A DNA stretch of 64,000 nt from the NCBI RefSeq assembly GCF_900114375.1, contig NZ_FOSV01000002.1:248001-312000 (forward strand), given 5' to 3'. The notes beneath the pieces are model-generated. The model ran no database searches. It saw nothing but the letters and a program-made list of their open reading frames with translations, and was not told the origin of the DNA. The DNA is from Methylorubrum salsuginis. Lineage in GTDB: Bacteria > Pseudomonadota > Alphaproteobacteria > Rhizobiales > Beijerinckiaceae. Every line of letters begins with the position of its first letter. The first letter of the stretch is position 1. The position numbers and the translations under genes are program-made. Positions 1-64,000 of the stretch are shown piece after piece.

Positions 1-566
1 TCGATCCGCTGATCCGCGACAAGCTTCAGGACGACCTGCTCGACCTGCAGAGGAAGCTGCACAAGACCATCGTCTTCGTCAGCCACGACCTGTCCGAGGC
101 ACTCAAGATCGGCAACCGCATCGCCATCATGGAGGGCGGCCACGTCGTCCAGTTCGGCACCGCCGCCGACATCCTGCTGCGGCCGGCGAACGATTACGTC
201 GCCGAGTTCGTCAAGCACATGAATCCGCTCGACGTGCTGACCGCGGAAGCGGTGATGCGCGCACATCGCGACCTCCCGCGCGAGGGCGACGCGGTCGTGC
301 TCGACGCCGCGTCCGGCCTGCTCCTGATGCTCGATGCCTGTGGCCGGCCGGAGGCGGCGCAGATCGCCGGACGGCCGGTACCGCTCACCCGCGACGGTGG
401 GGCCGAGGGGCTCGTCGTCGCCCCGTCCGATCTGCCGCTCAAGGCAGTGATCGACCTGCGCGACCGCACCCGCCATCCGCTCGTGTTCGTGAGCGAGAGC
501 GGCCGGCTCGCAGGCGTTTGCGACCATGGCGAGATCTACCGGGCGCTGCTCCAGAAAAACGCCTGA
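1..566 (+). CDS. choV: Choline/glycine betaine ABC transporter ATP-binding subunit, 3' part
   Basis: This is the C-terminal part of an ABC ATPase; the 5' end lies before the window and the frame is open from base 3. The visible start carries the H-loop as [12 protein letters not shown] followed by the conserved RIAIMEGG segment. About 110 residues follow that look like the degenerate CBS-type tail of ProV/OpuAA/ChoV proteins and end near [13 protein letters not shown]. In this family the subunit powers uptake of choline or glycine betaine across the inner membrane. The next two genes convert choline to betaine, which favours choline as substrate. Walker A, Walker B and the signature motif lie outside the window, so the substrate is inferred from context. 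Confidence 0.85.
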
Positions 567-621
567 CGCGCCGCCCCGGCCGGCCCCTTCCGCTCAACCC
601 CGCGATGCCAGGACCCTGGCC

Positions 622-2091
622 ATGAATCTGAACCAGCCCCTCCGCCCCCATATCAGCGGCGCCCCCGCCCGCGACGACGGGCGCCGCACCTTCACCTCGG
701 TCAACCCCGCCGACGGCACGGTGTTGGCCGAGATCGAGCACGCGACCCGCGCCGACGTCGAGGCGGCGGTGGCCAGCGCGGCCGAGGGGCAGGCCGTGTG
801 GGCGCGCGTCCCGGCCCGCGAGCGCAGCCGGGTGCTGCACCGGGCGGTCGCGCTCCTGCGCGAACGCAACGACGCGCTGGCGCGTCTCGAAACCCTCGAC
901 ACCGGCAAGCCGATTTCCGAGACCCGCAGCGTCGACATCGCCACCGGCGCCGACGTGCTCGAATATTATGCCGGATTGGCCCCGGCCCTGGAGGGACGGC
1001 AGATTCCGCTGCGGGAGACCGCCTTCGTCTACACGCGGCGCGAGCCGCTCGGCATCGTCGCCGGCATCGGGGCCTGGAACTATCCGATCCAGATCGCGCT
1101 CTGGAAGTCGGCGCCGGCGCTGGCGGCCGGCAACGCGATGATCTTCAAGCCGAGCGAGGTGACCCCGCTCACCGCCTTCGCGCTCGCCGAGATCTACAGG
1201 GAGGCGGGCCTGCCCGACGGGGTGTTCAACGTGCTCGCCGGCCTCGGTCCGGAAGTCGGCACATGGCTGACGGGCCACCCGAACATCGCAAAAATCTCGT
1301 TCACCGGCGGCACCGCCACGGGCGCGCGGATCATGGCCGGGGCCGCCGCGGCGCCCCTGCGCGAGGTGACGCTCGAACTCGGCGGAAAGTCGCCCCTCAT
1401 CGTGCTCGACGACGCCGATCTGGAGCGGGCCGCCGACATCGCGGTGGCCGCGAACTTCTTCAGTTCGGGCCAGGTCTGCACCAACGGCACGCGGGTCTTC
1501 GTCCCGGCCGGCCTCAAGGCCGCCTTCGAGGAGCGGGTGCTCGCCCGTGTCGCCCGCATCCGCGTCGGCGACCCGCTCGACGAGGCCACGAATTTCGGGC
1601 CGCTGGCGAGCTTTTCCCATCGCGACAAGGTTCTCGGCTTCATCCGCGCCGGTCTCGCGGAGGGCGCGCGCCTGCTCGCCGGCGGCGAAGCGCCCGGCGG
1701 AGCACTGGCCAGGGGCGCCTACGTCGCGCCCACCGTCTTCACCGATTGCACCGACGCCATGACGATCGTGCGTGAGGAAATCTTCGGGCCGGTGATGAGC
1801 ATCCTGGCCTACGAGCGCGAGGACGAGGTCCTCGCCCGCGCCAACGCCACCGAATACGGCCTCGCCGCGGGCGTGGTGACGACGCGGCTGGAGCGTGCCC
1901 ACCGCCTCGTCCACGGGCTCCAGGCCGGCATCTGCTGGATCAACACTTGGGGCGAGTCGCCCCCCGAAATGCCGGTCGGCGGATACAAGCAATCGGGGAT
2001 CGGCCGCGAGAACGGCGTCGAGACCCTGGAGCGCTACACGCAGGTCAAATCGATTCAGGTCGAATTGTCGGATTTCGCGCCTGTCTTCTGA
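622..2091 (+). CDS. betB: Betaine aldehyde dehydrogenase
   Basis: This cytoplasmic enzyme oxidises betaine aldehyde to glycine betaine with NAD(P)+, the second step of choline oxidation. The 489-residue product matches the roughly 490 residues usual for BetB. The general base Glu252 lies in LELGGKSPL and the nucleophile Cys286 in GQVCTNG, the same positions as in E. coli BetB. The cofactor segment FTGGT and the C-terminal [14 protein letters not shown] motif are also present. I chose the ATG at 622 because upstream in-frame codons encode an unrelated Pro/Arg-rich stretch overlapping choV. betA follows after 34 bases, so choV-betB-betA is probably one operon. No betI repressor gene is present in the window. 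Confidence 0.95.
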
Positions 2092-2125
2092 GAATGCCCG
2101 CGCCCCATTTCACGGACAACCGATC

Positions 2126-3814
2126 ATGACGCAGGAATACGATTTCATCATCGTCGGCGCCGGCTCGGCCGGGAACGTGCTGGCCACGCGGCTGACCGAG
2201 GACGCGGACACCACCGTCCTGCTGCTGGAGGCCGGCGGGCCGGATTACCGCTTCGACTTCCGCACCCAGATGCCGGCCGCGCTCGCCTTCCCGCTCCAGG
2301 GCCGGCGCTACAATTGGGCCTACCTCACCGATCCCGAACCCCACATGGGCGGGCGGCGGATGGAATGCGGCCGCGGCAAGGGGCTCGGCGGCTCCTCGCT
2401 CATCAACGGCATGTGCTACATCCGCGGCAACGCCATGGACTACGATTCCTGGGCGCAGGCGCCGGGCCTTGGCGACTGGTCCTACCACGATTGCCTGCCC
2501 TATTTCCGCAAGGCCGAGACCCGCGACATCGGCCCCGACGATTATCACGGCGGCGACGGGCCCCTGAACGTCACCACGGCGAAGCCCGGCCGCAACGTCC
2601 TGTTCGAGGCGATGGTCGAGGCGGGCGTCCAGGCCGGCTATCCCCGCACCGACGACCTCAACGGCTACCGCCAGGAAGGTTTCGGGCCGATGGACCGGAG
2701 CGTCACCCCGAAGGGCCGCCGCTCCTCGACGGCGCGGGGCTATCTCGATCGGGCGAAGGGACGCCCGAACCTCACCATCGTCACGCACGCGGTGACCGAC
2801 CGCATCCTGTTCGAGGGAAAGCGCGCCGTCGGCGTCGCCTATCTCAAGGGCAAGGCGACGGAAGCGACCACGGTGCGGGCGCGGCGCGAAGTGCTGCTGT
2901 GCTCGGGCGCCATCGCCTCGCCGCAGATCCTCCAGCGCTCCGGTGTCGGTCCGGCGGCGTGGCTGCGCGACCTCGACGTGCCGGTGGTGCTCGATCTGCC
3001 CGGCGTCGGGCAGAACCTGCAGGACCATCTCGAGATGTACGTGCAGTACGAGTGCCTGAAGCCGGTCTCGCTGGCTCCGGCCTTACGCCCCTGGAACCAG
3101 CCGGCGATCGGCGCGGAATGGATGTTCCTCGGCACCGGCATCGGCGCGAGCAACCAGTTCGAGGCCGGCGGCTTCATCCGCTCGAGTCCCGACTTCACGT
3201 GGCCGAACCTGCAATACCACTTCCTGCCGGTGGCGATCAGCTACAACGGCACCAACGCGGTCAAGGCGCACGGCTTCCAGGCCCATGTCGGCTCGATGCG
3301 CTCGCCGAGCCGGGGCCGCGTGCGCCTGACCTCGCGCGATCCGCACGCCCATCCGAGCATCCTGTTCAACTACATGTCGACGGAGCAGGATTGGCGCGAG
3401 TTCCGCGACGCGATCCGCATCACCCGCGAGATCATCGGCCAGTCGGCCCTCGACCCGTATCGCGGCCGCGAGATCAGCCCCGGCCGGGACCGCCGGACCG
3501 ACGCCGAGCTCGACGCCTTCGTGCGCGAGCACGCCGAGACCGCCTATCACCCCTCCTGCTCCTGTCGGATGGGCGAGGACCCGATGGCGGTGGTCGACGG
3601 CCAGGGCTGCGTTCACGGGCTGGAGGGCCTGCGGGTGATCGACGCCTCGATCATGCCGGCCATCGTCACCGGCAACCTCAACGCGCCGACGATCATGATC
3701 GCGGAGAAGATCGCCGACCGCATTCGCGGCCGCGCCCCGCTGCCGCGCAGCCAGGCGCCCTACCATGTCGCGGGCGACAGCCCGGTCCGTCAGGCACCCG
3801 CCCGCGCGGCCTGA
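2126..3814 (+). CDS. betA: Choline dehydrogenase, GMC family
   Basis: This FAD-dependent, membrane-associated enzyme oxidises choline to betaine aldehyde. The 562-residue protein opens with a Rossmann motif, GAGSAGN (residues 11-17), and has the GMC signatures [15 protein letters not shown] and [15 protein letters not shown]. The active-site pair is His475 in [10 protein letters not shown] and Asn519 in GNLNAPTIM, as in choline oxidase and dehydrogenase. I chose the ATG at 2126, which starts directly at the conserved [13 protein letters not shown]. The longer open frame overlaps betB and has no homologous sequence. It follows betB by 34 bases and completes the choline-to-betaine osmoprotectant route with the transporter upstream. 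Confidence 0.95.
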
Positions 3815-3860
3815 GCGGGGTGGGACCGGCCCCGTCCGCTCCACCGCCGACGAGGCCGGG

Positions 3861-4001
3861 GACATCGAAGCCCTTCCGGCGCCGGAGGCCTCCAGGCTGC
3901 GCGAGGCGTGGGCGGAGACCGCCGGCAACCGGTCCGAGGCGGCCCGGCACCCCGGCAGGTCGCAGCCCGGCCCGATCAAGATAGTCGTGCGGTTCGGAGG
4001 G
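3861..4001 (+). pseudogene. Remnant of a Fis-type (HTH_8) DNA-binding domain
   Basis: Read in one frame, this stretch gives LREAWAETAGNRSEAARH and then GRSQPGPIKIVVRFGG. The first half matches the consensus of the C-terminal Fis-like helix-turn-helix of sigma-54 activators and related regulators (LxEALxxTGGNRSEAARxLGISRxTLYRKLxxFG). The second half keeps the spacing but has lost the recognition-helix residues. No upstream regulator domain remains, since betA ends at 3814, and nothing follows in frame. I read it as the 3' scar of a lost transcriptional regulator beside the choline genes. The match is by eye and short. Confidence 0.4.
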
Positions 4002-4066
4002 CGATACACCGGTACCACCGGATCACGGCCCGCCCCGCGCGGATCGTGGCTCCGGACATGCGCCGA

Positions 4067-4945
4067 TCAGTACATCGGCGTACCGCCCGTGACGGGCACC
4101 AGCGCGCCCGACATGTAGCTGCCCTCGCGCGAGGCGAGCAGCACGTAGGCTGGCGCGAGTTCGGCCGGTTGCCCGGCCCGACCGAGCGGCGTGTCGGCCC
4201 CGAGCTGCTCGATCTGCTCGGGCGTCTTCGCGATCGGCTGGATCGGCGTCCAGATCGGGCCGGGCGCCACGCAGTTCACCCGGATGCCCTTCGGCGCCAG
4301 CAGGTTCGACAGACCGATCGTCAGGCTGGCGATGGCGCCCTTGGTCGCGGCGTAGATCAGCATCGTGCTGTCGGCCACCTTGGCCTGCTGGCTCGTCGAG
4401 TTGACGATGGCCGAGCCCGGCCGCATGTGCGGCACCGCGGCCTGGGCCAGGTAGTACATCGCGAAGACGTTGGCGCGGAACGCGCCTTCGAGGTCGTGCG
4501 CGGTCACGTCGTCGAGCCCGTCGTTGATGGTCTGCGCCGCCGCGTTGTTGACCAGGATGTCGATGCGGCCGAGTTCCGCCACCGTGCGCGCGACGAGCGC
4601 ACGGCAATGATCCTCGTCGCGCAGGTCGCCCGGCAGCAGCAGGGCGCGCCGCCCGGCCTGCTCCACCCAGCGCGCGGTCTCCTCGGCATCCGACTGCTCG
4701 GCGTCGAGGTAGGAGATTGCCACGTCCGCGCCCTCGCGGGCATAGGCAATGGACACCGCCCGCCCGATGCCGGAATCGCCCCCGGTGATCAGGGCGACCC
4801 GGTCGGTCAGGAGGCCCTTGCCGACATAACTGGTCTCACCGTGATCCGGCGCGGGCGTCATCTTCGAGGTGAGGCCGGGCCGCTCCTGCTGCTGCTCGCC
4901 GGGAAAGGGCGGACGCGGGCCTGCTTCGCGCGGATCGGTCGTCAT
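4067..4945 (-). CDS. SDR family oxidoreductase, general-stress (YdaD/YghA) type
   Basis: This is a classical short-chain dehydrogenase of 292 residues. The cofactor motif TGGDSGIG is at residues 54-61, followed by NNAA (134-137), and the catalytic YAATK places Tyr198 and Lys202. The N-terminal extension of about 45 residues (PPFPGEQQQERPGL) is typical of the YdaD/YghA subgroup found in general stress regulons. It probably reduces an aldehyde or ketone with NADPH, but the substrate is unknown. It stands alone, convergent with the betA side and followed upstream by the IS-derived region. The start fits the subgroup's usual N-terminus. Confidence 0.85.
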   Translation of the reverse strand: MTTDPREAGPRPPFPGEQQQERPGLTSKMTPAPDHGETSYVGKGLLTDRVALITGGDSGIGRAVSIAYAREGADVAISYLDAEQSDAEETARWVEQAGRRALLLPGDLRDEDHCRALVARTVAELGRIDILVNNAAAQTINDGLDDVTAHDLEGAFRANVFAMYYLAQAAVPHMRPGSAIVNSTSQQAKVADSTMLIYAATKGAIASLTIGLSNLLAPKGIRVNCVAPGPIWTPIQPIAKTPEQIEQLGADTPLGRAGQPAELAPAYVLLASREGSYMSGALVPVTGGTPMY

Positions 4946-5149
4946 CGCGGGTTCCTTCTGCGGTCTCGGCTAACGTGCCGGGTCCGCGTTGGTCACCGCG
5001 ACAGAATGGTGCCGGGACGAGCGACCTCTACGGCCGGACGAAGAGCCAGGACGCGATCCGATGCGCCTTCCGGATCGACACGAATCGTGCCGGCAACCCG
5101 CCGTCGCTGCCCGGTCTTCCCGCATCAGTCGTACCTGGTGCTGGCCGCC

Positions 5150-5800
5150 GCAGGCGACCTTGGACGGCATTCCGTACGTTCAGCCTACCGCTGTGCGTGA
5201 CGGCATCTGCCGCCGGACTTTCCGCCTTGGTCCCCGTTCACTGCTGGTTCCCGCTGTCATTGAAGGCGGGCATGGCGAAGCGCCACGCCCATGGCCCTCG
5301 CGATCGCCAGCCTGTCGGGCGCGAAGCCAGCCCGACAGGCTCCATTCTCTATGCCCAGCTCGCACGCTTGGGCGTGGCTGGCGTCAAGGGCAAGCGCGGC
5401 TGCGATCCGGTCCGGCGCGTGGTTGGGCTCAAACGCAACACCCTCACCGACACCGATGGCTGCCTGTGACGGGCCACCGTCTCGACAGCCGACCAGCACC
5501 CTAAGCCTCGCCTGCTGCGGGCCGCTCGGCGCCTCTGGCCGATCCTAGCGCAATGCTTCGCCTGCCATCGGAGGGCAGGCCGGCTCCAGCACGACGGTCG
5601 AGATTATTCGGTCAGACAAGGGCGTTGAGAGCCTCGCCGTGCAGCACCGACGCTGAGCGATCGAGCGAACCTTCAGTTGGATTGTCCGATGCCACCGCCT
5701 CGTTCGTGATCACGAAACAACCCCGCCTTCAGCCGTCGACTTCTTTGGCCTGGCCACTGTCATGATCCTCGGACGGCTGGTGCGAGTCCTGCAAATTGGG
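5150..5800 (+). pseudogene. Decayed IS5-family (IS427/IS1031-like) transposase
   Basis: Pieces of one transposase can be read in order across three frames. An N-terminal piece, LDGIPYVQ, starts near 5160. A middle piece, GCDPVRRVVGLKRNTLTDTD, resembles the GRKRHxLTDTDG block of IS5 elements and ends at a stop near 5469. A piece RLWPILAQCFA follows near 5530-5560, and a C-terminal piece AIERTFSWIVRCHRLVRDHE begins at 5657. The codon before this last block is TGA where the family has TGG (Trp). At least two frameshifts and several stops make it non-functional. I found no clear terminal inverted repeats. The rest of the gene-free stretch 4946-5858 holds nothing else I can recognise. Confidence 0.7.
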
Positions 5801-5858
5801 GGCATGGTCACTTTGCGAAAATTGGCGCCCGTATTGAATTGTTTAATGCTGTCAGTCC

Positions 5859-6164
5859 TCAATCCTCCGGCTGCGCCTTCATCCGCAACTGCGAGGCGAC
5901 GCATTCGCGCATCGCGTCCTCGATCCGGGCCTTCTGGGCGTTCGAGTAGCCGGCCACCTCGTCGATGCACTTCACGAAGTAGCCCGCGGTGAAGCTCTCG
6001 TTGACGGAGACGAACGACTTGCCGAAGCGGGTGGCGAGCTGGAGCCGGTCCATCGCCGAGCTTTCCCGCCACGCCTGGAGCGTGTCGGTCATCGACAGGG
6101 CGTGGGCGGCGCCGGGCGTCAGCAGGGCGGCGGCGAGGGTGGGGACGATCAGGCGACGCATCAT
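5859..6164 (-). CDS. Small secreted protein of unknown function
   Basis: A 101-residue protein starts with a clear signal peptide (MMRRLIVPTLAAALLTPGAAHA) with probable cleavage after residue 22. The mature part of about 79 residues is mostly helical and hydrophilic, with two cysteines (in VKCIDEV and MRECVAS) that could form a periplasmic disulfide. I do not recognise the family. Its upstream sequence (6165-6290) is AT-rich for this genome and probably holds its promoter. Bases 6291-6467 up to the repeat contain nothing I can identify. Confidence 0.65.
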   Translation of the reverse strand: MMRRLIVPTLAAALLTPGAAHALSMTDTLQAWRESSAMDRLQLATRFGKSFVSVNESFTAGYFVKCIDEVAGYSNAQKARIEDAMRECVASQLRMKAQPED

Positions 6165-6467
6165 GCGATTTTCTCCCGATGATTTTTTCTGATTTTTCTG
6201 ATGAAAGATGGCGCTTTTGACTTGATGAGGCTGAGCTTACTGTTTGAGCACAGCGATATAGCCTGCCGCAGTGCTGGCGGAAGCGCGTTTCCGGCGCGGA
6301 TTTCTTAGATTTCTCTGAGGCGATGCCGCTGGGTCGCAACGCGATCCACCTCGTGCCGTCCTTGCAAGGCGGAGCCGAAGCAATGACGGCACGGGGCATT
6401 CCGAGCCTTTGGAGCGAACGACAGCACGGCGACGGGGCCGGGCCAGACGTCGGTGTGGGGTGCCGCT

Positions 6468-6570
6468 GAGAGCAGCGTCCCGAAAGCTGGTTTCCGGCTT
6501 TCGAAAAAAGACGATGCGGCACAATAACGGAGAGCATCGTCCCGGATCCGATATCCAGGACGATGCTCTA
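6468..6570 (+). repeat. TA-flanked 99-bp double-hairpin repeat, copy 1
   Basis: Core 6470-6568 begins GAGC and ends GCTC and folds as two successive hairpins. The first has a CCGAAAG/CTTTCG-type stem; the second runs AGAGCATCGTCC to GGACGATGCTCT around a GGATCCGATATCC centre. Related copies lie at 26262, 52264 and 61352 (inverted). The right flank TA (6569-6570) plus the terminal C forms CTA, which is the TAG stop of the ROK kinase on the minus strand. The left flank reads GA rather than TA. Confidence 0.9.
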
Positions 6571-7500
6571 CGATTCCGGACCCCACAGCCACGCCGCCCC
6601 GCGCACGCCCGAGGCATCGCCGTGGAGGCTCGCCCGAACCGGTGTGTCGAACGCGTCGGAGAAGACGTGCGGCGCGATTTTTTCCGGCAGCGCCGCCACG
6701 ACGCTCGCGATGCGCGAGAGCCCGCCGCCCAGCACGATCACGTCGGGATCGATGACATTGACCACGTGCGCGAGGCCGCGGGCGAGGCGGTCGAGGTAGC
6801 GCGCCATCGTGGCGGCGGCGCCCGGTTCTCCGGTCAGCGCGGCGGCGACGATCTGCTCGCCCGCCTGCCGCTCGCCGGTCTGCGAAAAATGGTCGGCGGC
6901 GAGGCCGGGGCCGGAGAGCCAGGTTTCGATGCAGCCGTGGCGGCCGCAATAGCAGGCCGGGCCGGGGCGCTCGTCGTCGCGGGGCCAGGGGAGGGGGTTG
7001 TGGCCCCACTCGCCCGCGATGGCATTGCGGCCGGTGAGCGCCTGTCCCCGCAGGGCGATGCCGGAGCCGACGCCGGTGCCGAGGATCACCGCCCAGACGA
7101 TCTCCTCGCCTGCGCCCGCCCCATCGACGGCCTCCGACACCGCGAGGCAGTTGGCGTCGTTCTCGACCCGCACCGGTCGCGCGAGCCGGGCCGCGAGGTC
7201 CTGCGCGAACGGCCTGCCGTTGAGCCAGACCGAGTTGGCGTTCTTGATCAGGCCGTTATGACGCGAGACGGCGCCGGGCATGCCGATGCCGACGCTCGCC
7301 GGGATATCCGCCCCTTGGGCACCGGCTTCGGATTCGAGGGCGGCGACGAGGCCGGCGATGGAATCGAGGGTGCCGGCATAGTCACCCCGCGGGGTCGGCA
7401 CGCGCGCTTCCGCTCGCGTCGTCCCGTCGGGCGCCAGCGCGATCCCGGCGATCTTGGTGCCGCCGAGATCGATCCCGATGCGAAGTGTTCGTTCGCTCAA
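6568..7500 (-). CDS. ROK family sugar kinase
   Basis: This 310-residue cytoplasmic kinase opens with the phosphate-binding motif DLGGTK (residues 11-16). The catalytic Asp115 is in ENDAN, and the ROK zinc site is complete: His168 in GEWGHNP with Cys183, Cys185 and Cys190 in CYCGRHGCIE. The family phosphorylates hexoses or amino sugars (fructokinase, glucokinase, N-acetylglucosamine kinase); I cannot say which here. It starts 4 bases after the stop of dctA on the same strand, so the two are likely cotranscribed. Its TAG stop is formed by the end of repeat copy 1. Confidence 0.88.
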   Translation of the reverse strand: MSERTLRIGIDLGGTKIAGIALAPDGTTRAEARVPTPRGDYAGTLDSIAGLVAALESEAGAQGADIPASVGIGMPGAVSRHNGLIKNANSVWLNGRPFAQDLAARLARPVRVENDANCLAVSEAVDGAGAGEEIVWAVILGTGVGSGIALRGQALTGRNAIAGEWGHNPLPWPRDDERPGPACYCGRHGCIETWLSGPGLAADHFSQTGERQAGEQIVAAALTGEPGAAATMARYLDRLARGLAHVVNVIDPDVIVLGGGLSRIASVVAALPEKIAPHVFSDAFDTPVRASLHGDASGVRGAAWLWGPES

Positions 7501-7504
7501 GCCC

Positions 7505-8896
7505 TTACTGCGCCGCCACGACCTTCGGGGCGGGGGCGTCGTCGCCGGGGCCGACCGGGTCCTCGTCCGAGATCTCGGTGCCGATCGCGACCGGATGCGC
7601 CATCACCTGCGCGAGCTTCTCCCGGTCGAGCTCGCCCTCCCAGCGGGAGACGACGACGGTGGCCACGCCGTTGCCGATGAGGTTGGTCAGCGCGCGGCAT
7701 TCCGACATGAACTTGTCGACGCCGAGCACCAGGGTCATCGCCGCGACCGGCACCGGGTTGCCCGGGATGGCGGCGAGCGTCGCGGCCAGCGTGATGAAGC
7801 CGGCGCCGGTGACGCCCGAGGCTCCCTTCGAGGTCAGCATCGCGACGAGGAAGATCGTGGCGTACTGGCCGATCGTGAGGTCCGCGCCCACGGCTTGCGC
7901 CAGGAACAGCGTGGTGAGCGTCATGTAGATGTTGGTGCCGTCGAGGTTGAACGAGTAGCCCGTCGGGATCACGAGGCCGACGACCGAGTCCGAGGCGCCC
8001 AGACGCTTCATCTTGGTCATCATGTGCGGCAGCACCGTCTCGGACGACGAGGTGCCGAGCACGATCAGGAGCTCGTCCTTGATGTAGGCGAGGAACTTGA
8101 GGATCGAGAAGCCGGCGAAGGCCGCGATGCCGCCGAGGACCACGAACACGAACAGCAGCGAGGTGGTGTAGAAGGTGCCGACCAGCCAGGCGAGGTCGAT
8201 GACCTTGCCGATGCCGTACTGGCCGACCGTGAAGGCCATCGCGCCGAAGGCGCCGAGGGGGGCGAGCTTCACGATGATGCCGATGATGCGGAAGAACACC
8301 TGACCGGCCGCGTCGATGCCGTGGGTGATGCTCTCGCCCTTCTTGCCCATGCCGGTCAGCACGACGCCGGTGAGGATCGAGATCAGCAGCACCTGCAGCA
8401 GGTCGCCGGTGGCGAAGGCGTCGAAGAAGCTCTTGGGGATGATCGCCATCAGGTGGGCGATGGTCGAATCGGCCGCCGCCTTGCTGGCATAGCCCTCGAC
8501 CGCCTTGGCATCGAGCTTGGTCACGTCGGCGCCGAAGCCGGCGCCGGGCTGGATGATCTCGCCGACCAGGATGCCGACGAGGAGCGCGACGGAGGAGACC
8601 ACCTCGAAATAGATCAGCGCCTTCAGGCCGACGCGGCCGACCTTCTTGAGGTCGCCGATCGAGGCGATGCCGTGGACGATGGTGCAGAAGATGATCGGCG
8701 CGATCATCATCTTGATCAGCGCGATGAAGGCGTCGCCCATCCACTTGAACGACTTGCCCCAGTCCGGCGAGAGCCAGCCGACCAGGATGCCGAGCGCGAT
8801 GGCGATCAGCACTTGGATGTAGAGCACCTTGTACCAGGGTGTGTGCGCTGCGGGCGCGCCCGCACCATGGGGCGCGGCGTGAGCGGAATGGGCCAT
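7505..8896 (-). CDS. dctA: C4-dicarboxylate transport protein DctA
   Basis: This inner-membrane sodium- or proton-coupled symporter takes up succinate, fumarate and malate. The 463-residue protein has the DAACS family hallmarks: [12 protein letters not shown] in the HP1 hairpin, [12 protein letters not shown] in TM7 (usually NMDGT), and [13 protein letters not shown] in HP2, with about eight membrane helices in between. Length and motifs agree with DctA (PF00375). The N-terminus carries an Ala/His-rich stretch before [13 protein letters not shown]. It leads a probable two-gene operon with the ROK kinase. No dctBD regulators are present in the window. Confidence 0.93.
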
Positions 8897-9130
8897 GTTT
8901 CCTCACCGATACCGTGTCGCGCGGCCTCGTCCCGGGCGGCTTGGCGCGACGCTAATCCGTTTAATCCGTGCCCTCAATCGCGTCTCGGTAGTCGGCCGGG
9001 GCTTTGTAACCCAACACGGCTGTCGACAACGCGACGAGGGGCCTATCGCAACCGAAACGCGAGCGCGATCAAGGGGAAGCGGCCGAACCCAAGTCCCGTC
9101 CGGGCGCCCTCGGCTGCGGAGGCCCGCCCC
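8897..9130. promoter_or_regulatory. Divergent intergenic region between dctA and the L,D-transpeptidase gene
   Basis: This 234-base stretch separates two divergent genes and must hold both promoters. Two direct copies of TAATCCGT lie at 8953-8960 and 8962-8969, about 57-73 bases upstream of dctA. They could be an activator or repressor site, but I cannot match them to a known factor. Confidence 0.35.
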
Positions 9131-9556
9131 GTGTCGATCGTCCGCGTCCTGTCCGTCGTCCTCGTTGCTCTCGTCCTCGCGTTGTCGGTGCGGCCCGCCG
9201 CGGCCTCGGTCGTCGCGCGGGTCGATCAGACGGCCCAGCGGATGCAGGTCTATGTTCGCGGCGTTCTCGCTTACGATTGGCCGGTCTCGACGGCGCGGCG
9301 CGGGTTCGTGACGCCGAACGGCCGCTACCGGGTCGGGCTCATGGCGCCGATGTGGCGCTCGCGCAAGTATCACGGTGCGCCGATGCCCTACGCGATGTTC
9401 TACAGCGGCGGCTACGCCATCCACGGGACCTATGCGGTCGGTGCGCTCGGGCGGCGGGCGAGCCACGGCTGCATCCGCCTGCACCCGGCGCATGCCCGCG
9501 AGCTGTTCGGGCTCACGCGGGCCTATGGCGGCGCGCGGGTGGTGATCCGGAACTGA
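9131..9556 (+). CDS. L,D-transpeptidase (YkuD domain)
   Basis: This is a compact 141-residue exported protein. A GTG start at 9131 gives a signal peptide (VLSVVLVALVLALSVRPAAA), after which essentially the whole protein is a YkuD domain. The catalytic motif is SHGCIRL with Cys114, and His98 lies in YAIHGTY. Enzymes of this type form 3-3 crosslinks in peptidoglycan or attach proteins to it in the periplasm. The much longer open frame upstream runs antisense through dctA and is not coding. At this size it is close to the minimal form of the family. Confidence 0.85.
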   Translation: MSIVRVLSVVLVALVLALSVRPAAASVVARVDQTAQRMQVYVRGVLAYDWPVSTARRGFVTPNGRYRVGLMAPMWRSRKYHGAPMPYAMFYSGGYAIHGTYAVGALGRRASHGCIRLHPAHARELFGLTRAYGGARVVIRN

Positions 9557-9748
9557 GCGGCCCGGGCAAGAACCACTTCCCCTTTTTCGGGCCGCGCTCT
9601 AGAAGCGCTCGCATGTTCGGCATGATCTCCTCGGTGCGGCGAATTACGGGCCCGGCTTCCGCGTAGGCACCGCCTCCTGGCGGCCGCCGGATGCCGGGTG
9701 ACCGTTTCGCCCCGTCCCCTTTTGCCCGTTGAAGACGCCGAACCCGCC

Positions 9749-12724
9749 ATGAGCGACCAGCAAGACGCTGCCCCCGCGGCCGCCCGAGACTATTCCAAGA
9801 CCCTCTTCCTGCCGAAGACCGAGTTCCCCATGCGCGCCGGCCTGCCGGCCCGCGAGCCGCTCCTGCTGGAGCGCTGGAATCAGATCGGCCTGTACGAAAA
9901 AATCCGCGAGGCGGCGAAGGGCCGTCCGCGCTTCGTGCTCCACGACGGCCCGCCCTACGCCAACGGCAACATCCATATCGGGCACGCGCTCAACAAGATC
10001 CTCAAGGACGTGATCGTCCGCTCGCAAGGCGCGCTCGGGAAGGATGCCGATTACGTGCCGGGCTGGGACTGCCACGGCCTGCCGATCGAGTGGAAGATCG
10101 AGGAGCAGTACCGGGCCAAGGGCCGGAACAAGGACGAGGTGCCGGTGCTGGAATTCCGCCAGCAATGCCGGGCCTTTGCCGCCGATTGGCTCAACGTCCA
10201 GCGCGACGAGTTCAAGCGGCTGGGCGTCACCGGCGATTGGGGCCGGCCCTACTCGACCATGGCTTATCCGGCGGAAAGCCGCATCGCCGCAGAACTGATG
10301 AAGTTCGCCGCCTCGGGCCAGCTCTATCGCGGCTCGAAGCCGGTGATGTGGTCGGTGGTGGAGAAGACCGCGCTGGCCGAAGCGGAGGTCGAGTACGAGG
10401 AGCATGTCAGCGACACGGTGTTCGTGGCGTTCCCGATCCGTGACGGTGCCACCCCGGAGCTCGCCGGCGCCCGCGTCGTCATCTGGACGACGACCCCCTG
10501 GACGCTGCCGGGCAACCGGGCCGTCGCCTACTCCAAGAAGGTCGCCTACGGGCTCTACCGCGTCACCGCCGCCGCCGAGGACAACTGGGCCAAGGTCGGC
10601 GACACCTATCTGCTCGCCGACGCGCTCGCCGAGGGTGTGTTCAAGGCCGCCCGCGTCGAGGGTTTCGAGCGCGTCGGCGACGTGCCGAACGCGGCGCTCG
10701 CCGGGCTGACGCTGTCGCATCCCTTAGAAAAATTCGATCCGGGCTACGGTTTCGCCGTTCCGATGATGGACGGCGAGCACGTGACCGACGAGGCCGGCAC
10801 CGGCTTCGTCCACACGGCGCCCGGTCATGGCCGCGAGGATTTCGAGGTCTGGATGGCCAACGGCCGTCGCCTCGCGGAAGCCGGCATCGAGACCCGCATC
10901 CCCTACACGGTGGATGCCGACGGCGCGCTCACCAAGGAGGCGCCGGGCTTCACGGGCAAGCGCGTCTTCAACGACAAGGGTGACAAGGGCGACGCCAACA
11001 AGGCGGTGATCGCGGCGCTGACGGAGGCCGGTGCGCTCGTGGCGCGCGGCGTGCTGCGCCACCAATACCCGCATTCCTGGCGTTCGAAGAAGCCGGTGAT
11101 CTTCCGCAACACGCCGCAATGGTTCATCGCCATGGACCGGGCGGTGGATTCCCTCGGCAACCGGACCCTGCGCGAGACGGCGCTGAACGCCATCGAGCAG
11201 ACCCAGTGGGTGCCGCCGCAGGGCAAGAACCGCATCAACGGCATGGTCTCGGGCCGGCCCGATTGGGTGGTCTCGCGCCAGCGCGCCTGGGGCGTGCCGA
11301 TCACGGTGTTCGTCCATCGGGAGACCGGCGAGGTGCTGCGCGACGAGGCGGTGAATGCCCGGATCGCCGAGGCCTTCGCGGCGGAGGGCGCCGATGCGTG
11401 GTTCAAGGACGACGCCACCGCGCGCTTCCTCGCCCCCGAGCACGATCCGGCGGCCTACGAGAAGGTGACCGACGTCCTCGACGTCTGGTTCGATTCCGGC
11501 TCGACCCACGCGTTCGTGCTCGATGACGCGGCAGCCTTCCCGGGCCTTGCCGGCATCCGCCGCGCGGTGGACGGTGGGCCCGACCGGGTGATGTATCTGG
11601 AGGGCTCCGACCAGCATCGCGGCTGGTTCCAGTCCTCGCTGCTCGAATCCTGCGGCACGCGCGGCCACGCGCCCTACGACGTGGTGCTCACCCACGGCTT
11701 CGTCCTCGACCCCAAGGGGGAGAAGATGTCGAAGTCGAAGGGCAACGTCGTCGCCCCGCAGACCGTCATCAAGGAATCCGGCGCCGATATTTTGCGACTT
11801 TGGGTGGCGGCCTCGGATTACTCCGACGACCTCCGGATCGGGCCCGAAATCGTAAAAACGTTCGCCGAGACCTACCGCAAGCTCCGCAATTCCCTGCGCT
11901 GGATGCTCGGCTCGCTCGCCCATCGCGTGCCGGGCGACGACGTCCCCTTCCAAGACATGCCGGAGTTGGAGCGGCTGATCCTGCATCGGCTGGCCCAGCT
12001 CGACGGCGAGATCCGCGAGGCCTACGCGACCTACGACACCAAGCGGATCGTGGCACTGCTCAACGGCTTCATGACGGGTGACCTCTCGGCCTTCTACTTC
12101 GATGTCCGCAAGGACGCGCTCTACTGCGATCCGATTTCTTCGGTGACGCGCCGGGCCTCGCTGCAGGTCATCGACGAGGCTTTTCGGCGCGTCACGATCT
12201 GGCTCGCGCCGGTCCTGGCCTTCACGGCGGAAGAGGCGTGGCTGGAGCGCTACCCGTCGGAGGGCGGCTCGGTGCATCTCCAGACCTTGCCCGAGACACC
12301 GTCCGAGTGGCGAAACGCCCCCCTCGCGGAGCGCTGGCAGAAAATCAGAAGGGTGCGCCGGGTCGTGACCGGGGCGCTGGAGATCGAGCGCGCGGCCAAG
12401 CGCATCGGTGCGAGCCTGGAGGCGGCGCCTTTGGTCTACGTGTCGGATTCCGACCTGCTCGGCGCCCTCGACGGCGTCGACTTCGCCGAAGTCTGCATCT
12501 CCTCCGCGATCACCGTTCGCGACGGCGAGGGACCGGCCGATGCCTTCCGCCTCGATGAGGTGAAGGGCGTGGCCGTGGTGCCGCAGCGGGCGGAGGGGCG
12601 CAAATGCGCTCGCTCCTGGCGGGTGACCGAGACGGTCGGCGCCGACGCCGAATATCCCGACGTGACGCCGCGCGACGCGCAGGCGTTGCGCGAGTGGGAC
12701 GCCGCCAACTCGGCTGCCGCGTGA
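9749..12724 (+). CDS. ileS: Isoleucyl-tRNA synthetase
   Basis: This cytoplasmic class I aminoacyl-tRNA synthetase charges tRNA-Ile. The product is 991 residues from the ATG at 9749; an in-frame upstream start at 9698 is possible. HIGH is at 76-79 within [22 protein letters not shown] is at 659-663, and the editing domain ([13 protein letters not shown]) and anticodon-binding region are intact. The C-terminus is odd. The zinc-finger segment, normally KCxRCW plus a second CxxC pair, reads [10 protein letters not shown] with only Cys953 left. The protein probably does without the zinc. Confidence 0.97.
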
Positions 12725-12748
12725 TCCTCGTCGCCGACCGCGGACCGA

Positions 12749-12902
12749 CCCTCCCCCCTCTGCGGGGGAGGGTGCCTGCGGCGCAGGCGGGAAAGGGGAG
12801 CGACGCTTCCGCTTGGCCGCACTCGACCCGAATTCTCCGGAAGCCGGGTTCCCCTCTCCCGACCCCCTTCGGGGGCCACCCTCCCCCGCAGAGGGGGGAG
12901 GG
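12749..12902. repeat. Long perfect inverted repeat between ileS and lspA
   Basis: Two 26-base arms are exact reverse complements: 12749-12774 (starting CCCTCCCCCCTCTGCGGGGG) and 12877-12902. They enclose about 100 bases with a smaller hairpin (CCCCTTCGGGG, near 12863-12873). The arms are C/G homopolymer-rich, as in the intergenic palindromes common in Rhizobiales genomes. A related short hairpin lies at 35745-35772. It sits between two genes read in the same direction and could attenuate or stabilise the transcript. Confidence 0.8.
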
Positions 12903-12920
12903 ACGCGTCGAGCCTTTCAG

Positions 12921-13400
12921 ATGACCCCCTTCCGCGCCGGCCTCCTGGCCGCCCTCGTCACCCTCCTGCTCGACCAAGCGAGCAAGCTCGGCCTCTATTT
13001 CGGCACCGATCTGGTGATGACCGGGCCGTGGCGGGTCGCGCCCTTCGCCGACCTCGTCGTGGTGTGGAACCGGGGCATCTCCTACGGCCTGTTCCAGCAG
13101 GAGGGAGGGCTCGGCCGCTGGCTGCTGGTGGCGCTCTCGCTGGCGGCCTCGGTCGGCCTCACGGTGTGGATGCGCCGGGCGGCGACGCGGCTGCTCGCGG
13201 TGGCGCTCGGCCTCATCGTCGGCGGCGCACTCGGCAACGCCATCGACCGGGCCGCCTACGGCGCGGTGTTCGATTTCGTCCACCTCCATGCCGGCACGTG
13301 GTCCTGGTACGTGTTCAACGTGGCGGATGCCGCGATCGTGGCCGGCGTCGTCGGCCTGATCCTCGACAGCCTGCGCCCGGGTGCGCGGGCGAAGGCCTGA
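12921..13400 (+). CDS. lspA: Lipoprotein signal peptidase (signal peptidase II)
   Basis: This inner-membrane aspartyl protease removes signal peptides from prolipoproteins after lipidation. The 159-residue protein has four hydrophobic helices. The catalytic pair is Asp109 in GNAIDR and Asp136 in FNVADAAI, and the conserved N-terminal LLLDQASK and [10 protein letters not shown] segments are present. I chose the ATG at 12921 because it directly precedes the conserved first helix, whereas the longer frame reads through the inverted repeat. In many bacteria lspA follows ileS, as here. Confidence 0.95.
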
Positions 13401-13563
13401 GCCCACACGTTCCCCGCCCGAGGCTGCGACAAAGCGCGCCCCCGCCTTACGATCGCCCGAAACCCGGCTCACGCCGTCCCTGGGGATCGGGGCGATGGCG
13501 TCCGGGAACGGTCCGGCCAACCGGCTCCGACAGAGGGCCGGCCCGACGACGGGAGAGGGCGAG

Positions 13564-14262
13564 ATGAACGGTCGGCGCGGTGTGTCTGGGAGCCGGACCT
13601 CTCCGGTCATCCGTTCGTTGATCGTCGGCACGGCGTTGTCCGCCGGACTGGCCGCCACGGCCGCCCGCGCGGAGGGCGAACTGATGCGCGACGCGCTCAG
13701 CGGCATCGGCCTGATCGAGCCCGAGCGCCCGGCCATCAATTACCGCGAGCGTGCCCCGCTCGCCATGCCGCCCAAGCTCGGCGGCCAGCAGGATCTCACC
13801 GCCGGTCTGCCGGTGCCCCGCGCCCGCCAGGCGGACCCCGCTTGGCCGAAGGATCCGGAGGTGATCGCCCGCGAGCGCGCCGCCGTGGAGGCCAAGAAGC
13901 CGATCGTGCGCGGCGCGCAAGGGCGGATGAACGACAACAACGAGACGCTCTCGGTCTACGAGATGGACGCCGGCCGCCGCGCTGGCGCGGGTGCGGTCAC
14001 CGGGCCGGCGGGCAGCCCCGGCCAGGGCGACACCCGCGACTCCACGTGGCTCAACCCGTTCGAGATGTTCAGCGGCAAGGCCGAGAAGACCGAGCCGTCC
14101 GTGGCCGAGCCCGACCGCGACACGCTGACCGATCCGCCGACCGGCTACCGCAAGGCCCCGGTCAAGGTCGCCAAGCCCCAGGGCACCCCCGTGGGCGGGC
14201 CGATCAGCGACCGTGAAGAAGCCGACCCGCGTGCCTATCTGAGGAATCCGGGACGCTACTGA
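13564..14262 (+). CDS. Conserved periplasmic protein of unknown function
   Basis: A 232-residue protein begins at the ATG at 13564, with GGGAGAGGGCGAG just upstream as ribosome-binding sequence. A signal peptide (SLIVGTALSAGLAATAARA) is followed by a Pro-, Lys- and Glu-rich, low-complexity mature part without membrane segments. Motifs such as INYRERAPLAMPP and STWLNPFEMFSG look conserved, but I cannot name a family. It lies between lspA and a pair of M16 peptidases, all in one direction. A periplasmic partner role for those peptidases is only a guess from position. Confidence 0.7.
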   Translation: MNGRRGVSGSRTSPVIRSLIVGTALSAGLAATAARAEGELMRDALSGIGLIEPERPAINYRERAPLAMPPKLGGQQDLTAGLPVPRARQADPAWPKDPEVIARERAAVEAKKPIVRGAQGRMNDNNETLSVYEMDAGRRAGAGAVTGPAGSPGQGDTRDSTWLNPFEMFSGKAEKTEPSVAEPDRDTLTDPPTGYRKAPVKVAKPQGTPVGGPISDREEADPRAYLRNPGRY

Positions 14263-14274
14263 GGCCCTCGGGGA

Positions 14275-14295
14275 CGCCGCCCCGCCGGGGCGGCG
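14275..14295 (+). terminator. GC-rich hairpin after the periplasmic protein gene
   Basis: CGCCGCCCC and GGGGCGGCG form a perfect 9-bp stem around GCC, 12 bases after the stop at 14262. It lacks a T-run, so it is a weak intrinsic terminator or a 3'-end stabiliser. Confidence 0.5.
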
Positions 14296-14440
14296 ATTCA
14301 CCGTGACGACGATCGGGAGTGGCCGCGCGGACACGCCGCGCGGTACGGTATTTGCGCCCGGCACGCATTCTCGGGAGAATGCCGGGCAATCGGGACGGAA
14401 AGCGCGGACGGGCGGAAGAGCCCCCGCACAGGGACAGACA

Positions 14441-15823
14441 ATGCACCTCTACCGGAAGGCCACCCCCCCTCTGGGACCGCAGCGCGGCTTCGCGCATGCC
14501 GGCCGGGTGGAGGCGGCCCCGTTCGGGCGATCGGAGGCCGGCGGGCCGGAGGTGTCCGCCTTCGCCCTCGACAACGGACTCGACGTGGTGGTGGTGCCCG
14601 ACCACCGCGCCCCGGTCGCGACCCACATGATCTGGTACCGCAACGGCTCGGCCGACGATCCGCTCGGCCAGTCGGGCATCGCCCACTTCCTCGAACATCT
14701 GATGTTCAAGGGCACGGACCGGCACCCGGCCGGCGCCTTCTCCAAGGCGGTCTCGGGCCTGGGTGGCCAGGAGAACGCCTTCACCAGCTACGACTACACC
14801 GCCTATTTCCAGCGCGTCGCCCGCGACCATCTCGGCACGATGATGGGCTTCGAGGCCGACCGGATGAGCGGCCTCGTCCTCGACGACGCCGTGGTGGCGC
14901 CCGAGCGCGACGTGGTGCTGGAGGAGCGCCGCATGCGGGTCGAGACCGACCCGTCGGCTCAGCTCTCCGAGGCGATGGCGGCCTCGCTGTTCGTGCACCA
15001 TCCCTACGGCATCCCGATCATCGGCTGGATGCACGAGATCGAGGAGCTGAACCGCACCCACGCGATCGACTATTACCGCCGCTTCTACACCCCCGAGAAC
15101 GCGATCCTCGTGGTGGCCGGCGACGTGACGCCGGACGAGGTGCGCCGCCTGGCCGAGGAGACCTACGGCCGGGTGACGCCCCAGGGCGCGCGGCCCAAGC
15201 GCCTGCGCCCGCGCGAGCCGGAGCCGCGGGCGATGCGCCGCATCGCGGTGGCCGACCCGAAGGTCGAGCAGCCGACGCTGCAGCGGCTCTACCTCACCCC
15301 CTCCTGCATGACCGCCCGCGACGGCGAGGGCCACGCGCTCGAACTGCTGGCCGAGGTGATCGGCGGCGGCGCGACCTCGTTCCTCTACCGCCAACTCGTG
15401 CTCGAACTCGGCGTCGCCGTGAATGCCGGCGCTTGGTACATGGGCTCGGCGATGGACGACACGCGGTTCGCCGTCTACGCCGTGCCCGCCGAGGGCGTGA
15501 GCCTGGAGGCGCTGGAGGAGCATGTCGACCGCGTGCTGCGCCGCGCGGCCGAGGCCCTCGATCCGGAGGCGATCGAGCGGGCCAAGATCCGGTTGGTCGC
15601 CGAGACGGTCTATTCCTCCGATTCGCAATCCTCGCTCGCCCGCATCTACGGTTCGGCGCTCGCCATCGGCGAGAGCGTGGAGGAGGTGCGCCGCTGGCCC
15701 ACCGATATCGAGGCGGTGACCCGCGACCGGCTCGCCGCGGTGGCCGCGCGCTATCTCGTGCCCGCCCGCTCGGTGACCGGCTACCTCACCAAGGCCCGCG
15801 ACCCCGACATCGCGGTCGCCTGA
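14441..15823 (+). CDS. M16 family zinc metallopeptidase (catalytic member)
   Basis: This 460-residue pitrilysin-type peptidase has the inverted zinc motif HFLEH (His82, Glu85, His86) and the downstream acidic cluster LEERRMRVE (Glu161/162) that supplies the third ligand. The flanking SGIAHFLEHLMFKGT and SGLGGQENAFTSYDYT segments are typical. The ATG at 14441 fits best, since the longer frame upstream encodes no homologous sequence. No clear signal peptide is seen in the first 40 residues. The next gene, 74 bases on, encodes a second M16 protein lacking the zinc motif. Catalytic/non-catalytic pairs are the usual arrangement and the two probably form a heterodimer. Confidence 0.92.
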   Translation: MHLYRKATPPLGPQRGFAHAGRVEAAPFGRSEAGGPEVSAFALDNGLDVVVVPDHRAPVATHMIWYRNGSADDPLGQSGIAHFLEHLMFKGTDRHPAGAFSKAVSGLGGQENAFTSYDYTAYFQRVARDHLGTMMGFEADRMSGLVLDDAVVAPERDVVLEERRMRVETDPSAQLSEAMAASLFVHHPYGIPIIGWMHEIEELNRTHAIDYYRRFYTPENAILVVAGDVTPDEVRRLAEETYGRVTPQGARPKRLRPREPEPRAMRRIAVADPKVEQPTLQRLYLTPSCMTARDGEGHALELLAEVIGGGATSFLYRQLVLELGVAVNAGAWYMGSAMDDTRFAVYAVPAEGVSLEALEEHVDRVLRRAAEALDPEAIERAKIRLVAETVYSSDSQSSLARIYGSALAIGESVEEVRRWPTDIEAVTRDRLAAVAARYLVPARSVTGYLTKARDPDIAVA

Positions 15824-15897
15824 CGCCGGATTTCGCCCTTTGACGGCGCGGCCCAAGGGGGCCGGCGCCGGTTGCCCGAAATAGTAGGAACCATCCG

Positions 15898-17181
15898 ATG
15901 AACCTCGCCGAGACTGGCACCCGCACCGCGACCTCGCCGACCCAGGCGCTGCCGGTCGCGGCCGCCCCCGGCATCGAGGCCTGGCACGTCGCCTCGCCCG
16001 TGGTGCCGATGATCGCCCTGTCCTTCACCTTCGAGGGCGGCGCGGCGCAGGATCCCGAGGGCAAGTCCGGCACCGCGCAGATGCTCAGCCGCCTGCTCGA
16101 CGAGGGCGCGGGCGACCTCGATTCCAACGCCTTCCAGGAGGCGCTGGCAGCGCGGGCGATCGAGCTGAGCTTCCACACCGGCCCCGATTCCATCGGCGGC
16201 TCGCTCAAGACCCTGCTGACCCATGCCGACGAGGCGATCCGCCTCCTGGCGCTGGCGCTGGCCGAGCCGCGCTTCGACGCGCCCGCCATCGAGCGGGTGC
16301 GGGCGCAGATGATCGCGAGCCTGCGCTACCAGCAGAACGATCCCGGCGTGCTGGCCTCCCGCCGCTACTTCCGCACCGCCTTCCCCGACCATCCCTACGG
16401 CCGCCCCTCCTCGGGTACGATCGAGAGCGTTTCGGCCATCACCCGCGACGACCTCGTGGCGATGCACCGTACCCTGATCGGCCGCGGCGGCCTGAAGGTC
16501 GCCGCCGTCGGCGCCTTCGATGCCGATGGCATCGCCGCCATGATCCAGCGCGCCTTCGGCGGCCTGCCCGAGGCCGGACCGCTCAAGCCCGTGCCCCCGA
16601 CGAGCATCCGCGAACTCGGCAGCCGCATCGTGGTCGACCTCGACGTGCCGCAATCGGTGATCCGCTTCGGCCTGCCGGGCATCGCGTGGCGCGACCCCGA
16701 CTTCATCCCGGCCTACGTGCTGAACCACATTCTCGGCGGCGGCGCCTTCACCTCGCGCCTGTTCCAGGAGGTGCGCGAGAAGCGCGGGCTGGCCTACTCG
16801 GTCGGCACCTCGCTGACCTCGCATCGCGCGGTCGCCATGACCTGGGGCTACACCGCCACCAAGAACGAGCGCGTCACCGAAGCCCTCGACGTGATCGGCG
16901 ACGAGATCGCCCGCCTGATCACCGACGGCCCCTGCGACGAGGAGCTGCAGAAGGCCAAGGACTACCTCACCGGCTCCTACGCGCTCGGCTTCGACACCTC
17001 GACCAAGATCGCCGGCCAGCTCGTGCAGATCGCTTTCGAGGGGCTCGGCATGGACTACATCGCCCGCCGCAACGACATGGTGGCCAACGTCACCCAGGCC
17101 GACATCCGCCGGGCCGGCGCCCGCACCCTCGGCGACGGCAAGATGCTGGTGGTGGCCGCCGGGCGGCCGACCGGGATGTGA
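15898..17181 (+). CDS. M16 family peptidase-like protein, non-catalytic partner
   Basis: This 427-residue protein is homologous to the preceding peptidase but lacks HxxEH; the corresponding segment reads TAQMLSRLLDEGAG. It keeps the C-terminal R/Y motif (VREKRGLAYSVG), which in paired M16 enzymes completes the active site of the partner. The N-terminus (about 25 residues) is Ala/Thr-rich and without an obvious signal peptide. The start follows a short gap after the first peptidase, so the two are one operon. The true substrate is unknown. Confidence 0.9.
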   Translation: MNLAETGTRTATSPTQALPVAAAPGIEAWHVASPVVPMIALSFTFEGGAAQDPEGKSGTAQMLSRLLDEGAGDLDSNAFQEALAARAIELSFHTGPDSIGGSLKTLLTHADEAIRLLALALAEPRFDAPAIERVRAQMIASLRYQQNDPGVLASRRYFRTAFPDHPYGRPSSGTIESVSAITRDDLVAMHRTLIGRGGLKVAAVGAFDADGIAAMIQRAFGGLPEAGPLKPVPPTSIRELGSRIVVDLDVPQSVIRFGLPGIAWRDPDFIPAYVLNHILGGGAFTSRLFQEVREKRGLAYSVGTSLTSHRAVAMTWGYTATKNERVTEALDVIGDEIARLITDGPCDEELQKAKDYLTGSYALGFDTSTKIAGQLVQIAFEGLGMDYIARRNDMVANVTQADIRRAGARTLGDGKMLVVAAGRPTGM

Positions 17182-17208
17182 CGCGACGCGCTTTCGGGCG
17201 TCCAGGGG

Positions 17209-17241
17209 GGCCGGCACGCGGGGACGCGGGGCCGGCCTTTT
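17209..17241 (+). terminator. Intrinsic terminator after the M16 pair
   Basis: GGCCGGC (17209-17215) and GCCGGCC (17231-17237) form a stem followed directly by TTTT (17238-17241), 28 bases after the stop of the second M16 gene. Confidence 0.7.
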
Positions 17242-17340
17242 CATGCGCGTCGTCATCGCGGATGCGGCGCCGATCCTTGGGCCAGCGCCCGGAGCCCCTA
17301 TCTGGAGGCCACCCGGCCCTTTCCGCCTCAAGGCTCCGCG

Positions 17341-18273
17341 ATGCAGCTCACCGGTCTTCACCACGTCACCGCCGTCACGGCGCGCGCGGCCGACAACCTC
17401 GCCTTCTACACTCGTGTGCTGGGGCTGCGGCTCGTCAAGAAGACGGTCAATCAGGACGATGTCTCGGCCTATCACCTGTTCTATGCCGACGGGCGCGCCT
17501 CGCCGGGCTCGGACCTCACCTTCTTCGACTGGCCGGCCCCGCCCGAGCGCCGCGGCAGCAACAGCATCGCGCGCACCGCGTTCCGCGTGTCGGGGGAGGG
17601 GACCTTCGACTGGTGGCGCGAGCATCTCGGTCGCCAGGGCGTGAGCCACCATCCGGCGGTGGAGCGCGACGGGCGCCTCACCCTCGATTTCGAGGACGGC
17701 GAGGGCCAGCGCCTCAGCCTCATCGACGATGGCGGCGCGGGCGAGGCCCATCCGTGGGACGAAAGCCCGGTGCCGGCCGCCCACCAGATCCGCGGCCTCG
17801 GGCCCATCCGCCTCGCGGTTGCGGCGCCCGAGCGCACGGAGGCCGTGCTGACCGACATCATGGGCTTCACCCGCGCCCGTACCTTCGAGCTGCCCGAGGG
17901 CGAGGTGACGGTGTTCGAGACCGGCCCCGGCGGCCCGGCGGCGGAGGTCCATCTCCTGCGCGACACGCGTGCGCCCGCGCGCCAGGGCGCGGGCGGCGTC
18001 CATCACGTCGCCTTCCGGGTGCCGGATGCCGATTACGGGGCCTGGGCCGACCGGTTGAAGCAGCGCCGCGTGCCCTCCAGCGGCCCGGTCGACCGCTACT
18101 ACTTCCGCAGCCTCTATTTCCGTGAGCCCAACGGCATCCTGTTCGAGATCGCCACCGACGGGCCGGGCTTCGCCACCGACGAGCCGATGGAAACCTTGGG
18201 CGAGCGCCTCGCCCTGCCGCCGTTCCTCGAGCCGCGCCGGGCCGAGATCGAGGCAGGGCTGAAGCCGCTGTGA
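17341..18273 (+). CDS. Ring-cleaving dioxygenase-like protein (two VOC domains, MhqO type)
   Basis: This 310-residue protein has two glyoxalase/extradiol-dioxygenase (VOC) domains. It starts with [13 protein letters not shown], giving a metal ligand at His7/8, and the second domain has [10 protein letters not shown] and ends with a Glu ligand region near [11 protein letters not shown]. This arrangement matches the MhqO/MhqA group, linked in other bacteria to detoxification of quinones and hydroquinones. It probably binds Fe(II) or another divalent metal. It stands alone between two terminator hairpins. The substrate is not shown by the sequence. Confidence 0.85.
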
Positions 18274-18280
18274 GCCCCAT

Positions 18281-18305
18281 CGCCGCGGGGACGGTCCCCA
18301 CGGCG
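18281..18305. terminator. Bidirectional hairpin between convergent genes
   Basis: CGCCGCGGGGAC and GTCCCCACGGCG pair with one mismatch in the 48-base gap between the dioxygenase-like gene and the DyP peroxidase gene, and would terminate both. Confidence 0.6.
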
Positions 18306-18321
18306 CTTTCGTCCGGTCGCG

Positions 18322-19803
18322 TCAGAGATCGAGCAGGAAGGTGAGGCTCGGGGAGAAGAAGTACTCGCCGCCCTTCATGTGGACGAAGCCGCCGAAATCG
18401 ACGCCATCCGTCATGTCCTTCCCGTCCCACACCTTCGGCAGTTTCTGCTCGTTGGGGGTCAGCGGTCCCTGGCCGATCACCGGATCGAGGCCGTGCGGAC
18501 CCTTCGGATCTACGGGAAAGTCCGTCGCGTTCGCCCAAGCGGCCTGCGTGAACTTGAATTGCCGGCCGAGATCGGAATTGTAGGCCATGAACAGCAGCCC
18601 GACGCCCTTCTCGGGCAACTTGGGGGCGACTTTCCTGGCGAATTCCTTGGAGTCCTTGGCCGCGGGTAACTCCGCAGGATGCACCTCGCGCCGCGCATCC
18701 TCGTAGGGGATGCCGCGACGGGGCATGAGGTGAAGGCGCTCCTGGGCCTCTCCCTTTTTCAGATCCGGATCGGTGCCGCCGGAACCCCGCGGATTGGTCT
18801 TGCGGATATGGGCGTGGAACGGGCAGCGCGTGCCCGGATCGCCCGTGTAGTCGAAGTTGTTCGGCGGCTTGGCGCCGCGCGCCTCGTCCGACAGCGTCAC
18901 CGGCGTCCCGTCCTCGAAACGCCCGACCAAGAGCGCGCCGGCCCTTTCGCGCGCCTCGGCTCCCTTGAGGCCCAGCTTGTCCGCGATCGTCTGCTCGCGG
19001 GTCTTGAACGCCCGGACCCGCTGCTCGAGCTTGCGAAAGACGAGATAGCTGCCGAAGGCGGTCGGATCGTTCTCGACGCCGGGATCGGGCACGAGGGCGA
19101 GGGAGAGCGGGAAGGCCGGATTCCATCGGTTGGTCCCGGTGCGCTTGCGTTCCTCCTCGATGTCCTCCGCCAGCATCAGCGGCTGGCTGCGGCCGTCCAC
19201 GTAGCCGAAATGCTCGATGCCCTCACCGGCCGCGTTGCGAAGCGTGGCGCCGCGCTGGATGAAGACCGTGCCGCCGGCCTTCTCGATCAGGCCGCGGATG
19301 CGGTCGGCCAATTTGGCCGTTTCGCTCGCGGTCTCGTGCGCGGCGATCACCACGCCGTGGATCGTTGCCCGGAATTCCGGCTCCCACGTGCCGACATCCG
19401 GGTCCGCGAGGTCGCGGAGGCTGCCGGCGTCTTTCATGCCGCGGCGAAATTCCGGATCGGCCGGGGCGACGTCCGCCTTCTCGATCGCCGTGTAGCCGTC
19501 CACCGACAGCGCGAGATGGGCGAAGGCGCCGCCGCCGCGCCCGCCCTCTTCCTTCTTGCCGGCGTTCTTGAACGCTTCGGCATCGAGCAACTGCCGATAG
19601 GCGCTGACGAGATGAAAGTTGGCAAGGTCACGCAGCATCCGCCTCGCGGCGCTTGCTTTGGCCGGATCCAGCGTGAAGAAGATATTCGCGGTGAAATGAC
19701 GCCCATGCCCCTTGAGAATGTTGCCCTGAAGGCATTGCAGCATCAGCAATTCATCGTCATTGGCATTCTTCCATGACAATGGCCGAGCGATATCAATCGG
19801 CAT
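18322..19803 (-). CDS. DyP-type heme peroxidase
   Basis: This is a 493-residue dye-decolourising peroxidase. The diagnostic motif reads EHFGYVDGRSQP (the GxxDG catalytic Asp). The proximal heme His lies in the segment around CPFHAHIRKTNPR, and the C-terminal FGGFVHMKGGEYFF is conserved. There is no Tat or Sec signal, so it acts in the cytoplasm or is loaded into an encapsulin; no encapsulin gene is present. I chose the start at 19803 because GGGAG lies 7 bases upstream of that ATG; ATGs at 19809 or 19839 are alternatives. It is divergent from fpr, which suggests an oxidative-stress role. Confidence 0.87.
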   Translation of the reverse strand: MPIDIARPLSWKNANDDELLMLQCLQGNILKGHGRHFTANIFFTLDPAKASAARRMLRDLANFHLVSAYRQLLDAEAFKNAGKKEEGGRGGGAFAHLALSVDGYTAIEKADVAPADPEFRRGMKDAGSLRDLADPDVGTWEPEFRATIHGVVIAAHETASETAKLADRIRGLIEKAGGTVFIQRGATLRNAAGEGIEHFGYVDGRSQPLMLAEDIEEERKRTGTNRWNPAFPLSLALVPDPGVENDPTAFGSYLVFRKLEQRVRAFKTREQTIADKLGLKGAEARERAGALLVGRFEDGTPVTLSDEARGAKPPNNFDYTGDPGTRCPFHAHIRKTNPRGSGGTDPDLKKGEAQERLHLMPRRGIPYEDARREVHPAELPAAKDSKEFARKVAPKLPEKGVGLLFMAYNSDLGRQFKFTQAAWANATDFPVDPKGPHGLDPVIGQGPLTPNEQKLPKVWDGKDMTDGVDFGGFVHMKGGEYFFSPSLTFLLDL

Positions 19804-19895
19804 CTTCATGCTCCCGCCTTGAAACACACTATCGCGCAATCGCCACGCCGGACCGGCGCGCGAATCATTTTTGTAATGGAATAACTCTAAGTGAA

Positions 19896-19913
19896 TTGAT
19901 TTGAATAAATCAA
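19896..19913. promoter_or_regulatory. Dyad TTGATTT-GAAT-AAATCAA in the DyP/fpr divergent region
   Basis: A perfect 7-bp inverted repeat with a 4-bp spacer lies in the only AT-rich part of the 291-base divergent promoter region, about 95 bases before the DyP start and 182 before fpr. It resembles an FNR half-site pair, but the TTGAT and ATCAA halves are 8 bases apart instead of 4, so I do not call it FNR. A shared regulator site is possible. Confidence 0.4.
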
Positions 19914-20094
19914 CCTATCGTCAACGAAATCGGAACGGCCCACGTCGCACCGCAGCGACTCCTTCCGTCGCCTCGACGAAGTCGATGCGCTGTCCTCAGA
20001 CCGCCTGCGCGGAAGGTCGGCTTGACGGGAGTCCCGCACTTGCGAGAAGAGCACGCGCAGCATCCCCATTCACGCGATCGGGCTCTTTAGAACG

Positions 20095-20868
20095 ATGAGC
20101 AAGTACAACGAGGAGCGCGTCCTCTCCGTCCATCACTGGACCGACACCCTCTTCTCCTTCCGCACCACGCGCGATCCCTCGTTCCGCTTCCGCAACGGCG
20201 AGTTCACGATGATCGGCATCGAGGTCGAGGGGCGTCCGCTCCTGCGCGCCTACTCCGTGGTGTCGGCCAATTACGAGGAGGAGCTGGAGTTCTTCTCGAT
20301 CAAGGTGCCGAACGGCCCGCTCACCTCGAAGCTCCAGCACCTCAAGGTCGGCGACCCGATCATGATCGGCAAGAAGCCGACCGGCACGCTGGTGCTCGAC
20401 AACCTGCTGCCCGGCCGCCACCTCTACCTGCTCGGCACCGGCACGGGGTTGGCCCCGTTCCTGTCGATCATCAAGGACCCGGAGACCTACGACCGCTTCG
20501 AGAAGGTCGTGCTGGTCCATGGCTGCCGCCAGGTTCAGGAACTGGCCTACGGCGAGACCATCACCGAGACCCTGCCGAAGCACGAATTCCTCGGCGAGAT
20601 GATCTCGAACCAGCTGATCTACTACCCGACCGTCACCCGCGAGCCGTTCCGCAACCGCGGCCGGATCACCGACCTGATGACCTCGGGCAAGCTGTTCGAG
20701 GATATCGGCCTGCCGCCCATGGCGATCGAGAACGACCGCTTCATGCTCTGCGGCTCGCCGGAGATGATCAAGGACACCCGCGAGATGCTGACCGGGCTGG
20801 GCTACGAGGAGGGCAACCACGGCGAGGCGGCCCACTACGTGATCGAGAAGGCCTTCGTCGAGAAGTGA
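20095..20868 (+). CDS. fpr: Ferredoxin--NADP+ reductase
   Basis: This 257-residue cytoplasmic flavoenzyme moves electrons between NADPH and ferredoxin or flavodoxin. FAD binding is shown by RAYSVVSANY (RAYS at 51-54) and the VPNGPLTSKLQ segment, and NADP binding by GTGTGLAPF (114-122) and the CGSPEMI block. The C-terminus ends AFVEK, as in the bacterial subclass that includes the Rhodobacter and Azotobacter Fpr enzymes. Divergence from a peroxidase gene fits an oxidative-stress or electron-supply role. A strong palindromic terminator follows. Confidence 0.93.
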   Translation: MSKYNEERVLSVHHWTDTLFSFRTTRDPSFRFRNGEFTMIGIEVEGRPLLRAYSVVSANYEEELEFFSIKVPNGPLTSKLQHLKVGDPIMIGKKPTGTLVLDNLLPGRHLYLLGTGTGLAPFLSIIKDPETYDRFEKVVLVHGCRQVQELAYGETITETLPKHEFLGEMISNQLIYYPTVTREPFRNRGRITDLMTSGKLFEDIGLPPMAIENDRFMLCGSPEMIKDTREMLTGLGYEEGNHGEAAHYVIEKAFVEK

Positions 20869-20877
20869 TCGTTTGAG

Positions 20878-20899
20878 AGGGGACGGCGCGCCGTCCCCT
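20878..20899. terminator. Perfect palindrome after fpr
   Basis: AGGGGACGGCG and CGCCGTCCCCT form an uninterrupted 22-base palindrome 10 bases after the fpr stop. It lacks a T-run but should fold strongly in RNA. Confidence 0.6.
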
Positions 20900-20920
20900 C
20901 CGTCGATCCGACCCATCCCC

Positions 20921-20960
20921 CTCATCCTGAGATGCCGGAGCGAAGCGAAGGCCTCGAAGC
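20921..20960. repeat. Rhizobiales dispersed intergenic repeat fragment
   Basis: The stretch starting CTCATCCTGAGATGCCGGAG and ending GCCTCGAAGC matches, from memory, the short palindromic intergenic element that recurs widely in Rhizobiales genomes. The pairing GCCGGAGCGAAGCGAAGGC gives its central hairpin. Only one copy is seen in this window. Confidence 0.45.
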
Positions 20961-21012
20961 GGAAGGCTGTGGGTGGGATGTTTATGAGGCGTCCGTGTCC
21001 CTCCGAGCCGCC

Positions 21013-21684
21013 ATGCCGCTTCCGCCCGCCCTGTTCATCGCCGGCGCCGGCACCGAGATCGGCAAGACCTACGTCACCGCCGCCCTCGTCCGGCACCTGC
21101 GCGCGGAAGGCCGCCGCGTCCGCGCCCTGAAGCCGCTGGCCAGCGGCGTGCCGCCGCTCGACGATCCCACCTTCGCCGAGAGCGACACCGGCCGGCTGCT
21201 CGCCGCCCAAGACCTCGCGATCACGCCCGATTCGGTCGCGGCCTGCTCGCCCTGGCGCTTCACCGCGCCCCTCGCCCCCGATCTCGCCGCCGCGCGCGAG
21301 GGACGCAGCCTCGCGCTCTCCGACCTCGTCGGCTGGTGCGGGGCGCGGCTGGCGGAAGCGGATAGGGATGAGACGGTGCTGATCGAGGGCGTCGGCGGGC
21401 TGATGAGCCCGGTAACGGGGGGCGCGACCGGCCTCGATTGGCTCAAGGCGCTTGGGCTGCCGGCCTTGCTCGTCTCGGGCAGCTATCTCGGCGCGATCAG
21501 CCACGCACTCACCGCGGTCGAAACCCTGCAGGCCCACGGCGTGGCGCTGGTGGGCGTCGTCGTCAGCGAGAGCGAGGGCGCCCCGACCCCGCCGGAGACG
21601 GTGGCCGACGCCATCGCCCGGCATGGCGGCGTGACGGTCGGGATCGTCCCCCGCGGCGGCGGCTTCCCGAACGATCTCGCCTGA
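21013..21684 (+). CDS. bioD: Dethiobiotin synthetase
   Basis: This cytoplasmic ATP-dependent enzyme converts 7,8-diaminopelargonate and CO2 to dethiobiotin. The 223-residue product has the P-loop GAGTEIGKTY (residues 11-20), a KPLASGV block that binds substrate, and the EGVGGLMSPV Mg/ATP motif. I chose the ATG at 21013, which directly precedes the conserved start; the longer frame reads through the intergenic repeat. No other biotin genes (bioB, bioF, bioA) are adjacent, so bioD stands apart from the rest of the pathway here. Confidence 0.9.
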   Translation: MPLPPALFIAGAGTEIGKTYVTAALVRHLRAEGRRVRALKPLASGVPPLDDPTFAESDTGRLLAAQDLAITPDSVAACSPWRFTAPLAPDLAAAREGRSLALSDLVGWCGARLAEADRDETVLIEGVGGLMSPVTGGATGLDWLKALGLPALLVSGSYLGAISHALTAVETLQAHGVALVGVVVSESEGAPTPPETVADAIARHGGVTVGIVPRGGGFPNDLA

Positions 21685-21693
21685 GCGGGCGGC

Positions 21694-22062
21694 TCAGCGC
21701 GCCCGCGGATCCTTCGGACCGGCCTTCGGCTCGCGGGACTCCTGAATCTCCTCGGCCTTCTCCTCGTCGGTGTCGCCGCTGCGCTTGATCGTGGTCTCGG
21801 GCTTGGCGGTCAGCTCCTTGAGGATGGCGACCAGCTCCTTGCACTCCTTCGGGAAGCCGTAGGATTCGAGCACGATCGCGGCGTCGCGCAGCGTCCGCAG
21901 GTCGCGCACGATCTGGGCGTTCTTGGCCTCCTGCAGCTCCTTCTTCTCGGCGATGGCCGGCTCCAGCCCGGCATCCTCGACGGCGCAGGCGGCCTGCGCC
22001 GCGGGAGACAAGGCGGGGGTCAGCGCGAGCAGAAGGAGGGCGCAGGCGAGGGGGCGGCGCAT
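21694..22062 (-). CDS. Small exported protein of unknown function
   Basis: A 122-residue protein with a signal peptide (MRRPLACALLLLALTPALSPAAQA) followed by a short charged helical domain of about 95 residues. Two cysteines (CAVEDAG and KECKELV) could pair in the periplasm. The C-terminal third is Lys/Glu/Pro-rich and probably disordered. The family is not recognised. It lies 36 bases downstream of the receiver-domain gene on the same strand and converges with bioD. Confidence 0.6.
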   Translation of the reverse strand: MRRPLACALLLLALTPALSPAAQAACAVEDAGLEPAIAEKKELQEAKNAQIVRDLRTLRDAAIVLESYGFPKECKELVAILKELTAKPETTIKRSGDTDEEKAEEIQESREPKAGPKDPRAR

Positions 22063-22098
22063 CGTCGGGGCTCGTGGTTGGGTGGGGCGCGAGAAAGG

Positions 22099-22518
22099 TC
22101 AGGCGCGGTCGCGCAGCAGGTCGTGGGTCACGGCCACGATCTGGGCGGTGCGATAGGGCTTGGGCACGAACACCGAGCGGGACACGGCTTCGGTCGGCGA
22201 CAGGCCGTCGCGGCCGCCCGAGGTGTAGACCACCGGCAGGCGCGGCAGGGCGCGGCGGGCGCGGTGGGCGAGCGCGATTCCGTTCGTGTTGCGGGCGAGA
22301 TCGATATCGGTGAAGAGCAGATCGACCTGTTCGCTCGACAGGATCGCCTCGGCCTCGTCGGCGTCGGCGGCGGTCAGCACGCGGTACCCCTCGTCGAGCA
22401 GGGCCTCGGCGGCGAGCTCGCAGACGAAGGCCTCGTCCTCGACGACCAGGATCGTGCCGGTATGCGGCGCGAACGGGAAGGCGGGAAGGGCGGCGGGGGC
22501 GCAGGCGAAGGGGATCAT
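22099..22518 (-). CDS. Stand-alone response regulator receiver domain
   Basis: This 139-residue protein consists of one CheY-like domain. The acidic pair is Glu27/Asp28 in VVEDE, the phospho-acceptor is Asp71 in LLFTDIDL, the switch residue is Ser100 in YTSGG, and Lys120 lies in FVPKPY. There is no output domain, so it probably passes signal by protein contact. I chose the ATG at 22518, which has GGAG nine bases upstream; the longer frame gains only a low-complexity leader. No partner kinase is adjacent. It is divergent from the YoaK-like gene. Confidence 0.82.
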   Translation of the reverse strand: MIPFACAPAALPAFPFAPHTGTILVVEDEAFVCELAAEALLDEGYRVLTAADADEAEAILSSEQVDLLFTDIDLARNTNGIALAHRARRALPRLPVVYTSGGRDGLSPTEAVSRSVFVPKPYRTAQIVAVTHDLLRDRA

Positions 22519-22695
22519 GGCAGAACTCCAACTCACCCGGGCTCGGGCAACGGCCGAGCTTGCGGATCGCCGGATCAACGGGACCGTGGAGGGCCGCGTT
22601 CACCGTGATTGCTTCGATTTGCGCGCAATTGGTAACCGATTGGTTAACCTTGACGGGACGGTCGAAACGGGCGCGGCCCGCGAGGGGCGCGGATC

Positions 22696-23364
22696 GTGAC
22701 GCGCCCCTGGCTGCTCGGTTTCGGCGTGGTCCTGACGATGCTCGCCGGCTTCATCGATGCGCTGGGCTTCATCCGCCTGGGCGGCTTCTACACGTCGTTC
22801 ATGAGCGGAAACACGACGCAGTTCGCGGTCGCGCTGGGCCGGGGCGACGGGCTCCACGCGGTGCTGCCCGCGCTGCTGATCGCGGCCTTCCTCACCGGCG
22901 CGGTGACCGGCGGCGCCATCGCGGCGCTGACCCCCGCCCGCTGGGTCACGCCCGCGGTGCTGGCCTATGAGACCGTCACGGTCACGGCGGCCCTCGCGGT
23001 GGCGGTCGAGGACGTCCATATCGGCACCGCCTCGCTGTTCCTGGCGCTGGCCATGGGCGGGCAGAACGCGGTCCTCGCCCATGTGCAGGGGTTTCGCGCC
23101 GGCACCACCTTCATCACCGGGGCTTTGTTCTCGTTCGGGCAGAAGGCGGCCCTGGCGCTGGCGGGACGCGCTCCGCGCTTCGGCTGGTTCGGCGACGCCG
23201 CGGTCTGGACTGCCCTCTTGATCGGGGCGGTTGCCGGCACGCTCGCCCATACGCATCTCGGCGTCGCGGCCCTGGCGATTCCGGCCGCCGTCGCCGGGAC
23301 GCTCTGCCTCGGCGCCGGCCTCATCATCCTCGCGAACCGGCCCGCCGCCGGTCGCGCCCGTTAA
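22696..23364 (+). CDS. YoaK family (DUF1275) membrane protein
   Basis: This 222-residue inner-membrane protein has about six hydrophobic helices. The DUF1275 hallmarks are GFIDALGFIRLGGFYTSFMSG near the N-terminus, directly followed by NTTQFAVALG, and a middle AMGGQNAVL segment. The family is widespread and its transport or other function is unknown. It starts with GTG at 22696. The WD40 gene follows 28 bases later on the same strand, so the two may share a transcript. Confidence 0.82.
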   Translation: MTRPWLLGFGVVLTMLAGFIDALGFIRLGGFYTSFMSGNTTQFAVALGRGDGLHAVLPALLIAAFLTGAVTGGAIAALTPARWVTPAVLAYETVTVTAALAVAVEDVHIGTASLFLALAMGGQNAVLAHVQGFRAGTTFITGALFSFGQKAALALAGRAPRFGWFGDAAVWTALLIGAVAGTLAHTHLGVAALAIPAAVAGTLCLGAGLIILANRPAAGRAR

Positions 23365-23392
23365 CGATTCATCCGCAGGAAGGTCGATCCGA

Positions 23393-24394
23393 ATGAGCGT
23401 CTCCGCCCCAACGCTGGCCGAGCACGTCGTGGGCATCGCGGCAGAGGCCCACGTCACCGCCGCCCACTGGCTCGGCGACGGTCTGGCTCTCGCCCTGGGT
23501 GACGGGCGGGTGCTGCTCGTGCGCGACGGCGCCCCCGAGGCGGTCGCGGCCCATCCCGAGGGCGCGATCCTGTCGGCCGTCGGCGACGGCAAGCGGCTCG
23601 TGAGCGCGGGCGACGACGGGCGCGTCGTCGCCACCGACGCCAGGGGCGCCGCCGCGGAGCTGGCGAGCGTCAAGGGCTGGGTCGATGCGCTGGCGCTCCA
23701 TCCGGACGGCGCCCTCGCCTATGCAAGCGGGCGCAACGTCGTCGCCCGCGACGCCAAGGGCCGCGAGAAGACGTTTGCCGCTCCCTCGACCGCGCGGGGC
23801 CTCGCCTTCGCCCCGAAGGGCTACCGGCTGGCGGTCGCCCACTACAACGGCGTCAGCCTCTGGTACCCCAATCTCGAGACCCCGCCGGAATTCATCGAGT
23901 GGAAGGGCTCGCATCTCGACGTGACGTGGTCCCTCGACGGGCGCTTCGTCGTCTCGACCATGCAGGAGAATGCGCTGCACGGCTGGCGCCTCCAGCCCGA
24001 CAAGGGCCACATGCGGATGTCGGGCTACCCCGCCAAGGTGCGCTCGCTGTCGTGGTCGTCCGACGGCAAGTGGCTCGCCACCAGCGGGGCTGAGGCCGCC
24101 ATCGTCTGGCCGTTCGACTCGAAGGAGGGGCCGACCGGCAAGGCCCCGCGGGAATGCGGCGTGCGCCCGGCCCGGGTCTCGCAGGTGGCGTTCCACCCGA
24201 AATCCCCCGTTCTCGCCATCGGCTACGAGGACGGTTGCGTGCTCTTGGTCCGCTTCACCGATGCCGCCGAGCTGCTGGTGCGCCCGGCCACCAGGGGGGG
24301 CGCCATCTCGGCGCTCGCCTGGGACGCGGCCGGCCGTCGCCTCGCCTTCGGCAGCGCCGGCGGTCAGGCCGGCTGCCTCACGCTCCCGGCCTGA
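23393..24394 (+). CDS. WD40-repeat beta-propeller protein
   Basis: A 333-residue protein is made almost wholly of WD40-like repeats. Recurrent blades include WVDALALHPDGALAYASG, WSLDGRFVVSTMQ and LSWSSDGKWLATSG, together enough for one seven-bladed propeller. There is no signal peptide, so it is cytoplasmic. Such proteins are scaffolds; similar alphaproteobacterial proteins are annotated only by fold. The start at 23393 is preceded by GCAGGAAGG as a good ribosome-binding site. A small Cys-containing protein gene follows 6 bases later. Confidence 0.8.
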   Translation: MSVSAPTLAEHVVGIAAEAHVTAAHWLGDGLALALGDGRVLLVRDGAPEAVAAHPEGAILSAVGDGKRLVSAGDDGRVVATDARGAAAELASVKGWVDALALHPDGALAYASGRNVVARDAKGREKTFAAPSTARGLAFAPKGYRLAVAHYNGVSLWYPNLETPPEFIEWKGSHLDVTWSLDGRFVVSTMQENALHGWRLQPDKGHMRMSGYPAKVRSLSWSSDGKWLATSGAEAAIVWPFDSKEGPTGKAPRECGVRPARVSQVAFHPKSPVLAIGYEDGCVLLVRFTDAAELLVRPATRGGAISALAWDAAGRRLAFGSAGGQAGCLTLPA

Positions 24395-24400
24395 TCCGGC

Positions 24401-24664
24401 ATGGCCCTGTTCGGACGCCGCCCGCGCCCCGAGGCGGAAGCCCGGCGCCGGGTCGAGGCCTGGGCGCGGGCGGCGGGCGGCTTCGGCCCGGACACGGCGA
24501 TGACGGTGAGCGAGATCGTCTGCGCCGACCCGGCCTGCCCCGGCTTCGAGACCGTGATCCTGGTCCTGGCGCCGGGGCGGCCGACGCGGGCCGTGAAGGT
24601 GGCCGGGGCGGTGGACGCACTGGACGAGGCGACGGTGGCGGCGGCGGTTTCCGCGGGGGCTTGA
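24401..24664 (+). CDS. Small conserved protein with CADPACPGFET motif
   Basis: This 87-residue cytoplasmic protein lies 6 bases after the WD40 gene and is very likely cotranscribed with it. The core reads VSEIVCADPACPGFETVILV, with two cysteines five apart, followed by a KVAGAVDALDEATV stretch. I recall similar short proteins in Rhizobiales but no assigned function. A metal- or disulfide-linked role is only a guess from the two cysteines. Confidence 0.6.
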   Translation: MALFGRRPRPEAEARRRVEAWARAAGGFGPDTAMTVSEIVCADPACPGFETVILVLAPGRPTRAVKVAGAVDALDEATVAAAVSAGA

Positions 24665-24931
24665 GCGGCGACACTCTCCCCGTCGACGGCGCCGTGGCTG
24701 GGCTCCTCGGCTTCCTCGCCGCCTCGAGCCGGCGGGCGCGTCACCGCCGATCTCGGACGCCCCATGGCCCGCCGCTCCCGCCCCCGCCGGGCGGGGGAAG
24801 GGCGGAGACGACGCCGGTCCGAGGCCCGGCTGACTCCGAAATGTGTTGCACGGGGCCTACAGCCGCCCAAGCGTGGCTGCACTAGGTAGGGGCAGGGCGG
24901 GCGCGCCGCGCGCCTTCGCCGGACCCTTCGC

Positions 24932-26164
24932 ATGCCGCGCTCGACCAACACGAATGTGGATCCCGCCCTCGACGCGGCGGCTTTGTTGCGCCGCATGGGC
25001 TTCTTCGGGCTGTTCGTGGCCGTGCCGGTGGCCGCGCAGGTGTCGCGCCGCGCCACGGTGGTCCTCGCCCCCATCGCCGTCGTCCTGCTCATCACCGCGA
25101 GCGCCATCGACCGGCGCCAGCGCGCGGTGCAGCCCTCCGTGCGCCGCCTCCTCACCGCGCCCGCCTTCCTGGCCGGGCTGCTGGTGGTGTTCTGGTGCGG
25201 CCTCTCCCTGGTCTGGACGCCGTTCCCCGGGCCGGCGAGCGAGCGCTTCGGCAACCTGATCTTCACGGTGGCGATGACGCTGCTGGCCTATCTGGCGCTG
25301 CCCGACCGGATGCGCTCGGCTAATCTCTACCTGCTGCCCCTCGGCGTCGGCGCGGCGTCCGTCGTCGCGATCCTGATCGGCCTCGTCGGCGACGCGATGC
25401 TCAAGGGCAACCCGGACGGCGACAGCGCGCTGGAGCGCGGCGGCGTGGTGCTGGCGCTCCTCGTCTGGCCCGCGGTGGCGTGGCTGCGCTCGCGGCGGCG
25501 CGACACGGAATCCCTGGTGGTGGCGGTGCTGGTCGCGGGAGCGCTGCTGACGGCACCGGGCTCGACGCCGCTCTTCGCGCTTGCCGTCGGCGCGCTCGTC
25601 TTCGCGCTGACGAACTGGCGCCTCTCGCTCGGCGTGAAGGTGACGGGCCTCGCCGCCGCGGGCCTGCTCGCGGTCGCCCCGCTGCTGCCCTTCCTGGCCC
25701 GGCCGGTCGGCGCGGCCCTGTTCGGCCCGATCGCCCCCGGCGTGCTGGCGCTCAAGGCGTGGCAGAAGCTCGTGGCTCTGGAGCCGGCGCGCCTCATCAC
25801 CGGCCACGGCCTGGAGACGGCGGCCCGCGGGCGCATCTTCGGCATCGTGCCGGCCAACGCGCCGACCACGATGCTGTTCGAGTTCTGGTACGAACTCGGC
25901 ATCGTCGGCGCCTTCGCCGCCGCCTTCGCGCTCTACCGGGCGATCCAGCGGTCGGGCCGCGACGCCACCGCACTGGTGCCCTGCGCCATGGCGGCCTTCG
26001 CCACCGCCTTCGCAGTCGGCTGCGTCGGCGTCGGCCTCACCGTGGTGTGGTGGCTGACGACGCTCGCTCTGACGATCCTCACCTTCGTCGCGGTGGAGCG
26101 CGGCCAGTTCCGCCACAGCCGGCCGAAGGTCGGACTGATCCCACGCCTGCCCGCGCGCACCTGA
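24932..26164 (+). CDS. O-antigen ligase/polymerase-like membrane protein
   Basis: This 410-residue inner-membrane protein has roughly ten hydrophobic segments. The soluble loop near the C-terminal third reads LITGHGLETAARG and then NAPTTMLFEFWYELG, the pattern expected of Wzy/WaaL-type enzymes (GHGxET followed by an N-x-FLEFWYELG-like motif). Members join or ligate polysaccharide units at the periplasmic face. No lipopolysaccharide genes are adjacent; other envelope polysaccharide genes in this window are at 52-58 kb. The 267-base gap upstream (24665-24931) holds a GC-rich hairpin near 24773-24800 and no gene. Confidence 0.75.
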   Translation: MPRSTNTNVDPALDAAALLRRMGFFGLFVAVPVAAQVSRRATVVLAPIAVVLLITASAIDRRQRAVQPSVRRLLTAPAFLAGLLVVFWCGLSLVWTPFPGPASERFGNLIFTVAMTLLAYLALPDRMRSANLYLLPLGVGAASVVAILIGLVGDAMLKGNPDGDSALERGGVVLALLVWPAVAWLRSRRRDTESLVVAVLVAGALLTAPGSTPLFALAVGALVFALTNWRLSLGVKVTGLAAAGLLAVAPLLPFLARPVGAALFGPIAPGVLALKAWQKLVALEPARLITGHGLETAARGRIFGIVPANAPTTMLFEFWYELGIVGAFAAAFALYRAIQRSGRDATALVPCAMAAFATAFAVGCVGVGLTVVWWLTTLALTILTFVAVERGQFRHSRPKVGLIPRLPART

Positions 26165-26261
26165 AGGCCCCAACCCGTCCGCCGAGGCTCCCTCGCGCGG
26201 GCCCTTCAGGGTGACGGGATCGGGGTCGGATGCGCCGGTCGAGCGGGTGTCCGGACGGCCC

Positions 26262-26365
26262 TAGAGCATCGGCCCGAAAGGTGCGGAGCGGCTTTCGGAA
26301 AAAAGCCGATGCGGCACAATAACGTAGAGCGTCGTCCTGGATCCGGTATCCAGGACGACGCTCTA
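26262..26365 (+). repeat. TA-flanked double-hairpin repeat, copy 2
   Basis: Core 26264-26363 (100 bp) is bounded by TA on both sides (26262-26263 and 26364-26365). Hairpin 1 has the stem GCATCGGC/GCCGATGC where other copies have GCATCGTC/GACGATGC, a compensated change. Hairpin 2 has GAGCGTCGTCC/GGACGACGCTC, again compensated. The right end makes the TAG stop of the minus-strand gene ending at 26363. Confidence 0.92.
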
Positions 26366-27148
26366 GCCCTGCGCCGCGCCGGCCTTGGCGGTCAGCTCGC
26401 GCAAGGTCCGGCCGGCGGCCTCGCCCTTCACCGGGAGCTTGCGGTCGCGCTCGAACCGCTCGATGGCGGCCCGGGTACCGGGACCCATCAGGCCGTCGTC
26501 CTTGAGCGGGCCGTAGCCGAGCTTGACCAGGGCGCGCTGGGCGCGGGCCACCGCCGGGTCGGGCTTGGCCGGATCGGACTTGGACGGGTCGATCTTGGTC
26601 GCATCGATCTTGGCTGGATCCAGCTTGGCCGCCATCTTCGCGGACGGCTTCGGCGTCACCGAGGCGGTGGTCTCCCCGGAGCGGATCATGTCGGCGATCG
26701 CGTCGCGGGGCGCCGGGGCGGGGGCTTCCGCGCGCACCTCCCGCGCCGGAACGGGGCGGGCCGCCAAGGGGGCGGGTTGCGGCTTCGCCTCGGCCAGCTT
26801 CGCGTCCGACGACTTCGTGTCTGAGGCCTTCGTGTCCGACGACTTGGCGGCGGTCGATCGGGACTCGACGGTCGGCAGGATCGGCGCCGGGTGGCGGCCG
26901 TCCTGGAAGCCGACGGCGTTGAGGCAGACATAGATCGCCGCGCCGCATCCCGCGAGCGTGCCGAGCGCACCGCCCGGATGGCGCAGGCACAGGGCCGCCG
27001 CCGCATGGGCGAAAGCCTTCGCGGAATCGGTGATGCCGTGCGCCGCCGCCTTCGGCTTCGCCCGGCGCGGGGCCGCCCGGCCGCCCCGCATGTCGCCCGG
27101 CACCACGATATCGCGCCGATCCCGTCCGGCGGGTGTCTCCCGCATCAC
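26363..27148 (-). CDS. Membrane-anchored peptidoglycan-binding domain protein
   Basis: The 261-residue protein has an N-terminal cytoplasmic basic region, one transmembrane segment around residues 60-80 (GALGTLAGCGAAIYVCLNAV), a long disordered linker, and a C-terminal PG_binding_1 domain (about residues 200-252) with VARAQRALVKLGYGPLKDDG and MGPGTRAAIERFERDRKLP. The linker contains degenerate tandem units of five residues: DPAKI, DATKI, DPSKS, DPAKP. It probably reaches across the periplasm to the wall. The TAG stop is supplied by repeat copy 2. Confidence 0.8.
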   Translation of the reverse strand: MMRETPAGRDRRDIVVPGDMRGGRAAPRRAKPKAAAHGITDSAKAFAHAAAALCLRHPGGALGTLAGCGAAIYVCLNAVGFQDGRHPAPILPTVESRSTAAKSSDTKASDTKSSDAKLAEAKPQPAPLAARPVPAREVRAEAPAPAPRDAIADMIRSGETTASVTPKPSAKMAAKLDPAKIDATKIDPSKSDPAKPDPAVARAQRALVKLGYGPLKDDGLMGPGTRAAIERFERDRKLPVKGEAAGRTLRELTAKAGAAQG

Positions 27149-27231
27149 GCGAACTCCCTTTCGGTTTCGTCCTCAAGTGCGCCGGACGGCAACGAGCGTG
27201 GCCCATTGCCGTCCGGTACTCCTTTGCGGTG

Positions 27232-29181
<1,950 letters not shown>

Positions 29182-29472
29182 CCGAACCGTCGCAGAGGCG
29201 GTTTAAGCGAGGATGAAAAGGGTCGCTCGCTTACCGTCCATCGCGCCGCCCGGAGCGCCTCGGACGGCCCGATTCAGGGGCGTTGTCCGCCGCTGTCCAC
29301 AGGGCCCCCAAGAGCGCATCGTGAAGGGGAGGAGGGGCCGGGCAAGCCTTCGTTCACCACGTCCGCGCATCGGAACAGTTTTGCGTTCGGACCCGGTCGG
29401 TTCGCGCACCCGGCGGTGGCATTCTCGACGGCGTTCCCGAAGCGGCCCCGGCCGCATGCCCGGACCGGACCC

Positions 29473-29763
29473 ATGACCTTCCTCCTGCGCGCCGCCCTGG
29501 TGATCGGCGTCCTCTCCTACCTCGCCGCCACGCGCCAGGGCGCGGGCCCCGGCTCGGTGGACAGTGCGGCCCTGCGCTCGACCGTGGAGATGACGGGCAG
29601 CCTCGCGGGCCTTGCCGCCTCGCTCCCGCCGGAGGCGCGGACGGAAGCGCTGCGGCTCGGCGGCGAGGCGATGGCGCGCCGGATCGCCGGTCAGCCGATT
29701 TCCGCCGACACGCTCTCGGCCAGCGACCGGGCGCCCGCTTGGCGGGGCGCGGGCGGGCATTGA
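29473..29763 (+). CDS. Small membrane-anchored protein of unknown function
   Basis: A 96-residue protein starts at the ATG at 29473 with one N-terminal hydrophobic helix (FLLRAALVIGVLSYLAAT), then a soluble Ala/Ser/Arg-rich region. Short proteins with this start (FLLRAA.) are common in Rhizobiales and mostly unnamed. The 291 bases upstream (29182-29472) form the divergent region with the kinase gene and hold no other gene. The stop codon overlaps the terminator palindrome. Confidence 0.55.
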   Translation: MTFLLRAALVIGVLSYLAATRQGAGPGSVDSAALRSTVEMTGSLAGLAASLPPEARTEALRLGGEAMARRIAGQPISADTLSASDRAPAWRGAGGH

Positions 29764-29781
29764 GGCGCCGCGCGGCGCCTC
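29762..29781. terminator. Palindrome between convergent genes
   Basis: GAGGCGCCG and CGGCGCCTC form a perfect hairpin in the 24-base gap between the small protein gene and dgcA. It overlaps the upstream stop codon and probably serves both strands. Confidence 0.65.
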
Positions 29782-29787
29782 GATCCG

Positions 29788-30771
29788 TCACCCCCACAGT
29801 TCCGCCAGCGGCGGATGCACGGTGCTGCCCTCGTAGAGCAGGGCCGGTTCGCGGTCCCGGGCCAGCAGCAGCGGCCCGTCGAGATCGACGTAAGCCGCGT
29901 GGTGGGCGATCAGCATCGCGGGCGCCATGGCCAGCGACGTGCCGACCATGCAGCCGACCATGATCTCGAAGCCGCGGGCGCGGGCCTCGTGCGCCAGCCG
30001 GATCGCCTCGGTGAGGCCGCCGGCCTTGTCGAGCTTGATGTTGATCGCGTCGTAGCGCTTGGCCAGCGCATCGAGCCCGGCCCGGTCGTGCAGGCTCTCG
30101 TCGGCGCAGATCGGGATCCTTCGGGAGATGTCGGCGAGAAGGCCGTCGTCGTCGGCGGGCAGCGGCTGCTCGATGAGGGCCACGCCCGCCGCCTCGCAGG
30201 CCGCGAGGTTGGACTCGATGGTCTCGGCCCGCCACGCCTCGTTGGCATCGACGATGAGGCGCGAATCCGGCGCGCCGCGGCGCACGGCGGCGATCCGCTC
30301 GGGGTCGCCCTCGCCGCCGAGCTTCACCTTCAGCAGCGGCCGGTGCGCGGCCGTCCGGGCGGCCTCCTCCATCGTCTCCGGTTCGCCGAGGCTGAGGGTG
30401 TAGGCGGTGGTGACGGGGCCGGGTTCGGAGAGCCCCGCGAGCGCCCAGGCCGGGCGGCCCTGGCGCTTGGCCTCGAAATCCCAAAGGGCGCAGTCGATGG
30501 CGTTGCGCGCCGCGCCCGGCCCCAGCCGCGCGAACAGATCCGAGCGGGCGCCCCCCTCGGCGAGCCACTCGGCTTGGCTCCGGATCGCGTCGGCGACGCT
30601 CTCGACGCTCTCGCCGTAGCGGGCATAGGGCACGCACTCGCCCCGGCCGCGGATCTCGCCGTCCTCGATCATGGCGGTGACGACGACGGCCTCGGTGCGG
30701 CTGCCGCGGGCGATGGTGAAGGCGCCCGCGATGGGAAAGCGCTCGACGGCGACGGTGAGGCGGCGCGGCAT
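29788..30771 (-). CDS. dgcA: Enolase-superfamily epimerase: N-acetyl-D-Glu racemase/dipeptide epimerase
   Basis: This 327-residue MR/MLE (enolase superfamily) protein has the catalytic Lys pair in LLKVKLG (Lys148/Lys150), metal ligands Asp175 (VDANEAW), Glu201 (EQPL) and Asp224 (ICADES), and the second base Lys246 in INIKLDKAGGL. By fold it would be called an L-Ala-D/L-Glu epimerase. The adjacent DUF1611 gene instead matches the DgcN-DgcA pair, in which DgcA racemises N-acetyl-D-glutamate. I chose the ATG at 30771, 17 bases after dgcN; the longer frame overlaps dgcN. Which substrate is used cannot be settled from sequence. Confidence 0.85.
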   Translation of the reverse strand: MPRRLTVAVERFPIAGAFTIARGSRTEAVVVTAMIEDGEIRGRGECVPYARYGESVESVADAIRSQAEWLAEGGARSDLFARLGPGAARNAIDCALWDFEAKRQGRPAWALAGLSEPGPVTTAYTLSLGEPETMEEAARTAAHRPLLKVKLGGEGDPERIAAVRRGAPDSRLIVDANEAWRAETIESNLAACEAAGVALIEQPLPADDDGLLADISRRIPICADESLHDRAGLDALAKRYDAINIKLDKAGGLTEAIRLAHEARARGFEIMVGCMVGTSLAMAPAMLIAHHAAYVDLDGPLLLARDREPALLYEGSTVHPPLAELWG

Positions 30772-30787
30772 TGTTCTGGGACCTCTC

Positions 30788-31798
30788 TCAGGCCGGGAAC
30801 TCGGCGGCGAGCCGGTCGAGGATGCCGTCCACCCCGAAGCGCACCGGGTCGGTCGCGGGCAGGCCGTGGGCGGATTCCGCTTCCTGGAGAAGCGCACGGG
30901 CCTGCGGCTCGGGCAGGGCCTGCGTGTTCACCGCGATGCCGACGGGGCGGATATCCGGATTGGTGAGACGGCCGAGCTGCACCGTCAGGTCGATCACCTG
31001 CCGGATGGTCGGAAGCGAGGCCTCGACGCCGCGCATGCGGGTGCGGGTCGGTTCGTGGCACACCACGAAGGCATCGGCCTGCGCCCCGTGCAGCAGGCCG
31101 AGGCTGACGCCGGCGAAGGAGGGATGGAACAACGAGCCCTGGCCCTCGATCAGGTCCCAATGGTGAGGGTCGGCGGCGGGCGAGACCCACTCGACCGCGC
31201 CCGAGATGAAGTCGGCCACCACCGCGTCGATGGCCACGCCCCGGCCGGAGATGAACACCCCGGTCTGTCCGGTGGCACGGAAATCCGCGTCGAGCCCGCG
31301 CTCGCGCATGCCCTTTTCGAGCGCCAGCGCGGTGTACTTCTTGCCGACCGAACAATCGGTGCCCACGGTGAGCAGCCGGCGGCCGGGGCGCTTGGTCCCC
31401 TTGCCGGTCGGGAACGTTTCCGAGCTGTGGCGGACATCGTGGAGGGCGCGGCCGTGGCGCTCCGCGGCCTGCGCGATCTGCGGGATCGAGCCGAGGCGCG
31501 CGTGAAGGCCGCTCGCCACGTCGAGCCCGGCCTCCAGCGCGGCGACGATCTCGGCCACCCAGTGCTCCGGCAGCACGCCGCCCGCGTTGACGACGCCGAC
31601 CACCATGGTCCTGCAGCCCTTCGCCACCGCCTCTGCGAGCGTCAGGTCCGGAATGCCGAGATCGGCGGCGCAGCCCGCCATGCGGCGCTGCCCGACGCAC
31701 CATTCGGGCCGCCAGTCGTTGATGCCGTAGGCGGTCTTGGCCGCCAGCGTGTCCGGCACGTCGCCGAGGAACATCAGGTAGGGCGTGGCGATCTGCAT
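30788..31798 (-). CDS. dgcN: DUF1611 family protein, DgcN-type D-glutamate N-acetyltransferase
   Basis: A 336-residue protein of the DUF1611 family. It has an N-terminal Rossmann-like region and a P-loop-like segment TVGTDCSVGKKYTALAL, followed by GQTGVFISGRG and HWDLIEGQGSLFHPSFAG. In marine and other proteobacteria, DgcN acetylates D-glutamate and works with DgcA, which is the next gene here. A GTG at 31819 is an alternative start, but the ATG at 31798 begins the conserved QIATPYLMFLGDV. The neighbouring FAD oxidase gene lies upstream in the same run. Confidence 0.82.
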   Translation of the reverse strand: MQIATPYLMFLGDVPDTLAAKTAYGINDWRPEWCVGQRRMAGCAADLGIPDLTLAEAVAKGCRTMVVGVVNAGGVLPEHWVAEIVAALEAGLDVASGLHARLGSIPQIAQAAERHGRALHDVRHSSETFPTGKGTKRPGRRLLTVGTDCSVGKKYTALALEKGMRERGLDADFRATGQTGVFISGRGVAIDAVVADFISGAVEWVSPAADPHHWDLIEGQGSLFHPSFAGVSLGLLHGAQADAFVVCHEPTRTRMRGVEASLPTIRQVIDLTVQLGRLTNPDIRPVGIAVNTQALPEPQARALLQEAESAHGLPATDPVRFGVDGILDRLAAEFPA

Positions 31799-31875
31799 CG
31801 AATCGGTCCCGTCCGGCACGTCAATCCACGCCGTCTATGCGCGATCCGTGCCCAATGCGCGAGCCGCCCGTCGGT

Positions 31876-32970
31876 TCAGGCGTCGAGCCGGTCCGCGACC
31901 GCCTCGGCCAGCGACAGCGACGCCGTCAGCCCCGGACTCTCGATGCCGAAGAGGTGAACGAGGCCGGGCAGGCCGTGCTCGGCCGGGCCGTCGATGCGGA
32001 AATCGGCGGCCGGCTCGCCGGGACCGGTCAGCTTGGGGCGGATGCCGGCATAGTCCGGCGTCAGGCGGTCCTCGGTCAGCGCCGGCCAATAGCGCCGGAT
32101 CGCCTCGGCGAAGGTTCGGGCGCGGCCGGGATCGACCGTGTAATCCTCGGCTTCGACCCACGCGACATCGGGGCCGAACCGCATGCGGCCGGCGAGATCG
32201 AGGGTGAGGTGGATGCCCAAGCCCCCCTCGACCGGCGCCGGGTAGATCAGCCGCGAGAAGGCGGGCCGCCCGGTGCAGCCGAAATAGCTGCCCTTGGCGA
32301 GCACCTGACGCGGCACCCGCTCCGGCGCAAAGCCTTCGATCCGGCGGGCCAGCGCCTGCGCCCCGAGCCCGGCGGCGTTCACGAGCACGTCGACGATGAG
32401 CCTGTCCGGCGCCGCGCCGCCGAAGTGGACCTGCCAGCGCCCGTCGCGGCGCTCGGCCGAGAGAATCGGTGTGCGCAGCGCCAGCGCCCCGCCCGCATCC
32501 TCGATCTCGCCGAGCAGCGCCAGCATCAACGCATGGCTGTCGACGATGCCGGTGGCGGGCGAATGCAGGGCCGCGACGCACGACAAAGCCGGCTCCAGCG
32601 CGAGGGCCTCTCGGCGTTCCAGGAAGGCCAGATCTTCGACGCCGTTGGCCCGACCGCGTGAAAAGATGCCCTCCAAGGCGGCCCGCTCGTCCTCGCCCGT
32701 GGCGACGATCAGCTTGCCGCAGAGGCGGTGCGGCACGCCGTGGCTCGCGCAGAAGGCGACGAGGCGGCGGCGCCCCTCGACGCAGTGGCGGGCGCGCAGC
32801 GAATCCGGCGGGTAGTACATGCCGCCATGGATCACCTCCGAGCTTCGGGCCGAGACGCCGGTGCCGAACGCGTCCGCCGCCTCGGCGACGATGACGGAGG
32901 CCCCGCGAAGGGCGAGCGCCCGCCCGACCGCGAGGCCCACCACTCCGGCCCCGACGACGAGCGCCTCCAT
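31876..32970 (-). CDS. FAD-dependent oxidoreductase, L-2-hydroxyglutarate oxidase-like
   Basis: This 364-residue DAO-fold protein begins with the FAD motif VVGAGVVGLAVGRALALRG. SSEVIHGGMYYPPDSLRARHC and the C-terminal LVHLFGIESPGLTASLSL match the LhgO group, which oxidises L-2-hydroxyglutarate to 2-oxoglutarate at the membrane or into the quinone pool. It lies between fliO (8 bases upstream) and dgcN, on the same strand. An oxidase acting on a glutamate-derived hydroxy- or amino acid would fit with dgcN and dgcA, but the substrate is inferred. Confidence 0.82.
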   Translation of the reverse strand: MEALVVGAGVVGLAVGRALALRGASVIVAEAADAFGTGVSARSSEVIHGGMYYPPDSLRARHCVEGRRRLVAFCASHGVPHRLCGKLIVATGEDERAALEGIFSRGRANGVEDLAFLERREALALEPALSCVAALHSPATGIVDSHALMLALLGEIEDAGGALALRTPILSAERRDGRWQVHFGGAAPDRLIVDVLVNAAGLGAQALARRIEGFAPERVPRQVLAKGSYFGCTGRPAFSRLIYPAPVEGGLGIHLTLDLAGRMRFGPDVAWVEAEDYTVDPGRARTFAEAIRRYWPALTEDRLTPDYAGIRPKLTGPGEPAADFRIDGPAEHGLPGLVHLFGIESPGLTASLSLAEAVADRLDA

Positions 32971-32977
32971 CGGCCGC

Positions 32978-34279
32978 TCAGTTCTTGGTGTCGAGCGGGC
33001 GGCCGAGCAGGCGGGCGAACTCGGCCTCGATCTCCTCGACCGAGAACGGGTTCTGCGCCGAGGTCGAGGCGGCCTCGGGCTTCGCGGCGTCCGGCTTCGG
33101 AGCCTCGGGCTTCGGGGCCTCGGACTTGGGCGGCGTCGCCTGGGATGCGGGTTTGGTATCCGCGGGCCTCGCTTCCGGCTTGGGCGCGGCCTCGGCCGGC
33201 TTGGCGGGTGCAGGAAGCACCGGAGCGGGCTTGGGCGGAGCGGGCGGCGCGGCGGGGACCGGCTCCGCCGGGGCGGGCTTCGGCGCGGCCTCGGATTTCG
33301 TCTCCGGAGCGGGGTTCGCGTCCGCGGTGGGCTTGGGTGCGGTGGCCAGCTTGGCGGGGGGCGGCGCAGGCGCGGGAGCCGGCGGCTCGGCCTGGGCGGC
33401 GGCCATCGCGGCGGCGAGCGGGTCGGGCCGCAGGTCCGGAGCGGGCGGCAGCGGCGGCGCCTCGGCGCCGCCCGGCGGCGGCGTCACCGCGGAAGACGGG
33501 CGCTTGAGCGCGACCTGAAGCTGGCGGGCCATGTCGGACAGGACCGCCGGATCGACCGGCCGCGGCCCGCGCCCGGCGATGACCGGCGGCGTCTCGGGGA
33601 CCGGCTCGGAGGCCGGCGGCACGGCGGGTTCCGGATCGGCGGGAGCGGGGCTCGGCACGGCCGGCGCGGCCTCCGGCTGCGTTCCGCCGAGCGGGGGCAG
33701 CGTGCGCCGGATCAGGCGGCTCACCGGCGAGGCCGGGCGGGTGCGAGCCGGCGCGGAAGCCGGGGCGATGACCTCCGGTTCGAACAGGCCGGGATCGAGC
33801 GGCGGCGTGCGCTCGGGATGGGGCGGCTCGGCGCCGGGCATCGCGGGAGGTACGACTTCCGGCATCGCGAAGGCGGGCGGTGCGGGGCTGTCGAGGAATT
33901 TGTCCGCCCGCCGGGTTTCCTGGGCGGCCTCGAGGCCGGGGTCGACGGCGTGGTCGGGCTCGGGGGCGTAGCGGGCGCCCGCGCCGCGCTGGATGTTGCG
34001 CTCGATCACAACGTCGTTGGGGCCGCCGACGAGGAGCAGGTGCTCCACGTTGTCCCGCCGCAGCAGGATGAGCTGTCGCTGCCGGTCGAGCTCGTAAATG
34101 TCGACGATGCCGAGCCGGGGCTGGCGCCCGCGCCCGTTCGCCCCCGCCGTCAACGACAGGCCGCGCCCGGCGAACCGCCGGTACAGCAGAACCGCCCCGA
34201 TCATCAGAACGAGGATGACGAGGAAGATCACCAAGAACTGGACGACGACCGAACCGTCGGAACCGAAGAACGCTTGCAA
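32978..34279 (-). CDS. fliO: FliO-like flagellar biosynthesis protein with long Pro/Ala-rich tail
   Basis: The protein starts, by comparison with rhizobial FliO (MQDLFGSD...), at a TTG codon at 34279, giving LQAFFGSDGSVVVQ, one transmembrane helix (FLVIFLVILVLMIGAVLLY) and a compact FliO domain (LGIVDIYELDRQRQLILLRRDNVEHLLLVGGPNDVVIERNI, about residues 50-90). The remaining 300 or so residues are Pro/Ala/Glu/Lys-rich and end with a conserved-looking NPFSVEEIEAEFARLLGRP. FliO helps assemble the FliPQR export gate. It is divergent from flgB and the fliQ-fliR-flhB export genes. Upstream in-frame codons reach 34450; the start is uncertain. Confidence 0.75.
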   Translation of the reverse strand: MQAFFGSDGSVVVQFLVIFLVILVLMIGAVLLYRRFAGRGLSLTAGANGRGRQPRLGIVDIYELDRQRQLILLRRDNVEHLLLVGGPNDVVIERNIQRGAGARYAPEPDHAVDPGLEAAQETRRADKFLDSPAPPAFAMPEVVPPAMPGAEPPHPERTPPLDPGLFEPEVIAPASAPARTRPASPVSRLIRRTLPPLGGTQPEAAPAVPSPAPADPEPAVPPASEPVPETPPVIAGRGPRPVDPAVLSDMARQLQVALKRPSSAVTPPPGGAEAPPLPPAPDLRPDPLAAAMAAAQAEPPAPAPAPPPAKLATAPKPTADANPAPETKSEAAPKPAPAEPVPAAPPAPPKPAPVLPAPAKPAEAAPKPEARPADTKPASQATPPKSEAPKPEAPKPDAAKPEAASTSAQNPFSVEEIEAEFARLLGRPLDTKN

Positions 34280-34468
34280 GACTCGTGTCTTTCGCCGTCG
34301 GGGCCTGGTCCGAGCTTGCTCTTGCCCGGCCCGCTCGTGAGACCGCGCGATTATCGCTGCCGTCGGTTGCGCCCGCAACAAATCCGAATCGTTCGTTAAC
34401 AGGCCCGTGCGGTCCATCCTGTCCCATTCCGGTGCAGGGCCGGCGGTCACCGGGCAGGATTTGCCGGA

Positions 34469-34484
34469 TTAACGGGTTTTTAAC
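34469..34484 (+). promoter_or_regulatory. CtrA-binding site upstream of flgB
   Basis: TTAACGGGTTTTTAAC is an exact TTAA-N7-TTAA match to the full CtrA site of alphaproteobacteria. It lies 95 bases before the flgB start, inside the 299-base divergent region with fliO. Early flagellar operons are classic CtrA targets, and cckA, the kinase that controls CtrA phosphorylation, ends this same gene run. Confidence 0.7.
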
Positions 34485-34578
34485 CATGGCGGCGGCATTT
34501 TCTGCCGGGTCCGGATCCCGCGTCCCCACACCGCGTGCCGCCGGATTCTTCGGCCGGATTCCAGGGCACGTCCTCCCC

Positions 34579-35001
34579 ATGTCCCTCACCGACCTGCCCA
34601 TCCTCGGCATGCTGCGCACCCGGATGCACTGGCATCAGGCCCGCCAGGCGCTGCTCGCCGAGAACGTCGCCAACGCCGACCTGCCGGGCTTTCGCCCGCG
34701 CGACCTCGCCGAGCCCGCCGGCAACGGCTCCGCCGCCGGGCTCGCGGCCCCGCTCGGCGCCTCGGTCGGCGGCGACGGGCTGGCCCGCACCGAGCCGGCC
34801 CATTTCGGGCTCTCGACCCAGGACGGGCCGAATGCCGACCCGCGCCGCTTCAAGGGCTTCGAGGTGCGTCCCTCGGGCAACGGCGTGAATCTCGAGGAGG
34901 AGATGATGAAGGCCGGCGACAACCAGTCGGACTATCAGCTCGTCGCCTCGCTCTACCAGAAGAGCCTCGACGCCCTGAAGATCGCCGTCGGCAAACGTTG
35001 A
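34579..35001 (+). CDS. flgB: Flagellar basal-body rod protein FlgB
   Basis: This 140-residue proximal-rod subunit of the flagellar basal body crosses the periplasm. The family N-terminus MLRTRMHWHQARQALLAENVANADLPGFR and the C-terminal NLEEEMMKAGDNQSDYQLVASLYQKSLDALKIAVGKR are complete. The ATG at 34579 gives the expected length, whereas the longer frame overlaps fliO. It heads flgB-flgC-fliE-fliQ-fliR-flhB, with flgC 13 bases later. A CtrA box lies upstream. Confidence 0.95.
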   Translation: MSLTDLPILGMLRTRMHWHQARQALLAENVANADLPGFRPRDLAEPAGNGSAAGLAAPLGASVGGDGLARTEPAHFGLSTQDGPNADPRRFKGFEVRPSGNGVNLEEEMMKAGDNQSDYQLVASLYQKSLDALKIAVGKR

Positions 35002-35014
35002 TAGGGGTTAGGCC

Positions 35015-35425
35015 ATGGACTTCCTGAAGAGCCTCGGCATCGCCGCCTCCGGCCTCAAGGCGCAGTCCGGGCGGATGCGCATCATCGCCGAGAACATCGC
35101 CAATGCGGATTCCACCGCCTCGACCGCGGGCGGCGAGCCCTATCGCCGCAAGATCCCGACCTTTTCGAGCCGCCTCGACCGGGAGCTGAACGCCCACGTC
35201 GTCGAGGCCGGGCGCGTGCGGCGCGACCCTTCCCCGTTCCGCACCAAGTACGACCCCGGCAATCCGGCGGCCGACGCCCGCGGCGAGGTGCGCCTGCCCA
35301 ACGTCAACGGCCTGATCGAGAACATGGACATGCGCGAGGCCCAGCGCTCCTACGAGGCCAACCTCAACATGGTCACCGCAACCCGGCGGATGATCTCCAA
35401 GACCCTCGAGATCCTGAAGGCCTGA
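35015..35425 (+). CDS. flgC: Flagellar basal-body rod protein FlgC
   Basis: This 136-residue rod subunit assembles next to FlgB. The N-terminal IAASGLKAQSGRMRIIAENIANADST and the C-terminal MREAQRSYEANLNMVTATRRMISKTLEILKA are the paired helices that form the rod coiled coil. Length equals the family's usual 130-140. It is preceded by GATAGGGG and followed by fliE with a 2-base gap, so translation of the two is probably coupled. Confidence 0.95.
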   Translation: MDFLKSLGIAASGLKAQSGRMRIIAENIANADSTASTAGGEPYRRKIPTFSSRLDRELNAHVVEAGRVRRDPSPFRTKYDPGNPAADARGEVRLPNVNGLIENMDMREAQRSYEANLNMVTATRRMISKTLEILKA

Positions 35426-35427
35426 CC

Positions 35428-35736
35428 ATGCCGAGTTCCGCCTTCGCCGCGGGCGCCTACGCCGCCGCTCAAGGGATCGCGCGTCCGACCGGCCCCAAGC
35501 CGGTCCAGGCGACGGGCGCCTCCGGGTTCACCGGCCTCCTCCAGCAGACCTTGGACAGCGTCGCCCAGTCCGGCGAGAAGGCCGACCGCGCCGCCCTCTC
35601 GGCCGCCGCCGGCAAGGCCAACGTGGTCGATGTCGTCACCGCGGTCGCCGAGAGCGAGACCGCGCTCCAGACCCTGGTGGCCGTGCGCGACCGGGTGATC
35701 TCGGCCTACGAAGAGATCATGCGGATGCCGATCTAG
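35428..35736 (+). CDS. fliE: Flagellar hook-basal body protein FliE
   Basis: A 102-residue protein that joins the MS ring to the rod. The C-terminal half (VVDVVTAVAESETALQTLVAVRDRVISAYEEIMRMPI) is the conserved FliE domain, and the N-terminal 40 residues are Ala/Gly-rich. It follows flgC by two bases. The gene ends with TAG, one of two TAG stops I found here that are not made by the dispersed repeat. Confidence 0.93.
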   Translation: MPSSAFAAGAYAAAQGIARPTGPKPVQATGASGFTGLLQQTLDSVAQSGEKADRAALSAAAGKANVVDVVTAVAESETALQTLVAVRDRVISAYEEIMRMPI

Positions 35737-35744
35737 TTTTTTGT

Positions 35745-35772
35745 CCCCTCTCCCCGCCCGCGGGGAGGGGGG
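35745..35772. repeat. G/C-run hairpin between fliE and fliQ
   Basis: CTCCCCGC and GCGGGGAG (35750-35757, 35760-35767) form a hairpin extended by C and G runs, with TTTTTT just upstream at 35738-35743. It resembles the arms of the 12749-12902 inverted repeat. Its place inside a flagellar operon suggests a processing or attenuation point, but no function is shown. Confidence 0.5.
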
Positions 35773-35821
35773 ATGCGCGCTCCGACGATCTGATCTCCGG
35801 CAAAGCGAAGTCCCGAAAAAC

Positions 35822-36088
35822 ATGACCGGCCTCGCCATCCTCGACGTCGCCCGCGACGGCATCTTCGTCTTCCTCAAGGTGGCCGGGCCCCTGATGCTGG
35901 TGGCCCTGCTGGTCGGCCTCGTCGTGTCGCTGTTCCAGGCGCTGACGCAGATCCAGGAACAGACGCTGATCTACGTGCCCAAGATCGTCACCGTGTTCGG
36001 CGTGCTGCTGCTGATGCTGCCCTTCATGGGCGATGCCATGGCGGCCTACATGGCCCGCATCGCCGCCCGCATCGCGGCGGGCGGCTGA
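35822..36088 (+). CDS. fliQ: Flagellar export gate protein FliQ
   Basis: This 88-residue inner-membrane subunit of the flagellar type III export gate has two transmembrane helices (residues 14-36 and 51-73) and the conserved GLVVSLFQALTQIQEQTLIYVPKIV between them. Length is the family norm. I chose the ATG at 35822, after the hairpin region. fliR follows 33 bases later. fliP is not in this cluster. Confidence 0.95.
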   Translation: MTGLAILDVARDGIFVFLKVAGPLMLVALLVGLVVSLFQALTQIQEQTLIYVPKIVTVFGVLLLMLPFMGDAMAAYMARIAARIAAGG

Positions 36089-36121
36089 TGCCCCGCGCGG
36101 AGCGGTGTAGGGTGGAGGCGC

Positions 36122-36898
36122 ATGAACGCCTCGCTCAACCTGCTGCTGCCGGGCCTCGCCGCGGCCTTCATCCTCACCTTCGCCCGGGTCGGCACGCTGA
36201 TCATGCTGATGCCGGGGGTGGGCGAACAGCTCGTCTCGGCACGGGTCCGGCTGGCGCTCGCGCTCCTCGTCACGCTGGTGCTGTTTCCCGTGGTGCGGCC
36301 GATGCTGCCGGCGGTGAACGGCACGCTCGCCCCGCCGGTGCTGATCGGGCTGCTGTTCAGCGAAATCCTGATCGGGCTGATGCTCGGCCTGTGCGTGCGG
36401 ATGGTGCTCGCCGCGCTGACGACCGCGGGCAACGTCATCTCGCAGCAACTCGGCCTGTCCTACGCCATGACGGTGGACCCGACGATGGGCGGGCAGCAGG
36501 CGGCGGTCGGCAATTTCCTGTCGCTCCTCGGCATCACGCTCGTGATGGCGACCGACCTGCACCACCTCGCCCTGGAGGGGATCGCCCGCAGCTACGTCGT
36601 GCTGCCGCCGACCGGCCTGCCGGCGATGGGGGACGCGGCCAAGCTCGCGCTGGACGCCTTCGCCCGCAGCTTCGCGCTCGGCGTGCGGATCGCCGGCCCG
36701 TTCATCGTCTTCGCGATCCTGTTCAATCTCGGGCTCGGCGTGCTGTCGCGGCTGATGCCGCAATTGCAGGTGTTCTTCCTCGCGGTGCCGGCCTCGGTGA
36801 TCATCGGGATGCTGCTGCTCGCTGGGGCGCTGGGGCTGCTCATGAGCCTGTTTCTGGACGATCTCGGCCGCTATCTCGGCCAACTCGTCGGGCGGTGA
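36122..36898 (+). CDS. fliR: Flagellar export gate protein FliR
   Basis: A 258-residue inner-membrane export-gate protein with about six hydrophobic segments. Signatures include FARVGTLIMLMPGVGE, the QQLGLSYAMTVDPTMGGQQ segment and the C-terminal LMPQLQVFFLAVPASVIIGM. It forms the FliPQR core with FliQ. It is followed 12 bases later by flhB. The order fliQ-fliR-flhB is the conserved arrangement. Confidence 0.95.
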   Translation: MNASLNLLLPGLAAAFILTFARVGTLIMLMPGVGEQLVSARVRLALALLVTLVLFPVVRPMLPAVNGTLAPPVLIGLLFSEILIGLMLGLCVRMVLAALTTAGNVISQQLGLSYAMTVDPTMGGQQAAVGNFLSLLGITLVMATDLHHLALEGIARSYVVLPPTGLPAMGDAAKLALDAFARSFALGVRIAGPFIVFAILFNLGLGVLSRLMPQLQVFFLAVPASVIIGMLLLAGALGLLMSLFLDDLGRYLGQLVGR

Positions 36899-36910
36899 GG
36901 CGCTAGGGCC

Positions 36911-37978
36911 ATGGCCGAGGAGACCGACCAGGAAGACAAGACCGAAGAACCGACCTTCCGCCGCATCGAACAGGCGATCGAGCGCGGCGACGTGCCGAAC
37001 AGTTCGGAAATCTACACCTTCTTCATCCTGGCGGCGCTGACGCTGGCCCTGATCCTCTCGGCCAAGCCCATTGCGGAAGGGTTGTCGCGGGACATGCGCG
37101 GCTTCCTGCTCCATGCCGGCGAGGTGCCGGCCGATCCCGGTACGTTCCTGGGGGTCGCCATGCGCGCCGCCTGGATCGGGCTGAAGGCGCTTGCCGTGCC
37201 GCTCGGCCTCGCCGTGGTCGCCGCGCTCGCCGCGGGCTTCCTCCAGCACCGGCCGATCCTGACGGCGCAGAGCCTGGTGCCGCAATTCTCGCGCATCTCG
37301 CCGATGGCCGGCATGAAGCGGCTGTTCGGGATGGAGTCCTGGATCAATTTCGGCAAGGGCCTGGCCAAGCTCATCCTCGTCGGCGTCGTGGCCGGCGCCA
37401 TCCTCTGGGCCGAGCACGACCGGGCGGAATCCTTCGCGCAGCTGGAGCCCGGCGCGGCGCTCGCCGCGACGCTTTCGCTCGCCGTGAAGATGATGGGCGG
37501 GATGCTGGCGATCTACGCGGCCATCGCGCTCGCCGACGCCCTCTACCAGCGCCACCGCTGGAAGGCGCGCCTGCGCATGTCCAAGGAGGAGCTGAAGCAG
37601 GAGCACAAGGAGAGCGAGGGCAGCCCCGAGGTGAAGGCCCGCCAGCGCCAGCTGCGCCAGGCGAAGGTCAAGAAGCGGATGATGGCCGCCGTGCCCACCG
37701 CCACCGTGGTGGTGACGAACCCGACCCACTTCGCCGTGGCTCTGCGCTACGAGGCCGGCATGGCCGCGCCGGTCTGCGTCGCCAAGGGCGTGGACTCCCT
37801 GGCCCTTCGCATCCGCGCGGTCGCCAAGGACCACGACGTGCCGGTGATGGAGAACCCGCCGCTGGCCCGCGCCCTCTACGCCACCGTCGAGGTCGACGAC
37901 GAGATTCCGGCCGAGCATTATCGCGCGGTTGCGGAGGTGATCGGTTTCGTGCTTCGCCTGCGCCGCCGGGCGGCGTAA
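36911..37978 (+). CDS. flhB: Flagellar export switch protein FlhB
   Basis: A 355-residue protein with an acidic N-terminus (MAEETDQEDKTEEPTFRRIEQA), four membrane helices and a cytoplasmic C-terminal domain. The autocleavage motif NPTHFAVALRYE places the cut after Asn270, as in the E. coli protein. Cleavage switches export from hook to filament substrates. This is the last flagellar gene of the run; cckA follows after 119 bases without a visible terminator. Confidence 0.96.
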   Translation: MAEETDQEDKTEEPTFRRIEQAIERGDVPNSSEIYTFFILAALTLALILSAKPIAEGLSRDMRGFLLHAGEVPADPGTFLGVAMRAAWIGLKALAVPLGLAVVAALAAGFLQHRPILTAQSLVPQFSRISPMAGMKRLFGMESWINFGKGLAKLILVGVVAGAILWAEHDRAESFAQLEPGAALAATLSLAVKMMGGMLAIYAAIALADALYQRHRWKARLRMSKEELKQEHKESEGSPEVKARQRQLRQAKVKKRMMAAVPTATVVVTNPTHFAVALRYEAGMAAPVCVAKGVDSLALRIRAVAKDHDVPVMENPPLARALYATVEVDDEIPAEHYRAVAEVIGFVLRLRRRAA

Positions 37979-38097
37979 GGAGACGCTTCGTCCCGAGACG
38001 GCGAAGTCCCTCAAATGCCACGGTTTATGCACCATTGTCCGGCACATCTGGCCCCACGGCGCGCCGGAGACGGGCGTGAGGGAATGGGTAGGGCCTG

Positions 38098-40776
38098 ATG
38101 GCTGAGGTCAGCGGACCAGCGGTGCCGGCGTCGGGCTCGATCGACCGCTCGGAGCGCCCGGGCCGGGTCGGGCTCCTGCTGATGCTGGCCGGGCTCCTCG
38201 TGGGGGCGGCCGTCGGCCTGTCGTTCGTGGCGAACGAACAGGCCCAGCCGCTCATCCTCGGCCTCCTGGCGCTGCTCGCCATGGCCGGCGTGTTCTTCCT
38301 GTTCGCGCTCGCCATCGGGGCGATCCAGCTCGCGGGCCCGGCCTCGCGCGACGACATCACCCGCGCCATCGTCGATGCCGCCCCCGAGGGCAAGCTCGTC
38401 GTCGAGGACGGCGGGCGGATGATCTACGCCAACGAGGCCTATATGCGCCTCGCGGGCGGTGACAGCTTTTCGAACCTGCGGCCGATCGAGCGGATTTTCG
38501 TCGGCGCCCCCGAGGTGTCCGAGGCAGTCTACCGCTTGGCGCAGGCCGCCCGCGACGAGCGCGCCTACACCGAAGAGATCCGCATGTCGCCGCCGCCCGG
38601 TGGGGCCGCCGAGCGCGACTTCGCGTGGTACCGCATCGCCGTGCGGCCGATCCCGCGCCCCCGCGGCGCGGCGGCGCTCTGGACGGTGAGCGACATCACC
38701 CACGAGCGCGAGCGCCAGGAAAACGTCTTCCAAGAGCTCCAGCACGCGATCGACTATCTCGACCACGCCCCCGCGGGCTTCCTGTCGATCGATGCCGCGG
38801 GCGCGATCGTCTACATGAACGCCACGCTGGCCTCCTGGCTCGGCTACGACCTCGCCACCGTCGGATCGGGCGGCTTGAAGCTCCTCGAGATCGCCCCCGG
38901 CGCCGACGTGCTGTCGGCCGCCCCCGGCCTCCCCGGCGAGGTCCGCACCGACCGCTTCGACATCGACCTGCGCCGCCGCAACGGCCAGCCGCTGCCGACG
39001 CGGCTCTACCATCGCGTCGCCTACGGCCAGGACGGCGCGCCGGGCCCGTCGCGCACCTTCGTGCTCAACCGCTCGGCGGGTTCGGATTCCGACGAGCCGC
39101 AGCGCGCGGCGGAGGTGCGGCTCGCCCGCTTCCTCAACACCAGCCCGATCGCCATCGCGACGCTGGACGGCGACGGCCGCGTCATCCGCGCCAACGCCTC
39201 GTTCGTGCGCCTGTTCTCCGGCATGCCGCGCCAGCCCTCGGCCGAGGCCGGCCGCGACGCGCACGAGCCGCTGATGCGCGAGGCCGTGCTGGAGCGCGAC
39301 CGCCACGCCATCGAGGCGGCTTTGGCGCGGGCCGCCAACGGCTTCGGCGGACTCGACCCGATCGAGGTCGGCCTGTCGGGCGAGGGCGAGCGCTCGGCCC
39401 GCGTCTGGATGAGCCCGGCCGACGCCGACGGGACGCAACGCGCCGAGTCGGACGCCGACCGCGAGCGGGTGATCCTCTACGCCCTCGACACCACGGCCCA
39501 GCGCCAGCTGGAGCAGCAGATCGCCCAGACCCAGAAGATGGACACGGTGGGCCAGCTCGCGGGCGGCATCGCCCACGACTTCAACAACGTGCTCCAGGCG
39601 ATCATCGGCTACTCGGACCTCCTGCTCGCGAGCCACCGGCCGACCGACCACGCCTTCCAAGACATCATGCAGATCAAGCAGAACGCGAACCGGGCGGCCT
39701 CGCTCGTTCGCCAGCTGCTGGCCTTCTCCCGCCGCCAGACCCTGCGGCCGGAGGTGATGGATGTCGGCGAGGCCCTGTCCGACCTGACGCTGCTCTTGAA
39801 GCGGCTCCTCGGCGAGCGGGTGCAGCTCGATTTCCGCCACGGCCGCGAGATCTGGCCGATCAAGGCCGACGTGAACCAGTTCGAGCAGGTGATCGTGAAC
39901 CTCGCGGTCAACGCCCGCGACGCCATGCCCGGCGGCGGGCGCCTGTCGATCCGCACGACGAACTGCGCGGCCGATGCCGAGCGCCCCGTCGGCATCCCGC
40001 CGGGCGACCACGTGATGATCGAGGTCGCCGATACCGGCGAGGGCATCCCGCCCGCGGTGCTGCAGAAGATCTTCGAGCCGTTCTTCACCACGAAGGAGAT
40101 CGGCAAGGGCACGGGCCTCGGCCTCTCGACGGTGTTCGGCATCGTCAACCAGTCGGGCGGGGCCATCGACGTGCAGTCGACGGTGGGGGAGGGCACGACC
40201 TTCCGCATCTACCTGCCGCGCCACGTGCCCGGCGTCGAGACCCTGCCGGAGCCGGAGCCCGTCGCGGCCCTGCCCAAGCCCGAGCGGACAACCTCCGAGC
40301 CGAGCGAGGCGACGCCGACCGTGGGCGAGCCCGCCGCGCTGGAGGCCAAGCCGGAGCCGAAGCCGGCCCCCAAGCCGGAACCCCAGAAACCCGCCGCCGA
40401 CCATACCGGCCAGGGCACGGTGCTGCTCGTCGAGGACGAGGATCCGGTGCGCGCGGTCAATTCCCGCGCCCTCTCGGCCCGCGGCTACACGGTGCTGGAG
40501 GCCGCCTCCGGCGTCGAGGCGCTGCGGCTCATCGAGGAGCATGCCGACGGCATCGACGTCGTCGTCTCCGACGTGGTCATGCCCGAGATGGACGGGCCGA
40601 CCCTGCTGCGGGAGCTGCGCAAGCACCGGCCCGACCTGAAGGTGATCTTCGTCTCCGGCTATGCCGAAGACGCCTTCCGCAAGAACCTGCCCGAGGGCGA
40701 GGCCTTCAACTTCCTGCCCAAGCCCTTCAGCCTAAAGCAGTTGGTGGAGACGGTGAAGACCACGATGGCGGGGTAG
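38098..40776 (+). CDS. cckA: Cell-cycle hybrid histidine kinase CckA
   Basis: This 892-residue hybrid kinase has two transmembrane helices (about residues 24-73), tandem PAS domains (about 80-450), a HisKA domain with His493 in [21 protein letters not shown], a HATPase domain ([34 protein letters not shown]) and a C-terminal receiver with phospho-acceptor Asp825 and the FLPKPF lysine. These are the domains and H-box of CckA, which drives CtrA phosphorylation via ChpT. A linker of about 55 residues rich in Pro, Glu and Lys ([17 protein letters not shown]) joins HATPase to receiver. The gene follows flhB, as in related genomes. Confidence 0.95.
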
Positions 40777-40786
40777 GGCGAGGCCC

Positions 40787-41851
40787 TCACACCCGCCCGT
40801 GCACGAGGTCGTGGATGAAGCCGAGCTTGCGGACCACCGGCGGGGCGATGACGAAGGGGTAGAGGTCGCCCTCGCCCATCGCCCGGTTCATGCTGTTGAG
40901 GGCGAAGACCAGCGGCAGCCACGCATCCACGATCTGCTCGACGGTCTGCGCCGCGTAGGGATCGAAGGTGATCTGCGCGGAGATCTCGCCGGAGCGGTCG
41001 ACATCGGGCTTCACCTGCATCCCGAAGGCCGAGGCCATCTCCAGCGTGTCGACGATGTGGAGATAGTGGGCCCAGGTCTCGGCGAAATCCTCCCAGGGGT
41101 GGGTGGTGGCGTAGGCGGAGACGAAGTTCTCCTGCCAGTTGCCGGGCGGGCCCTGGTCGTAGTGGCGTTGGAGCGCCGCGCCGTAATCCTGCGAATCGTC
41201 GCCGAACATCGCCCGGCAGGCATCGAGCTTCCCGCCGTCGCGCACGAGGATGTCCCAGTAATGATGGCCGACCTCGTGACGGAAATGGCCGAGCAGCGTC
41301 CGGTAGGGCTCGCCCATGCTGGTCCGGCGCTTCTCGCGTTCGGCCGGGTCGGCCTCGATCAGCGCGATGGTGACGACGCCGTTCTCGTGGCCGGTCATCA
41401 CCTTCGGGCCCTCGGTCGCGGGCGGGTCGGCCAGGAAATTGAAGATCAGGCCGTGCTCGGGGTCCTCGGCACGGGTCTTCAGCGGCAGGTTCCAGCGCAA
41501 CAGCGTGTAGAACAGCCGATGCTTGGCCAGTTCCATCTCCTGCCAGAAATGCAGGTTCTTCGGGTCGGACACGTCCGGCACCGTGCCGTTGTGGCGGCAG
41601 GCGAGGCAGAAGGCGTCGGTCGAGCCCGGCGGCACCAGCCAATTGCAGGTATCGTGCGCCGCGTTGGTGCAGAGGAAGCTCCGGCTCTCCGGCAGCGCCA
41701 GCGGGGTCCAGGCGTTGTTGTCGCCCGCGGGCTCCAGCGCCGAGAGCGTGCCGGCCTGCGGCAGGTAGCCGAGCCGATGGCCGCAGCGCTGACAGGTACG
41801 GTTCTCGAAATACAGGATGTTGTCGCAGGACTGGCAGCGGAAGAGCTTCAT
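40787..41851 (-). CDS. Zinc-ribbon putative zinc metallopeptidase
   Basis: A 354-residue cytoplasmic protein. The N-terminus is a zinc ribbon (FRCQSCDNILYFENRTCQRC, Cys6/9/20/23), followed by a second Cys group at 61-86. The middle carries the gluzincin motif RHEVGHHYWD (His192, Glu193, His196), and a Glu in DFAETWAHYLH could be the third ligand. I recognise it as the zinc-binding metallopeptidase family formerly known only as a domain of unknown function. Substrates are unknown. The ATG at 41851 begins the ribbon; the longer frame adds an unrelated leader. It converges with cckA, 10 bases away, with no hairpin between. Confidence 0.8.
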   Translation of the reverse strand: MKLFRCQSCDNILYFENRTCQRCGHRLGYLPQAGTLSALEPAGDNNAWTPLALPESRSFLCTNAAHDTCNWLVPPGSTDAFCLACRHNGTVPDVSDPKNLHFWQEMELAKHRLFYTLLRWNLPLKTRAEDPEHGLIFNFLADPPATEGPKVMTGHENGVVTIALIEADPAEREKRRTSMGEPYRTLLGHFRHEVGHHYWDILVRDGGKLDACRAMFGDDSQDYGAALQRHYDQGPPGNWQENFVSAYATTHPWEDFAETWAHYLHIVDTLEMASAFGMQVKPDVDRSGEISAQITFDPYAAQTVEQIVDAWLPLVFALNSMNRAMGEGDLYPFVIAPPVVRKLGFIHDLVHGRV

Positions 41852-41999
41852 CGAGGCGCGGTTCTCGGCGGAAGGTCGGAAGGCTCCGCCATGCAACGGG
41901 CGTGCAATGGCTTGGCCGGACAGGGGAGACGGCCGGCCAACCATGCGCGACCGGGCGTGTTCCCGCCGAGGTGGATTTTCCTTTGCGCGCCGCGCCGCC

Positions 42000-42719
42000 T
42001 CAGCGCGCCGCCTGCCACAGGCTGATCACCCGCGTCCCCTCGCCGGTCTCGTTGCGGGCCTGGCGGGTCAGGGTCTCGATGTCCTCCTTCGGCGCAAGGC
42101 GGCGGGCCTTGGCGAGCGCCTTGCGGGCCTCCTCGGCCGGCATCGCGCCGTGGGGGACCATCATGGCGAGGAGCTGCTTGCGGGTCTTCGAGTCGAGGGA
42201 GCGGGCGTTGCGCACGTCCTCGAAGTCGCTCATCCGGTGGCGGGCGGCCTTGGCGCCGCGTCCGCGCTCCTCGTGGCCCATGAAGACCTTCGGGCCGGTC
42301 GGCATCACCACGATGTCGCCGGGGCGCAGGGTCTCGTCGCGTAAGATGGCGGCGGTGGGGTTGGCCGCGATCGCCTTCTGATCGACCGGCTGCTTGCCGC
42401 TGACCCCGGAGACGTCCTCGGCCTTGGGCAGCGCCGCGTAGCGCACCTTGGGCTTGGCGCGACGCTCGGCCCCGCGGGCGTTGCGGCGCCAGCGGTAGCG
42501 CTCGTTCACTTCGGCCCCGCCGTAATAAGCGGGGGGCGCCGCCTGCGTCTGGACGGGCGCCGGCGCGGCCTGCCGCGGGGTGCCGCCGAACAGATGTCCG
42601 AACAGGCCGCCGAGGCCGGCCTCCTGGGCATGGACGCCGACGACGGTCGACAGCACGAGGGCGGAGGAAGCCAGGACGAGCGCGGCACGCCGTCCGGAGC
42701 GGGGCAGGATCGAGGGCAT
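42000..42719 (-). CDS. Exported protein of unknown function with structured leader
   Basis: A 239-residue protein with a signal peptide (ALVLASSALVLSTVVGVHAQ) and a mature region that is first Ala/Pro/Gln-rich and then basic. A conserved-looking block LRPGDIVVMPTGPKVFMGHEE is followed by SDFEDVRNARSLDSKTRKQL and AMPAEEARKALAKARRL. I do not recognise the family. The ATG at 42719 has CAGGAG 7 bases upstream. Immediately before this lies a foldable leader (42739-42797), so expression may be controlled at the RNA level. Confidence 0.65.
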   Translation of the reverse strand: MPSILPRSGRRAALVLASSALVLSTVVGVHAQEAGLGGLFGHLFGGTPRQAAPAPVQTQAAPPAYYGGAEVNERYRWRRNARGAERRAKPKVRYAALPKAEDVSGVSGKQPVDQKAIAANPTAAILRDETLRPGDIVVMPTGPKVFMGHEERGRGAKAARHRMSDFEDVRNARSLDSKTRKQLLAMMVPHGAMPAEEARKALAKARRLAPKEDIETLTRQARNETGEGTRVISLWQAAR

Positions 42720-42738
42720 CGGCGGCTCCTGAAGCTGC

Positions 42739-42797
42739 TTCACGACGCTCCCGGGCCTCGGGAGTCCGTTTTCCGCCGTGGGCGGAAAAGTCGTGAA
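42739..42797 (-). ncRNA. Candidate structured 5' leader (three-way junction)
   Basis: On the minus strand, TTCACGAC (42797-42790) pairs with GTCGTGAA (42746-42739) to close a junction. Inside are two perfect hairpins: TTTTCCGCC/GGCGGAAAA with a 3-base loop and CTCCCG/CGGGAG with a 5-base loop. It ends 19 bases before the ATG of the exported protein, next to its ribosome-binding site. No known riboswitch is recognised. The evidence is base pairing seen by eye in a single sequence. Confidence 0.45.
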
Positions 42798-42994
42798 AGA
42801 CACTCGGCGAGGTTGGTCGCGTTCGACCGATGCGCACTCAACATGGGGCCGAGCTATGCGGTTCCGGCGGAACGGTGACTGAATTGTGAATTTTTCAAGG
42901 CACCGATTTTCCGGTCTCACGCCGATGTGAACCGGGTGCCGCGAGGGCCGGTTGCCTCGTCGCGCCGCCCATCCGCAGCGGCCGGAGCCGACCG

Positions 42995-44155
42995 ATGCCG
43001 ACGCCAGAGCCCGCCCTCCCGGTGCCCCAGCCCGATCCGCGCCACGCCACCTTGTGGACGCTCGCCGTCTCGGCGGCCTTGTTGGGCCTCGTCGCCCTGC
43101 CGCGCCGGCCCGCCCCGCGAGCGGGCGGGGCCTCGCCGACCGGAGACGCGGACAGCGCGCGCCAAGAGTCTCCCTCGCACGAGGGCGCGGACGCGCACCG
43201 GGTGGCGCGGGCCGAAAAGCATCGGGGGCGCACGGCCGACAGCCCGGAACAAATCCCGGCCGTCGGCTGGTGGGACATCCTCAAGCGGGCCTATCGCGAT
43301 GTCGGCGAGAACCGGCTGATGCTGGTCTCGGCGGGCGTGACCTTCTTCGTGCTGCTGGCGATCTTCCCGGCGATTGCCGCCCTGGTCTCGGTCTACGGAC
43401 TGATCGCCGACGTCTCGACCATCAACGAGCAGATCGAGGCGTTGCGCGGCATCCTGCCCTCGGGCGGACTCGACATCGTCGCCGAGCAGGTCAAGCGCGT
43501 GACCGAGAAGGGCGACACCACCCTCGGGCTCACCGCATTCACCGGCATCGCGCTCTCGGTCTGGAGCGCCAACGGCGGCGTGAAACACGTCTTCGACGCG
43601 CTCAACCTCGTCTACAACGAGCGGGAGCGGCGGGGCTTCTTCCGGCTCAACCTCGTCTCGCTCGCCTTCACGGCCGGCGCCCTGCTCTTCGTCGTGCTGG
43701 CGCTCGTCGGCATCGTCGCCGTGCCGGTGGCGATCCAGACGCTCGGCCTCAGCGCCGAGGGCTGGTGGCTGGCGCTGCTGCGCTGGCCCGCGCTCTTCGT
43801 CGTCGTGCTCGGCATGCTCGCCGTGCTCTACCGCTACGGCCCGAGCCGCGACGCGCCGCGCTGGCGCTGGGTCACGCCCGGCGGCACGCTGGCCGCCTTC
43901 CTGTGGCTCGCCGGTTCGCTGCTGTTCTCGTGGTACGTCTCGAATTTCGGCTCGTACGACAAGACCTACGGCTCGCTGGGCGCCGCCATCGGCTTCATGA
44001 CGTGGATCTGGCTCTCGACCACGATCGTGCTGCTCGGCGCCCAGATCAATGCCGAGACCGAGCACCAGACCGCCCAGGACACCACCGTCGGCGCGCCCAA
44101 GCCCCTGGGTGAGCGCGACGCGAAGATGGCCGATACGGTCGGCGCGGCGGCCTGA
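42995..44155 (+). CDS. YihY/BrkB family inner-membrane protein
   Basis: A 386-residue protein. After a disordered, charged N-terminal region of about 85 residues (with one possible hydrophobic stretch at 24-36), the YihY domain starts at WWDILKRAYRDVGENRLMLVSAGVTFFVLLAIFPA and has six membrane segments. Conserved blocks include WSANGGVKHVFDALNLVYNERE and SNFGSYDKTYGSLGAAIGFMTWIW. The family was once called ribonuclease BN by mistake; its role is unknown. It converges with the cupin gene 12 bases later. Confidence 0.88.
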   Translation: MPTPEPALPVPQPDPRHATLWTLAVSAALLGLVALPRRPAPRAGGASPTGDADSARQESPSHEGADAHRVARAEKHRGRTADSPEQIPAVGWWDILKRAYRDVGENRLMLVSAGVTFFVLLAIFPAIAALVSVYGLIADVSTINEQIEALRGILPSGGLDIVAEQVKRVTEKGDTTLGLTAFTGIALSVWSANGGVKHVFDALNLVYNERERRGFFRLNLVSLAFTAGALLFVVLALVGIVAVPVAIQTLGLSAEGWWLALLRWPALFVVVLGMLAVLYRYGPSRDAPRWRWVTPGGTLAAFLWLAGSLLFSWYVSNFGSYDKTYGSLGAAIGFMTWIWLSTTIVLLGAQINAETEHQTAQDTTVGAPKPLGERDAKMADTVGAAA

Positions 44156-44167
44156 GATCCGAAAAAT

Positions 44168-44659
44168 TCAGTTCCCGGCGCGGCTCGGATCGTCGGCGGG
44201 GTTGATGTAATCGACGCCGAACGGCCCGCTGCCGTTGACCTGCAGCACCACTTCCTCGTCGGTGGTCCAGAGCGCGTGCGGCATGGCTTCCGGCAGATAG
44301 ACGAAGCCGCCGGCCCTCAGGGGCTCGCCCTTGCTCTTGTCCATCGTCGTGCCGTGCTGGTGATAGATCGAGCCCGACAGGATCGTCAGCGTCTCGTCCT
44401 TGGAGTGGGTGTGCGGCGCGATCACGGTGTTGGCCGGAAACCTCACCCGCAGGACGAACGGGCCGGGTTTGGCCGGATCGCCCGCCAGCGCTGCGATCTG
44501 CGTGCCCTGGGGCAGGTTCGGCGGCCCCGGCTGCCACGGCACGGCGCTGCCCTCCGGTAGGGTCACGGCGGCGGGATGCGCGTGCTCGCCCGCCGCGATG
44601 GCGGGAGCGGCGAGCAGTGCGGAGAGACCCGCGATGGCCAGAGGGATTCGAACGGGCAT
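44168..44659 (-). CDS. Periplasmic cupin-domain protein
   Basis: A 163-residue protein with a signal peptide (IPLAIAGLSALLAAPAIA) and a single cupin barrel. Metal-binding motif 1 reads VIAPHTHSKDETLTILSG (two His and a Glu), and motif 2 contains AMPHALWTTDEEVVLQVNG. Cupins of this type often appear as exported proteins of unknown activity; a dioxygenase or sugar-binding role is possible. The start follows the conserved hydrophobic leader. It is a single gene, convergent with the YihY gene. Confidence 0.78.
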   Translation of the reverse strand: MPVRIPLAIAGLSALLAAPAIAAGEHAHPAAVTLPEGSAVPWQPGPPNLPQGTQIAALAGDPAKPGPFVLRVRFPANTVIAPHTHSKDETLTILSGSIYHQHGTTMDKSKGEPLRAGGFVYLPEAMPHALWTTDEEVVLQVNGSGPFGVDYINPADDPSRAGN

Positions 44660-44921
44660 TCCACAGCCTCGGACTGGATTGAGCGACGGGGTCGGGCAGT
44701 TTCGCGGCCCAACGCCCGGTCGTCCGCATCGTTGCCGGAGCGCCCGCCGTTCACGCAAAAGGGAACGGCGAGGCTGATCGCCCCGCCGCTCCCCCGTTGG
44801 TCGCTCAGGACCAATGGACCTGTTCCGTGCGTCCGGCGGACGCCCGCCGCCCCGCCATTGCGGAGGTAAGTCGCAGTCGCGGGCGCAATCGGCGATGCGT
44901 CGGGATCCTCGCCGATCGGTA

Positions 44922-45368
44922 TTAGTAGGCCGGGCCGCCGCTCACGCGGCCGTACTGCGGTACGGTGCGGTCGAGCTGCTCGGCGTTGCCGGCGCGGGCC
45001 GAGTAATCGGTGTAGCGGCCGGGGCGCGCGTTGACCGAGCCGGTGACGATGTCGTCGGTCGCGCGGACCGTGCCGCCGACCACGCCGCCCACGACGTTGC
45101 CCGCCGCGCCCACGGTGCCGGTGACGATGGTTCCGGCCGCGTTGGTCACGCCGCCGACCACGGAGCCGACGCCGCCGAGGAGGCCGGTGCCCGGACGGGT
45201 CGGCTCGATATGCGCGCCCCATACGTTGAGCGTGCCGTCGCGGTTGTAGCTGGGGCTGTCGTAGACGTTGCCGTAGGTGCCGCCGTAGACGCCCTGGGCC
45301 AGCGACGGGGTGGCGGCCATGCCGAGCGAGAGGGCGGCAGCGGCGGTGATCTTGGTCAGGGTGTTCAT
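44922..45368 (-). CDS. Exported Gly/Val-rich repetitive protein
   Basis: A 148-residue protein with a signal peptide (MNTLTKITAAAALSLGMAATPSLAQ), a Tyr/Asn-rich stretch (GVYGGTYGNVYDSPSYNRDG), then degenerate repeats of GGVVGG and GTVGAAGNVVGG type between residues 64 and 105. The repeats resemble glycine-zipper segments that associate with membranes. The family is not recognised. The start ATG at 45368 has AAGGATC upstream. The long frame before it encodes no signal-like sequence. Confidence 0.65.
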   Translation of the reverse strand: MNTLTKITAAAALSLGMAATPSLAQGVYGGTYGNVYDSPSYNRDGTLNVWGAHIEPTRPGTGLLGGVGSVVGGVTNAAGTIVTGTVGAAGNVVGGVVGGTVRATDDIVTGSVNARPGRYTDYSARAGNAEQLDRTVPQYGRVSGGPAY

Positions 45369-45771
45369 GATCGATCCTTTGACTAAGGGCCTTGAGCGGA
45401 TCGTCTGGTGCAGTCTGCGTAATCGCGTCCGCATCATCACCGCTCGTTTGCGATGAGCCAGATCTGGTATCGATCGTCGGCCGGGCAATGCACGGTTTGT
45501 CGCACCGCACCATCACTATGTTTCGAAATCAACTTGAGACAATGAACTTTGATGCCGCGACAGGATGCGCGTCGAAAATTATGAAGCATTATCAGCTGGT
45601 TGCGGGATTGCTGCGTCGCACTTTCGGTGCGTGCGCCGGCGCACAGGGTTGGGGGGACGCCGCACATTTCTCGCCGGCACGGCCGCCCGGGTAGTGGGGT
45701 GCGTGTGAGAAGCGGTGGCCTGCGGCATTTCCGGTGGCCCCGGCGATGGCCGGGGACGGCGAAAATGCTTT
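45369..45771. other. Gene-free divergent region before polA
   Basis: About 400 bases separate the exported Gly-rich gene from polA. The part 45520-45610 is AT-rich for this genome and probably holds the polA promoter (TTGAGACAATG is a candidate -35 region). I see no repeat, ORF or strong hairpin in it. Confidence 0.4.
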
Positions 45772-48700
45772 ATGGCTTCGCCCTCCCGTTCCGCCTCGCC
45801 GATGATGGCCCGCCCGATGACCGACGAGAACCAGCCTCAAGCGGCCAAGCCCGTCGGAGCCGACGACCGGGTGATTCTTGTCGATGGCTCGTCCTTCATC
45901 TTCCGGGCCTATTTCCAGTCGATCAACCAGGACCAGAAGTACAACACCCGGCCCTCCGACGGCCTGCCGACCGGGGCGGTGCGGCTGTTCTGCACCAAGA
46001 TCGCGCAGTTCCTGCAGGACGGCGCGGCCGGCGTGAAGCCGACCCATCTCGGCATCGTCTTCGACAAGTCCGAGGGCTCGTTCCGCAAGGAGCTGTTTCC
46101 GGACTACAAGGGCCACCGCCCCGACGCGCCCGACGACCTGAAGCGGCAGATGCCGCTGATGCGCGACGCGGTGCGCGCCTTCGGCCTGCATGCGGTCGAG
46201 CTGATCCGCTACGAGGCCGACGACCTGATCGCCACCTACGCGCGGCAGGCCGAGGCGCGGGGCGCCGAGGTGATCATCGTGTCCTCCGACAAGGACCTGA
46301 TGCAGCTCGTCTCGGACAAGATCCGGTTCTACGACTTCGAATCCGGCGCCAAGGGCAAGCCCGGCTACCGGCCCGAGCGCAACCTCGACCGCGACGCGAT
46401 CATCGCCAAGTGGGAGGGGCTGGCGCCGGAGCAGATCGGCGACGCCCTGGCGCTGATCGGCGACACCTCGGACAACGTGCCGGGCGTGCCGGGCATCGGC
46501 CTCAAGACTGCCGCCGCGCTGATCAAGGAATACGGCAGCCTCGCCCAGCTTCTGGAGCGGGCCGCCGAGATCAAGCAGCCCAAGCGCCGCGAGACGCTTC
46601 TGGCCAACATCGATCAGGCCAAGCTCTCCCGCCGCCTCGTCGCGCTGGAAGAGAGCGTGCCGGTGCCGGTGCCGCTCGACGATCTCGGCGTGCCGAAGCC
46701 CGACCCGCAAAAACTCGTCGGCTTCCTCAAGGCGATGGAGTTCAACACCCTGACGCGGCGCATCGCCCAGATGCTCCATGTCGATCCGGAAGCCGTGAAG
46801 CCGGATCCCGCGCTGCTGCCGGGCGCACAGCCCCACGCCTACACCAACGCGGCGGGCGGCTCGGACGCGGTGCCGTTCTTCGGCGACGACACCTTGCCCA
46901 TTGATCCGGAGACGGAAGCTGCCCCCGAGCGCAGGGACGGGGCGGCGCCCCCTGAGTCGGGCGAAGCCGATCCGTTCGCCGATTTCGATCTTCCGGACGC
47001 GAGTACGAAAAAAAAGCGCGGTCCCTCGGAGCCCACCCCCTCGACGCTGGTCGCCGCCCGCGCGGCGGAAGCCGTCAAGCCGTTCGATACGGCGGCCTAC
47101 GAGACCGTCACCACGCTCGCCCAACTGGAAGCCTGGATCGCCGAGAGCTACGAGGCGGGAACAATCGCGGTCGACACCGAGACCGACGCGCTCGACGCCG
47201 CCAAGGCCGGGCTGGTGGGCGTCTCGCTCGCCACCGCGCCGGGGCGGGCCTGCTACATCCCGCTGGCCCACGTGGCGGCCGAAGGGAAGGGCGGCGACCT
47301 GTTCGGCGACGGTGCGGAGGCCGCCAAGGCACCGGAGCAGATCCCGCTCGACACGGCCCTCAGGCTGCTCAAGCCGCTGTTGGAGGATGCCGGCACGCTC
47401 AAAGTGGGCCAGAACCTCAAATACGATCTCTCGGTGCTGCATCGCTACGGCATCGACGTGACGCCGTTCGACGACACGATGCTGATCTCCTACGTGCTCG
47501 ATGCCGGCAAGGGCGGGCACGGCATGGACGAGCTGGCGCGGCGCCATCTCGGCCACCAGCCCATCACCTTCACGGACGTGTGCGGCACCGGCCGCAACAA
47601 GATCACCTTCGAGCGGGTGGCGCTGGATCGTGCCACCGCCTACGCGGCCGAGGACGCCGACGTGACGCTGCGGCTGTGGCGGATGATGAAGCCGCGCCTC
47701 GTCGCCGAGCGCCGCGTCACCGTCTACGAGACCCTGGAGCGCCCGCTGGTGCCGGTGCTGGCCCGGATGGAGCGGGCCGGCATCCGCATCGACCGCGAGA
47801 TGCTGAGCCGCCTCTCGGGCGATTTCTCGCAAATCCTGGCGCGGCTCGAAGAGGAAATTCAGGAGGACGCCGGGGAGAAATTCCAGGTCTCCTCGCCCAA
47901 GCAGATCGGCGACGTCCTGTTCGGCAAGATGGGCCTGCCCGGCGCGAAGAAGACGCCCTCCGGCCAATGGGCCACGCCCGCCACGCTGCTGGAGGAACTG
48001 GCGCAAAGCGGCCACGAGCTCCCCAAGAAAATCCTGAACTGGCGCCAGCTCGCGAAGCTGAAATCGACCTATACCGACTCGCTCCAGGAACACGCCGACC
48101 GCGAGACCAACCGGGTCCACACCTCGTTCGCCCTCGCCGCCACCACCACGGGCCGGCTCTCCTCCTCGGACCCGAACCTGCAGAACATCCCGATCCGCAC
48201 CGAGGAGGGCCGGCGCATCCGCCGCGCCTTCGTGGCGCCGGAGGGCAAGAAGCTGATCTCGGCCGATTATTCGCAGATCGAGCTGCGGCTGCTCGCCCAC
48301 ATCGCCGACATCCCGCAGCTGCGGGAGGCCTTCGAGCAGGGGCTCGACATTCACGCGGCGACCGCTTCGGCCATGTTCGGCGTGCCGCTCGACCAGATGA
48401 CCGGGGATCTCAGGCGCCGGGCCAAGACCATCAATTTCGGCATCATCTACGGCATCTCGGCCTTCGGGCTGGCCGACCGCCTCGGCATCGGCCGCGAGGA
48501 GGCGTCCGCCTTCATCAAGCAGTATTTCGAGCGCTTTCCCGGCATCCGCGACTACATCGACACGACGAAGCGCGCGTGCCGCGACAAGGGCTACGTCACG
48601 ACCCTGTTCGGCCGCGTCTGCCACTATCCGCAGATCCGCTCGAACAACCCGTCCGAGCGGGCGAGCGTCGAGCGCCAGGCCATCAATGCCCCGATCCAGG

Positions 48701-48951
48701 GCACCGCCGCCGACATCATCCGCCGCGCCATGACGCGGATGGAGGATGCGCTCACGGCCGAACGGCTCGACGTGAAGATGCTGCTGCAGGTGCACGACGA
48801 ACTGGTGTTCGAGGTCCACGACGACGAGGTCGAGCGGGCGATCCCCGTCATCGCCCGGGTGATGGAAGAGGCGCCCGCGCCGGCGCTCACGCTCAGCGTG
48901 CCGCTGGTGGTGGAGGCGCGGGCGGCGGGCAATTGGGAGGAGGCGCATTGA
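45772..48951 (+). CDS. polA: DNA polymerase I
   Basis: This full three-domain enzyme of about 1059 residues serves repair and Okazaki-fragment processing. The 5'-3' exonuclease starts VILVDGSSFIFRAYF and includes VSSDKDLMQLV and GDTSDNVPGVPGIGLKTA. The 3'-5' proofreading domain has IAVDTETDALD and NLKYDLSVL. The polymerase domain has motif A SADYSQIELRLLAH, motif B RRAKTINFGIIYGIS and motif C QVHDELVFEV. A Pro/Glu-rich insert of about 70 residues lies between exonuclease domains. The start is uncertain: ATGs at 45772, 45802, 45805 and 45817 are all possible. Confidence 0.97.
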   Translation: MASPSRSASPMMARPMTDENQPQAAKPVGADDRVILVDGSSFIFRAYFQSINQDQKYNTRPSDGLPTGAVRLFCTKIAQFLQDGAAGVKPTHLGIVFDKSEGSFRKELFPDYKGHRPDAPDDLKRQMPLMRDAVRAFGLHAVELIRYEADDLIATYARQAEARGAEVIIVSSDKDLMQLVSDKIRFYDFESGAKGKPGYRPERNLDRDAIIAKWEGLAPEQIGDALALIGDTSDNVPGVPGIGLKTAAALIKEYGSLAQLLERAAEIKQPKRRETLLANIDQAKLSRRLVALEESVPVPVPLDDLGVPKPDPQKLVGFLKAMEFNTLTRRIAQMLHVDPEAVKPDPALLPGAQPHAYTNAAGGSDAVPFFGDDTLPIDPETEAAPERRDGAAPPESGEADPFADFDLPDASTKKKRGPSEPTPSTLVAARAAEAVKPFDTAAYETVTTLAQLEAWIAESYEAGTIAVDTETDALDAAKAGLVGVSLATAPGRACYIPLAHVAAEGKGGDLFGDGAEAAKAPEQIPLDTALRLLKPLLEDAGTLKVGQNLKYDLSVLHRYGIDVTPFDDTMLISYVLDAGKGGHGMDELARRHLGHQPITFTDVCGTGRNKITFERVALDRATAYAAEDADVTLRLWRMMKPRLVAERRVTVYETLERPLVPVLARMERAGIRIDREMLSRLSGDFSQILARLEEEIQEDAGEKFQVSSPKQIGDVLFGKMGLPGAKKTPSGQWATPATLLEELAQSGHELPKKILNWRQLAKLKSTYTDSLQEHADRETNRVHTSFALAATTTGRLSSSDPNLQNIPIRTEEGRRIRRAFVAPEGKKLISADYSQIELRLLAHIADIPQLREAFEQGLDIHAATASAMFGVPLDQMTGDLRRRAKTINFGIIYGISAFGLADRLGIGREEASAFIKQYFERFPGIRDYIDTTKRACRDKGYVTTLFGRVCHYPQIRSNNPSERASVERQAINAPIQGTAADIIRRAMTRMEDALTAERLDVKMLLQVHDELVFEVHDDEVERAIPVIARVMEEAPAPALTLSVPLVVEARAAGNWEEAH

Positions 48952-48999
48952 GGGCGCCGCCGTCGGCCGCCCCCATTCGCGTCCCCGCCGCGTTTCGCC

Positions 49000-49866
49000 T
49001 CACCGCCCGAGATGCGGCACTTCCGACAGCGGCAGCGGGCTCCAGCGGGTGAGCAGCACGTAGCCGTCGCGGGCGGCGATCACGACCTGGCGGCGGTGAC
49101 GATGGATCACCGTCCCCGGCGCGTGGCGGTGGGCCTCGCACCAGCCTTCCGCCTCCGCGACGAAGACCCGGTTGTCGCCGAGCTTGGCGATCGTCTCGAT
49201 CCGGCCGAAGGCGCGGATGCGGCGCAGCACCGCCTCCACGTCCTGGCGGAAGTCGAGGGTGCGGTCGGCATCGGACACCCGCGGCCAGTAGGAGCCGTCG
49301 CCCTGCGGCTCGGGCCGGCGCCAGCGCTCCGTGAGGTCTCGGCCGATCGGCCCGAGGGCGAGGCGGCGCGCCGCCATCTGGCACTTGATCAGCAGGGTCT
49401 CATGGCTCTCCCGCGGGTCGGTCGGGAAGAGGTCCTGGGCCAGGATGTCGCCGGTGTCGAAGCCCTGCTCGGCCAGCACGTGGGCGGTCACGCCCCAGCT
49501 CTCGTAGCGGTCGAGCACGGCGCGAAACAGCGGGTAGGGGCCCCGTCCGGTCGGCAGCGGTGAGGGATGGATGTTGAGGGCGTAGCGAACCCGCCCGTGC
49601 CAGCCCCGCACCAGCCAGGGATAGCCCGCCACGACGAGGGCCACGTCGCGCCCGTGTTCCTTGGCCAGACGCTCGATGTCGTCGGGCAGGATGCGCGAGA
49701 GCTGGATCGGGATGCGGTGGCGCCGGGCCTGGGCGACGACGACGTCGTTGTGATCGTAGATCGCGTCGCAGGGCCGCGTGAACAGCTTGACCGGCGTCCA
49801 GCCCGCCTCGACCAGCCCGTCGAACACGGAGCCGAGGAAGTCGATGCCGGCAAACGCGAATTTCAT
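49000..49866 (-). CDS. Formyltransferase-like protein (Fmt family fold)
   Basis: This 288-residue protein has an N-terminal formyltransferase domain and a C-terminal Fmt-like domain. The catalytic triad is visible as Asn98 and His100 in LNIHPSPLPTGRGPYP and Asp140 in GFDTGD. The loop after HPS differs from the SLLPRYRG of methionyl-tRNA formyltransferase, and the protein is shorter than Fmt (about 310). It may therefore formylate a sugar nucleotide or another amine rather than Met-tRNA. It is convergent with polA and stands alone. A genuine fmt gene should exist elsewhere if this is a paralogue. Confidence 0.75.
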   Translation of the reverse strand: MKFAFAGIDFLGSVFDGLVEAGWTPVKLFTRPCDAIYDHNDVVVAQARRHRIPIQLSRILPDDIERLAKEHGRDVALVVAGYPWLVRGWHGRVRYALNIHPSPLPTGRGPYPLFRAVLDRYESWGVTAHVLAEQGFDTGDILAQDLFPTDPRESHETLLIKCQMAARRLALGPIGRDLTERWRRPEPQGDGSYWPRVSDADRTLDFRQDVEAVLRRIRAFGRIETIAKLGDNRVFVAEAEGWCEAHRHAPGTVIHRHRRQVVIAARDGYVLLTRWSPLPLSEVPHLGR

Positions 49867-50001
49867 CTCGGGTCTCGCCTCTTCCGTCCGCCTGCGACCT
49901 TACGTGCCGGGGCGGAGCGGCTCCATCCAACTCCACGGCGGGCCGCCGGACCTTAGCTAGCCGATCCGGAACAGAGGTGAAGTCGGAAAGGTGGGCGTCA
50001 G

Positions 50002-50736
50002 ATGGATCGCGTGGTGATCTACGGGGGGACGGGCGGCATCGGCGGCGCCACGGCTCGGCTGCTGCGGGCCCGCGGCGTGCCGCTCCACCTCGTCGGCCGC
50101 GATGCCGGGCGCCTGGAGCGGGCGGCCTCCGAACTCGGCGAGACCGGCTTCACCGCCGGCGACGTGACGGATCCGGGCCTGTTCGCCCGCGTGGCGCAGG
50201 AGGCGGGGGATCGCCTGAGCGGCCTCGTCTACGCGGTCGGCACGATCCAGCTCGCGCCCGTCGCCAAGCTCGCTCCGGAGCGGATCGAGGCGGATTTCCG
50301 CATCAATGCGCTCGGCGCCTTCCTGGCGGTGCAGGCCTCGGCCAAAGCGCTCAAGGCCGGAGTCGGGGAGGGGACGGCGGGCGTCGTGCTGTTCTCCACG
50401 GTCGCGGCCGCGCAGGGTTTTGCCAACCACGCCTCCGTCGCCATGGCCAAGGGGGCCGTCGAGGGGCTCGCCCTGTCGCTGGCGGCCGAACTCGCGCCTA
50501 CGATCCGGGTCAACGTGGTCGCGCCCTCCCTCACCCGCACGCCGCTCTCCGAGGCCATCACCCGCAACGAGGCGCTGGCCTCAGGGATTGCCGGCATGCA
50601 CGCCCTCCAGCGCATCGGCGAGCCGGAGGACGTCGCCGAACTCGCCGCCTTCCTGGTCGGCCCGCAGGCCGGCTACGTCACCGGTCAGGTCATCGGTGTC
50701 GATGGCGGGCGCTCGCGCCTGCGCACCAAGGGCTGA
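50002..50736 (+). CDS. SDR-fold protein lacking the catalytic tyrosine, coupled to the photolyase gene
   Basis: This 244-residue protein has the SDR cofactor motif YGGTGGIGGATA (residues 8-19) and the C-terminal GYVTGQVIGVDGG. The YxxxK position reads SVAMAKGAVEG, with Val146 where the catalytic Tyr should be and Lys150 kept. The upstream FSTVAAAQGF keeps the Ser/Thr region. It may bind NAD(P) without normal dehydrogenase chemistry. The photolyase gene starts 6 bases after its stop, so the two form an operon. I confirmed the codon GTC at 50437. Confidence 0.85.
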   Translation: MDRVVIYGGTGGIGGATARLLRARGVPLHLVGRDAGRLERAASELGETGFTAGDVTDPGLFARVAQEAGDRLSGLVYAVGTIQLAPVAKLAPERIEADFRINALGAFLAVQASAKALKAGVGEGTAGVVLFSTVAAAQGFANHASVAMAKGAVEGLALSLAAELAPTIRVNVVAPSLTRTPLSEAITRNEALASGIAGMHALQRIGEPEDVAELAAFLVGPQAGYVTGQVIGVDGGRSRLRTKG

Positions 50737-50742
50737 GGGGGC

Positions 50743-52266
50743 GTGGGAACCCTTCGCCTGATCCTCGGCGACCAGCTTCACCGCCGCATCGCGACGCTCT
50801 CCGACCTCGATCCCGAGGCCGACATCGTCCTGATGGTCGAGGTCCGGGCGGAGGCGACCTATGTCCGCCATCACAAGCAGAAGATCGCCTTCCTGTTCGC
50901 GGCGATGCGCCACTTCGCCCAAGATCTCGAGGCGGAGGGCGTCGGCGTCGATTACGTCCGCCTCGACGATCCCGCCAATACCGGCTCGTTCACGGGCGAG
51001 CTGGAGCGGGCCTTCGACCGGCACAAGCCGGATCGCGTCGTCGTCACCGAGCCCGGCGAGTGGCGGGTCTGGGAGATGATGCAGGACTGGCGCGAAAGCC
51101 TGCCCCTGGAGATCCGCGAGGACAACCGCTTCCTCTGCTCGCGTGCCCGGTTCGAGGCCTGGGCGGAGGGGCGCAAGAGCCTGCGGATGGAGACGTTCTA
51201 CCGCGACATGCGCAAGCGCACCGGTCTGCTGATGGAGGGGGCCGAGCCCGAGGGCGGGCGCTGGAACTTTGATACGGAGAACCGCAAGGCTCTGCCGAAA
51301 TCGCTGGAGCCGCCGGAACGCCTCGCCTTCCCGCCGGACGCGATCACGCGAGAGGTGATCGAACTGGTCGAGGCCGAATTCGGCGCGCATTTCGGCCGGC
51401 TCGACGGTTTTGCCTGGCCCGTCACCCGCGCCGACGCGCTGACCGTCCTGGCCGGCTTCCTGAAAGAAGGGCTGCCGCGCTTCGGCGACTATCAGGACGC
51501 CATGCGTGACGGCGAGCCGTTCCTCTACCATTCGCTGATCTCGCCGATGCTCAACGCCGGCCTCCTCGACGCGGACGAGGTCTGCCGCGCCGCCGAGCGT
51601 GCCTATCGGGAGGGCGGGGTGCCGCTGAACTGCGCCGAGGGCTTCATCCGCCAGATCCTCGGTTGGCGCGAATACGTGCGCGGCCTCTACTGGGCGCGCA
51701 TGCCCGACTACGCCCGCACCAACGCGCTCTCGGCGAAACGCGACCTGCCGTGGTTCTACTGGTCGGGCGAGACCGAGATGGCCTGCCTGAAGGCCTGCGT
51801 CGGTCAGACCCGCGACCACGCCTACGCCCACCACATCCAGCGCCTGATGGTGCTCGGCAACTTCGCCCTGATCGCCGGGATCGCGCCGGCGCAGGTCGAG
51901 GAATGGTACCTCGTGGTCTATGCCGACGCCTACGAATGGGTCGAGCTGCCCAACGTCCACGGCATGGTGCTGTGGGCCGATGGCGGGGTGATGGGCTCGA
52001 AACCCTACGCGGCGTCCGGCGCCTATATCGACCGGATGTCGGATTACTGCCGGGGATGCGCCTACGACGTGAAGGCCAAGGCGGGGCCGACGGCGTGCCC
52101 GTTCAATTATCTCTACTGGAATTTTCTGATCGAGAACGCGGAGCGCCTGTCGGGCAATCCCCGGATGAGCATGCCCTACCGCACCCTGGAGCGGTTCGGA
52201 CCCAAGCGCCGGGCCGAGATCGCGGCGGATGCGGGCCGCTTCCTCGATTCGCTGGCGACGAGTTAG
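50743..52266 (+). CDS. phrB: FeS-cluster bacterial (6-4) photolyase/cryptochrome
   Basis: A 507-residue photolyase of the FeS-BCP class. The four [4Fe-4S] cysteines are Cys348 (ETEMACLKAC), Cys436 and Cys439 (DYCRGCAYD) and Cys452 (TACPF), with the same spacing as Agrobacterium PhrB. The N-terminal domain LRLILGDQLHRR binds the lumazine-type antenna, and FAD sits in the helical C-terminal domain (CVGQTRDHAYAHHIQRLMVLGNF). It repairs (6-4) photoproducts with light. It starts with GTG, 6 bases after the SDR gene. Its TAG stop is made by repeat copy 3. Confidence 0.93.
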   Translation: MGTLRLILGDQLHRRIATLSDLDPEADIVLMVEVRAEATYVRHHKQKIAFLFAAMRHFAQDLEAEGVGVDYVRLDDPANTGSFTGELERAFDRHKPDRVVVTEPGEWRVWEMMQDWRESLPLEIREDNRFLCSRARFEAWAEGRKSLRMETFYRDMRKRTGLLMEGAEPEGGRWNFDTENRKALPKSLEPPERLAFPPDAITREVIELVEAEFGAHFGRLDGFAWPVTRADALTVLAGFLKEGLPRFGDYQDAMRDGEPFLYHSLISPMLNAGLLDADEVCRAAERAYREGGVPLNCAEGFIRQILGWREYVRGLYWARMPDYARTNALSAKRDLPWFYWSGETEMACLKACVGQTRDHAYAHHIQRLMVLGNFALIAGIAPAQVEEWYLVVYADAYEWVELPNVHGMVLWADGGVMGSKPYAASGAYIDRMSDYCRGCAYDVKAKAGPTACPFNYLYWNFLIENAERLSGNPRMSMPYRTLERFGPKRRAEIAADAGRFLDSLATS

Positions 52267-52366
52267 AGCATCGTCCCGAAAGGTGGTTTCCGGCTTTCGG
52301 AAAAAGACGATGCGGCCCAATGACGGAGAGCGTCGTCGTGGATCCGATATCCAGGACGATGCTCTA
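52264..52366 (+). repeat. TA-flanked 99-bp double-hairpin repeat, copy 3
   Basis: Core 52266-52364 (99 bp) is flanked by TA at both ends. TA plus the first G gives the TAG stop of phrB (52264-52266). On the other strand, the opposite TA plus its G gives the TAG stop of the BcsS-like gene (52364-52366). It is the whole spacer between two convergent genes and probably their bidirectional terminator. Hairpin 1 is CCGAAAG...CTTTCGG; hairpin 2 surrounds GGATCCGATATCC. Confidence 0.93.
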
Positions 52367-53149
52367 CAGAGCGTTCCAGATCGCCAAGCCGAGATAGGGG
52401 CCGGGGCGGGCCCGCCCGTTCGCCTGCCCCTCGAACTGGCAGCCCGCCGACAGGCGGAATCGGTAGCCGCCGAGCGCGTAGTCCGTGGCGTGGAGCCCGA
52501 AACTCCATTTGCGGTAGCCGGTGCGGTCGAGGGAGAGGGCGGCCTCGGGGCCGATATAGGCGCCGAACAGGGCATAGCCCCAGGACAGGCGGCCCCAGGC
52601 GTCGCCCCGGCCCGAGCCGAGGATCACGGTCGCGGTGGCCAGCGTGGATTCGGTGGGCCGCGCCCAGACTTCGCCGTGCAGACGCAACCCGCTGCGCAGC
52701 GGCAGCAGCGCCGCGCCGCTCCCGGTCGTGAGCATCTCGACCGAGAGTTCGGGCCCGGCCAGGATCGTCACCACGCCCCAGGGCTGCACGAACTGGTAGC
52801 CGCCGAGTGCCGCGCCAAGCAGCGTGGTCCGCACCAGCACCGGCAGGCGGCCGCCCCCCTCCAGGCGCATCCCGCTGCCGCCGCTCACCAGCACGACCGG
52901 CCCATCGCGGTCGAACCGGTCGAAGGCGACCTTGGCGCCGCTGGTCGAGAAGGTCGAGGCGCCGGCCTCTAGGCTGCTGAACAGGATGCTGCGCAGGCCC
53001 GCATCCTCGGCGGCGGCCGGGCTCGCGGCTGCGGTCAGGGTCAGCGCCGACAGCCATCGGCGAACGAAGCCTCCGGCCACGCGCCGCGCCCTCGGCGGCG
53101 CGCCGTCTCCCCGCCCTGTCTCGGTGCCCCTCCCCATCGGTCGTCGCAT
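52364..53149 (-). CDS. bcsS: BcsS-like cellulose biosynthesis outer-membrane protein
   Basis: A 261-residue protein with a basic N-terminus, a signal peptide around residues 28-48 (FVRRWLSALTLTAAASPAAA) and a mature part of alternating beta strands such as LRLHGEVWARPTESTLATATVILG and WGRLSWGYALFGAYIGPEAA. These match the BcsS family, found in alphaproteobacteria and predicted as an outer-membrane barrel. No other bcs gene lies in the window. Its stop TAG is formed by repeat copy 3. The upstream 275 bases (53150-53424) are partly AT-rich and hold the divergent promoter region with exoD. Confidence 0.8.
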   Translation of the reverse strand: MRRPMGRGTETGRGDGAPPRARRVAGGFVRRWLSALTLTAAASPAAAEDAGLRSILFSSLEAGASTFSTSGAKVAFDRFDRDGPVVLVSGGSGMRLEGGGRLPVLVRTTLLGAALGGYQFVQPWGVVTILAGPELSVEMLTTGSGAALLPLRSGLRLHGEVWARPTESTLATATVILGSGRGDAWGRLSWGYALFGAYIGPEAALSLDRTGYRKWSFGLHATDYALGGYRFRLSAGCQFEGQANGRARPGPYLGLAIWNAL

Positions 53150-53424
53150 GGGTTCGTGTCGAAGGGGCCAATCTCTGGCGCAATCTCAGGCTGTGGCCAC
53201 AAGTTTATCAAATATTCGATGTTTTTCCTGCGCGGATCATCTTGAGGTTTGTCAATCGAAGGGGCGGCCAACCTCAGGGTTTCGACTGAGAATCGAACCG
53301 TCGCTCATGTGATTCGCCGCACGCGGGCAAGGGGCCACAAGGGGGACCCGCATTCGCACCCGCTTGGCGGAACCTTCCGGTTGGGCTAGAGCCGCGCCTG
53401 TCCGAAGCCAATGGCCGAGCCGGT

Positions 53425-54057
53425 TTGTCCTCCGCTGCGCGCACCTCCGATGTTCTCACCTTGCTTGCGAGCCAGGAGAGCGAGCGGCTGACGGTCGGCG
53501 ATATCATCGCCGTCCTGCGCGACCGGGCGTTCGCGCTGCTCGTGGTGCTGCTCGGCCTGCCCAACTGCCTGCCGATGCCGCCGCCGATCCCGCTGGTCTG
53601 CGGCCTGCTGCTGCTGCTCATCGCGGTGCAGATCGTGGCCGGCATGTCCTCGCCCTGGCTGCCCCAGCGCGTGCTCGGCCAGTCGGTCGCCCGCGCGACG
53701 GTGGCCAAGGCGGTCACCCGCGCGGTGCCGCTGCTGCGGCGGCTGGAGCGCTGGTCGAAGCCGCGCATGAGCGTGTTCGAGACCGCCATCGGCATGCGCA
53801 GCACCGGCGTGCTGATCCTGGCGATGGCGCTGGCCCTGATCGTGGCGCCGCCCTTCTTCGGTCAGATCCCCCTCGGACTCGCCGTCTCACTGATCGGGCT
53901 CGGCTTGGTGGAGCGCGACGGCATCGTCGTCCTGATCGGCGTCGCCATCGGCGGCGTCGGCGTCGGCATCTCGATCGGTTTCGTCTACACCCTGTTCGCC
54001 AGCGTGATGAGCGCGCTGCACTGGCTCAGCCAGGCGATCCCGGGGCTGGCTTCGTAA
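53425..54057 (+). CDS. exoD: ExoD family exopolysaccharide synthesis protein
   Basis: A 210-residue inner-membrane protein with about four to five hydrophobic segments. The ExoD hallmark ERLTVGDIIAVLRDRAFALLVVLLGLPNCLPMPPPIPLVCG is complete near the N-terminus (residues 20-60). ExoD was found in Sinorhizobium as needed for exopolysaccharide production and symbiosis; its biochemical role is unclear. The start seems to be TTG at 53425, as no in-frame ATG precedes the conserved domain at a sensible distance. A strong hairpin separates it from the convergent zinc permease gene. Confidence 0.85.
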   Translation: MSSAARTSDVLTLLASQESERLTVGDIIAVLRDRAFALLVVLLGLPNCLPMPPPIPLVCGLLLLLIAVQIVAGMSSPWLPQRVLGQSVARATVAKAVTRAVPLLRRLERWSKPRMSVFETAIGMRSTGVLILAMALALIVAPPFFGQIPLGLAVSLIGLGLVERDGIVVLIGVAIGGVGVGISIGFVYTLFASVMSALHWLSQAIPGLAS

Positions 54058-54114
54058 GACGATCGGCGATGCCTCATCGCCCCCGCGACTGCGTGGCGGC
54101 GGGCGTCCGCCGAG

Positions 54115-54151
54115 TGCGTAAATCGATGGCCGTCGGACGGCGATTTACGCA
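54115..54151. terminator. Bidirectional terminator between exoD and the zinc permease gene
   Basis: TGCGTAAATCG (54115-54125) and CGATTTACGCA (54141-54151) are exact inverted repeats around a second pair, GCCGTC/GACGGC. The A/T-rich outer stem gives T-rich 3' ends on either strand, in the 109-base gap between convergent genes. Confidence 0.75.
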
Positions 54152-54166
54152 ACCCAAGAATGCTGT

Positions 54167-55054
54167 TCACGCCTCCAGATGCCGCCGCCGGACGAGGCGG
54201 TGGAGCAGCCCGCCACGGGGGCCGATCAGCATCGAGACGAGATAGAGCGCGCCCGCCGCCAGCACGATCGCCGGCCCGGTCGGGAGGCGGATGCCAGCGT
54301 GGTAGGAGACCAGCAGCCCCGTCACGCTCGCCAGCATCGAGATCAGCATCGAGACCGGGATCAGCCCCGAGAGGTCGGCGGCCCAGAACCGGGCGGCGAT
54401 GGCCGGCAGCAGCATCAGCCCGACGGCGAGCAGCGTGCCGAGCGCCTGGAAGCCGCCGACGAGGTTGATCACCACGAGCGCCAGGAAAGCCGAGTGGACC
54501 GGCCCGCCGACCCGTCCGACGCTGCGCAGGAACAGCGGATCGACGCATTCGATCACGAGCGGCCGGTAGAGGACGGCGAGCGCCGCCAGCGTCAGGCTCG
54601 CGATGCCGCCGAGCAGCACCAGGGCGTCGTCGTCGAGCGCCAGCACGGTGCCGAACAGGATGTGCAGCAGGTCGATCTGCGAGCCGCGCAGCGACACGAG
54701 AAAGACGCCGCCGGCCAGGGAGATCAGATAGAAGGCGGCCAGACTCGCATCCTCCTTCAGCACCGTCGAGCGGGTGACGAAGCCCGCGGCCAGTGCGACC
54801 GCGAGGCCGGCGATCAACCCGCCCAGCGTCATCGCCGGCAGGGACAGGCCGGCGACGAGGAAGCCCGCGGCGGCGCCGGGCAGGATGGCGTGGCTCATCG
54901 CCTCGCTCATCAGGCTCATCCGGCGCAGCATCAGGAAGACCCCGAGGGGGGGCGCCGACAGCGACAGGGCGAGGCATCCCGCCAGGGCCCGTCGCATGAA
55001 GCCGAATTCGACGAAGGGGCCGACGAGAAGATCGGACAGGCCGGCGAGCGTCAC
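54167..55054 (-). CDS. znuB: Zinc/manganese ABC transporter permease (ABC-3 family)
   Basis: A 295-residue inner-membrane permease with about eight helices. Family motifs are FLMLRRMSLMSEAMSHAILPGAA near the N-terminus and GGFQALGTLLAVGLMLLPAIAARF later. It lets Zn(II) (or Mn(II)) pass when the ATPase works. The ATPase gene overlaps its start by 4 bases (ATGA). A Zur-like regulator is encoded divergently, which favours zinc. No gene for a periplasmic binding protein lies in this cluster. The alternative AztB naming fits equally well. Confidence 0.87.
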   Translation of the reverse strand: MTLAGLSDLLVGPFVEFGFMRRALAGCLALSLSAPPLGVFLMLRRMSLMSEAMSHAILPGAAAGFLVAGLSLPAMTLGGLIAGLAVALAAGFVTRSTVLKEDASLAAFYLISLAGGVFLVSLRGSQIDLLHILFGTVLALDDDALVLLGGIASLTLAALAVLYRPLVIECVDPLFLRSVGRVGGPVHSAFLALVVINLVGGFQALGTLLAVGLMLLPAIAARFWAADLSGLIPVSMLISMLASVTGLLVSYHAGIRLPTGPAIVLAAGALYLVSMLIGPRGGLLHRLVRRRHLEA

Positions 55055-55908
55055 GGGGCGGCTCCATGGCCGGCATGGCCGTGAGAGGGGCTGTGGGCGT
55101 GAGCGTGGTCATGCCCGTCGTCATGCCGGTGGCCGTGATGATCGTGCGCCGCCGCGGAGGCGGCCTCATCCCCGGTCCCAGCCCTGGTCCCATGCCGGCA
55201 GATCGCGGCGGCCTCGTCCCAGGCTTCCGACAGGGCGAGCGCGCGGGCGAGCACCGGCGGCGTCAGCACCTCCGCGGTCGAGCCCCAGGCGATGGGGCGT
55301 CGGGCCAGCACCAGGGTCGAGGGGAAATGCGCGCGCACCTGATGCAGGTCGTGCAGGGCCGCCACCACGGTGCGGCCTTCCCCGTGCCAGCCGCGGATCA
55401 GGGCCAAAAGGTCGGCGGTGGTGCGCTCGTCGATGCCGGTGAAGGGCTCGTCGAGCAGGATCAGCCGCGCGTCCTGCAGGATCAGCCGGGCGAACAGCGC
55501 CCGCTGGAACTGGCCGCCCGAGAGCGTGCCGATCGGCCGGTCCTCGAAGCCGGAGAGGCCGACCGCGGCGAGGGCGTCGAGCAGTCTCGGGCGGTGGCGC
55601 TTGAGGCTCGCCCAGGCGCCGAAGGGCCGCCAAAGGCCCATCGCGGCGAGGTCCAGCACGCTGACCGGGAAGCTGCGGTCGATCTCGGCGGCCTGGGGCA
55701 GGTAGGCGATGGCCTTGGTGCCCGTCTCGACCGCGCCGTCCAGAGCCCCGACCTCGCCGACGATGCCCTTGAGCAGGGTCGACTTGCCGGCCCCGTTCGG
55801 CCCCACCAGCGCCAGCAGGTCGCCGGAGGCGACCGTGCCGTCGAGATGATGGACGGCCGGATGCCGGTCGTAGCCGAGCGTCAGGCCGCGGAAGCGGATT
55901 GCGCTCAC
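55051..55908 (-). CDS. znuC: Zinc ABC transporter ATPase with histidine-rich C-terminal tail
   Basis: A 285-residue ATPase from a GTG start at 55908. Walker A is GPNGAGKST (36-44), the signature LSGGQFQR, Walker B RLILLDEPF and the H-loop AALHDLHQV. The last 33 residues (AHDHHGHRHDDGHDHAHAH and on) contain about a dozen histidines and should bind zinc in the cytoplasm. Both ends overlap neighbours by four bases: GTGA with the small upstream ORF and ATGA with the permease gene, so the three are translationally coupled. The long frame upstream of 55908 has no homologous content. Confidence 0.9.
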   Translation of the reverse strand: MSAIRFRGLTLGYDRHPAVHHLDGTVASGDLLALVGPNGAGKSTLLKGIVGEVGALDGAVETGTKAIAYLPQAAEIDRSFPVSVLDLAAMGLWRPFGAWASLKRHRPRLLDALAAVGLSGFEDRPIGTLSGGQFQRALFARLILQDARLILLDEPFTGIDERTTADLLALIRGWHGEGRTVVAALHDLHQVRAHFPSTLVLARRPIAWGSTAEVLTPPVLARALALSEAWDEAAAICRHGTRAGTGDEAASAAAHDHHGHRHDDGHDHAHAHSPSHGHAGHGAAP

Positions 55909-56039
55909 GCGGCCATCGCCCACAGGATCACGGCCCAGAGCAGCCCCGCCAGAACGAGGGCCGCGGCGAGCCGTAAGGACGCCCCGCTGCGGAACAGGGA
56001 GCGGCGCGGGAGACGGTCGGCCCCGCCGGCACGGATCAT
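55905..56039 (-). CDS. Tiny membrane protein coupled to the zinc ABC ATPase
   Basis: A 44-residue open frame runs from the ATG at 56039 to a TGA overlapping the GTG start of the ATPase (GTGA). It reads MIRAGGADRLPRRSLFRSG, then a single hydrophobic helix with RLAAALVLAGLLWAVILWAM. It is the first gene of the zinc operon if translated, and the overlap argues for translation. It is too short for usual gene calls. It could be a transporter accessory or simply a coupling leader; I know no family. Confidence 0.6.
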   Translation of the reverse strand: MIRAGGADRLPRRSLFRSGASLRLAAALVLAGLLWAVILWAMAA

Positions 56040-56127
56040 GGGGCTTTCCCGGACATGTGAGCGGTGTCGAAGCGGGCGCCGCGCCGTCGTTGCCCGATGG
56101 CGGGCGGGCGCCTATCTTGAGGCGGCT

Positions 56128-56140
56128 GATACACTGTAAC
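56128..56140. promoter_or_regulatory. Candidate Zur operator
   Basis: GATACACTGTAAC (reverse GTTACAGTGTATC) is a near-palindrome in the 139-base divergent region between the zinc transport operon and the Zur-like gene, 38 bases before the latter's ATG. Its halves GTTACA/GATACA resemble the GTTATA half-sites of proteobacterial Zur boxes, with one mismatch between halves. Position is the main argument. Confidence 0.4.
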
Positions 56141-56178
56141 ACGGCCTCGTTTCAATCGGGCCGGATGAGGAGGCCGGG

Positions 56179-56730
56179 ATGCGCGCAGACGCGCAGCACG
56201 ACCCACGTCACGATCCTCTGCATGAGCATCATCACCACGAGGGGTCGCACGGCCGGCACGGCTGCGGGCAATGCGCCGAGGGCGCGACCGAGCGGGCCGA
56301 GCGGCTGTGCCGGCAGCGCGGCCTGCAATTCACGCCGCTGCGCCGCGACGTGCTGGCGGTGGTGGCGGCGGAAGGGCGCCCGCTCGGCGCCTACGACATC
56401 GCCGAGCGGATGAGCGGGCAGGGGGGGCGGCGCGTCGCGGCGGTTTCGGTCTACCGGGCGCTCGACTTCCTGACCGAGCAGGGGCTCGTTCACCGCATTT
56501 CCAGCCGCAACGCCTTCGTCTCCTGCGGGCACGACCACGGCGAAGGCGCGAGCCTCGTCTTCCTGATCTGCCGCCAGTGCGGCGGCATCGACGAGATGAC
56601 CGCGCCCGCGGTCGAGAGCGCGCTCGACAAGACGCTCGCGCAGGCCGGCTTCACCCCGACGAGCCGCATCCTGGAGGTCGAGGGGGAGTGCGGAGCTTGT
56701 CGGGAGCGCGCGGGCGCGCCGGGGAGCTGA
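56179..56730 (+). CDS. zur: Fur-family transcriptional regulator, Zur type
   Basis: A 183-residue regulator. An extra N-terminus with a His cluster (HDPLHEHHHHEGSHGRHGC) precedes the Fur winged helix (ERLCRQRGLQFTPLRRDVLAVV to VYRALDFLTEQGLVHRI). The dimerisation domain has CRQCGG and ECGACR, the structural zinc site of four cysteines. The divergent zinc ABC genes identify it as Zur rather than Fur. It should repress uptake when zinc is ample. The His-rich leader is unusual and mirrors the His tail of the ATPase. Confidence 0.88.
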   Translation: MRADAQHDPRHDPLHEHHHHEGSHGRHGCGQCAEGATERAERLCRQRGLQFTPLRRDVLAVVAAEGRPLGAYDIAERMSGQGGRRVAAVSVYRALDFLTEQGLVHRISSRNAFVSCGHDHGEGASLVFLICRQCGGIDEMTAPAVESALDKTLAQAGFTPTSRILEVEGECGACRERAGAPGS

Positions 56731-56749
56731 CGTTTCGACGGGGCTCTGT

Positions 56750-56900
56750 TCTTCCGCGCCGTTATCCTGGGGCCGCGCAGCGGAACTCGGGATCCACCCG
56801 TGATGCGCGGCCTCACGAAGCGTCGCGCCCCGTCGCCGGATTTCACGCCTCCGGCGCGCCCCTCCGGGGCCGGGTTCGCCCGCGGCGACCCGGAATGACG
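56750..56900. repeat. Fragments of dispersed intergenic repeats
   Basis: The region between the Zur-like gene and the glycosylphosphotransferase gene contains stretches such as CCTGGGGCCGCGCAGCGGAA and CGCGGCGACCCGGAATGACG. They look like the common intergenic repeats of Methylobacterium genomes. The identification is from memory and no second copy is seen in this window. Confidence 0.3.
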
Positions 56901-56916
56901 GGTGGTGAGCTGCGTC

Positions 56917-58422
56917 TCAAAAGGCGTTGCGGTAGGCGCGCGGCGAGATCACCGTCTGGATGATGATGCTGATGTCGAGCCAGATCGACCAGTTGTCGAT
57001 GTAGTGCAGGTCGGCCTGGACCCGGGCCTCCATCGCCGCGTCCGTGCGGGTCTCGCCGCGGAAGCCGTTGACCTGGGCCCAGCCGGTGATGCCCGGCTTC
57101 ACGTTGTGGCGCCGCGCATAGAGGGCGATGCGCCGCTCGAAGCTGCGGTCGTGGGCGAGCGCGTGCGGGCGGGGGCCGACCAGCGACATGTCGCCGAGGA
57201 TCACGTTGAGGAGCTGGGGCAACTCGTCGATGTTGGTCTTGCGCAGGAGCGCGCCGATGCGGGTGATGCGGTCGTCGCCGCGCGAGGCCTGCCGGAACGG
57301 CGCGTCGGCCTGCACCTTCATGCTGCGGAACTTGTAGACCCCGAAGGCCTGCTGGTTGAAGCCGTAGCGGCGCTGCCGGAAGAAGACCGGGCCGGGGCTG
57401 TCGAGCTTGATCAGGACGGCGACCGCGAGGAACAGCGGCGCCAGCAGCACCAGCGCGATGCCGGCCAGCGTCACGTCGAAGGCGCGCTTGAGCATCACCT
57501 CGCCCGTCGAGAGGGGGCGGCGGCCGATATTGATGCCCGACAGGCGTCCGACGCGGGCGACCTGCAGGTCGGGGAAGCGGTCCATCATCACGCCGGGGCG
57601 CAGGTGCAGGGCGGCGGGCACCCGCAGGAAGGCGTCGATGCAGCGCTCGATGTCGGCGGTCTCCGACCACGGCACCAGAACGAACACGTCGTCGGGCCGC
57701 AGGAAGCGCACCACCGAGACGGCGAGGTCGAGGTCTTCCCCGAGCAGGGCCTCGGCGCTGGCCGCGCCGGTGCTGGCGTTGAAGCGGCGCAGGTAGCTCG
57801 TGCCGACGACCCTGAGCCCCAGGGCCTCGACGTCGTTGTTGGCGTAGAAATTGGCGATGTCCTCCTCGTAGCCGACGAGGTGGACCCGGCTCGCCGAGGC
57901 GGAGGCCGGCGTCACGTGGCGGCGCACCAGCGCCACCATCCGGGCACGCACGAACAGGATGGCGGGCAGGCCGACGACGAAGAAGGCCGCCGAGGCGACG
58001 CGGGAGAAGTCCGTCGAGACCTTGGTGGCGAAGCCGATCAGCAGGGCGATCGCCCAGGCCAGGAGCCACAGGGTCGCGGTGCGCCGCCGGAGGGGAACCG
58101 GCGCGAGGCAGTGCTCGATGCTGTACTCGCCGCGGACGACGTTGGTCAGCAGGACGATCAGGGCCAGAACGCCCGCGGTCTGCAGGTTGCGGCTGGCTGC
58201 GAGCGGCAGCAACGCGCCGCCCGTGCTGTAGGCGTAATAGGCGGCGTCCACCGCGTAGCCCGTCGCCAGGATCGCCAGCAGGTCGGCGGCGAGCAGGGCC
58301 GAGGAGATGGCGAGGCGCAGGGCCGTGCGCTCGCGCCGCGGCATCAGGGCCGCCCAGACGGCACGCCGCGCCCGCGCCAGGGGGAGGCGCTGGAACTTCT
58401 CGGGAGGACGCTCGTGAAACAT
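56917..58422 (-). CDS. Undecaprenyl-phosphate glycosylphosphotransferase (WcaJ/ExoY family)
   Basis: This 501-residue polyprenyl glycosylphosphotransferase starts exopolysaccharide synthesis by moving a sugar phosphate onto undecaprenyl phosphate. The N-terminal half has four membrane helices and a CoA-binding-like domain (VHLVGYEEDIANFY). A fifth helix (AGIALVLLAPLFLAVAVLIKLDSPGPVFFRQ) leads into the catalytic domain with YKFRSM, DELPQLLNVILGDMSLVGPRP and ITGWAQVNGFRGET. Other polysaccharide genes are not adjacent. Its 3' end lies next to repeat-like sequence. Confidence 0.9.
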   Translation of the reverse strand: MFHERPPEKFQRLPLARARRAVWAALMPRRERTALRLAISSALLAADLLAILATGYAVDAAYYAYSTGGALLPLAASRNLQTAGVLALIVLLTNVVRGEYSIEHCLAPVPLRRRTATLWLLAWAIALLIGFATKVSTDFSRVASAAFFVVGLPAILFVRARMVALVRRHVTPASASASRVHLVGYEEDIANFYANNDVEALGLRVVGTSYLRRFNASTGAASAEALLGEDLDLAVSVVRFLRPDDVFVLVPWSETADIERCIDAFLRVPAALHLRPGVMMDRFPDLQVARVGRLSGINIGRRPLSTGEVMLKRAFDVTLAGIALVLLAPLFLAVAVLIKLDSPGPVFFRQRRYGFNQQAFGVYKFRSMKVQADAPFRQASRGDDRITRIGALLRKTNIDELPQLLNVILGDMSLVGPRPHALAHDRSFERRIALYARRHNVKPGITGWAQVNGFRGETRTDAAMEARVQADLHYIDNWSIWLDISIIIQTVISPRAYRNAF

Positions 58423-58643
58423 GTGTCTCGCGCGGGTTTTGCCCGAGGCGGCGCCGAAGTGCCGGCCTGGGCGAAGTCTGTCCCGAAGCGGAACGCCTTA
58501 CGGCCGTCCCGCCCCTTCTGAGGGGCATCGGCGCAAGCGACGCACCGATCGGCCGTACCGAAAGCGAGACGGCGATTGCCCAGCCCCGGCCGGGCTGCCA
58601 TGGAGCGCGGCGGGGAGCGGAGGCGGGACGGACGGAGAGCGCG

Positions 58644-59897
58644 ATGGGGGCGGGGGCCGAGGCGCCGGAGGCGGAAGCAGTCTCATCTCGACGGGGTTCG
58701 ACCGTGCCGGGAGGCGATGCGGCAGTGCCGGGCACGGGGCCGGCGCTCGCCGTGCTCATGGGACTCAGTCTATCGCATCTCTTGAACGATCTCGTACAGT
58801 CGCTGCTACCGGCGATCTACCCGTTGCTCAAGCAGAGCTTCCACCTCGATTTCGGGCAGATCGGGCTCCTCACCCTCGCGTTCCAGGCGACCGCCTCGCT
58901 GCTCCAGCCCCTGGTCGGGCTCTACACCGACCGGCACCCGCTGCCCTTCTCCCTTGCCGGCGGCATGGTGCTGTCGCTCTTCGGTCTGGCGCTGCTCGCC
59001 GCCGCCCCGACCTACGGTGCCTTGCTCGCGGCGGCCGCCCTCGTCGGGCTCGGCTCCGCGATCTTCCATCCCGAGGCCAGCCGGGTGGCGCGCCTCGCCT
59101 CCGGCGGGCGCTACGGCTTGGCGCAATCGGTGTTCCAGGTCGGCGGCAATGCCGGCACCGCGCTCGGGCCGCTGCTCGCCGCTTTCGTGGTGGTGCCCCA
59201 CGGCCAGGGCAGCGTCGCGTGGTTCGGCCTCGCCGCGCTCGTCGGCCTCGCCGTGCTCGGCCTCGTCGGTCGCTGGTACGCGGGCCGGCTCGCCGCAGCG
59301 CCGCGGGCGGCCCGTCCGCGCAGCGGTGCCGCCGCCGGGGGGCTCGGCCGGGCGCGGGTCGTGGCCACCATCGCGATCCTGCTGGCCCTGATCTTCTCCA
59401 AATTCTTCTACACCGCGAGTTTCTCGTCCTACTACACGTTCTACCTGATCCACCGCTTCGGCGTGCCGGTGGCGCAGTCGCAGCTCTACCTGTTCGTGTT
59501 CCTCGGCTCCGTGGCGGCCGGAACGCTGCTCGGTGGGCCGATCGGCGACCGGTTCGGCCGCAAGCTGGTGATCTGGGGCTCGATCCTGGGAGTGCTGCCC
59601 TTCACCCTGGCCCTGCCGCATGCCGACCTGTTCTGGACGGTGGCGCTCTCGGTGCCGATCGGCCTGATCCTGGCCTCGGCGATGCCGGCGATCCTGGTCT
59701 ACGCGCAGGATCTGCTGCCGGGACGGGTCGGGCTCGTGGGCGGGCTGTTCTTCGGCTTCGCCTTCGGCATGGGCGGCCTCGGCGCGGCCCTGCTCGGCGA
59801 ACTCGCCGACCGGGTCGGCATCGAGCAGGTCTACGCGATTTGCGCCTACCTGCCCTTCATCGGGCTCCTGGCCGTCTTCCTGCCGCGGCTGCGCTGA
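58644..59897 (+). CDS. MFS transporter, fosmidomycin-resistance (Fsr) type
   Basis: A 417-residue inner-membrane transporter with twelve predicted helices. The opening SLSHLLNDLVQSLLPAIYPLLK and the pattern GLGSAIFHPEASRVARLASGG are diagnostic of the Fsr subgroup, whose E. coli member exports fosmidomycin. The loop GGPIGDRFGRKLVIWGS is the second MFS signature. An N-terminal extension of about 30 residues is disordered; the true start may be later. The physiological substrate is unknown. The 221 bases upstream hold nothing else recognisable. Confidence 0.85.
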   Translation: MGAGAEAPEAEAVSSRRGSTVPGGDAAVPGTGPALAVLMGLSLSHLLNDLVQSLLPAIYPLLKQSFHLDFGQIGLLTLAFQATASLLQPLVGLYTDRHPLPFSLAGGMVLSLFGLALLAAAPTYGALLAAAALVGLGSAIFHPEASRVARLASGGRYGLAQSVFQVGGNAGTALGPLLAAFVVVPHGQGSVAWFGLAALVGLAVLGLVGRWYAGRLAAAPRAARPRSGAAAGGLGRARVVATIAILLALIFSKFFYTASFSSYYTFYLIHRFGVPVAQSQLYLFVFLGSVAAGTLLGGPIGDRFGRKLVIWGSILGVLPFTLALPHADLFWTVALSVPIGLILASAMPAILVYAQDLLPGRVGLVGGLFFGFAFGMGGLGAALLGELADRVGIEQVYAICAYLPFIGLLAVFLPRLR

Positions 59898-59919
59898 GGC
59901 CGCCGCGGCGGAGGCACGA

Positions 59920-60255
59920 TCAGGCCGCCTGCTCGGCGTCCGGGCGCGCCACGGTCTGGATCGATTCGAAGCCCTCGAACTGGGGATGGCCGAGATAGAG
60001 CGGCTTGGTGCCCGGCACCCGGCCATGGGCCTTGCGGAACTGCTCCGAGCGCGTCCAGGCCTCGAAATCGGCCTTCGAGCGCCAGATCGTGTGCGAGGCG
60101 TAGAGGATGTGGTCCTCGGCCTCCGGCCCCTTCAGGAGATGGAACTCGACGAAGCCGTCCATCTCGCCGAGATGGCTGTCGCGTCCGAGCCAGACCTGCT
60201 CGAAATCCTGCGCCGCGTCCTTCACCACCTTGAAGCGGTTCATCGCGATGAACAT
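59920..60255 (-). CDS. Antibiotic biosynthesis monooxygenase/heme-degrading (IsdG-HmoA-like) protein
   Basis: A 111-residue ABM-fold protein. Asn6 in FIAMNRFKV, a Trp in HTIWRSKADFEAWTRSEQF and a His in RKAHGRVPG follow the order of the Asn-Trp-His set of IsdG-type heme oxygenases. This suggests heme degradation, though ABM proteins vary in function. No heme-uptake genes are nearby. It converges with the MFS gene, 22 bases away. Confidence 0.75.
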   Translation of the reverse strand: MFIAMNRFKVVKDAAQDFEQVWLGRDSHLGEMDGFVEFHLLKGPEAEDHILYASHTIWRSKADFEAWTRSEQFRKAHGRVPGTKPLYLGHPQFEGFESIQTVARPDAEQAA

Positions 60256-60462
60256 GCTCGATCAACTCCCGATCCGTTGGGGCGCCGGCCCGGCGCCGTC
60301 TCGCTTCCGTGTCCTGCCGCCGTTCGCGTCCCGGTTGGAACGCCGCCGTCACGCCTGTGACGACCGGCCGAGGGACGCATTCAATCCGACTCTACGTAGT
60401 CTTGCCCGAAGGCTGAAGCCCGGAGCCGGCGGTTCATCGCCGCGCCCTGCGCGAGGAGGGGG

Positions 60463-60518
60463 AATGTACGATATTGGCGAAATCATGCCGCGCCGCATGA
60501 TTTCGCCATAGGTACATT
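60463..60518. promoter_or_regulatory. Long palindrome upstream of the XRE regulator gene
   Basis: GGCGAAATCATGC (60476-60488) and GCATGATTTCGCC (60495-60507) are exact inverted repeats around CGCGCC. Outer arms AATGTAC (60463-60469) and GTACATT (60512-60518) continue the symmetry. It lies in a 520-base gene-free stretch (60256-60775), 258 bases before the regulator. It may be an operator or a terminator; the rest of the gap shows no gene. Confidence 0.5.
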
Positions 60519-60775
60519 TCGTGAACGTAGCGTCGGCAATTGCTGAAAACTCCCGGCCATCAACAACGAAGCCCTTGCATTCAACATGCATCTCATGGTG
60601 AAGCTAAGCCGAGGCTGCTCCACAGCGATACGATTGTCTCCCGATCTGCAAACCCGGTCCGCTCCGGCGCTGAGACCCGAGATGAGACGTCGCGGAATTG
60701 CTGCCGGGAGTCCGAGCGCGGTCCACCTGAGGTCCTTGGGCTGGCCGCGATATCGTCAGGGGACCGTACCGTAAG

Positions 60776-61180
60776 ATGATGCCCAAACAGACCACCGATG
60801 TTGACCGCCTCGTCGGCCTCCGGATCACCGCGCTCAGGAAGGCGCGAGGCCTGAGCCAGACCGCTCTGGGCACCGCCGTCGGCGTGACCTTCCAGCAGGT
60901 CCAGAAGTACGAGAAGGGTCAGAACCGCGTCGGCGCCGGCCGCCTGCGCGAGATCGCCCGCCTCCTCGAAGTGCCGGTCTCCGCCTTCTTCGACGAGGAC
61001 AACGCGGCCGGGGGGCAGGAACAGGCCGAGGTGTTCGGCTTCCTGCGCGCCCACGGCGCCGTGGACCTGCTGCGCGCCTTCGCCTCGATCGAGGACGACC
61101 AAGTCCGCCGCGAGGTCCTGGCGATCGTGCGCAGCGCCGCCCGCCTCGGCCGCAAGAAGGACGCGCCCCTCGACGCCTGA
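60776..61180 (+). CDS. XRE-family transcriptional regulator (alphaproteobacterial SinR-like)
   Basis: A 134-residue regulator with an N-terminal HTH_3 domain (about residues 12-66: VGLRITALRKARGLSQTALG, then VTFQQVQKYEKGQNRVGAGRL) and a C-terminal helical region ending VRRSAARLGRKK-like. Proteins of this build (helix LSQTxLGxxxGVTFQQVQKYEKGxNR) are abundant in Rhizobiales and several link to cell-cycle or symbiosis control. Two adjacent ATGs at 60776 and 60779 are possible starts. A clear terminator follows. The large palindrome upstream may be its own binding site. Confidence 0.88.
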   Translation: MMPKQTTDVDRLVGLRITALRKARGLSQTALGTAVGVTFQQVQKYEKGQNRVGAGRLREIARLLEVPVSAFFDEDNAAGGQEQAEVFGFLRAHGAVDLLRAFASIEDDQVRREVLAIVRSAARLGRKKDAPLDA

Positions 61181-61208
61181 GGCCGAGGGTCGTCCTCCCG
61201 AGAATGAG

Positions 61209-61241
61209 AGCCGTGCCGGACCCGTCGGGTCGGGCACGGCT
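61209..61241 (+). terminator. Intrinsic terminator after the XRE gene
   Basis: AGCCGTGCCGGACCC and GGGTCGGGCACGGCT form a long stem around GTC, followed by TTCGTCTTTT, 28 bases after the stop. Confidence 0.8.
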
Positions 61242-61351
61242 TTCGTCTTTTGTGCTGGGTCGGCGTTTCGCGACGGGCCCGCCGCCACCTTCGGCTGAGG
61301 CCGCCGGGCCTCCATCCCGGCCTCCCTCCTGGCCCCCGGATGACGGCGGCT

Positions 61352-61454
61352 GAGAGGATCGTCCTGGATGCCGGATCCAGGACGATCCTCTCCGTCCCTG
61401 TGCCGCGTCGTCTGTTTCCGAAAACCGGAAACCACCTTTCGGGACGAGGCTCTA
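61352..61454 (-). repeat. TA-flanked 99-bp double-hairpin repeat, copy 4 (inverted)
   Basis: Core 61354-61452 (99 bp), read on the minus strand, begins GAGCCTCGTCCCGAAAGGTG and ends GGACGATCCTC. Hairpin 2 has GAGGATC/GATCCTC where other copies have GAGCATC/GATGCTC, a compensated C-G to G-C change. TA at 61453-61454 plus the first G makes the TAG stop of cobB. The far flank is GA. Confidence 0.9.
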
Positions 61455-62774
61455 GGCGCCGTCCGCCTCGGCGATGAGGTGGAAGAAGGTCCCGGTCACG
61501 CGCCCGCGGCGATGGCCGGCGAAGCCCAGCGGCGTGCCCTCCGCATCCGTCACCCGCGCCAGCGCGTTCGCCGCGTCGGGGGGCGGCGTCAGTTCGCTGG
61601 CGTAGTGGAATTCGTGGCCGACGAGCCGCGTGCCCGCCGCGCCGAGGAGCCCCGCCTCGACCACGCGCGCCACCCGGTAGCCGAGATGGAGCCGACGCTT
61701 CGCGTATGAGGTCGCCACCGGCAGCAGTCCCGCCATCGGGTGGGTGATCCCGTCGGCATCCTCCAGGCTTTCCCCGAGCACCATGTAGCCGCCGCACTCG
61801 CCGTGGACCGGCCGATCTTCCGCGAAACGCCGCAGGCCCTCGCGGAAACGGGATGCGGCGGCGAGGCGCCCGGCATGGAGTTCGGGATAGCCGCCGGGCA
61901 GCCAGCAGGCACCGCAGGACAGGTCGGGGGCTTCGTCGGCCAGGGGCGAGAACGGCACGATCTCGGCGCCCGCCGCGCGCCAGCCCGCCAGCATGTGCGG
62001 ATAGAGAAACGAGAAGGCGGCGTCCCGCGCCACCGCGACCCGCTGGGCCGGCGGGGAGGGGAGGGCGCCCGTGCCGGCTTCCGCGCGTCCGCCCGCGGCG
62101 GCCACGATCCCGTCGAGGTCGAGGGAGGCCTCCGCCAGGTCGGCGAGCCGGTCGAGCCGGGCTTCCAGATCGGCGGTCTCGCCGGCCTGGACGAGGCCGA
62201 GATGGCGCTCGGGCAGGACGAGCCCGGCCTCGCGGGGAAAGGCTCCGAGCACCTTCATGCCGATTCGACTGAGGCCCGCCTCGACGAGGCGGCGATGGCG
62301 CGGGCTCGCGACCTTGTTCAGCACCACGCCGGCCACGCGGATGCGGGGATCGTAGGCGGCGCAGCCCAGAGCGACCGCGGCGGCCGATTGCGCCGCCCCC
62401 GACACGTCGAGCACGAGCAGCACCGGCCAGCCGTAACGCGCGGCGATGTCGGCGTTGGCCCCCGTGCGGCCTTCGCCCGCCACGATCCCGTCATGCAGGC
62501 CCATCGAGCCTTCCGCGATCACCAGGGCGGCGTCCCGGGTGCTCAGCCCGGCGCAGGCGTCGAGCAGCGGGTCGGGCATCGCGAAGCTGTCGAGGTTGAG
62601 GCTCGGATGGCCCGTCGCGGCCTCGTGGAAGGCCGGATCGATGTAATCCGGCCCGCATTTCGCGCCGCGCACGACCATGCCCCGCCGCCGCAGCGCCCGC
62701 ATGAGCGCCAGCGTCACCGTGGTCTTGCCCGAGCCGGAGCGGGGCGCCGCGATGAGGAGGCCGGGGGCGCTCAC
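61452..62774 (-). CDS. cobB: Cobyrinate a,c-diamide synthase
   Basis: This 440-residue enzyme amidates the a and c side chains of the corrin ring with glutamine and ATP. The N-terminal dethiobiotin-synthetase-like domain has the P-loop [11 protein letters not shown] (residues 10-20) and [12 protein letters not shown]. The C-terminal class I glutamine amidotransferase domain has [11 protein letters not shown] and the nucleophile region [10 protein letters not shown]. The start is GTG at 62774, overlapping the cobM stop by GTGA; the longer frame is antisense overlap. Its TAG stop is made by repeat copy 4. In the aerobic pathway the substrate is hydrogenobyrinate. Confidence 0.93.
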
Positions 62775-63556
62775 GACGCGTCTCCCGGCGCGTTGACGGC
62801 ACCGTGGGGCCGGAAGCGGCGATCGTAATCGGGAGCGTAGAGGGCGCTCTCGCGGAAATCCGACGGGTCGAGCGCCGGCCCGACCAGGATCAGCGCGGTC
62901 CGCTCGATCTTCTCCGTCTTCACCCGCTCGGGGAGCGAGGCGAGGGGGCCGGTCAGCACCCGCTCGTCGGGCCATGTGGCGCGGAACACCACCGCCGCCG
63001 GGCAATCGGCGCCGTAGAAGGGCGCGAGTTCGGCCGCGACCGCCTCGATCACGTGGATCGACAGGTGCAGCGCCAGCGTCGCTCCCGTGGCCGCGAAGGC
63101 CGCGAGCCGCTCCCGTTCCGGCATCGGGCTGGCCCGGCCGGAGGTGCGGGTCAGGACCAGCGATTGCGCCAGCCCCGGCACGGTCAGCTCGCGGCCCAGC
63201 ACCGCGGCGGCGGCGGCGAAGGAGGGCACGCCCGGCGTCACCGTGTAGGGGATGCCGAGCGCATCGAGCCGCCGGGTCTGCTCGGCGAGCGCGCTCCAGA
63301 TCGACAGGTCGCCCGAATGCAGCCGCGCCACGTCGTGGCCGCGCTCATGGGCGGCGGAGATCTCGGCCATGATCGCGTCGAGATCGAGGGGCGCCGTGTC
63401 GACGATGCGGGCGCCCTCCGGGCACCACGACAGGATCTCGGGGGCGACGAGGGACCCCGCATAGAGGCAGACCGGGCAGGCGGCGACGCGGTCGCGCCCG
63501 CGCACGGTGATGAGGTCGGCCGCACCGGGGCCGGCGCCGATGAAATGGACGGTCAT
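62771..63556 (-). CDS. cobM: Precorrin-4 C11-methyltransferase
   Basis: A 261-residue SAM-dependent tetrapyrrole methylase. The N-terminal SAM loop is [18 protein letters not shown], followed by [28 protein letters not shown] and [13 protein letters not shown], all typical of CobM/CbiF. It methylates C-11 of precorrin-4 in aerobic cobalamin synthesis. The stop overlaps the start of cobB by four bases, so the two are translationally coupled. No cobalamin riboswitch was seen in the 40 bases upstream. Confidence 0.93.
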
Positions 63557-63596
63557 GACGGCCCGCTTACAGCATCGGACCCGGCATTGGGGAGTA

Positions 63597-64000
63597 TCAC
63601 GCCACGCGCACCCGGTTCCGCCCCGCCGCCTTGGCCGCGTAGAGGGCCGCGTCGGCGCGCTCCAGGGCGGCGTCCAGGCTCTCGCCGCGGCGGCGCATCG
63701 CCACGCCGAGGCTGACCGTCACCGGGATCGCCGCCGCCTTCCAGGGAACGGGGGCGCGGCCGACGCCGTGGCGCAGGCGCTCGGCGAGCGCCTCCGTTGC
63801 GGATCGATCGTGGTCGGGCAGCAGGATCGCGAATTCCTCGCCCCCGAGCCGGGCGAGATGGCCGCCTCCGGGCAGGACGGTGCCCGCCCGCCGGGCGAAT
63901 TCCCGGAGCACGGCGTCACCGCCGGCATGGCCGAACCGGTCGTTGACCGCCTTGAAGTGATCGAGATCGGCCAGGATCACCCCGCCTGCGGCCCCGGTCT
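63597..64000 (-). CDS. GGDEF-domain protein (diguanylate cyclase), 3' part
   Basis: This is the C-terminal 134 residues of a protein whose 5' part lies beyond the window; the frame is open to base 64000. The segment starts [20 protein letters not shown], with the Mg-binding Asp and the substrate Asn. The active-site motif is GGEEF in [18 protein letters not shown], and [15 protein letters not shown] closes the domain. All catalytic residues visible are intact, so it should make cyclic di-GMP. The RxxD inhibitory site is not evident before GGEEF. Sensor domains cannot be judged. Confidence 0.9.

Follow-up and report, generated by a model that had tools for sequence, protein, structure and literature searches.

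A repeat of about 103 bp dispersed through the genome of Methylorubrum salsuginis borders host genes in such a way that the stop codon of the gene consists of the TA flanking the element and the element's own first base. Such flush copies recur across the genome, the C-termini of the genes compared are unchanged with a single exception, several empty sites are visible in a relative, and the copies carry TA/CTAG borders and GAGC ends. The reading preferred here, with a probability of about 85%, is that the element is a non-autonomous MITE of the IS630/Tc1-mariner type and that its share of flush copies comes from the availability of TA together with purging. The MITE would enter a TA, preferably within C-TA-G, and duplicate it; G (or A) is the first base of its core at each end, so that a TAG or TAA stop codon hit from either side would be rebuilt as TA plus G, i.e., TAG (or as TAA), and landing in a stop codon would leave a working stop. 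The C-terminus of the gene would be kept, and the last base of the former stop would end up on the outer side of the far TA; the near TA would survive because it is part of a stop codon, while the far TA decays. Insertions in coding DNA and promoters would be purged and, TA being scarce in a GC-rich genome, the share of stops in the TA that lie near gene stops (57% within 30 bp, 39% within 60 bp) would place about a third of the examined copies on a stop.

The element and its copies

Methylorubrum rhodinum is a close relative of the host, whose photolyase-related protein shares 93% identity with its counterpart in M. rhodinum DSM 2163 and 91% with the one in M. suomiense. In the window, which is the whole 64-kb stretch of DNA analysed, four copies of the repeat were read directly; it measures about 103 bp, has the ends TAGAGC...GCTCTA and contains two hairpins. 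The copies, and the hairpins of copy 3, lie as follows:

6468..6570, + strand, element copy 1; right-end TA intact, left end reads GA
26262..26365, + strand, element copy 2; TA at both ends
52264..52366, + strand, element copy 3; TA at both ends, supplies the TAG stop to two convergent genes
52268..52313, + strand, hairpin 1 of copy 3 (fold prediction)
52327..52365, + strand, hairpin 2 of copy 3 (fold prediction)
61352..61454, − strand, element copy 4; TA intact on the gene side, GA at the far end

The flanking TA attributed to the copies in the preliminary description is present on the gene side of all four, but copies 1 and 4 have GA at their far ends, followed by GAGC and by GAGG, respectively, and there the TA is not intact. 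A DNA search of the same genome returned at least 53 matching rows (40 of 189 candidates scored), and a covariance model (R1), built from an alignment of 36 copies with the ends TAGAGC...GCTCTA, returned at least 145 matches at E ≤ 0.01; as 150 of 4460 candidates were scored, the true copy number may exceed 145. The element is short, multi-copy and devoid of a transposase gene, as a MITE is.

A second subfamily of the same length and with the same ends is found at C34:157-261, C37:326218-326321 and C47:459249-459353 of this genome (TAGAGCGCATTCCGACGAAG... or close to it); its member on C37 adjoins a main-family match (326116-326219) with an overlap of 2 bases, as if either of the two had been inserted at the border TA of the other. 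Upstream of copy 4, a hairpin-like stretch at 61200-61280 (GAGCCGTGCC...GGCACGGCTTT) is missing from the aligned M. rhodinum and M. suomiense sequences; its match in Rfam, to mir-485, is sub-threshold.

Stop codons formed by the element's ends

Genes were called with a purpose-written codon-model caller, unbenchmarked and trained on 214 long ORFs. Among the 56 closed genes of the window the stops are TGA in 43, TAG in 7 and TAA in 6, and the TAG genes end at 6568, 26363, 35736, 40776, 52266, 52364 and 61452. The element accounts for five of these seven, so that these independent gene calls reproduce the initial count of five TAG stops, out of only seven, made of TA and the element's first G; they also bear out that the other end of copy 3 stops the BcsS-like gene. 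The names first given to the five genes concerned are each backed by a Pfam match:

6568..7500, − strand, ROK kinase gene (ROK, 4.7e-73); TAG on element end; TAG at the same residue in M. rhodinum
26363..27106, − strand, peptidoglycan-binding gene (PG_binding_1, 5.3e-10); TAG on element end; TGA in the same place in M. rhodinum
50743..52266, + strand, photolyase-related gene ("phrB"; DPRP, 4.2e-89); the insertion made its TAG at 52264-52266; M. rhodinum frame 10 codons longer (by eye)
52364..53080, − strand, BcsS gene (CBP_BcsS, 4.4e-30); TAG at 52364-52366 on element end; same C-terminal position in M. rhodinum (TGA)
61452..62774, − strand, CobB/CobQ-like gene (cobB; GATase_3, 2.2e-31); TAG on element end

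Beyond the window, the caller was run on 813 kb of stretches from the same genome, which yielded 760 genes. The sample consists of 92 copies for which the retrieved genome sequence included 300 bp or more of flank, drawn from 110 model matches that had been chosen from the 145 by dropping short or low-scoring ones; 15 regions with further copies were left out. Thirty of the 92 copies lie exactly on a gene stop, and they account for 31 stops formed by the element's TA and first base. For facing genes scoring at least 25, 28 gene ends fall at offset 0; another 19 lie within the 30 bp that precede the element and 7 in the 100 bp inside it, two of the latter at +1. The 31 flush stops comprise 28 TAG, 2 TAA and 1 TGA, which makes the original statement that insertion into a stop "always regenerates TAG" too strong. 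The dinucleotide on the near side is TA at 30 of these stops, and that on the far side at 9 of 31. With R1 and the same gene caller, two congeners (G005 and G009) gave 12 flush copies out of 30, which were the 30 best of 97 matches, and 21 out of 29 (G009). The observation that element ends serve as stop codons is thus confirmed as real and beyond chance.

Comparison with M. rhodinum

Whether a flush insertion preserves or shortens a gene can be read from relatives, and 27 of the 31 flush genes were compared with M. rhodinum (two had no match and two low-scoring ones were left out), sameness of the C-terminus being judged by eye on printed sequence tails. In 26 of the 27 the stop stands in the same position; the exception is phrB. 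At three of the four window sites, each compared with the syntenic M. rhodinum contig, the stops of the peptidoglycan-binding, BcsS and CobB-like genes are unmoved and all read TGA; the CobB/CobQ-like stop is in the same position in M. suomiense as well (TAG), in an alignment without a visible element. For 25 other flush genes, the ROK kinase among them, M. rhodinum was searched with 90-base pieces, and a homologue was found for 23; all 23 end at the same residue, with 12 TAG, 9 TGA and 2 TAA stops. Hence TGA stands in M. rhodinum at 12 of the 26 preserved stops, so that an ancestral TAA or TAG at those sites is presumed rather than seen.

A search of 22 M. rhodinum loci with R1 placed the element clearly at the stop in one (L261, 101.6 bits) and gave weak matches at the stops of two (L295, 29.2 bits; L292, 18.0 bits). 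All further matches, among them a strong match in L267, lie away from stops; most of the sites are therefore without a recognisable element in that species.

At phrB, joining the gene's own flanks adds 10 codons that align without a gap to M. rhodinum and run to its TAG (frame read by eye), so that the insertion has truncated this gene by 10 codons. The survival of the stop supposed in the preliminary description thus fails at phrB and holds in the other 26 genes compared, and the longer C-termini that were to be looked for in orthologues appear at phrB alone; stop codons do act as the safe landing sites that had been proposed. In M. rhodinum, phrB and the convergent BcsS gene share a tail-to-tail overlap, the phrB frame reading on across the end of BcsS; the insertion parts the two. 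The C-terminus of the photolyase-related protein differs among relatives (52260-52410 region).

The target site

For 11 sites that could be aligned, the M. rhodinum dinucleotide at the join is TA in 8, TG in 2 and CA in 1, in agreement with the insertion at TA first suggested. Both flanks were found in M. rhodinum for 18 of the 29 flush copies examined; the length difference amounts to exactly two bases (one TA) in five of them and comes within 3 bases of this in three more, and it takes other values in the remaining 10, one of which (C44) is the element itself. Both measures, TA at 8 of 11 empty sites and exactly two bases left in 5 of 18, show target-site duplication of TA. Single sites could be rebuilt by joining the flanks on one shared TA, supplied by hand (TA is left in 9 of the 31 far dinucleotides at flush stops): C29:51117 and C47:357280 then read ..TAGCCG, identical to the M. 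rhodinum stop, C51:31266 reads TAA as in M. rhodinum, the ROK site reads TAA against TAG in M. rhodinum, and the BcsS site reads TAA (frame read by eye).

The 62 non-flush copies, with 124 ends, reveal the wider context: a G stands next to the end dinucleotide on its outer side, giving C-TA-G, at 87 of 124, and the dinucleotide itself is TA in 48, with single-base changes of TA (GA, TG, CA, TC, TT) in 57 more. The base at the far end was considered as a readout of the ancestral stop. Of the 31 flush cases, 25 have a purine in this place, and the link of this base with the M. rhodinum stop is weak (P=0.09); as a purine is also found at 112 of 124 non-flush ends, this base is suggestive and does not discriminate.

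Availability of TA and alternative explanations

Random insertion into the 3' ends of coding sequences would truncate genes, and one frame in three would then read the border TAG as a stop; this is what phrB looks like, its joined flanks reading on to the M. rhodinum TAG. As a general cause, truncation is rejected and highly improbable: 26 of the 27 genes compared are not shortened, and it predicts about twice as many gene ends inside the element as at its border, against the 7 and 28 observed. A transposition machinery that actively seeks stop codons or transcript ends, beyond its preference for CTAG, has some of the counts in its favour. Stops hold 140 of the 1,885 noncoding TA in the stretches (7.4%, or 13.3% when weighted for CTAG), so that the 33% of copies found on stops is a marked excess (P=2e-12 and P=2e-6, respectively), and 21 of 29 copies are flush in G009. 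Few copies, in turn, lie between divergent genes, namely 5 of 90 compared with 462 of 1,559 TA (P=5e-8), and there is an enrichment between convergent genes, with 33 of 90 compared with 204 of 1,559; this contrast is inflated for flush copies as the intergenic pool omits the stops' own TA. Because of this rarity between divergent genes, the TA near gene 3' ends form a fairer pool. For genes scoring at least 25, the flush share within 30 bp of a stop is 28 of 47 (60%) against 57% of TA (P=0.42), within 60 bp 47% against 39% (P=0.14), within 100 bp 38% against 29% (P=0.06) and within 200 bp 33% against 21% (P=0.005); the CTAG-weighted expectations are 75%, 53%, 40% and 29%, leaving no excess in any of these windows (P from 0.99 to 0.25). 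The congeners give unweighted P values of 0.105 (G005) and 0.17 (G009) at 30 bp and of 0.02 and 0.04 at 60 bp. Some unweighted excess thus persists in the wider windows (60 bp in the congeners, 200 bp here) and would favour active seeking; within 30 bp none of the three genomes has a significant excess, and in M. salsuginis the weighted expectation of 75% is above the 60% observed, which leaves active seeking very unlikely. The enrichment of element ends at stops over random TA, proposed at the outset as a check, accordingly holds against noncoding TA at large and vanishes against the TA within 30 bp, so that availability and purifying selection largely suffice.

The hairpins offer another possible reason for the element to be kept or recruited at gene ends, where they might terminate transcription or shield the 3' ends of mRNAs. 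Copy 3 as a whole is predicted to adopt a very stable two-hairpin fold (−54.4 kcal/mol, z −6.79 against shuffled sequences), and the enrichment between convergent genes would fit such a role. Purging from promoters produces the same enrichment, however, and the flush share near 3' ends equals that of the available TA. The A/T run of copy 3 lies between the stem halves of hairpin 1, and the region around this copy (52100-52600), the only one scanned, contains no terminator-like site, i.e., a G+C-rich hairpin followed by a U run. Flush genes enter the hairpin-1 end and the hairpin-2 end equally often (15 and 16). The missing site at copy 3 and the lack of orientation bias make a strand-specific terminator role unlikely, contrary to the earlier suggestion that insertion gives the gene a terminator, and retention for the hairpins' sake is in general improbable.

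Most or all of the distribution is explained by the scarcity of TA in GC-rich DNA, the preference for CTAG and the purging of copies from genes and promoters, with perhaps a slight additional preference; we infer that purging rather than targeting shapes it. A bolder, rather doubtful extension would see in the CTAG preference and the G/A-initial inverted repeats an evolved "stop-codon homing", by which, in GC-rich bacteria, elements of the IS630 type find a genome-wide safe harbour in the TA of stops; if so, the stop would be re-supplied in either direction and host genes would be seeded with TAG stops and structured 3' ends. As a caution of wider use, an excess at stop codons needs to be weighed against the TA that gene ends really offer.

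Relation to IS630 and to known repeats

IS630-family loci (PF13358) of this and related genomes have inverted repeats in 8 of 25 cases when TA flanks are required; seven of the eight start with GAGC, and of the 14 ends of these seven, 12 are extended to CTAG by the base outside and two to TTAG. One IS of this kind in the M. salsuginis genome measures 1,052 bp from TA to TA, has the ends GAGCATCG / GAGCGTCG and lies in CTAG; the element shares GAGC[AG]TCG with it, a match of only about 8 bp per end. TA borders, the CTAG context and GAGC ends, all common to IS630-family ISs, point to an IS630-type MITE, which an IS630 transposase has probably moved. One such IS, at L258:1399-2450 (also in L241 and L249), has two overlapping minus-strand ORFs of 129 and 200 aa, perhaps a frameshift pair; in L258 its outer flank reads AACC before the TA on both sides, which would make the target the palindrome AACCTAGGTT.

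Tenzen and Ohtsubo are said to have found in 1991 that an IS630 composite transposon prefers the TA in 5'-CTAG-3'. IS870 is an Agrobacterium IS of the IS630 kind. Fournier, Paulus and Otten reportedly showed in 1993 that it depends on a CTAG target for the stop codon of its own ORF. IS870 and the element have in common that the target is CTAG and that a stop arises at the junction; judging by the title of that report, the ORF of IS870 takes its stop from the target, whereas here the host gene takes the junction stop from the element, so that the two are mirror images only.

Several other systems share single features with the element. As described in the accessible parts of the respective papers, ISY100, a member of the IS630 family, has TA as its almost exclusive target and duplicates it (PMC2170065); TA duplication is common to IS630/ISY100 and to the element, which differs in being about 103 bp long and without a transposase. 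The 107-bp RUP of pneumococcus is linked to IS630-Spn1 and to TA targets (PMC2229807), and enterobacterial RU elements show TA duplications, also at the 3' end of a gene (PMC2759123); the latter account tells of fusions that alter protein length and, in those parts, not of the stop preservation met here. Of 58 CDSs overlapped by BOX in Streptococcus pneumoniae, 36 have a stop codon that BOX encodes at their very 3' end, with no strong sign of truncation in the portion of the report available (PMC3049150); both repeats supply stops, but the repeat itself and the IS proposed to mobilise it differ. MITEPsy1 of Pseudomonas syringae is a 100-nt MITE that inserts at CTAG or YTAA (PMC3189936), and it is described there with a 4-nt duplication and other terminal repeats. 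That IS630-linked MITEs target TA (RUP, RU) and that repeats can supply stops (BOX) is therefore already known. In the accessible part of the Methylobacterium genome paper (PMC2680597) the repeat is not named, a literature search with words for the element's sequence had no paper titled on such a repeat among those listed, and among the nearest earlier reports found (BOX, RU, RUP, MITEPsy1 and IS870) the present combination was not met. This combination consists of a MITE family with at least a third of its examined copies in host stops, a C-terminus unchanged in 26 of 27 genes and an availability test that accounts for it. It provides a worked case of a transposon that sits flush with genes harmlessly even though their stop codon now belongs to the transposon, and the mechanism could extend to other TA-targeting MITEs.

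Comparison with known RNA families returned sub-threshold matches only, to BASRCI27, BASRCI408 and ctRNA_pGA1. BASRCI27, with the rhizobial RIME repeats a near system, aligns end to end with copies 2 and 3, which score 34.1 and 26.8 bits where the gathering score is 59.8; membership of the element in RIME1/BASRCI27 is, on these alignments, unproven. Among 30 BASRCI27 loci of the order (four skipped for their length), 9 have ends of the form TA[AG][AG]GC...GC[TC][TC]TA at a distance of 99-116 bp, and one of these nine is flush, as judged with the gene caller trained on M. salsuginis only. Matches like BASRCI27 at E ≤ 0.001 occur in 28 of 81 genomes of the order, with ten or more in 12, and pass the gathering score in 3 of 81; the behaviour of this "Brucella sRNA" family is that of a dispersed repeat.
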